Below, one piece after another: positions 1-26,037 of a DNA stretch of 26,037 bases. The first letter of the stretch is position 1. The number at the start of each line of letters is the position of its first letter. Position numbers and translations under genes: made by a program. The notes beneath the pieces are model-generated. The model did no database searches, was not told the origin of the DNA, and worked only from the letters and a program-made list of their open reading frames with translations. The stretch comes from a virus, in the IMG/VR virus record IMGVR_UViG_3300030118_000765, positions 1-26,037 of that record. The stretch is one strand, 5' to 3'.

Positions 1-352
1 ATGCTTTTATTGATTGTTGAGTTGCTAAAGCCTGATTGCTATCAGAGGACATGCTATCCTCATCTTTTATATCTGTTATTGTTATTGTACCATCAGATAA
101 TGATCCAAATGTTAGTGTTCCTGATATTGTAGAGTTTCCTGAGATATTACCACTAAGACTACCTACAAAGCTATTAGCTGTTATAGTGCCTGTTGCTGTT
201 AAATCTCCTGCATTGTTAAGGCTAATCCCTGTCTCTGTTCCCAAACCATCAGAAATCACCTGTAAACTAGCTGATAATCCATCATTATCACCAACCTTTA
301 GTAGTGAATCATAACTTGATGCAATAGATATTCCTGTTAAACTACTTGCCAT
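1..352 (-). CDS. Tail fibre or tail-associated protein, N-terminal part (runs off the window)
   Basis: The first 117 codons of a gene that continues beyond base 1. The protein begins MASSLTGISIASSYDSLLKV and then has Ser/Thr/Gly-rich, beta-prone sequence with repeated short phrases (SFVGSLSGNISGNSTISGTL). It reaches DEDSMSSDSNQALATQQSIK, a phrase I associate with the head of tail-fibre or receptor-binding proteins in marine phages. This low-complexity pattern suits a trimeric shaft. It is the last gene of the late operon here, downstream of portal and connector, a usual place for host-recognition genes. The ATG at 352 is chosen because it starts the open frame after a short non-coding or micro-ORF stretch. 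The fibre role is an inference from composition and position; the C-terminal receptor-binding part is not visible. Confidence 0.6.
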   Translation of the reverse strand, partial: MASSLTGISIASSYDSLLKVGDNDGLSASLQVISDGLGTETGISLNNAGDLTATGTITANSFVGSLSGNISGNSTISGTLTFGSLSDGTITITDIKDEDSMSSDSNQALATQQSIKA

Positions 353-437
353 TTTTATTTATTTTTAATTTGTTATTAATATATCTCATTAACTTTATAA
401 TGTTTTTTTCCTTAGGTTTATATATTTTCATACTCAT
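342..437 (-). CDS. Possible 31-aa lysine-rich micro-protein
   Basis: A short frame beginning MSMKIYKPKEKNIIKL starts three bases after the stop of the upstream connector gene. It ends in a TAG that overlaps the start region of the tail-fibre gene by 11 bases. It fills the only gap between these two genes, and the tight spacing matches the rest of the operon. It has about ten lysines and no recognisable domain. Extreme AT content makes chance Lys/Asn/Ile frames easy, so it may equally be an untranslated spacer. Confidence 0.3.
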   Translation of the reverse strand: MSMKIYKPKEKNIIKLMRYINNKLKINKNGK

Positions 438-440
438 GTT

Positions 441-947
441 TTATAGCACCCATCCTTGAAATGTAGGCTCATCTCTATCAGGATAAATATCATCATTTGT
501 GTTAGATGTATATTCAGGATAACTGCTTTGATTAAAATCCATAAATTGTATAAACCTTCTTGTATAATATTCAGCTAAACTTCTTTCTTTTTCAACTAAA
601 TAATCTACTTCTGCCTTTTCTACTGTCTCTGCATTTTCAGAAACATGTTTAAATATTCCACCATTCTTAATTTGGTATGCTGCAAAAGGTAAAAAATCTA
701 CCATAGCATAATGAATTAACATTGGTTGAACATGATTTACTAATAGAGTTTCATATACTGTACCTGATATAGCATCTGTATCTATTAATGTTTTAATTTT
801 GTTATATAAATCTGTTCCTAGATAATTTTGTATGTGTATAGTTTGTGCAATTTCTATAAAATGCATCAATTTATCAGCTTGAACATTACCATCTATTATA
901 GTGTTCTTAACTAAATCAGTTCTATTTATAAATAATACTTTTGCCAT
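441..947 (-). CDS. Putative head-tail connector protein
   Basis: A 168-aa protein (MAKVLFINRTDLVKNTIIDG) coded immediately downstream of the portal gene with a 2-base gap. It is predicted to be mostly helical and acidic, with a Tyr/Trp-containing C-terminus (EPTFQGWVL). Its size, position next to the portal and helical character resemble gp6/gp15-type adaptor proteins that form the ring under the portal. I also associate similar sequences with DUF6712-type virion proteins of Bacteroidota phages. No catalytic motif is visible. The connector role is inferred from context; a minor head protein is the main alternative. Confidence 0.5.
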   Translation of the reverse strand: MAKVLFINRTDLVKNTIIDGNVQADKLMHFIEIAQTIHIQNYLGTDLYNKIKTLIDTDAISGTVYETLLVNHVQPMLIHYAMVDFLPFAAYQIKNGGIFKHVSENAETVEKAEVDYLVEKERSLAEYYTRRFIQFMDFNQSSYPEYTSNTNDDIYPDRDEPTFQGWVL

Positions 948-949
948 AA

Positions 950-2761
950 CTATCTAGGTGTTGTAAATTTTTTAGGTTTTAAAAAACCTCTATTTTTCAT
1001 ATCTCTTGGTCTTTTTGCTACCTTGTTATCATTCTTTTCAGGTGTAAATCCTTCCTTTCTTGCTTCATTTACACTTACAGTTTCATCATTATTAATACCA
1101 TCACTAGGTAAAAACTCACCTTGTGCATTTCTTTTTCTAAAATATACCTGTCTCATCCAAAAATGCTGACATGATCCACCTCCTTTGTAGAACCAAACAC
1201 TATAAGTATCAGCTCCATTAGGTCCCCATCCTGCATTTACTGCTTTTTTATCCATAGCTAGTATATCTTCTTTTCTATATATCTTACCTGCTGCTAACAT
1301 CTTTCTACAAAACTCTCTAGTATTAGGACTTACAACATCAGGTGCATACTTATATCTTACTTTAAACAGACCTTTATCTTGATCAGATTTAGAATCAGGT
1401 TTAGCAGAACCTGTAGATGCTAGTTTTAACATCTCATTTTGCTTATCATCTAAGTCATAATTTACTTCTTCTGCACTAATTAAATCCCATTGATCTAAAT
1501 CTTCATCTTCTCCAAGAGCTATTAGATCATCTGCTACTTGATTGCTAGGATGATTGTCTGTTCTATAGATTGTTTTAGACTTTTTTGCACTTAATTTTTG
1601 ACCTGTTTCTTCTTCTCTAGTTTCTTTATCTGCAACATTTGTTAGATCAGTAAACTCTAAAGGTTGTAATGTCTTAAAGTATAGCTTTAATGTAATATTA
1701 TTATAAGCTAAAATCTTATCAAATGCATCAATCATTAAATTTTGGAAAGGTCTAATAACCATGTTGTCCATAAGTATAGATGCTTTCTCTAATTCATCTG
1801 CATTATTACCTAATCCTGTATTGTTTTTTACACCTAATAACATTGGTGATACAATTCTATGTGATACTAATATCTTTTCTTGTGATTCTGTAGATAAAAA
1901 TTGATACTGTTGATGTGCATCAGATAACTGTATTGGCTCTATAGTAGCTTGACTATCTGTATTGTCATTAAATGATAGTATAAACTTACCTGCATTACTA
2001 GATCCACTAAACTTTTGTGATATTTTCTTTTCAATTAATGCTCTTTCTTCTTCATTAGGTATTCCATTGTTCATGTTTATAATCATAGATGGAGACATAC
2101 CATTTAAAATATTATTCATGTGAAAGTTAGAGATCTCTCCTTCTAGTTCTGCATACTGTAATCCACCTGTATATGCAGGAGGACTATAGTAATAATATCC
2201 TGCTTTGTAAGGTTTTATAAATAATATTTCTCTAGGCTCTTTAGATGTACCAAATGCAGGTATTCTAGTAAGCTCAGAGGAGTTTTTATATTCACTCCAA
2301 TCATGAAAATAATAGTATGCTTCAATTTCTCCTGATTCACCTGCTTTTTCAGCTCTAATTGTTTCTACAGGCATGTGTTCTACCTGTACAATCTTCTTTC
2401 TTCCTTTACCATATATAACTTGTAATGCTGCACCTCCCATTAAGTAGTAGTCATATATTACTTTTCTGACTACATCTTTTTTTAGTAAGCCTATCATTTG
2501 TGCATATTGATCAGGTTTTTTATCTGAATCAGTTGCATCTAATCCCTTACCATAAATCATTTCACTTATACCATTAATACAAGCATGGTTTGTAGGTGAT
2601 CCATTATATAGGTCAATTAGATATTGATAATAATTATTATCCTCACCATACATTACAAAATCTTTCTTTGGATCTTCAATAATTTTAGGAGCTGTATAAG
2701 CTGCTAATTCAACTACTCTAATATCTCCTTCAAACTTTGGTCTCCTGTGTTGTCTACTCAT
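950..2761 (-). CDS. Portal protein with a C-terminal Cys/His/Trp module
   Basis: A 603-aa protein. The N-terminal 440 or so residues look like a phage portal protein: a dodecameric ring at one head vertex through which DNA is packaged and the tail is joined. Supporting segments are YLIDLYNGSPTNHACINGIS, LSTESQEKILVSHRIVSPML and the helical region around NADELEKASILMDNMVIRPF. After a linker near residue 460 comes a separate module with FCRKMLAAGKIYRKEDI, NAGWGPNGADTYSVWFYKGG and CQHFWMRQVYFRKR. I recognise this module from Bacteroidota phage head proteins, often attached to protease or MuF-like proteins instead. The basic tail ends LKPKKFTTPR. The gene starts 2 bases after the preceding stop. 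The portal call is fairly secure; the function of the C-terminal module is unknown. Confidence 0.8.
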   Translation of the reverse strand: MSRQHRRPKFEGDIRVVELAAYTAPKIIEDPKKDFVMYGEDNNYYQYLIDLYNGSPTNHACINGISEMIYGKGLDATDSDKKPDQYAQMIGLLKKDVVRKVIYDYYLMGGAALQVIYGKGRKKIVQVEHMPVETIRAEKAGESGEIEAYYYFHDWSEYKNSSELTRIPAFGTSKEPREILFIKPYKAGYYYYSPPAYTGGLQYAELEGEISNFHMNNILNGMSPSMIINMNNGIPNEEERALIEKKISQKFSGSSNAGKFILSFNDNTDSQATIEPIQLSDAHQQYQFLSTESQEKILVSHRIVSPMLLGVKNNTGLGNNADELEKASILMDNMVIRPFQNLMIDAFDKILAYNNITLKLYFKTLQPLEFTDLTNVADKETREEETGQKLSAKKSKTIYRTDNHPSNQVADDLIALGEDEDLDQWDLISAEEVNYDLDDKQNEMLKLASTGSAKPDSKSDQDKGLFKVRYKYAPDVVSPNTREFCRKMLAAGKIYRKEDILAMDKKAVNAGWGPNGADTYSVWFYKGGGSCQHFWMRQVYFRKRNAQGEFLPSDGINNDETVSVNEARKEGFTPEKNDNKVAKRPRDMKNRGFLKPKKFTTPR

Positions 2762-2763
2762 AA

Positions 2764-3267
2764 TTATGCATTATATACTTTATATTTATTTGTTCCTGCT
2801 GTAGTGTGTTTGTATACACCTTTGTCTACATCATAATATTCATTTGCACCTTGTGATATTGTTTGATTAGTACAGAATAACCTATCCTTATATATTATTA
2901 AATCTTTAGGTTCTCTAACTGCATTCCAATTACCTAGTGTTTCATTCCATGATGTTGTTGCAAAATTCCATGCACTTCCTGATCTTGTAATTCCATCTTC
3001 CCAATTTACACTTAATAAATTCCAAACCTGTGTTACATCATCCCAGTTAGAACCTACTGATATTATTTGTATTTCATAAAACTTATTTTCCTGTAATGTT
3101 AGTGCTACATTTATAGCTGCATATCCACTTAACCTTGTTATAGGCACTAATGAACTTTGTACATTACCAGTTTCTTCATCTTTTACTTCTAACCTTGCAT
3201 TTATTACAAAACTTCTAGGTATAAATGTAAAAGTTTGTGCTGATGAACTATCACTTAAATATATCAT
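2764..3267 (-). CDS. Unknown virion-associated protein, 167 aa
   Basis: A beta-rich protein beginning MIYLSDSSSAQTFTFIPRSF, with a Trp-rich middle (WDDVTQVWNLLSVNWEDG and WNFATTSWNETLGNWN) and a C-terminus ending NKYKVYNA. I do not recognise a named family. It lies between the tail tube gene and the portal gene, so a minor structural, neck or decoration role is likely. The N-terminal half reads like a beta-sandwich with polar surface strands, and the Trp repeats suggest short repeated hairpins. It is the first gene after an intrinsic terminator, so it may be expressed at a lower level than capsid and tail tube. Confidence 0.55.
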   Translation of the reverse strand: MIYLSDSSSAQTFTFIPRSFVINARLEVKDEETGNVQSSLVPITRLSGYAAINVALTLQENKFYEIQIISVGSNWDDVTQVWNLLSVNWEDGITRSGSAWNFATTSWNETLGNWNAVREPKDLIIYKDRLFCTNQTISQGANEYYDVDKGVYKHTTAGTNKYKVYNA

Positions 3268-3318
3268 ACTTATATAATACTCTTTTTATTGTTTTTTATA
3301 AAGTGTAAAGTTTTTTGT

Positions 3319-3349
3319 AAAAAAAAAGGAGACCTTATAGATCCCCTTT
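3319..3349 (-). terminator. Intrinsic terminator after the tail tube gene
   Basis: Read on the minus strand, a 10-bp stem (AAAGGGGATC paired with GGTCTCCTTT, two G-U pairs) encloses the 5-base loop TATAA and runs into nine consecutive T. It lies about 39 bases after the stop of the tail tube gene and 52 bases before the start of the next gene. I found no TTTG/TAnnTTTG promoter in the gap, so the downstream portal, connector and fibre genes probably depend on read-through. Confidence 0.8.
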
Positions 3350-3387
3350 CATTAGAAAAACACTTAACTATTATGATGTCTGCTCAA

Positions 3388-3921
3388 TTATGCAGTAGGA
3401 AAAGTATTAATTTGTGTACCTAAAGTACCACCAGTTACTACTGTACTTGTAACAAAGTCAGGTGGAGCTACTTCTAATGCTTCAAAAGTAAGATTAAATC
3501 CATTAAAATCACCCATATTAGCACCTACAGAAAAATTACCTGTAGTTAGTTCTGCTCCATTTACTTTACCAACTAAGTAAAAGTTGTCATCAGCATCAAC
3601 CACTACAATGTGTGGTCTGCCTACAGCTAGTAACTTAATTTCTTCACTTGTTGCTCTATCATAATATTGTAGTTGTAGTGTTAATGTTTGAGTGTAGAAA
3701 GTAGTACCATTTTCTCTTGATGATGTAACAACAGTATCAAGGTTAGTTGTACCTCTTACATCATATTGATACCATGTAGGTGTACCACCTAATGCAGAAA
3801 TTAAACCTCCTGATTCTGTTACAGCTCCAAGTGTACCAAAGTCTGCAAAATATACAGTTTTAATTGATCCTGATTTATTTTTACAAGGTACTATTCTACC
3901 TTTTGTTAATGCACAACTCAT
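3388..3921 (-). CDS. Probable major tail tube protein
   Basis: A 177-aa protein beginning MSCALTKGRIVPCKNKSGSI. Segments such as TTFYTQTLTLQLQYYDRATS, EEIKLLAVGRPHIVVVDADD and MGDFNGFNLTFEALEV fit the beta-sandwich tail tube fold. The short hydrophobic strand with a Gly-Asp-Phe/Leu turn near the C-terminus resembles homologues I know from Bacteroidota siphophages. In the virion it would form stacked hexamers around the DNA channel. It follows the major capsid gene after a hairpin and is closed by a strong terminator, as expected for a highly expressed structural gene. The fold assignment is by resemblance only; another abundant decoration protein is possible. Confidence 0.6.
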   Translation of the reverse strand: MSCALTKGRIVPCKNKSGSIKTVYFADFGTLGAVTESGGLISALGGTPTWYQYDVRGTTNLDTVVTSSRENGTTFYTQTLTLQLQYYDRATSEEIKLLAVGRPHIVVVDADDNFYLVGKVNGAELTTGNFSVGANMGDFNGFNLTFEALEVAPPDFVTSTVVTGGTLGTQINTFPTA

Positions 3922-3939
3922 ATTATTTTAAATTTTAAA

Positions 3940-3968
3940 GTATGGGGAGGCATACACCTCCCATATAC
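3940..3968 (-). terminator. Hairpin between capsid and tail tube genes (weak terminator or processing site)
   Basis: On the minus strand, ATGGGAGG and CCTCCCCAT pair over 8 bp with one bulged base, around the 6-base loop TGTATG. The sequence after it is only ACTTTAAAATTT, so the U-tract is poor. It sits 23 bases after the capsid stop. It could cause partial termination or protect or cleave the mRNA between two abundantly expressed genes. Confidence 0.55.
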
Positions 3969-3991
3969 TATTGATTATACTTATTACTCTA

Positions 3992-4900
3992 TTATGAATA
4001 GAAAACTATTTCAGCACCATATCCATACTGAATACCATATGCAAATCTTGAAACAAATCTTGCATTTTGATCTCCTAATGTTTCTGATGTGTCAATTACT
4101 CTTACCTCATTCATGTCTGATACTAAGTTAGTACCAAAGTATAGGTTAGATTTTTGTGCTAGTGCAGCAGTATTATCAGATAGACCATTTGCTAAGAATA
4201 GAGGAATACCATCAAATGATAATGGTGTATTCATATCATACCACATGTTCACTCTGTTTTCATAACCACCACCTTGTGCAGCTAAAGCTCTAACATATGC
4301 TTTCATCATGTTTCTAGAGACATATAGAGTTAAATCTTCTTTACCATATACTGTATTTGGTGCAGCATCTAGGATCTTACCAAGCTCAGCAATTACATTT
4401 GAACTTGTTACTGTTCCTGCTGTTACATCAACAATGTCAGAATCAGCTGCCCATAATGTTTCAAATCCATCAATCTGTCCTGCTGTTGAATTTCCACCTT
4501 GCCATATTGAATTTTCTACTGATGCAGCAATCTGATCAGCAAAGTTTCCAATGATGAAATCACCAAATGATGATGGCATATTCTTGAAAGTAGATGCACC
4601 TAGCTCTGCTGATTCCCATGAATCTACAAATTGCTTAGTACAGAACTTAACATTTACTTGAAATTCTTCTAGTGTGATAACTCTCTCACTAATTGCTACT
4701 GTACCTGCATCTGAAAAATCACAAGTTGCATTAGCAATTAAGCCTGAGACATCCACTTTTTGGATAACACTTTTGTGTTTCACATTAGGCATAATAGTCA
4801 TTCCACCATTTGCCAAAGTTGTACCTTCTAACAGAGATGCAGCAATATATTTTTTTGCTGATTCACCTGAATATGAGGTAGTTATAGTAGGTTTACTCAT
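3992..4900 (-). CDS. Major capsid protein
   Basis: A 302-aa protein matching the HK97-fold capsid type of Bacteroidota phages. It has an N-terminal arm (MSKPTITTSYSGESAKKYIA), an ATCDFSDAGTVAISERVITL segment, then LEEFQVNVKFCTKQFVDSWE and a domain with NTVYGKEDLTLYVSRNMMKA. It ends FAYGIQYGYGAEIVFYS. About 415 subunits would be expected for a T=7 shell, but shell size cannot be read from sequence. It is directly downstream of a scaffold-like gene with a 25-base gap and upstream of the tail tube gene, the usual neighbourhood. The length is typical for a capsid protein whose scaffold is encoded separately. No frameshift or insertion is seen. Confidence 0.82.
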   Translation of the reverse strand: MSKPTITTSYSGESAKKYIAASLLEGTTLANGGMTIMPNVKHKSVIQKVDVSGLIANATCDFSDAGTVAISERVITLEEFQVNVKFCTKQFVDSWESAELGASTFKNMPSSFGDFIIGNFADQIAASVENSIWQGGNSTAGQIDGFETLWAADSDIVDVTAGTVTSSNVIAELGKILDAAPNTVYGKEDLTLYVSRNMMKAYVRALAAQGGGYENRVNMWYDMNTPLSFDGIPLFLANGLSDNTAALAQKSNLYFGTNLVSDMNEVRVIDTSETLGDQNARFVSRFAYGIQYGYGAEIVFYS

Positions 4901-4925
4901 TTTTTTTGATTTTTAAAATTTATAT

Positions 4926-5534
4926 TTAACTTAATTTTCTCATGATTCTATCAAGTCTAGTCTCATTTCTTTGAGATGCAATATGATAAAAGTCATCATT
5001 TGATTTATTTTCTGGAGCATGTTTCAAAGGCTCAGCATCAGGTGTTTCTGATAATTCCTCTTTTACTTCACTCAACTCCACTTCTTTGCTTTTCAGCACA
5101 TCACTAAGGTTTACTTTTAAATCTTCAACCATAGCTTTCAGTTCATCAAACTGCTCTTTAGTAGCAAATTCTGTAGTTAATTCCTCAGATGTTTCTTCTT
5201 GTTTTGCTTCAACTTCTTCTTCCTCAGCAACTGGTTCCTCAGCAGCATCAGCAATACTAGCAATCACACCTTCTTCTTCAACTACAACTGATCTACCATC
5301 TTCTAAAGTATATTCACCAACTGGCATAGGTACTCTATCATCTTCTGTAACAATAAAGACTTCTCTACCTGCTGCAAATTCTTCAGCTTCAATGACTGTT
5401 CCATTTTCTAAGTTCATAGTTGCCAAAGTAACTTCTTCTGCTTTGACTTCTACATCCTTAACTTCATCTTTTGATAATTCCATACCTAAGATATTTTTAA
5501 TTTTACTTAATGTATCAGTTGCTTTCATAATCAT
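4926..5534 (-). CDS. Probable capsid scaffolding protein
   Basis: A 202-aa, strongly acidic protein. After a short helical N-terminus (MIMKATDTLSKIKNILGMEL) comes a compact beta-rich part, with LENGTVIEAEEFAAGREVFI followed by RVPMPVGEYTLEDGRSVVVE. A Glu/Ala-rich linker (around residues 95-115) then leads to a predicted coiled coil (KEQFDELKAMVEDLKVNLSD) and a basic tip, RLDRIMRKLS. A coiled coil with a basic C-terminal end is the normal design of scaffolds that bind capsid protein during head assembly. The order protease, scaffold, capsid supports this. ATG codons at 5534 and 5528 are both possible starts. The role is inferred from design and context. Confidence 0.65.
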   Translation of the reverse strand: MIMKATDTLSKIKNILGMELSKDEVKDVEVKAEEVTLATMNLENGTVIEAEEFAAGREVFIVTEDDRVPMPVGEYTLEDGRSVVVEEEGVIASIADAAEEPVAEEEEVEAKQEETSEELTTEFATKEQFDELKAMVEDLKVNLSDVLKSKEVELSEVKEELSETPDAEPLKHAPENKSNDDFYHIASQRNETRLDRIMRKLS

Positions 5535-5569
5535 ATAATTATATTGAACTTAAATTTTATATTTTTGGT

Positions 5570-5722
5570 CTAACTTTCTGTTTTACCTACACCTTGTGCA
5601 AACAAAGTTCCATCACAACAATCAGGATGGTATGTATTGTCATCACACAAACAACCTTTAGTAGACCTTATAGGACTTGTATATGATGGTGCAGGATTTT
5701 TTCTTTTTCTATTTTTGTTCAT
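5570..5722 (-). CDS. Cys-rich micro-protein, 50 aa
   Basis: A 50-aa frame too short for routine gene calling, beginning MNKNRKRKNPAPSYTSPIRS and continuing with KGCLCDDNTYHPDCCDGTLF and AQGVG. Four cysteines in a CxC...CC arrangement with DG turns suggest a small disulphide- or metal-stabilised fold. I recognise the CLC-DG-Y-CCDG-L-AQGVG pattern from small structural-region genes of Bacteroidota phages. Its ATG overlaps the stop of the preceding micro-gene (ATGA), which argues for translation. It lies between the protease and scaffold genes, so a small head or tail component is likely; the function is unknown. Confidence 0.7.
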   Translation of the reverse strand: MNKNRKRKNPAPSYTSPIRSTKGCLCDDNTYHPDCCDGTLFAQGVGKTES

Positions 5723-5853
5723 CTTCCTTGACCTCTGTATTTTTTAAGGTAGTTTTTGCTAGATTTTAGTTTACTGCTTTTAGTTTTAGCATGTACCCCT
5801 TTTCTTCTAACTTTAGGTTTCTCTATTTTGACATGAATTACCCTTCTTGCCAT
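5719..5853 (-). CDS. Basic micro-protein of the GVHAKTKSSK type, 44 aa
   Basis: The frame begins MARRVIHVKIEKPKVRRKGV, continues HAKTKSSKLKSSKNYLKKYR and ends GQGR. About half its residues are Lys or Arg. I recognise this small basic sequence as a recurring item in Bacteroidota phage head regions, although its role is not established to my knowledge. Its start overlaps the stop of the upstream 14-codon frame (TAATG) and its stop overlaps the next start (ATGA), so it is embedded in a chain of coupled micro-genes. The high charge would suit nucleic acid or scaffold binding inside the prohead, but that is inference. Confidence 0.72.
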   Translation of the reverse strand: MARRVIHVKIEKPKVRRKGVHAKTKSSKLKSSKNYLKKYRGQGR

Positions 5854-5897
5854 TATTTTTTCTTCTTTTTCTTCTTGTGTTTATATTTATTTGGCAT
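5853..5897 (-). CDS. Possible 14-aa lysine-rich leader peptide
   Basis: ATG starts 2 bases after the protease stop and encodes MPNKYKHKKKKKKK, ending in a TAA that overlaps the next ATG (TAATG). It may be a translated leader that carries ribosomes from the protease gene to the 44-aa basic protein, or a chance frame in an A-rich spacer. The seven terminal lysine codons could slow ribosomes. Evidence is positional only. Confidence 0.35.
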   Translation of the reverse strand: MPNKYKHKKKKKKK

Positions 5898-5899
5898 GA

Positions 5900-7096
5900 T
5901 TATCTTCTTATTGGTATACAATTAGGAACTCTTTTCCCATTTTTAATTTTAAATCCATACATCTCATAACCTGATTGACATGGTTTTTTTAATGTATGTT
6001 GGAAACAAGGCATATACCATTCTTTACCATCTAACTCATGCATATGGTAGCCTTCACATCCAATATTTCTAGCCATTTCTTCTGCTTTTTCAACAGAGGA
6101 GTATGCTAATCTATCATCAATTATTGCAAAATCATCATCAACTACAATAGTTTCAAGCTCTAACTCTCCTAATTCTCTTAGTTTGTTTCTGCTCCATCCT
6201 AATGCTGCTAATCCACCCCACAATAGGTATGATATATTAGCACATGCCTCTGAATCATTTTCATTCTTTCTATACTGATCTTCTGCTCTAGACAGATAGC
6301 TGTACATTCTTTTTATTGTACTTACAGTTATATTCTTTTTTTGTGCAAGTTGTGTAGCTCTAATCTTACCTACATCTGTTGCACATCTGTTATTTATCTT
6401 TTCATTTAACTCAATACCTTTTTTAGCATTATTTGCTACACCATCAGGATAATCATTAAAGCTCTCTAATTCTACTTCTTCTTCATTTATAGCTTTCTCT
6501 ATCTCTGATAATAGATACTCTGCCTCTGCTGCCTCTAATTGGCTTAGAAAGTCATTTATAGATTCATTTGGTCTTTCACTTTTGTCTGCAAAATAACCTT
6601 CTATAGAAAAACCTTTAACAACACCTTCTTTTACATAATCTTTCCACACTTCATCACTATCTACTCTTATTGCACCCATCCATGTACCTAGTGGAACTTC
6701 TTTAGTACTTTCATATAATCTACTTTTATCATGCACCTCATCTTGTACTATCCAACTTTCTACAAGTGTTAGACCTTTTAAGCTATACTGATGCTCTAAT
6801 GTAGCATTACTTTGATTGCCTTCTTTAAGATACATTTGACTTGCTTTTTCTACAGTCTCTCTAGAAAAGTATATGTAGTAATCTTCTTCTTTTCCATTTC
6901 TTAAAATAGGTTTATTAGGTATTAGTATAGGTCCAAGTAGTAATCTTTTGTCTTTAGATACCTCAGCTAACTTTATTTCCTTTTGATCTTTTAATGCTAC
7001 AAAATTGCTTTGTATTGCAGGATTTTCTACAATAGAAATTGCATCTATACCATTAAACTCTTGATCCTCATCTAATATTAATTCTACAATCTTCAT
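5900..7096 (-). CDS. XkdF-type prohead serine protease with C-terminal modules
   Basis: A 398-aa protein with three parts. Residues 1-175 resemble the XkdF phage serine protease family. They include GIDAISIVENPAI, then NATLEHQYS with a candidate catalytic His102, and VVKGFSIEGYF with candidate Ser164; such enzymes mature the prohead by cleaving scaffold and capsid N-termini. Residues 212-308 form a helical module (YPDGVANNAKKGIELNEKIN to YLLWGGLAALGWSRNKLREL) often attached to these proteins in Bacteroidota phages. The end has GCEGYHMHELDGKEWYMPC and PCQSGYEMYGFKIKNGKRVP, short Cys/His-rich units of unknown role. It lies upstream of scaffold and capsid genes. Family assignment is good; the catalytic residues are proposed from the pattern, not aligned. 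Confidence 0.75.
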   Translation of the reverse strand: MKIVELILDEDQEFNGIDAISIVENPAIQSNFVALKDQKEIKLAEVSKDKRLLLGPILIPNKPILRNGKEEDYYIYFSRETVEKASQMYLKEGNQSNATLEHQYSLKGLTLVESWIVQDEVHDKSRLYESTKEVPLGTWMGAIRVDSDEVWKDYVKEGVVKGFSIEGYFADKSERPNESINDFLSQLEAAEAEYLLSEIEKAINEEEVELESFNDYPDGVANNAKKGIELNEKINNRCATDVGKIRATQLAQKKNITVSTIKRMYSYLSRAEDQYRKNENDSEACANISYLLWGGLAALGWSRNKLRELGELELETIVVDDDFAIIDDRLAYSSVEKAEEMARNIGCEGYHMHELDGKEWYMPCFQHTLKKPCQSGYEMYGFKIKNGKRVPNCIPIRR

Positions 7097-7126
7097 ATTA
7101 TTATAATTCTTTACTTTATATTTTTT

Positions 7127-8782
7127 TTAAATTCTTCTAAACAACACACTCTTTCTTTCTAATTCCTGAGCAGATGTTACATCTTCTGCAACTACAAATG
7201 CTTTTACAGGTCTTTCTTGTTGTCCTGCTATTGCCTCTGTTAATTGGTTTATAGGTGATGCACCTACAACATTAAAACTAGGAGGTTGTATTTGAGGTAC
7301 TGGTGCTGTTCCTGCTCCTCCTGCTGTAACACCTCCTACACTAAGTACTGGTATTTCTGTTTGCCTTATAGCTCTAATCTGTTGGAAACCTGTAGCTAAT
7401 ACTAATGCAACATCTGCTGCTTTCTGAAAAGGTGTAACATTTAAAGGATTGTTTAATGCTTGTGCTGCACCTGCATATGTAGCTATTATTGCATTTGCTA
7501 TACCTAATGCTTTAGCTGCATTAGATCCTTCTGTTGCTAAACCTATACCTAAAGCTACAAATTTTTGAATTGTACCTAATTTTAATTTCTCTCCATCTTC
7601 TACAATTTCTCCAGTCTCATCTTCACTCTTTTTAGTTATCTCTGCAATAGCCTCTGCTTTAGATTTTTCTAATGCTATAACATCACCCCCAAACTTCTTA
7701 GCTTGTTCTATAAGAGCATCATATCTTTCTATTGCTTTTGTAACTAATAACTCAGTCTTAGCTTCTTCATTTGTAGCTAATGCCTCTCTTTGTGCTAAGA
7801 AAAATGCTTCTTCTTCTGCTAACTCTTTTTCTTCTTTTGCTTTATTTTCAGCAGCTATTTTATCTTTATTTGCTTTTTCTTCATTTTGCAATCCAATTAT
7901 TTGAGATGTTACTTCTTTTTGTTTTGTAAGTCTAGCTGTCTCTAATTGTATCAACTCTGCTTTTAATTGTGCCTCTAATTCTAGATCTTCTTTTGTAGAA
8001 CCTGATAATTTGTTTTGTTCTTGTACTACATTTAATCTAGTTCTAGCTAAAGCTATTTCTTTGTTTGTGATTTCTTCTTCTAATGAACTAGCCTCTTGTA
8101 AAAATCCTATTCTTTCTTCTAATGTAAAGTTTGTTCTATCAACTGCTTTTTCTAAAAGGTCTGCTCTTTCTCTATCTGCTATAGCTCTATCTACAAGTAA
8201 GTTTCTTTGCATTTTATCAGCTTTTGCTGTTGCATCTGCAAGTTCACCTGCTATCTTTAATTCTTTTCTAGTTTCTTCTCCAAAGTTCTTAATACCATCT
8301 GTAGCATCTTTAAAACTATTTTTAATACCATCTACTGCCTCAGCAGCTCCTTCTGCATCACCTCTAAATCTAGCTCCTAGATATTTACCAACATTTAGTA
8401 TAGCATTACCAAAACTTGACATTATATCAGTAACATTACCTACAACTACACCAATCTGTTGTGTTATTTTTAAAAATTTGTTTTGACCTTCTTCTGAACT
8501 TGTAAATGCTGCTGTAACTGCTCCTATAGCTAATGCAAATGCACCTATACCTGTAGCTATTAATACACCTTTTAAAGTTCTAAGGCTTTTTATTGCTGTT
8601 CCAATAGATTTTTTTACATTATTAAACTGAGTAACTAGACCACCAGTTAATACATCACCAGTCTCACTAACATCCTCCATGTTAGTTTGCATTACACTAA
8701 GCTCCTCATTAGTTTCCTCTAAGTCAGCATTAGCTTTTTGGTTGTCTACCTCTATGCTTATTTTATACTTACCTATTTTCAT
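7127..8782 (-). CDS. Tail tape measure protein
   Basis: A 551-aa protein with a hydrophobic stretch near residues 72-92 (LIATGIGAFALAIGAVTAAF). A long, highly helical Glu/Lys/Ala/Leu-rich middle follows (for example ALARTRLNVVQEQNKLSGST and ENKAKEEKELAEEEAFFLAQ). A second Ala-rich hydrophobic part lies at roughly 405-470, with a Gly/Pro-rich region near the end. This is the usual design of tape measure proteins, which set tail length and help DNA cross the envelope. At roughly 0.15 nm per residue it would correspond to a tail near 80 nm, an inference. It starts by TAATG coupling to a 49-aa gene. It is short for the family but complete. Confidence 0.78.
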   Translation of the reverse strand: MKIGKYKISIEVDNQKANADLEETNEELSVMQTNMEDVSETGDVLTGGLVTQFNNVKKSIGTAIKSLRTLKGVLIATGIGAFALAIGAVTAAFTSSEEGQNKFLKITQQIGVVVGNVTDIMSSFGNAILNVGKYLGARFRGDAEGAAEAVDGIKNSFKDATDGIKNFGEETRKELKIAGELADATAKADKMQRNLLVDRAIADRERADLLEKAVDRTNFTLEERIGFLQEASSLEEEITNKEIALARTRLNVVQEQNKLSGSTKEDLELEAQLKAELIQLETARLTKQKEVTSQIIGLQNEEKANKDKIAAENKAKEEKELAEEEAFFLAQREALATNEEAKTELLVTKAIERYDALIEQAKKFGGDVIALEKSKAEAIAEITKKSEDETGEIVEDGEKLKLGTIQKFVALGIGLATEGSNAAKALGIANAIIATYAGAAQALNNPLNVTPFQKAADVALVLATGFQQIRAIRQTEIPVLSVGGVTAGGAGTAPVPQIQPPSFNVVGASPINQLTEAIAGQQERPVKAFVVAEDVTSAQELERKSVLFRRI

Positions 8783-8931
8783 TAGTCTTTTTTATCAAAT
8801 TTTGCTAATTTTTTTGCAAGGTTAAAACCATCTTTCCAGTTTTCAGGCAAATAATGACTACCTTGTGCAAATCTAATACTCTCAGTTTCACCATTTACTA
8901 CTTGTAAAAGCTCTATAATGTTTTTTAGCAT
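8782..8931 (-). CDS. Small protein of unknown function, 49 aa
   Basis: The frame begins MLKNIIELLQVVNGETESIR, followed by FAQGSHYLPENWKDGFNLAK and a Lys-rich end. It fills the whole space between the oxygenase gene and the tape measure gene and ends in a TAA overlapping the tape measure ATG, the same TAATG coupling as its neighbours. No domain is recognised. The position directly before the tape measure gene is where tail chaperones often sit, but here a clear frameshifting chaperone gene exists elsewhere, so that role is not needed. Confidence 0.6.
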   Translation of the reverse strand: MLKNIIELLQVVNGETESIRFAQGSHYLPENWKDGFNLAKKLAKFDKKD

Positions 8932-8936
8932 CCTAT

Positions 8937-9551
8937 TTATATAATACTTAATTGTTGATTTTTTAATTTTTGCTCATATTCTTTATGATCAGCTCCTCCA
9001 CTCCAAGTGTTTTCTCTCCACCAAGATGTAATTATGTATTTAGTACCCTTTGTAACTTCTTCACCACTATGTTGCATGTATTCATTTGGCACACCATGCT
9101 GTAAATTGTTCCACATAACAGCTTTACATGCTAATGGTTTTATTTCTTTTTTTAAAAATGGAAAGTTAGTTGTGCCTCCTTCAAAATTGTCATTTAAATA
9201 CAGCATAAATGTGTATGTTCTATTACCACTTGCTAAGCAGTTTCTATCATAACTGTCTCCTTTAAAGTAATCATGATGAGATTTAAAGTATTGACCTTTT
9301 GCATACCTCTGTCCTTGTAGTGATTCTCCTTTATGTAAAGGTTGTCCTAAATATTTAGCTATTCTTTTGTGTAATGTTTCTACTGTAGGATCATTAGATA
9401 CTAAATTAGATGTATATGATGTTCTTGCATTGTGGTACTCATTCATTTCTTTACCTGTTCCAACAACCATTGACTTACTTGCATATCTATCTATCATATT
9501 CATAAGATATTTAGCTTCTTCTGATGTTATAAAATTTTCTATTTCTTTCAT
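8937..9551 (-). CDS. 2-oxoglutarate/Fe(II) dioxygenase, prolyl 4-hydroxylase type
   Basis: A 204-aa enzyme from the ATG at 9551, which overlaps the stop of the giant tail protein (TAATG). A longer frame up to 9605 exists but would overlap further and lacks support. The jelly-roll signature is complete: HxD iron ligands at His92-His93-Asp94 (YFKSHHDYF), a GGTTNFP strand near 125-131, the distal His161 (MQHSGEEV) and Lys171 for 2-oxoglutarate (KGTKYIITSWWRE). The family hydroxylates proline or other residues of proteins using O2, Fe(II) and 2-oxoglutarate. In this position a virion protein is a likely target; the preceding gene encodes an 11-proline run. Enzyme class is confident; the substrate is inference. 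Confidence 0.85.
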   Translation of the reverse strand: MKEIENFITSEEAKYLMNMIDRYASKSMVVGTGKEMNEYHNARTSYTSNLVSNDPTVETLHKRIAKYLGQPLHKGESLQGQRYAKGQYFKSHHDYFKGDSYDRNCLASGNRTYTFMLYLNDNFEGGTTNFPFLKKEIKPLACKAVMWNNLQHGVPNEYMQHSGEEVTKGTKYIITSWWRENTWSGGADHKEYEQKLKNQQLSII

Positions 9552-11770
9552 TATGGACAGTTTATTGTAAATGGACCAGTTAATGTTTGTGCTGTTGAGT
9601 TCCAAAAGTAGTAGTTAGCACCTTGATACTCTGCAAAATACTGATCTGTTGGTAACAATGTGCTACAATTAGCATCACTATATACTTTACTAGCTGTAGG
9701 TAATGTACTAGCATTTAAATATACAGTTCTTTGTAATCCACTACACAAGTCAGTAGGTGCTGTACCTTTAAACAACTGTACTGTAAAACATTGTTGTGCA
9801 GGTGGTGGTGGAGGTGGTGGTGGAGGAGGAGGTACTGTTGATTTACAATCTAAACAGTTAGCTCCTGCTGTTGATTCTTCTGTGAAAAAGTTAAAGTTAG
9901 AACTATTAAGCTCTGTTGGATTCACACCTTGATGATTACTATCCCATCTATAACACTCAAAACTACCTACTGGCTGTATTACCCACCATGTACCAATAGC
10001 TAATGTACTATAAACATCTATAATTAGACCTGTAGGATCATCACAACTAATAAACCTTGCATAATATGTAGTACCAGCAGGTGGTTGTGGTGGTGTTACA
10101 GGTGTAAGACAGTTATTACCTCCATCAGGACATGCTACACCTACTTGTGTTCCTCCTGTTATCACATCTGCTCCTACAACTTGATACCTAGTACCTTGTA
10201 CAGTAGCTGTATCATTAGGATTAAAAGATATATCATTAACTGTTTGTAGAGATAAAAAGCCAGTTGTTGAATCACTACATCTTTGTAATGCCCAATACTG
10301 AGTACTACCTGAAAGAGTTGGACATCCAGTCTGACCAGTATTTGTTACTGTTCCTACACTTGCATATCCTGCACCTGATACACCTACAGTAACAACTGTA
10401 TAAGGCATACCACATGAATCTTGTACTCTATCTCCTACACTTAATGATATACTCCCTGTACCACTTGTACTTTGTCCAGTTCTATATCCAGTTTGTAAAG
10501 TATAACATTGTCTAAGCTCATAAAAAGTAGGACATGCTGTATCAGGAGTTGTTACAACATTACCAACTTGTATACCACTACCTGTTGTACCTAAAACTTT
10601 ATATCTTGGTCCTGACAAACTACCTGATGCAACAATATCATTTACTGCTAATGAGATTTGTGTAGTATCTTGTGTAGATATATAATTTGTCTGTCCTGTA
10701 CTACATTGTTCTAACTGATAATATAAAACATTTGTACATGGACTAGAAGGACAACCTAGCACATTTAGATCTGTAATCTGTCCAATAGGATTTGGATATA
10801 AAATTGTATTAGATGTTGTACCTGTAACTGTATAACACTTACCTGTACTGTTATCTTGAACTCTTGATGCACCTGTTACATTTGGATTTACTGTTAAGTT
10901 TGGTATATCTGTAGTAGTTGTTGCTGTTCTTACAGTAGTAACAGTATCACAATCTCTTAATAAATAGTAGTAAGTTATTGTTGTACAGGAACATGCAGAT
11001 AATGTATCTAAGTCAATAGCTGCTACTTGATTTGTTGTATTTTGTATCATGTAACATGTGCCATTATATTCTAATGTTGTGTTATTTCTAGTACTTGATG
11101 CACTATATCCATAATAAGAGATAGAGGTTTGACCACATTCTACCATAGCATAGTAATATGTAACACATGCACTTGAGTTTAGACTATCAATGTCTATTGT
11201 TCCTGTATTACCTCCTGATGGTCCTATAACATATGTTTGATTCTGATAACTAACAGTACCTGATTTTGAACTATTACTACTAAAACCATACAATGTTGCA
11301 CCATTTCCAGTCAAACATGGATTCAATGAATAGTAATATGCTACTGTATTTCCTGTACATGTAAGTTGAGCAGGACTAGGAGTAGATGTAATTGTAACAC
11401 TAGGTACTGTATCTTCTGATGTAGCATTTCTTACTACATATTTTACTGTATTATCAAACACCTGTTGTGTTATTGCATATGTAGGATTACCTACTTCTGT
11501 AGATGTTCTGTAATTTGTTGAATTATCACTACACTTAGTTAGTCCATAGTACTGAGTTGCAGGTGGTGTTTGAGTTGTAGGACAATCTGTAAGACCTGTT
11601 GCTGATATTGCAACTTGTGTGTGTGTGTTTGGTACATTGTTTCCTACTACCTTATAGCTATTTCCTGATCCATCTTCTACTCTTGCATTGTTAGCTAAGT
11701 TTAAAATTGCTAAAGTTGATGCAGATTCAAATGTGTTATTAGGACTTGCACATTGATACAATGTTAGAAC
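9551..11770 (-). repeat. Array of about nine degenerate Cys-containing domains in the giant tail protein
   Basis: The 3' half of the giant tail gene encodes tandem units that share aromatic-x-L-x-x-C openings, a central G-x-x-Y-x-V/I strand and a Cys or CP at the end. Unit openings include LYQCASP, YYGLTKC, YYYSLNPC, YYYAMVEC, YYYLLRDC, YYQLEQC, FYELRQC and YWALQRC. Units are diverged at the protein level, so this is an old duplication array, not a recent DNA repeat. Unit borders were set by eye. Confidence 0.65.
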
Positions 11771-13948
11771 ATTAGTAAGTGGTGCATTTAATTGACCTTG
11801 ACCACCTCCTGTGTCTGTTTGTGTAACTGTTGTATCATTTACTGTTTCATTTAGCAGCTCTAACTGACTTGCACCTGATAACAGATCTGTTGTAATACTA
11901 TTAATTTTATATCTGTCATTATTTATTACTACAGTATCAGCTAATGTAAAGTTAATTACAAACTTTTTAGGTAGTCTTGCACTTATTCTTGTTAATCTTT
12001 TTGCAGAATTAAATATACCTGCTATGTAGAAACCATAATATTTACTAAACAATGTTTCTGTAAAAGATGTTGTACTATCCCATTCTGATAATTCTAAGTC
12101 AAAATGTAAACCTTCTTTACTTACTGTAGAATCTCTACTTACAAAATTAGAAGGCATCCAGTAATCTGTTATATCTGATATACTACTTGTACCTGTTCTA
12201 CCACTTAAAAATCTAATTGCATTTGTTAAATTTACAAACTCACCTATAAACAATACTGGTTTTTCAAAGTAAGGTTCATTTTTCTCATCTGCCATAAAAC
12301 CCCATTGTATATCTGTAAGTATTCCATTTATTCTTTCATATTTTAAATGTGCAAATGGTGCCTCTACTTTAAAAGATTCACTACTACTATTTAAGTCTCC
12401 TGTTTCTACATATTTTGCTGCACCCCATTCTACACCTTGTGATTCTTTATGTTGATTTGCTAGTGTTGCACCTGTATCTTCATACTTAAATTCTATTTCT
12501 TTGTAAGGCAAAGCCTTGTCAATTTTTATAGTAGTAGGATCTACATACTCAGTTATATCTCTAATAGTACCTGAATTGTAAAAACTTTCTAGTGTTTTTA
12601 TATGCATAATACCATCTTTCTGAAATGCAGTAAGGTTAAACATTTTAAAAAGACCAGTTAAAAAGTCTATTACTTTTATTGGTGGAATATTATCTGTTAT
12701 TATAAACTCTTTTTCTAAAGGTATAGATATAGCACTACTAATTTGAGATGTATAAGAATTACCACTTGGACTTATACCTACAAATGCACAACTGTCTATT
12801 GTAAATGCTGTTGCAGTTTCTATATGTAATGTGTACCCCTCTGTACTCCTGTCAAGTTGTTGTGATATGTTTGCTGTTGTGTTTGATGATGCTGTAAATG
12901 TTTTTCTTATTACTTCTTGTGATCCTTCTTTTATAATAGCTGTAAATTCAGGATAACCACTAGAAAATTGAAACTCATACCTACCTAATACAGTTTGATT
13001 AGGATTCATTGTAAAAACTAACAATGCATCATTGTTCATCTGCATAGAGTTGTTTTGTGTAAGTAATGGAAAACCTTTTACTTGTTTTTCTGCTATTGTT
13101 AAATCTTCAAATATTCTACCCTCTTTCTTCTGCAATAACATGTACATATTCTTATATGCATCAGGACCATTTGTTAAGCTAAAAAAATCATCACTAAAGC
13201 TGATCTCATCATATTGTTCTTCTATTGCTTTTACTATTAAGTGTGTTTTTATTGCATATGTTAGATCCTCAAATAATACACCATGCACATCATCTGCATT
13301 TGGTGCTGTTGGATTTGTACCTGATTCAGTAGGAAACAAATTACCACCTAATGCTGTATTATCTGTTCCATCACTATTTATATAAGGTACTGCTATTGTA
13401 GAATTGTAATAAAGTCTTTGTGTGTTAGTTATTAAAGGTGCTATCAATGCTGCTGTATATGGTACAGAATCTGCTGTTATTGTTTTACCAGTAGGACTAA
13501 TTACTGTGTTCTTTATTTCTGCTGCACTATAGATAGTGTTAAAGTTGTTTAACCATGACAATCCTGAAAGCTCATCATCTCCTAACAGGTCTTTTAAGTT
13601 TACAGTATTTCCAAAAAATGTTACATTATAGAATTTAGGTTTACCATTTTCAAGCTCTACACCTTCTAGTATTATCTTACCTTCTCTATAAGGTATTGTG
13701 TTTAATTCTATTCTTGCATCTACCTTTCTTCTTGCATCAAAAGTGTAACCTTGTGCTAAATTAAATCTGTAGTAGTGTTTAAATATTTTGTTGTTTATAT
13801 CTGATGCAGGTAATGTAAAAGGTTTAGTAAAGTCAGTAAAAACTTTAGAAACATCTCTTATGTTTTGTATTGTTTCTGTAAGACTTACATTTTCATCAGA
13901 GAAAAGGTCTACTTTCTGATTGTCTATATACAGTTGAAATTTACTCAT
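9551..13948 (-). CDS. Giant tail protein with C-terminal Cys-rich repeats and polyproline
   Basis: A 1465-aa protein. Roughly the first 700 residues (MSKFQLYIDNQKVDLFSDEN, KVFTDFTKPFTLPASDINNK, then FKHYYRFNLAQGY) match the large tail-tip protein type I know from Bacteroidota phages, probably acting as baseplate hub or tail tip. From about residue 726 come about nine degenerate repeats of 60-90 residues. Each opens with YY-x-L-x-x-C (YYGLTKCSD, YYQLEQCST, FYELRQCYT, YWALQRCSD), has a G-x-x-Y-x-V strand and closes near a CP or C. An 11-proline run precedes the last Cys-containing domain, which ends TGPFTINCP. The repeats suggest an extended adhesin arm. Coupling is by TAATG on both sides. The host-binding role is inferred. 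Confidence 0.72.
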   Translation of the reverse strand: MSKFQLYIDNQKVDLFSDENVSLTETIQNIRDVSKVFTDFTKPFTLPASDINNKIFKHYYRFNLAQGYTFDARRKVDARIELNTIPYREGKIILEGVELENGKPKFYNVTFFGNTVNLKDLLGDDELSGLSWLNNFNTIYSAAEIKNTVISPTGKTITADSVPYTAALIAPLITNTQRLYYNSTIAVPYINSDGTDNTALGGNLFPTESGTNPTAPNADDVHGVLFEDLTYAIKTHLIVKAIEEQYDEISFSDDFFSLTNGPDAYKNMYMLLQKKEGRIFEDLTIAEKQVKGFPLLTQNNSMQMNNDALLVFTMNPNQTVLGRYEFQFSSGYPEFTAIIKEGSQEVIRKTFTASSNTTANISQQLDRSTEGYTLHIETATAFTIDSCAFVGISPSGNSYTSQISSAISIPLEKEFIITDNIPPIKVIDFLTGLFKMFNLTAFQKDGIMHIKTLESFYNSGTIRDITEYVDPTTIKIDKALPYKEIEFKYEDTGATLANQHKESQGVEWGAAKYVETGDLNSSSESFKVEAPFAHLKYERINGILTDIQWGFMADEKNEPYFEKPVLFIGEFVNLTNAIRFLSGRTGTSSISDITDYWMPSNFVSRDSTVSKEGLHFDLELSEWDSTTSFTETLFSKYYGFYIAGIFNSAKRLTRISARLPKKFVINFTLADTVVINNDRYKINSITTDLLSGASQLELLNETVNDTTVTQTDTGGGQGQLNAPLTNVLTLYQCASPNNTFESASTLAILNLANNARVEDGSGNSYKVVGNNVPNTHTQVAISATGLTDCPTTQTPPATQYYGLTKCSDNSTNYRTSTEVGNPTYAITQQVFDNTVKYVVRNATSEDTVPSVTITSTPSPAQLTCTGNTVAYYYSLNPCLTGNGATLYGFSSNSSKSGTVSYQNQTYVIGPSGGNTGTIDIDSLNSSACVTYYYAMVECGQTSISYYGYSASSTRNNTTLEYNGTCYMIQNTTNQVAAIDLDTLSACSCTTITYYYLLRDCDTVTTVRTATTTTDIPNLTVNPNVTGASRVQDNSTGKCYTVTGTTSNTILYPNPIGQITDLNVLGCPSSPCTNVLYYQLEQCSTGQTNYISTQDTTQISLAVNDIVASGSLSGPRYKVLGTTGSGIQVGNVVTTPDTACPTFYELRQCYTLQTGYRTGQSTSGTGSISLSVGDRVQDSCGMPYTVVTVGVSGAGYASVGTVTNTGQTGCPTLSGSTQYWALQRCSDSTTGFLSLQTVNDISFNPNDTATVQGTRYQVVGADVITGGTQVGVACPDGGNNCLTPVTPPQPPAGTTYYARFISCDDPTGLIIDVYSTLAIGTWWVIQPVGSFECYRWDSNHQGVNPTELNSSNFNFFTEESTAGANCLDCKSTVPPPPPPPPPPPAQQCFTVQLFKGTAPTDLCSGLQRTVYLNASTLPTASKVYSDANCSTLLPTDQYFAEYQGANYYFWNSTAQTLTGPFTINCP

Positions 13949-14928
13949 TATCTAACACTATTTACTACATCATATGCAAACTCAAAATCTAGAGAGTAGT
14001 TTACAAGTTTGTCATTTACTTTTGTTTTTTTAGTTAGTGAACTTGTTACCACATTTACAGGATATACTGTACTTTGTATTTTTGCCCATACTTGTTCTGA
14101 TAACATTAGTTGTTTAATTGTTTCAAATTGACCTTGATCTACATATCCAGTATTTAACTGTAGTGTTTCTTTAGCTTGTTTATTGTAAACATATTTTTGA
14201 TGTCTAGTAACAGAGTAAGTGTTAGCTTCTATTAACATAGATTCATAATTTTCTTGTGTAGAGTTAAAACCTATTGTGTGTTTTTTGTTAAAATGAAATT
14301 CTTGTAAGGCACCAAACTTGTTCATAAATACAACTTTTACAATGTCAAAGACAGGCTCACATACTCTTTCTATAGCTATTGTAATACCACCTACTGTAAC
14401 ACTTGTATCAGATGCTGATACTGTAGAATAACTAACACCATTAGATGATTCTACTGGTATATATGCATCTCCTGTTTCAGGTAAATACATTGTAGTTGCA
14501 GATTGTAGTAATTGTGAGCTAGATAATTGATGATTTGCACCTTCTAAAAATTCAGAGTATGCATCAAAGCCATATAATGTGTGTGTTACTGTTTCTGATC
14601 CTATAGGTGAATCAGGTGTACCTGCTGCACTATTAGTTGCTCTTGTTACTTTGTTGTTTGTGTAAAACTCAACTTTAATTGTAGCAGTTACTGTCTGACT
14701 AGATATAGTAGTAGCTGAATATGGAAACACACCATCCCATGTAGGATTCAAGTAGTCTCTTATAAGTTCTGAAACCTCAAATGTTATTCTATTACTTGTT
14801 GTGTCTTTTGATATTACATATCTATCTACACTACTTATTGTTATAGTTAGATCTGCTGATGCAGCAGTAGTACTTGATGTTTCATCAATAAAGAAAGGTG
14901 ATCTAAGTCTTGCTAAGTATGTTGCCAT
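13948..14928 (-). CDS. Distal tail / baseplate-type protein
   Basis: A 326-aa beta-rich protein beginning MATYLARLRSPFFIDETSST. It has a Ser/Thr-rich N-terminal half and a more conserved C-terminal half: IVKVVFMNKFGALQEFHFNK, then HQKYVYNKQAKETLQLNTGY and IKQLMLSEQVWAKIQSTVYP, and an end reading LDFEFAYDVVNSVR. I recognise this C-terminal pattern in Bacteroidota phages as a tail protein coded just before the large tail-tip protein, which fits a Dit-like role linking tail tube and tip. Start and stop overlap both neighbours (TAATG). The exact position in the tail is not shown by sequence alone. Confidence 0.6.
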   Translation of the reverse strand: MATYLARLRSPFFIDETSSTTAASADLTITISSVDRYVISKDTTSNRITFEVSELIRDYLNPTWDGVFPYSATTISSQTVTATIKVEFYTNNKVTRATNSAAGTPDSPIGSETVTHTLYGFDAYSEFLEGANHQLSSSQLLQSATTMYLPETGDAYIPVESSNGVSYSTVSASDTSVTVGGITIAIERVCEPVFDIVKVVFMNKFGALQEFHFNKKHTIGFNSTQENYESMLIEANTYSVTRHQKYVYNKQAKETLQLNTGYVDQGQFETIKQLMLSEQVWAKIQSTVYPVNVVTSSLTKKTKVNDKLVNYSLDFEFAYDVVNSVR

Positions 14929-15443
14929 TATTTTGTTGTAAATTTTAAAAAGTTGTCTATGTCTAATTCATATTTGTCTATAAATTCATTTGGTAATTTC
15001 TTGTATGCTGCTTCAAATGCACTTGTAAAAAAGTAAGTAGGCTCTAGACCTTTCATAAATATAGATCTAGCAATTAGAAATGTTAGAGATTGTCTTTTAA
15101 CAAATCTACCTTTTGCATCTCTTGTACCTTTTAGTCCTCTTTTAATAACCCACTTATCTAATGATTTAGGTGGAGGCATCTTAGTAGTATACTTATATGT
15201 AGGTAAACTATACTTCCTTTTACCATATTTTTTTTTCTTACCATCTACACCTGCATCTTGATATGCTCCATAACCTTCCATTTCAAAGTCTAACTCAAAA
15301 GATTTAGGATTTACCTTTACATCACTTTTTAGAGATCTAGAAAGTTTACCTGATGCATTATGTTTTTTAAGGTTTTGTCTTGCACCTTTTATTACATTTC
15401 TTGCAAAGTCCTCTAATACTTTTTTTGTTTCTTCAAATTTCAT
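14928..15443 (-). CDS. Neck / tail-completion protein (HK97 gp10-like)
   Basis: 171 aa from the ATG at 15443 (MKFEETKKVLEDFARNVIKG), which overlaps the upstream stop (TAATG); a frame extension to a TTG at 15449 is less likely. The sequence is very basic. It has SGKLSRSLKSDVKVNPKSFE, a GYGAYQDAGVDG turn, PPPKSLDKWVIKRGLKGTRD and SLTFLIARSIFMKGLEPTYF. The last segment, LAxxIxxxGxxPxxFF, is characteristic of gp10/gp16-like neck proteins that join head and tail. The neighbour upstream looks like a tail terminator, as in many siphophages. The family resemblance is good but not verified by alignment. Confidence 0.65.
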   Translation of the reverse strand: MKFEETKKVLEDFARNVIKGARQNLKKHNASGKLSRSLKSDVKVNPKSFELDFEMEGYGAYQDAGVDGKKKKYGKRKYSLPTYKYTTKMPPPKSLDKWVIKRGLKGTRDAKGRFVKRQSLTFLIARSIFMKGLEPTYFFTSAFEAAYKKLPNEFIDKYELDIDNFLKFTTK

Positions 15444-15913
15444 TAGCAATAATCTAAGTCATTAAATATTTCTAGTGTAAATGATGTAGCCCATCCTGCT
15501 AATACATTCTCAAATCTATCAAAAAATGGTTCACATGTAGCATCACCTATTAGTTGATAGCCATCTTGATACATCTGACCTTTTCTAAGTTTTGTAACAA
15601 GTTTATTAGAAACTGCAAGTTGTGTGTTTAAAATATCATGTGTATTGCTGTTGCCTAAAAATAGATCATCAACAAAATCTTTTGTAGTATCTATTTGTTC
15701 CATTGTCAAAATAGTAAAGCTAAACTGCATAGTTTTTTCTGCATGTACTACATTCTCTATTATCATATGTGCAAGAGGAAAGATTGTTTGTTTACCTAGA
15801 TCTACATCTGTTATATCTCCAAATGTCATTGTTTTTATACTAGGATTGTTAATTAGTTCATCTTTTATTTGTTCAACTACTAAATAAAATCCTCTTTGTG
15901 ATTTATCTGCCAT
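15443..15913 (-). CDS. Putative tail terminator protein
   Basis: A 156-aa protein (MADKSQRGFYLVVEQIKDEL) with GDITDVDLGKQTIFPLAHMI, FSFTILTMEQIDTTKDF and FENVLAGWATSFTLEIFNDL. Alternating helices and strands of this size, placed between the tail chaperone and the gp10-like gene, resemble tail terminators, which cap the tail tube and bind the head. I know similar proteins as conserved but unnamed genes in Bacteroidota phages. Its first 11 bases overlap the end of the -1 frame extension of the tail chaperone gene. The function is from context and size. Confidence 0.55.
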   Translation of the reverse strand: MADKSQRGFYLVVEQIKDELINNPSIKTMTFGDITDVDLGKQTIFPLAHMIIENVVHAEKTMQFSFTILTMEQIDTTKDFVDDLFLGNSNTHDILNTQLAVSNKLVTKLRKGQMYQDGYQLIGDATCEPFFDRFENVLAGWATSFTLEIFNDLDYC

Positions 15914-16645
15914 GCTTTCTTTTTATTCTTTGATTCTCCAATGTTTGTTTCTCATTTACAAATTCTAAATACATTAAAATTTTGTGTAATCTCTGTTCTG
16001 AGATATGTTCAAATCTTGTAACATCTCCTTGAGCTGCTTGGTAAAATGATGTATACCAACCCCATTTTCTGCTAAACCCTGCTTCAGATGTGTATGCTCC
16101 TTCAGAATCCCCTTCTGCAAATAGTCCATCATAACTACTGACAACTCTTTGCCTAAATTCATTAAAAAAAAAACAGCACCTAGTGCATATGCTAGTGGCA
16201 TTTCTTTCATAGTATCATCTGTAATAGCTTTATATTCCTTTATGTTATATTTGCCTCTTACACTAATATCTACTGGTCTATATAAAACCTGCATAGCTTT
16301 ATGCATTTCTTGCCAATCTCCTAGATATGAATCTAGATCTACAAATTCACCAAAACTAATTTCATCTAAGTTTGGTATAAATCCATAGTTCACTCCATTT
16401 AAGTGAAACTGTCTTTTTAATTTCTGATCTTGATCAAACATAAATCCTAGATCTGTTACTATATCTTGTACATCTTTCCATCTCATCTTCATAACATAAT
16501 CTAGTCTTGTCTTACAAAAGATCTCTATCATTTTTTGTGCAATAAAGGTTTCATCCTCATTGTCCTTTTCCATTTTTAAGTATTTCTGATACTGCCCTAA
16601 TGTTATTTCTGTTAGGTTCTCAGGTATCTTTAGTGTTAGTTCCAT
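15903..16645 (-). CDS. Tail assembly chaperone, -1 frameshift fusion product (gpGT-like)
   Basis: Shifting -1 at the T10 run gives a 247-aa protein: residues 1-161 shared with the zero-frame product, then 86 new residues read in the other frame from 16163 to the TAA at 15903-15905. The extension contains FSRKWGWYTSFYQAAQGDVT, RFEHISEQRLHKILMYLEFV and LENQRIKRKHGR. I recognise this Trp-Gly-Trp-Tyr...GD-x-x-RFE pattern from Bacteroidota phages as the second half of a tail chaperone. It stays open for 86 codons, covers the gap before the next gene and overlaps that gene by 11 bases. Fusion chaperones of this kind are well established in siphophages. Whether slippage is ribosomal or transcriptional cannot be told. 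Confidence 0.75.
15974..16645 (-). CDS. Tail assembly chaperone, zero-frame product
   Basis: 223 aa (MELTLKIPENLTEITLGQYQ) with KMIEIFCKTRLDYVMKMRWK, VNYGFIPNLDEISFGEFVDL and MHKAMQVLYRPVDI, a pattern I know as a conserved gene in Bacteroidota phages. The position at the head of the tail block and the internal slippery site identify it as the gpG-type chaperone, which holds the tape measure protein during tail assembly. The zero-frame stop lies 60 bases before the next gene. It is the first gene of the late operon, next to a divergent plus-strand promoter. No good consensus promoter of its own was found. Confidence 0.68.
   Translation of the reverse strand: MELTLKIPENLTEITLGQYQKYLKMEKDNEDETFIAQKMIEIFCKTRLDYVMKMRWKDVQDIVTDLGFMFDQDQKLKRQFHLNGVNYGFIPNLDEISFGEFVDLDSYLGDWQEMHKAMQVLYRPVDISVRGKYNIKEYKAITDDTMKEMPLAYALGAVFFLMNLGKELSVVMMDYLQKGILKEHTHLKQGLAENGVGIHHFTKQLKEMLQDLNISQNRDYTKF
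16163..16182 (-). promoter_or_regulatory. Programmed -1 frameshift site
   Basis: On the minus strand the zero frame reads GTT TTT TTT TTA, so a canonical X XXY YYZ heptamer (T TTT TTA, bases 16169-16163) sits at the 3' end of a run of ten T. A TAGGTG motif ends 7 bases before the heptamer, a plausible position for a Shine-Dalgarno-like stimulator, although Bacteroidota ribosomes rely little on such pairing. I saw no strong stem-loop directly downstream. Confidence 0.75.
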
Positions 16646-16695
16646 ATCTATATAATAATAAAATAGAAAAGTTTTAAAAAAAAGTTATCAAAATA

Positions 16696-16727
16696 TTTGG
16701 TGATATTATAATAATGTATTATATTTA
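16696..16727 (+). promoter_or_regulatory. Bacteroidota-type promoter of the plus-strand island
   Basis: TTTG at 16696-16699, a 20-base spacer and TATATTTA at 16720-16727 (7 of 8 matches to TAnnTTTG). Initiation would fall near 16732, only about 6 bases before the ATG at 16738. It points away from the minus-strand late operon. Confidence 0.65.
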
Positions 16728-16737
16728 CACTATAAAT

Positions 16738-16968
16738 ATGAAAAACATGAAAAATACATCTGAATTTATCCCAAAAACTGCTTTAGGAAAAGCAAAGAAA
16801 AATTACATAAAATACTTATTAGCTACTAACCAATCTAATATTATTGAAAAAACAATAGAGTGGGAAAAAGCTAATGCTGAATACTATCAAGATATTCCTG
16901 ATGATGTTGTTACAACATTTAATAAATATGGTTTACCTGAAATGAGTATTGAAAACCCTTTATTTTAA
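16738..16968 (+). CDS. Small unknown protein 1 of the plus-strand island
   Basis: 76 aa from the ATG at 16738 (MKNMKNTSEFIPKTALGKAK); the frame is open further upstream to 16714, but that start lies inside the promoter spacer. ATG at 16747 is another option. The protein has a Lys-rich first half (KAKKNYIKYLLATNQSNIIE) and an acidic second half with YYQDIPDDVVTTFNKYG. It is predicted to be helical, with no domain I recognise. It is the first of three tightly spaced genes on the strand opposite to nearly all others, which is typical of accessory cargo genes in phages. The function is unknown; possible roles include host take-over or defence evasion, with no direct evidence. Confidence 0.6.
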   Translation: MKNMKNTSEFIPKTALGKAKKNYIKYLLATNQSNIIEKTIEWEKANAEYYQDIPDDVVTTFNKYGLPEMSIENPLF

Positions 16969-16973
16969 TTATC

Positions 16974-17192
16974 ATGAAAAACACTATTATGAATAACTTA
17001 GAATATTTTTGGAATCATGAGTACAGACATTATCTTAGAGAGGCTAGACCTCATGAAAAAAATAGAATCAAAAATCTATTTATAAAAAACAACTTAGAGT
17101 TAGATGGAGAATCTGATGCACACTTAGACATTATTAAAAAGGTTCTGCCATTCTTTTTCAATCCTAATCTATTAAAAAAACATAGAATATAA
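16974..17192 (+). CDS. Small unknown protein 2 of the plus-strand island
   Basis: 72 aa (MKNTIMNNLEYFWNHEYRHY then LREARPHEKNRIKNLFIKNN), starting 5 bases after the previous stop; the ATG at 16989 is an alternative start. It is rich in aromatic, His and basic residues near the N-terminus, followed by an acidic turn (LDGESDAHLDI) and a Lys/Phe-rich end. No family is recognised. Its stop overlaps the ATG of the third gene (TAATG), indicating translational coupling. Confidence 0.6.
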   Translation: MKNTIMNNLEYFWNHEYRHYLREARPHEKNRIKNLFIKNNLELDGESDAHLDIIKKVLPFFFNPNLLKKHRI

Positions 17193-17311
17193 TGAAAGAC
17201 TTAAAAGAATTAGAAAAATACTTTAACCAACCATTATGGTTAATAACCTTATTACTGTGGATCTTGACAACAGGACTGGTTATCCTAATGTCATATGTAG
17301 ATTCATTGTAA
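17192..17311 (+). CDS. Single-pass membrane micro-protein, 39 aa
   Basis: A 39-aa frame (MKDLKELEKYFNQPLWLITL, LLWILTTGLVILMSYVDSL) coupled by TAATG to the gene before. A charged amphipathic N-terminus of about 14 residues is followed by one hydrophobic segment of about 20, so it should sit in the inner membrane with the N-terminus probably cytoplasmic. It could be a small holin-like, superinfection-exclusion or host-inhibitory protein; nothing in the sequence decides. The transcript ends shortly afterwards in a strong structured terminator. Confidence 0.55.
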   Translation: MKDLKELEKYFNQPLWLITLLLWILTTGLVILMSYVDSL

Positions 17312-17341
17312 TGTTTTTCATATTGATTAGTTTATAAGAAG

Positions 17342-17409
17342 GCACATTTTATGTGTACAGGAGTGGAGGCTAAAGGTTGAGAACCTATTGTAAGTCTCCC
17401 TCCTTTTTT
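17342..17409 (+). terminator. Structured terminator or small RNA at the end of the plus-strand island
   Basis: Three nested or adjacent hairpins: CACAT-TTT-ATGTG (17343-17355); an outer 10-bp stem, GGAG-T-GGAGGC with GTCTCCCTCC, one bulged T (17360-17370 with 17394-17403); and inside its loop AGGTT-GAG-AACCT (17374-17386). Six T follow directly. It is oriented for the plus strand; the other strand lacks a U-tract. It separates the island from the convergent terL gene, whose stop lies in the T-run. The branched shape is more elaborate than a simple terminator, so an RNA with a role of its own is possible. Confidence 0.65.
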
Positions 17410-18562
17410 ATTTTATAGCATACCTTCCATAGTTAGGATAGGATAGTTTATGAACTACACTATATCTGAGTGCATCACAAAAGTGATTGTTAAGGTCTAG
17501 TGGTTTATTAGTAGGATTCCCATTTCTATCTTCTACATACTTATAGCTCTCTAGTTCTCTTATTGCATTAGTGCTATCTTTTGTTACATGTAGTTTGTAT
17601 CTTCTGATCATGTCTATTCCATAATTGATCTCATACTTCTTCTTGCCTTTTATGTTCCATCCCATTCTATAGATCTCCTCTATACTTTTAGGCTCACTAG
17701 AATCTGCAAAGATCTCATCCCTTCTATCTAATCCTAATGCTTCAAACTTATTAGCTAGATCCTGATTAGTTAATCCTGTCTCATATAAGATCTCTCTAAC
17801 ATACATGTTGTCTCCTTCTATGTAAGTCTCACACATACTAGATGGATCTGATGCAAACCCAAAGTCTAATCCTCTAGATATTAGTTTAGCTGTAGCAGGT
17901 ATGTCATTACAAATACTGAACTTAAATACAAGTGATCTGTTCTGTCCTCTTAGTCCTAATCCATATACTCTGTATAATTCAGGATCTGCATCTTTTAATC
18001 TCAGGAGTTCTTGTTTTAGAGTTTCTGATATAAATGGATTCTGCATAAATGTAGTAATGTGTAATGCACAATCAGGTCTCTCTAATACCTTGTCATATAT
18101 CCAATGAAACTGATCATGTGGATTGTAGTCTATAACAATCTGACCATCTGTTCTAAACAGTAACTGATTCCATGATTCTAGATCTACTTCATTAGCCTCA
18201 TTAACAAATAACAGATCTCTCTTTCTACCTCTAACTCTAGATCCCATATCTAAGCTAAAAAACTCTATTAGGTTTCCATTTAACCAATACTCATTAGATG
18301 TCTTGTTATGATAGATCTCTGAGTACAGGTCATTGTTCTTTAGGATCTCTAAAAAGTCTCTTAGAACTGATGCCTTTAAACTAGGTAGTGTTTTTCTACA
18401 TATAGATATAACTCTATTTGTATGCTTATTACAATAGCTAAATATTATCCAAATAAGTGTGTTGTATGTTTTACCTGATCTTGATGATCCTTGTAGTGCT
18501 ACTATTTTCTGTTTATTCTTTTCAAGTATATCAAATACAACATTAGTCTGTATCTGCTTCAT
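17408..18562 (-). CDS. terL: Terminase large subunit
   Basis: 384 aa with both domains of the phage DNA-packaging motor. The N-terminal ATPase has a Walker A motif GSSRSGKT (25-32) and a Walker B strand LLFVNEANEV (117-126) with catalytic Glu122. The C-terminal RNase H-like nuclease has GLDFGFASDPS (Asp233), IFADSSEP (Asp287) and NHFCDALRY (Asp363). It cuts concatemeric DNA and drives it into the prohead through the portal. The start overlaps the small-subunit gene by 20 bases. The stop lies in the T-run of the convergent terminator. The length is slightly short for the family but all motifs are present. Confidence 0.93.
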   Translation of the reverse strand: MKQIQTNVVFDILEKNKQKIVALQGSSRSGKTYNTLIWIIFSYCNKHTNRVISICRKTLPSLKASVLRDFLEILKNNDLYSEIYHNKTSNEYWLNGNLIEFFSLDMGSRVRGRKRDLLFVNEANEVDLESWNQLLFRTDGQIVIDYNPHDQFHWIYDKVLERPDCALHITTFMQNPFISETLKQELLRLKDADPELYRVYGLGLRGQNRSLVFKFSICNDIPATAKLISRGLDFGFASDPSSMCETYIEGDNMYVREILYETGLTNQDLANKFEALGLDRRDEIFADSSEPKSIEEIYRMGWNIKGKKKYEINYGIDMIRRYKLHVTKDSTNAIRELESYKYVEDRNGNPTNKPLDLNNHFCDALRYSVVHKLSYPNYGRYAIK

Positions 18563-18881
18563 CCTTTAGTATCTTAACCTCAAACATCTTGTCTCCAATA
18601 GTATCTACTTCCTGTCTTTCTATATAGCCTCTTTTCTTACCTTTAGTTTTTAAATAGAATAAGATCTCTGCTGTTTTACCATCTCTGATATTAGACAATA
18701 ACTGATGCTCTGCAAAGTCTAGTAGACCTTCTCTAACTTCATCTACCTGACCTGCAAACTCTTTATCTTTCATCCAATCATAGAAAGTCTGTCTAGAGAT
18801 GTTAGCTGCTTTACATGCCTTACTAACATTTCCCATCTTACTTGCATACACCTCTAAAAACTTTGATCTATCTTTTGCCAT
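18543..18881 (-). CDS. terS: Terminase small subunit
   Basis: A 112-aa protein (MAKDRSKFLEVYASKMGNVS). A helix-turn-helix lies at about 18-40 (NVSKACKAANISRQTFYDWM), followed by helices for oligomerisation (LDFAEHQLLSNIRDGKTAEI, LFYLKTKGKKRGY) and a short acidic C-terminus. This is the standard plan of small terminases that recognise the packaging site and activate the large subunit. Overlap with terL (20 bases) and with the upstream lipoprotein gene (28 bases) shows tight coupling. Confidence 0.85.
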   Translation of the reverse strand: MAKDRSKFLEVYASKMGNVSKACKAANISRQTFYDWMKDKEFAGQVDEVREGLLDFAEHQLLSNIRDGKTAEILFYLKTKGKKRGYIERQEVDTIGDKMFEVKILKDEADTD

Positions 18882-19069
18882 CTTTTACTTAGTGAATCTT
18901 TTATCTTTTCTAATCTCTCTATTGTGTATTTTGATCTTGGTAACTTCTCATCTAATTTGTTAATAACTGTACTCTTAATTGTGTAACAAGATGTCATTAA
19001 TAACATCAAAAATATTACCAAAATCCTTTTTACTGATTTATTGTCAAGTTTGTAAACTTTCTTCTTCAC
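18854..19069 (-). CDS. Small lipoprotein, 71 aa
   Basis: The GTG start at 19069 gives MKKKVYKLDNKSVKRILVIF then LMLLMTSCYTIKS. A basic n-region, a hydrophobic core and a lipobox LMTSC make Cys28 the probable lipidated residue after signal peptidase II cleavage. The mature part has only about 44 residues, is helical and charged (KLPRSKYTIERLEKIKDSLS). A phage-coded short lipoprotein could be an outer-membrane spanin subunit (Rz1-like) or a superinfection-exclusion factor. No Rz-like partner or endolysin is next to it. No upstream ATG is available in this frame, and the start overlaps the preceding gene by 26 bases. Confidence 0.6.
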   Translation of the reverse strand: MKKKVYKLDNKSVKRILVIFLMLLMTSCYTIKSTVINKLDEKLPRSKYTIERLEKIKDSLSKRWQKIDQSF

Positions 19070-19487
19070 TCATTTGTATAATAGCCTCCTCATACATTTC
19101 TTTCACTATTGTTGATAACTTTAGTAAATCATCATCTGATAAATACTTGAGTTTTGGTTTTATAAAATCAATTCTTTGTGCTGCAAGATCTTCTTCTAGA
19201 TCAATTACAACTGCATGATACCACTCTAATAGATGTGGTGAATATTTACTATAAACCTCAAATGATTTTAGGCTATGTATTACACTTGCATGTGTTATTG
19301 TGTAATTATACTCCTCTGCTAGGTCCTGAATTTCCCTAAGTGTAAACCTATAGAATTTCTTTAGTACAGTATACAGTAGTGATCTTACCTCTACTACTTC
19401 CCTTCTCCTTGTATTGTCAAATACTTTATATCCTGATAATGATTCTATTTCATTTATCAATGTCATTATCCTACTTCTATTCCTCAT
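19044..19487 (-). CDS. DnaA domain IV-like DNA-binding protein
   Basis: 147 aa. Residues 25-80 (NTRRREVVEVRSLLYTVLKK, FTLREIQDLAEEYNYTITHA, SVIHSLKSFEVY) follow the pattern of the C-terminal helix-turn-helix of DnaA: a basic R-x-x-E-V-V-x-x-R-S helix, then a HAxVIHS signature matching D-H-S/T-T-V-x-H-A/S. DnaA's ATPase domains are absent. In DnaA this part binds DnaA boxes, so the phage protein could bind the phage origin, compete at host origins or regulate transcription. The remaining helical C-terminus (LSDDDLLKLSTIVKEMYEEA) is acidic. The start is coupled by ATGA to the HNH-like gene upstream. The domain is recognised by pattern; the role is inference. Confidence 0.65.
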   Translation of the reverse strand: MRNRSRIMTLINEIESLSGYKVFDNTRRREVVEVRSLLYTVLKKFYRFTLREIQDLAEEYNYTITHASVIHSLKSFEVYSKYSPHLLEWYHAVVIDLEEDLAAQRIDFIKPKLKYLSDDDLLKLSTIVKEMYEEAIIQMSEEESLQT

Positions 19488-19876
19488 TGTTTTTTGTGTT
19501 TATTTCTATACTCTTTATTATTGTGCAAACCTGCATGTCTTGCTTTTTTTATTCTTTCTTCTTTAGGCATGTCCATCAAGTTTTGACTTTGTGTACCTAT
19601 TGCAATATTATCCCATGTATCATCATTTCTAATACTGTTTAAATGTCTAACAACTGTTCCTTCTAAATATATCAATGCATCATATTTTTGGTATGCTTGT
19701 AATCTAGACCATTTAAACTTTATATGTTTCTTTGGATCTAATGGATTTCTAAATTGAAAAATATTATAACCATTCTTTAACCAACCTTTTACAGGATTAC
19801 CATTCTTACCTAATAGCTTTCCATCTTTAGTCATTCTATAACCTTCTTGATATGCTAATATTTCATTTCTGCTCAT
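19484..19876 (-). CDS. HNH-type endonuclease-like protein
   Basis: 130 aa. An N-terminal part, YRMTKDGKLLGKNGNPVKGW then LKNGYNIFQFR, resembles NUMOD-like or AP2-like DNA-recognition elements of phage HNH proteins. It is followed by VVRHLNSIRNDDTWDNIAIG and TQSQNLMDMPKEER, the core H-L-x...N-x-W-x-N-I/L-x-x-G-T-x-x-x-N motif of HNH endonucleases. The end is very basic. Such proteins nick DNA as free-standing homing enzymes or help terminase cut at cos sites. The gene lies three genes upstream of terS. Coupled neighbours and the absence of any interrupted gene suggest it is a resident gene. Catalytic activity is not certain. Confidence 0.68.
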   Translation of the reverse strand: MSRNEILAYQEGYRMTKDGKLLGKNGNPVKGWLKNGYNIFQFRNPLDPKKHIKFKWSRLQAYQKYDALIYLEGTVVRHLNSIRNDDTWDNIAIGTQSQNLMDMPKEERIKKARHAGLHNNKEYRNKHKKQ

Positions 19877-20144
19877 TGTCTATTTTAGTTTGCAAAGCTG
19901 CTAATGCTCTCCATGCTACTTTAGCTAAATGTGATACTCCATCATCATCTTGTTCCTTAGCTTGTATTAGATGTCTAGTTAAAGCATCTAGGTGGTCCAT
20001 ACTTTTACTCTTGTCCCAATGTAGAGGTTTACCTTTGTGATGTTGTTCATTTCCAATCTTGCTCACTCTTGATATTTCCATAAGAGCATCAGGAAAGTAA
20101 TTTATTACACCTGTCCATACTGGATAATCTTTTCTATTCATCAT
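19863..20144 (-). CDS. DUF5664-type dATP/dGTP diphosphohydrolase-like protein
   Basis: 93 aa: VWTGVINYFPDALMEISRVS, then KIGNEQHHKGKPLHWDKSKS, MDHLDALTRHLIQAKEQDDD and GVSHLAKVAWRALAALQTKI. This sequence pattern is what I know as DUF5664, annotated as a dATP/dGTP diphosphohydrolase-type N-terminal domain in phages. The His/Asp-rich helices could bind a metal ion. A role in adjusting the deoxynucleotide pool during phage replication fits the surrounding DNA-metabolism genes but is unproven. The start at 20144 forms an ATGA overlap with the preceding gene; the second ATG (20141) is less favoured. Confidence 0.68.
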   Translation of the reverse strand: MMNRKDYPVWTGVINYFPDALMEISRVSKIGNEQHHKGKPLHWDKSKSMDHLDALTRHLIQAKEQDDDGVSHLAKVAWRALAALQTKIDNEQK

Positions 20145-20305
20145 CTAAACAACCAAAATAAAAAGTTTATTCCCATAATTGCCCATAATGTAAAAAATGG
20201 TAATCCCCAAACTACATATCTCAGTAGTCTTTTTTGAAAAGCTATGTCAGCTTTAGTTGTTCTATAATGATGTCTTAAATCTGCTCTTGGTATATAATGT
20301 TTCAT
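20141..20305 (-). CDS. Small membrane protein, 54 aa
   Basis: The ATG at 20305 (MKHYIPRADLRHHYRTTKAD) overlaps the stop of the exonuclease gene (ATGA). This favours it over a longer frame starting at 20356. A basic His/Arg-rich first half is followed by a strongly hydrophobic, aromatic C-terminal segment (YVVWGLPFFTLWAIMGINFL then FWLFR), enough for one membrane span with a short positively charged tip. A small holin-like or membrane-anchoring role is possible, but no lysis enzyme is nearby. The function is unknown. Confidence 0.55.
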   Translation of the reverse strand: MKHYIPRADLRHHYRTTKADIAFQKRLLRYVVWGLPFFTLWAIMGINFLFWLFR

Positions 20306-21087
20306 AATTCTATGTTTATATAATATTGATCTAAATCTGTTTCCTGCATAAACCATTCCTCATATATATCTAATGCTCTCCTGACCTTTGCCTCACCTCT
20401 TAGATAAAACTCCTCTGATACTTGTGCATAACCTATATCAAGAGATCCTTTATCTATAACAATAAATCCCATATTTTCAGGTGCTATATCAAAGCCATAA
20501 CAATATAAAAAACATTGTATGTCATATCCAAATTTATCTGCACTATATTGCCATCCATTTAATGATGATGTAGTCTTTAGGTCATACATTTCTGAATTGT
20601 TGCTTAGAATATCTGCTCTTGCTCTAAATGGATATGGATTTCCATTATGCTCTAGAGTAAAAACCTCACTCTGTTCAAACTCACTATCATTTAATTTTTG
20701 CATCACCATTTCATTTCTTAGTAATGCATCAGCTAATCTCTCTGCATCATGTTTCTCTTTTAGTGTAAACACTTTACCATATTGTTTAACTGCATCTTTA
20801 TATTTCTTTGTATTCTTACTTTGCACATTAACAAATATCTGACTAGCAAATACATCAGGTTGTAGTACAGCAGCATGTGCTAACCACCCATCTCTAAATG
20901 CTTGTGCATCAGGTTGCCCATATTCTAATATATGTTTATATGTTTTAGGAGAGGATAGTAAGTGTTTTAAGGAACTGGATGAAAATGCATACCTACCTAA
21001 ATAGCTATAGTAAAAATCATCATCATCAGCTTTCTTAATTAGTTCTTCTCTATCCCATGATTGTCCATCTAATAGTGTTATGTTCAT
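20302..21087 (-). CDS. PD-(D/E)XK exonuclease, RecB/Exo VIII-like
   Basis: A 261-aa protein. It has YAFSSSSLKHLLSSPKTYKH, AQAFRDGWLAHAAVLQPDVF and PFRARADILSNNSEMYDLKT, followed by YDIQCFLYCYGFDI. The G-x-x-x-H, the R-A-x-x-D and the D-L-K-T (variant of E-x-K) motifs with a downstream Gln/Tyr helix form the core of PD-(D/E)XK exonucleases such as the DUF3799 / exodeoxyribonuclease VIII-like enzymes of phages. These enzymes resect double-stranded DNA for recombination, usually with a single-strand annealing partner. No clear annealing protein is visible here. The start overlaps the previous stop by 4 bases. The family is well supported. Confidence 0.78.
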   Translation of the reverse strand: MNITLLDGQSWDREELIKKADDDDFYYSYLGRYAFSSSSLKHLLSSPKTYKHILEYGQPDAQAFRDGWLAHAAVLQPDVFASQIFVNVQSKNTKKYKDAVKQYGKVFTLKEKHDAERLADALLRNEMVMQKLNDSEFEQSEVFTLEHNGNPYPFRARADILSNNSEMYDLKTTSSLNGWQYSADKFGYDIQCFLYCYGFDIAPENMGFIVIDKGSLDIGYAQVSEEFYLRGEAKVRRALDIYEEWFMQETDLDQYYINIEL

Positions 21088-21377
21088 TCTTGTAATTTTA
21101 GTGTTACTGTTATATATAATGTCTTGTTATGTACATGATAAAACTTACCTATAATTCTAGCCAACAACTCCATGTTCTGAAATGTAACAAGGATCTCCTC
21201 ATACATATTAGGTATAGCTTCAAAATCCATCCATACTGCATTTAGCTGATCTATTACTAAATTCTCTATGTCTACTTCTGCACCTTTATAAATTGTATCA
21301 GGTTCAAATTCTAATTCTACTCCTAATTCAATTTTCTTTGGTTTCCAATTTGGATTCAGCTTTTCTAGCTCTGTCAA
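21084..21377 (-). CDS. Unknown protein, 97 aa
   Basis: The frame needs a TTG start at 21377 (MTELEKLNPNWKPKKIELGV) because no ATG occurs before residue 49, and it overlaps the preceding gene by 50 bases. Alternating acidic helices and beta strands end in HVHNKTLYITVTLKLQE. No family recognised. It is placed directly before the exonuclease, with a 4-base overlap, so a helper role in DNA processing is possible but not shown. Confidence 0.5.
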   Translation of the reverse strand: MTELEKLNPNWKPKKIELGVELEFEPDTIYKGAEVDIENLVIDQLNAVWMDFEAIPNMYEEILVTFQNMELLARIIGKFYHVHNKTLYITVTLKLQE

Positions 21378-21660
21378 TGGCTCTTAATTTATCTGTTCTA
21401 TATTCATCTATACTTAACATCAAAAGATGTCTGTCATTCTGTAGCTCTTGTACATAAAAGTGTATTTGCAATACAGCATTAATTAATGTCTCTAGCTTTT
21501 CATTAGTAGGATTCTTTTTTTGATACTCTAATAATATGCTATTTACTATTTCAGCATTTGTTAAATACTGCATGTCTTTTAGGTTGTCTAGTTTCTTACT
21601 GACTAACTCTCTGTCAATGTCCTTTGTAGGAACACTAATATTGAAATCTGTACCTTTCAT
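21328..21660 (-). CDS. Unknown helical protein, 110 aa
   Basis: Begins MKGTDFNISVPTKDIDRELV and contains long predicted helices (AEIVNSILLEYQKKNPTNEK, LINAVLQIHFYVQELQNDRH, DKLRAIDRARKAESKLETKE), consistent with a coiled coil in the C-terminal half. Lys/Glu-rich, no recognised domain. It overlaps the neighbours on both sides by 26 and 50 bases. A partner of one of the flanking nuclease-like proteins would fit but is not supported by sequence. Confidence 0.5.
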   Translation of the reverse strand: MKGTDFNISVPTKDIDRELVSKKLDNLKDMQYLTNAEIVNSILLEYQKKNPTNEKLETLINAVLQIHFYVQELQNDRHLLMLSIDEYRTDKLRAIDRARKAESKLETKEN

Positions 21661-22111
21661 AATCTCTTATATCTGATTCTCTGACTTTTATTATTACATC
21701 TTTATTACCATCTCTAGTATATAAACAATGGTAATCTGATTTGTTTATGCAAACCTCCTGAAATCTTTTTATGTATTTAACTAATCCTAATCTATCATAA
21801 AACACATAACTTTTAATATCAAGATATTCTATTACCATATATTTTGCAAAGCCATATAGAGATCCTTTACCACCCCAAACATTTCTTTTCTCTAACCATA
21901 CTGCCTCAGTATTCTTATCACCTTTTAGATCTACTGGAGTTATTTCACCAATAATAAAATCTACATGATAGTTCTTATCAATGTGTGTAGATGTTTTAGT
22001 TGCTCCTATACCTATTTGATCCATAAAGTCTTTAAACCTTTTTTCTGATAATTCTCCTTTTTTCCAATTACCTCTATTCTGATAACTTCTTGGTTTGTAC
22101 ACCATTTTCAT
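21635..22111 (-). CDS. Putative PD-(D/E)XK endonuclease-like protein, 158 aa
   Basis: Begins MKMVYKPRSYQNRGNWKKGE. A GELSEKRFKDFMDQIG helix is followed by NYHVDFIIGEITPVDLKGDK, which fits the restriction-like core: an acidic residue in the first strand, then D-x-K in the second (V-D-L-K). A GGKGSLYGFAKYMVIEYLD segment and a His/Tyr-rich C-terminus follow. Small phage proteins of this design can be resolvase- or repair-type endonucleases. With NinG, HNH and RecB-like genes nearby, it would be one of several nucleases. Motif-level evidence only; it could be a catalytically inactive relative. Confidence 0.5.
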   Translation of the reverse strand: MKMVYKPRSYQNRGNWKKGELSEKRFKDFMDQIGIGATKTSTHIDKNYHVDFIIGEITPVDLKGDKNTEAVWLEKRNVWGGKGSLYGFAKYMVIEYLDIKSYVFYDRLGLVKYIKRFQEVCINKSDYHCLYTRDGNKDVIIKVRESDIRDYERYRFQY

Positions 22112-22346
22112 ATATTTTTTCTAAATCCCCTATCCACTTATTTATAGTGTCCATCTTCTTAACTCCTCCACACCCACAAGGTATTTGAAATGGATGTACA
22201 AAATACTTTGCATGTAATGTGTACACTATCTTCAAATCATCATCTGTAAAACCATTCACCATAGCTGTCTTAAATCCAGTAAAATCTATGTAGTCTCCTT
22301 CTTCCATTTGTTGTCTTAACAAACTCTTATAACTTCTTAATCCCAT
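22074..22346 (-). CDS. Small protein with a CGCGG motif, 90 aa
   Basis: Begins MGLRSYKSLLRQQMEEGDYI. A later part, FVHPFQIPCGCGGVKKMDTI and NKWIGDLEKIYENGV, has a C-x-C-G-G turn before an amphipathic helix. I have seen similar C-x-C-G...W-I-x-x-L-x-x-x-Y-x-N endings in Bacteroidota phages, without a known role. It overlaps both neighbouring genes (20 and 38 bases). The two cysteines alone cannot form a complete zinc site, so a dimeric site or partner protein would be needed. Confidence 0.55.
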   Translation of the reverse strand: MGLRSYKSLLRQQMEEGDYIDFTGFKTAMVNGFTDDDLKIVYTLHAKYFVHPFQIPCGCGGVKKMDTINKWIGDLEKIYENGVQTKKLSE

Positions 22347-22578
22347 CTTTTGTAAAAATATATTTATTTAACTTTTCTTGTCTTTTATCACAACCACAAT
22401 CATCATAACCAAATAACTTAGCTACAAATTTTGCTATTCTTTTTCCTTGTCCTAAGGTAATTATACTTATAACCTTTTCTGTAAAGTCTCCTAACTTCAT
22501 AGGTTTTTTTGTTTTATGTCCTGCTGCCATTTTATATCCATTTTTAAAAAATCTTTTCATTCCTTTTTCTAATCTCAT
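22327..22578 (-). CDS. Small protein with a DCGCDKR motif, 83 aa
   Basis: Begins MRLEKGMKRFFKNGYKMAAG and contains MKLGDFTEKVISIITLGQGK, then KLFGYDDCGCDKRQEKLNKY. The pattern G-D-x-x-E-K...D-C-G-C-x-x-R-x-x-x-L-N recurs in small Bacteroidota phage proteins of unknown function. Very basic N-terminus. The start forms an ATGA overlap with the sigma-like gene. With the next gene it makes a pair of adjacent proteins each carrying a C-x-C motif. Confidence 0.58.
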   Translation of the reverse strand: MRLEKGMKRFFKNGYKMAAGHKTKKPMKLGDFTEKVISIITLGQGKRIAKFVAKLFGYDDCGCDKRQEKLNKYIFTKDGIKKL

Positions 22579-23057
22579 AATCCTATCTTCTTCTTTAAAA
22601 GTTTTTTGACATTCCTATAAGTATTATACAAACTAATATATGTAATAGTTGTCTTTCTACTAAGTTCTGAAATTTTAGTGCCTGATGCAATAATTTCAAA
22701 TACTTTTTGATCATACCAATGCAGCTTAGAAAATTCTTCATTAAACTTTTGTTCCACTTTTTGAAATTCAACTGCTTCACTATCTTCAATATTTTTAAGA
22801 ATATCCTCACTAATAAATGATACTCTGTTTTGTTTCTTTTTAAGTTGTAAAAACATTGTGTACAATGTCTTAAATATATAGTAGTAATTAACATCATTAT
22901 CACCATAACTAATATCTGTTCCTTTTGCTGTTATATGATGTAGCTTTATATACATTTCCTGTACTAAATCCTCTGCTGTTGCATGATCTAAACCAAATGA
23001 CTTGCATATGTTCACCCATATCTTATGTTTCTTTGCTGCTTTCTCTAGTATGTTCAT
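22575..23057 (-). CDS. Sigma-70-like RNA polymerase factor
   Basis: 160 aa. ATAEDLVQEMYIKLHHI (about 26-42) corresponds to sigma region 2, the -10-binding helix with its D-L-V-Q-E signature. LHWYDQKVFEIIASGTKISE, then LSRKTTITYISLYNTYRNVK and KLLKKK at the end matches a region 4 helix-turn-helix. The protein is short for a sigma factor, and the linker region is reduced. It may direct the host polymerase to phage promoters or act as an anti-sigma-like decoy. It overlaps the helicase gene by 35 bases and is expressed with early genes, fitting a switch to late transcription. Homology is by pattern; sigma activity is unproven. Confidence 0.65.
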   Translation of the reverse strand: MNILEKAAKKHKIWVNICKSFGLDHATAEDLVQEMYIKLHHITAKGTDISYGDNDVNYYYIFKTLYTMFLQLKKKQNRVSFISEDILKNIEDSEAVEFQKVEQKFNEEFSKLHWYDQKVFEIIASGTKISELSRKTTITYISLYNTYRNVKKLLKKKIGL

Positions 23058-23946
23058 CTGTTATCAAGTCTATCATATTATCTCCTTCTATACTAAATCC
23101 TACATTATTTATTAAGCTCCTAATTCTTACTGGTGAATCTAAACTTGTTGGCATCATTCCAGTATCAGTATCTTTTACTTTTCTAACATGTACATTTGTT
23201 ATCATCCAGTCCATAGCATGTTGAACATATCTATGGATAACCATAAAATTATCACATCTATTACTCCACTTACCACCACCTTCACAATCACTCATCATTG
23301 GTGCTATAGGATGTCCTGAATATTCATGATTTGCACCATGTAATTTTCTAAGACTTTCTGTTACTGCATGAGCTGTTAGCCATAATGCTACACCAGTTTT
23401 ATGACAGAACATTCTCATATCTGATGCTGCTTTATAATCATACTCATGTCCTCCTACAGATCTAAACAAATCTCTATCTTTTTCAAGAGAGTTATATGGA
23501 TCAATAAAATATCCATGATAATCCCATCCCTTTTTTATTTCAGTTCCTAACTTTAAAAGATCTTTGTATGAATACTGTTCATCTATAGATATGAACTTAA
23601 AGTGAGAGTCTACCCATTGACTTCCTTCCTTTAACCTTTCCTCATCAACTTTGTTAATGGGCATCCCCTCTTTATATTCAATTAATTTTTTTAAAATAGA
23701 ATATGGTTCATTCTCTCCTGTATATACTAAGAATCTTAAACCATGTTTCTGTGCATATAGGAACATAAAAAAAAGCACAGTATGAGTTTTACCTACATTA
23801 CTATGCCCTAAAAAAATATTAAAAGTTCCTTTTTTAAATCTAAAATATGTATCAAAATTTTTAATACCTAGTGCCAAGCCTTCCTTGATTTCTCCTCTCC
23901 TTATTTTGTGGATCTTGTCAAGTTGGTCTTTAACACTAAGTATCAT
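23023..23946 (-). CDS. DnaB/RecA-like replicative helicase
   Basis: A 307-aa RecA-fold ATPase. FKKGTFNIFLGHSNVGKTHT carries Walker A (47-54, GHSNVGKT), followed by FLVYTGENEP (the catalytic Glu region), GYFIDPYNSLEKDR as Walker B and ALWLTAHAVTESLRK as the H4-type motif. The sequence resembles the C-terminal helicase domain of DnaB-family proteins, without the usual N-terminal primase-interaction domain. A separate primase is not visible in this window. The helicase would unwind DNA at the phage fork. It is flanked by ssDNA-binding-like genes and the sigma-like gene. Confident on the ATPase class, less so on the DnaB subfamily. Confidence 0.72.
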   Translation of the reverse strand: MILSVKDQLDKIHKIRRGEIKEGLALGIKNFDTYFRFKKGTFNIFLGHSNVGKTHTVLFFMFLYAQKHGLRFLVYTGENEPYSILKKLIEYKEGMPINKVDEERLKEGSQWVDSHFKFISIDEQYSYKDLLKLGTEIKKGWDYHGYFIDPYNSLEKDRDLFRSVGGHEYDYKAASDMRMFCHKTGVALWLTAHAVTESLRKLHGANHEYSGHPIAPMMSDCEGGGKWSNRCDNFMVIHRYVQHAMDWMITNVHVRKVKDTDTGMMPTSLDSPVRIRSLINNVGFSIEGDNMIDLITDEHTRESSKET

Positions 23947-23949
23947 ATG

Positions 23950-24243
23950 CTAGTCTGTAAATGGATCATCATCCCCATAGCCTAAGTCTCTATCAGGATT
24001 GTGTTCTACTGTTGTTACTTTTTTCTCAGGTGAGAAATCACTATGTGGTATATATAATTTACCATTCTTACTTTTTAATACATCCATTGATAAGTAGCCA
24101 CTATTTTTTCTAACAACTTCCTTAACATCAGGATTTTCTAAATGTTCTTTAAATCTATCTACATTCATTCTCATTTTAACCACTACAAATTCCTTTGGTG
24201 ATTCATCTAGATAAATTCCTTGAACAAAATCAGGTTTTGGCAT
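23950..24243 (-). CDS. SSB-tail-bearing small protein, 97 aa
   Basis: Begins MPKPDFVQGIYLDESPKEFV and contains VVKMRMNVDRFKEHLENPDV, NSGYLSMDVLKSKNGKLYIP and HSDFSPEK. This resembles small conserved proteins found beside helicase and ssDNA-binding genes in many phages. The C-terminus reads DLGYGDDDPFTD, close to the acidic DDDIPF tip by which bacterial SSBs recruit replication proteins. It therefore may bind partners at the fork, or be a reduced ssDNA-binding protein. It ends 3 bases before the helicase start. DNA binding itself is not evident from the sequence. Confidence 0.55.
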   Translation of the reverse strand: MPKPDFVQGIYLDESPKEFVVVKMRMNVDRFKEHLENPDVKEVVRKNSGYLSMDVLKSKNGKLYIPHSDFSPEKKVTTVEHNPDRDLGYGDDDPFTD

Positions 24244-24245
24244 AA

Positions 24246-24665
24246 TTAATCAGGTTTAGTTAATAATGTTTTGTATAAATAAATTGAGACATCTTTTACA
24301 TCTGTAAGCATTTGTCTCTTATCCTCTAATGATGCTTTCTGCCATACATCAGTTGCTACTAATTGTATTGCATTATTTACACCAACAGATCTTGCTATGC
24401 CTTCCTCTCTAGTCATACTAGATCCCTCAGGTTGATAGTCCTGAGGAGTAGGTTGCATTTTAGCATAGTTCTTCTTTTCATCAAGAGTGTAGAAAATAGT
24501 ATCTCCTACATTTTTTTTGAAATCTCCTATTGCAGAGAAATCAGGTACATCACCATTTGCCAGTTCAACAGAGTATTTATTAAATGTCTGTTTACCATTA
24601 CTCCATGTACCTTTAGGTGTAATAGTTTTAACTGTACTTTGTTTAATATTCTTGGATTCCATCAT
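24246..24665 (-). CDS. Putative OB-fold ssDNA-binding protein, 139 aa
   Basis: MMESKNIKQSTVKTITPKGT is followed by WSNGKQTFNKYSVELANGDV, a VPDFSAIGDFKKNVGDTIFY stretch and YTLDEKKNYAKMQPTPQDY. This is a run of beta strands that could form a five-stranded OB barrel. The C-terminal helical part, EGIARSVGVNNAIQLVATDV then WQKASLEDKRQMLTDVKDVS, resembles helices found after OB folds of phage ssDNA-binding and recombination proteins. Its location upstream of the helicase supports a single-strand-binding role. The ATGs at 24665 and 24662 are both possible. The fold is predicted by eye, so this is a moderate-confidence call. Confidence 0.5.
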   Translation of the reverse strand: MMESKNIKQSTVKTITPKGTWSNGKQTFNKYSVELANGDVPDFSAIGDFKKNVGDTIFYTLDEKKNYAKMQPTPQDYQPEGSSMTREEGIARSVGVNNAIQLVATDVWQKASLEDKRQMLTDVKDVSIYLYKTLLTKPD

Positions 24666-24927
24666 AAAGTTTATTCAAGTTAATATTTTTATTTAATTCT
24701 TTATTTTGTTCTTTCCATTTAAGGAAAACTCCCTCTAGAGCATCTACCTTACCTTTCAGTTGTGAAAGTTCTAATTGTAAGCTAGTATTTTCTCTAAGTA
24801 GTTCTCTACATTCTGAATACATATCTTTGTAGAGTTTATGTAGCTGATCTAATCTTTGTTTCTGATCTATGATCATGCTATCTTTTGCTGTAGGTTCTTC
24901 ACCTTTATTTTTAAAAAATATTGACAT
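24643..24927 (-). CDS. Coiled-coil protein of unknown function, 94 aa
   Basis: Begins MSIFFKNKGEEPTAKDSMII. From about residue 20 a continuous coiled coil follows: DQKQRLDQLHKLYKDMYSEC, LLRENTSLQLELSQLKGKVD and LEGVFLKWKEQNKELNKNIN, with leucines in heptad spacing. It likely oligomerises and may scaffold other replication proteins. It starts 20 bases after a clear promoter and overlaps the next gene by 23 bases. Confidence 0.55.
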   Translation of the reverse strand: MSIFFKNKGEEPTAKDSMIIDQKQRLDQLHKLYKDMYSECRELLRENTSLQLELSQLKGKVDALEGVFLKWKEQNKELNKNINLNKLYDGIQEY

Positions 24928-24946
24928 ATTAAATGCTTTTCTGATA

Positions 24947-24978
24947 CAATATTATAACTATTATATATAATAACCAAA
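24947..24978 (-). promoter_or_regulatory. Bacteroidota-type promoter before the coiled-coil gene
   Basis: On the minus strand TTTG (24978-24975), a 20-base spacer and TAATATTG (24954-24947), 7 of 8 matches to TAnnTTTG. Initiation near 24942 leaves about 15 bases before the ATG at 24927. It should drive the helicase and sigma block. Confidence 0.65.
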
Positions 24979-24980
24979 TA

Positions 24981-25367
24981 TTATGTTAATAATTTTTTAA
25001 AATATTTTATCATGTCCTCCAACTCATCTAAAGAGTATTTAACAGTTTCTCTTGATTTTATTAGCAACTCAGTAGCTTTTTCAGTTCTATACTTATCATT
25101 TAAAAAAAGTGCAAATTTATATTGTTCACCTCCTCTAAAAGTATTGCATCCTGCACATTGGAGTGCTACATTCTCCTCATCCCATCTTGTTGCATAATGT
25201 CTCCTACTCATAAAATGTCCTGCATGTGCATCTTTGTAATGTATTCTCTTAGCACATGTACAACATAGTCCATATCCATTTTTATCAGTATCTCTTTTCC
25301 TAATATATTCACTAAAGACTTTATCTAGTTTTTTTATTAAAGTTTTTCTGCTAGGTTTCTTTGGCAT
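24981..25367 (-). CDS. ninG: NinG-like recombination nuclease
   Basis: 128 aa with the NinG/Rap zinc-binding HNH-type core. Cys35 and Cys38 (GYGLCCTCAKR), then HYKDAHAGHFMSRRHYATRW with His48 and His51, and ENVALQCAGCNTFRGG with Cys71 and Cys74. The C-terminus is helical (ELLIKSRETVKYSLDELEDM). NinG of lambda assists Red and RecA recombination and cleaves branched DNA. Here it would work with the RecB-like exonuclease and the ssDNA-binding proteins. It lies between a terminator and a promoter, so its transcription depends on read-through from the upstream gene. Confidence 0.83.
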   Translation of the reverse strand: MPKKPSRKTLIKKLDKVFSEYIRKRDTDKNGYGLCCTCAKRIHYKDAHAGHFMSRRHYATRWDEENVALQCAGCNTFRGGEQYKFALFLNDKYRTEKATELLIKSRETVKYSLDELEDMIKYFKKLLT

Positions 25368-25379
25368 ACAAAAAGGTAC

Positions 25380-25420
25380 AAAAAAAAAGAGAGACTTGCT
25401 ATCACCTAAATCTCTCTCTT
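25380..25420 (-). terminator. Intrinsic terminator between the DUF3846-like gene and the NinG-like gene
   Basis: On the minus strand AAGAGAGA pairs with TCTCTCTT (8 bp) across an 18-base loop, followed by nine T (25388-25380). The U-tract ends only 12 bases before the NinG-like start. The repetitive GA/CT arms allow slipped pairings, so efficiency may vary and the element could act as an attenuator. Confidence 0.7.
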
Positions 25421-25453
25421 AATCACATGTGTGTGTTCTATGTTTCATAGGCA

Positions 25454-25864
25454 TTAAGTTTTAGTCATTAAACCTTTCAGTATTTCTACATTATTTTTAT
25501 AACCTGATTCTTTTCTACAGTATTTATCTATAGTAGAATATTCTTCTACACACACAACAATATTACCTTGAGGTATACCATTGTGAAAATACATGTTTGA
25601 TTCAGGATATAACAAAGTAAGTAAAGCACTTACATAAATGTTCTGATCTAGATCAAGATTAATACCATTTTCATTTAAGTATATCTTGTTCTTATCATCA
25701 AGATGTAATACTTGGATATTACCTTCTACTTCTTTTTGTAAAAGTTCTAGAGTTGCATCTTCTGCTTTTCTAGTTAAGTGTGTTACCTTTCCACCTGTAC
25801 TAATTGTGTACCAGTTTCTTTGGATTCTTTGAGTATTTGTTTTTTTATTTTCTAGGATTGACAA
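25454..25864 (-). CDS. DUF3846-like protein
   Basis: 136 aa. The middle, LQKEVEGNIQVLHLDDKNKI followed by YLNENGINLDLDQNIYVSAL, and the later IPQGNIVVCVEEYST follow the pattern of DUF3846 proteins: a G-x-I-x-V strand, an N-E-x-G turn and an N-x-x-A helix, then G-N-x-V-V. These occur in phages and mobile elements, with no defined biochemical role. It is the first gene after a perfect host-type promoter and is followed by a terminator, so it probably forms a single-gene early transcript. Early timing suggests a host-interaction or regulatory job, as inference. Confidence 0.55.
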   Translation of the reverse strand: MSILENKKTNTQRIQRNWYTISTGGKVTHLTRKAEDATLELLQKEVEGNIQVLHLDDKNKIYLNENGINLDLDQNIYVSALLTLLYPESNMYFHNGIPQGNIVVCVEEYSTIDKYCRKESGYKNNVEILKGLMTKT

Positions 25865-25905
25865 ATTTTAATTATTATTTATTGTATGTAAAATTAATTA
25901 CATGA

Positions 25906-25938
25906 CAAATATAACAACTTTATTTACAATTATCCAAA
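25906..25938 (-). promoter_or_regulatory. Perfect Bacteroidota-type promoter at the right end
   Basis: On the minus strand TTTG (25938-25935), a 21-base spacer and TATATTTG (25913-25906), a full match to TAnnTTTG. Initiation near 25901 leaves a leader of about 37 bases before the ATG at 25864. It is the strongest host-type promoter in the window. Confidence 0.75.
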
Positions 25939-25958
25939 TAAAATGTAAAAAACTTTAT

Positions 25959-26013
25959 TATATACTATATTTACTGTATCATAAAGTACTATATATTGTA
26001 AGTATAGTATATA
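25959..26013. repeat. Inverted repeat with 16-base arms near the right end
   Basis: TATATACTATATTTAC (25959-25974) and GTAAGTATAGTATATA (25998-26013) are inverted copies with one mismatch, separated by 23 bases. The stretch 25865-26037 holds no gene; it is extremely AT-rich, so chance palindromes are likely here. The arms lie 20 bases upstream of the promoter and could be an operator or part of a replication origin. Confidence 0.45.
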
Positions 26014-26037
26014 TTATAATACAATTATATAATAATA

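Follow-up and report, generated by a model that had tools for sequence, protein, structure and literature searches.

In phage lambda the ratio of the short to the long tail chaperone is critical, and it is set by the ribosome. Frameshifted tail chaperones are already well known; those reviewed have been described as ribosomal, and some shifts in tailed phages need no stimulator (PMC5009743). Another way of reading one gene in two frames is slippage on homopolymers. A large share of bacterial genomes shows selection against slippage at a run length of nine, and runs of nine A or nine T that are conserved in homologues have been proposed as a sign of functional slippage (PMC1088944). In the Bacteroidia, Shine-Dalgarno sequences go unrecognised by the ribosomes (PMC9976891), and F. 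johnsoniae shows poor frameshifting at prfB (PMC12421855).

The window, by which the whole stretch of analysed DNA is meant, comprises 26,037 nucleotides of a virus (IMG/VR record IMGVR_UViG_3300030118_000765, positions 1 to 26,037). As far as can be judged from sequence, one gene in the window probably yields two proteins, mainly by polymerase slippage at a run of nine or more T, and the pair would have a role like that of gpG and gpGT. Among the papers searched, none was found to describe such a case for phages of Flavobacteriia or Bacteroides.

The gene and its second half in the -1 frame

The features of the locus are as follows.

15974..16645, minus strand: short zero-frame ORF of 223 amino acids, the G-like product (ORF list; PHROG_32199, E 9e-17; homologues in more than 200 loci)
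16164..16173, minus strand: run of ten T (T10), the putative shift site, with a length of 9-11 kept in relatives
16166..16172, minus strand: zero-frame T_TTT_TTT, shared by all relatives whose site was mapped
16163..16169, minus strand: zero-frame T_TTT_TTA, the heptamer named in the earlier note, not universal
15903..16163, minus strand: -1 frame extension of 86 codons plus TAA, the T-like part of the fusion (phrog_38404, E 0.0025)
15974..16162, minus strand: zero-frame tail of 62 codons, overlapping the extension in the other frame (dual coding)
15443..15913, minus strand: next gene, 156 amino acids, tail-terminator-like by its position only
17408..18562, minus strand: terminase large subunit-like gene, upstream, by sequence character
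7127..8782, minus strand: tape-measure-like gene of 551 amino acids, by sequence character (phrog_32985, of unknown function)

Codons 157-162 of the 223-codon ORF read GCT GTT TTT TTT TTA ATG. The extension closes with TAA at 15905-15903; it covers the gap of 60 bases (15973-15914) and its end overlaps the next ORF, which starts at 15913, by 11 bases. The fusion is thus 161 + 86 = 247 amino acids long. The earlier note had given the open 86-codon extension, the gap, the overlap and both product lengths (223 and 247), and all these numbers were right; the two peptides that it quoted are both located in the extension.

It had also proposed a -1 frameshift at the T10 run into an unannotated second half. 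This frame relation is kept, with the extension at the same T run, at all 228 loci where the site was mapped. These include some duplicate contigs and reduce to 64 representatives at 70% identity or less. The sources are phage contigs, the Nonlabens phages P12024S and P12024L, and genome loci from Flagellimonas to Dysgonomonas. Searches with the extension and with the fusion rendered homologues both in viral contigs and in genomes. The extension by itself gave 56 relatives among viral contigs, and the -1 relation was found in 54 of the 55 close relatives with both halves. The lone exception (L011) has the two halves fused in frame and a T11 run near position 470, which is either a true variant or an assembly error.

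An earlier scan of genome contigs with a single sequence gave no match, whereas a profile of the fusion gave 13 bacterial genome records, including Flagellimonas, Galbibacter, Winogradskyella and Dysgonomonas. The same profile had at least 590 matches in viral contigs, 80 of which were listed. All 89 new analysable loci obtained after the fusion profile were in the -1 frame, as were all 80 further loci, mostly at 25-40% identity, from a second profile built on the Dysgonomonas copies. The search patterns of these scans were placed outside the T run, and the scans are therefore unselective for it. In the genomes of Flavobacteriaceae a match was found in 4 of 397, with T9 in the three that have both halves. 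Among cultured phages the gene pair was found in P12024S and P12024L, and none of the other phage records searched carries it. Their annotation treats the halves as two hypothetical genes with no relation to each other and should be corrected, as presumably should that of many contigs.

The annotation of P12024L, where the extension is listed as a separate gene of 55 amino acids, would agree with an extension that has its own start or with a decayed remnant. That the extension is either of these is very improbable, however. In the window neither ATG nor GTG nor TTG occurs between the point where its frame opens and codon 35, and an ATG is present in the extension of only 6 of the 64 representatives. 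It is conserved along its entire length, at about 25-95% identity, and its stop and the next ATG form a 4-nt overlap in 31 of the 64.

Synonymous change across relatives collapses where the frames overlap. In the first 17 overlap codons the synonymous differences in the extension frame are 0.105 (0.02 at 4-fold sites), compared with 0.37 in the front (0.42-0.47 at 4-fold sites) and 0.21 beyond the zero-frame stop (0.19 at 4-fold sites). Pairwise identity over these codons is 83% for the zero-frame tail and 76% for the extension, and dual coding of the tail is strongest over this stretch of about 17 codons. The tail is 53-66 codons long in most representatives. Given the extension protein, the chance of the zero frame staying open as far as it does is 0.003-0.07 per sequence tested, and 0.14 for the short tail of P12024L. 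The short and the extended product both appear to be under selection, and these comparisons strongly support a conserved short product and, equally, a programmed -1 frameshift into a second half that is conserved but had gone unannotated. Frame relation, conservation and dual-frame constraint are all directly supported. A sequencing error or a pseudogene is ruled out by the conservation in hundreds of loci together with the dual-frame constraint.

Length of the T run and the mechanism of the frame change

The run is T9 in 141 of the 228 loci, T10 in 85 and T11 in 2, while T7 and T8 are absent. These counts leave out two plasmid records whose runs are T7 and T8, which were taken for assemblies with homopolymer errors. 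The records L233 (CP045836.1, Lysinibacillus) and L234 (NZ_CP040811.1, Escherichia fergusonii) contain the same 'plasmid' of 66-67 kb. They are 99.6% identical across 6.2 kb, with 19 gaps, and carry a copy of the frameshift gene like those of Bacteroidota phages amid fragmented ORFs. This 'plasmid' is probably phage DNA that contaminated two assemblies prone to error.

A T11 run with the halves fused in frame, as in L011, is what would be seen if the run were a phase-variable tract, with DNA length changes toggling the fusion between phage genomes. Such toggling predicts a mixture of states, but every locus except L011 is in the -1 state and both frames of the overlap are under constraint. Moreover, homopolymer length is the least reliable feature of an assembly, as near-identical copies with T7 and T8 illustrate. 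We regard phase variation as scarcely credible and a frame change during gene expression as the preferred reading.

The flanks of the run are variable. The codon before it is GTT, CTT, ATT, TTT, GCT, AGT or AAT, or GGT in L240, and the codon after it, which is TTA in the window, can be TTG, TAC, TAT, TGG, CTG and others. The heptamer T_TTT_TTA, present at 16169-16163 as the earlier note had it, occurs in only part of the relatives and is ruled out as the conserved one; T_TTT_TTT, one codon earlier, is universal. The phase of the run differs by lineage (NTT TTT TTT TNN, NNT TTT TTT TTN or TTT TTT TTT NNN). When the preceding codon contributes one T (GCT, AGT, AAT, or GGT in L240), the next codon supplies two or three, and when the following codon contributes none (CTG), the preceding codon is TTT. 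When the flanks were shuffled 20,000 times among the 64 representatives, every shuffle contained short runs, with a mean of 6.8, a figure that is weakened by relatedness among the representatives. On a tree the flanks have changed at least 10 and at least 12 times and the run has never fallen below nine; the compensated flank changes number only about six, and an independent-pairs/sign test is not significant. The flanking amino acids fix much of the run length, so the length argument depends on the joint variation of the flanks.

Long runs are rare in the other genes at these loci. In 253 kb of such genes there is one run of nine or more T compared with 5.6 expected from codon shuffling, and there are five runs of nine or more A compared with 22 expected; T7 and T8 are also depleted. 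The window has one other run of nine in its coding sequence, an A9 at 15236-15228 that codes for Lys residues in a 173-aa gene two genes downstream.

Other signals for a frameshift were sought around the run. Downstream folding has a mean z of -0.2 compared with -0.27 for an upstream control, and no fold is conserved (pseudoknots not modelled). A Shine-Dalgarno-like motif (of the GGAG/AGGA/GAGG type) was found in just 4 of 66 representatives and is not conserved. The sequence TAGGTG, which had been pointed out 7 nt upstream of the heptamer, is present there in the window, but as a Shine-Dalgarno stimulator it is ruled out by this lack of conservation. In 50 of the 64 representatives the +1 frame, entered on loss of one T, runs into a stop after at most 3 codons, partly because of a conserved TTTAGG that is also used by both coding frames.

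Tandem tRNA slippage requires seven bases in phase, and the RNA-DNA hybrid has a length near nine. Slippage of tRNAs gives no reason for two extra Ts that are placed interchangeably, and a run of nine or more thus favours the polymerase. The strict run length and the absence of other signals, both directly supported, favour transcriptional slippage over ribosomal shifting. Polymerase slippage had been raised as an aside in the earlier note, and on this evidence it is the better mechanism for such a run length at a site where neither a fold nor a Shine-Dalgarno motif is conserved.

The same two products might also be made by ribosomal -1 frameshifting, with tandem tRNA slippage on U_UUU_UUU and with the longer run as a by-product of codons and amino acids. 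A canonical T_TTT_TTT in phase is present in every mapped locus, each T9 run included, and the run encodes a conserved Phe-Phe in the zero frame. Known tail-chaperone frameshifts are ribosomal, some of them without stimulators (PMC5009743). However, seven Ts would suffice for the ribosome, yet none of the 228 loci has fewer than nine and the extra Ts lie upstream or downstream interchangeably. Neither a stem-loop nor a Shine-Dalgarno sequence is conserved, and the host group rarely uses Shine-Dalgarno pairing (PMC9976891, PMC12421855). Ribosomal shifting as the main mechanism is a serious candidate, albeit an unlikely one.

With slippage by the polymerase as the preferred mechanism, faithful reading would give the 223-aa product. 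The host RNA polymerase would stutter on the run of nine or more T, so that some of the transcripts gain one extra U, and ordinary translation of these would enter the -1 frame and give the 247-aa product, with the 86-residue domain in place of the zero-frame tail. Ribosomal slippage on U_UUU_UUU may contribute. The pair would act like gpG and gpGT of lambda, the short form abundant and the long form scarce, as chaperones of the tape measure and the tail tube protein during tail assembly. We infer polymerase rather than ribosome slippage, and likewise the product ratio and the chaperone role.

That Bacteroidota phages whose hosts range from Flavobacteriaceae to Dysgonomonas produce their tail chaperone pair by programmed polymerase slippage, and not by the ribosomal frameshift of lambda and many other long-tailed phages, is a broader proposal, and on the sequences compared here we find it evenly balanced. 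If it is true, a whole phage lineage sets its chaperone ratio by RNA polymerase stuttering, with the same outcome from a different machine, possibly because Bacteroidia ribosomes skip Shine-Dalgarno pairing and shift poorly. A different solution may exist in Flavobacterium phage 6H (L232, 10000-10927, minus strand), where gp10, a structural relative, ends soon after TGT TTT TTC TAT (only T6) and coding appears to continue downstream in other frames.

Protein function and gene neighbourhood

Both halves have matches in families of unknown function, the front in PHROG_32199 and the extension in phrog_38404. Searches of the proteins in Pfam and NCBIfam gave no match, and phrog_166 ('tail protein') was matched weakly by 9 of 60 homologues. 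The AlphaFold model of the short product has a pLDDT of mostly 80-92 over the first 160 residues, and its last 45 are not confident. For the L011 fusion the model is poor, as no joint alignment of fronts and extensions could be made. Structure comparison with the PDB gave no fold match, which is no sign of a new fold. Among predicted viral proteins (BFVD) there was a weak match, E 3e-3, to an entry named 'Tail assembly chaperone protein'; other matches were to P12024S, many unnamed phage proteins and Flavobacterium phage 6H.

From terL the gene order runs through the frameshift gene, a pair of small genes and a pair of long tail genes to the tape-measure-like gene. It is shared by Galbibacter (L067). 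An additional gene precedes the tape-measure-like gene in the window, where five ORFs separate the latter from the frameshift gene. In neither of the two is the frameshift gene directly upstream of the tape-measure-like gene; the two adjoin only in Dysgonomonas. The annotation of P12024L has terL followed by the frameshift gene. Two small ORFs (84 and 72 aa) lie between the terminase and frameshift genes of the window, at 16714-17192 on the plus strand, opposing the direction of the surrounding operon. The tail module of the window also includes a 2-oxoglutarate oxygenase-like gene (8937-9605, 222 aa, by sequence character) between a 1465-aa tail gene and the tape-measure-like gene.

The Dysgonomonas loci have peculiarities of their own. 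In L070 (4946-12162) the frameshift, tape-measure-like and portal-like genes are scattered in both orientations amid lipoprotein-like genes, one of which has repeats EVYNSYSSDISQLVYTIRPYKDNF. The element is phage-derived and odd, as are those in L068, L069, L071 and L072.

The name 'tail chaperone', used in the earlier note, is favoured by the layout, the tail module and the weak structural match, but not by Pfam or NCBIfam, where there is no match, nor by a place beside the tape-measure-like gene in the window. The frameshift and both products could be real while the two forms of the protein serve some other structural or assembly role. In the window the gene directly follows the terminase and is not beside the tape-measure-like gene, and no chaperone family is matched. 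On the other hand, the two-product layout is like that of G/GT with the tail module downstream, the weak BFVD match (E 3e-3) is to a protein named as a tail assembly chaperone, and in Dysgonomonas the neighbour is tape-measure-like. A protein of another kind is therefore doubtful, and a G/GT-like tail assembly chaperone pair is the best reading, a plausible one given the layout, the tail module and the one structural match.

Comparison with known systems

Like gpG and gpGT of lambda, the gene described here has two products with a common front, an extension in the -1 frame and a place in the tail module, and like these and similar chaperones it comes with no conserved stimulatory structure that we could find. 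Unlike the 7-nt ribosomal heptamer of lambda G/GT, its site is a T9-T11 run with a strict minimum length; the dual-coded overlap is long, mostly 53-66 codons compared with a few in lambda, and the gene follows terL instead of directly preceding the tape measure. A sequence relation to G/GT is undetectable.

Genes with known slippage, such as Thermus dnaX, Shigella mxiE and IS transposases (PMC1088944, PMC5009743), also have a homopolymer run of at least nine bases with a conserved length, an alternative frame that yields a conserved product, and few such runs elsewhere. The present gene, a candidate for such slippage, differs from them in that it belongs to a phage tail region, and the frameshifts of tail chaperones are described in the literature as ribosomal.

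The closest counterparts are the pairs in P12024S and P12024L (PHROG_32199 and phrog_38404). Unlike the single gene of the window they are annotated as two unrelated genes, and their identity to the window is about 28%, but front and extension are homologous, follow in the same order and meet at a T9 site.
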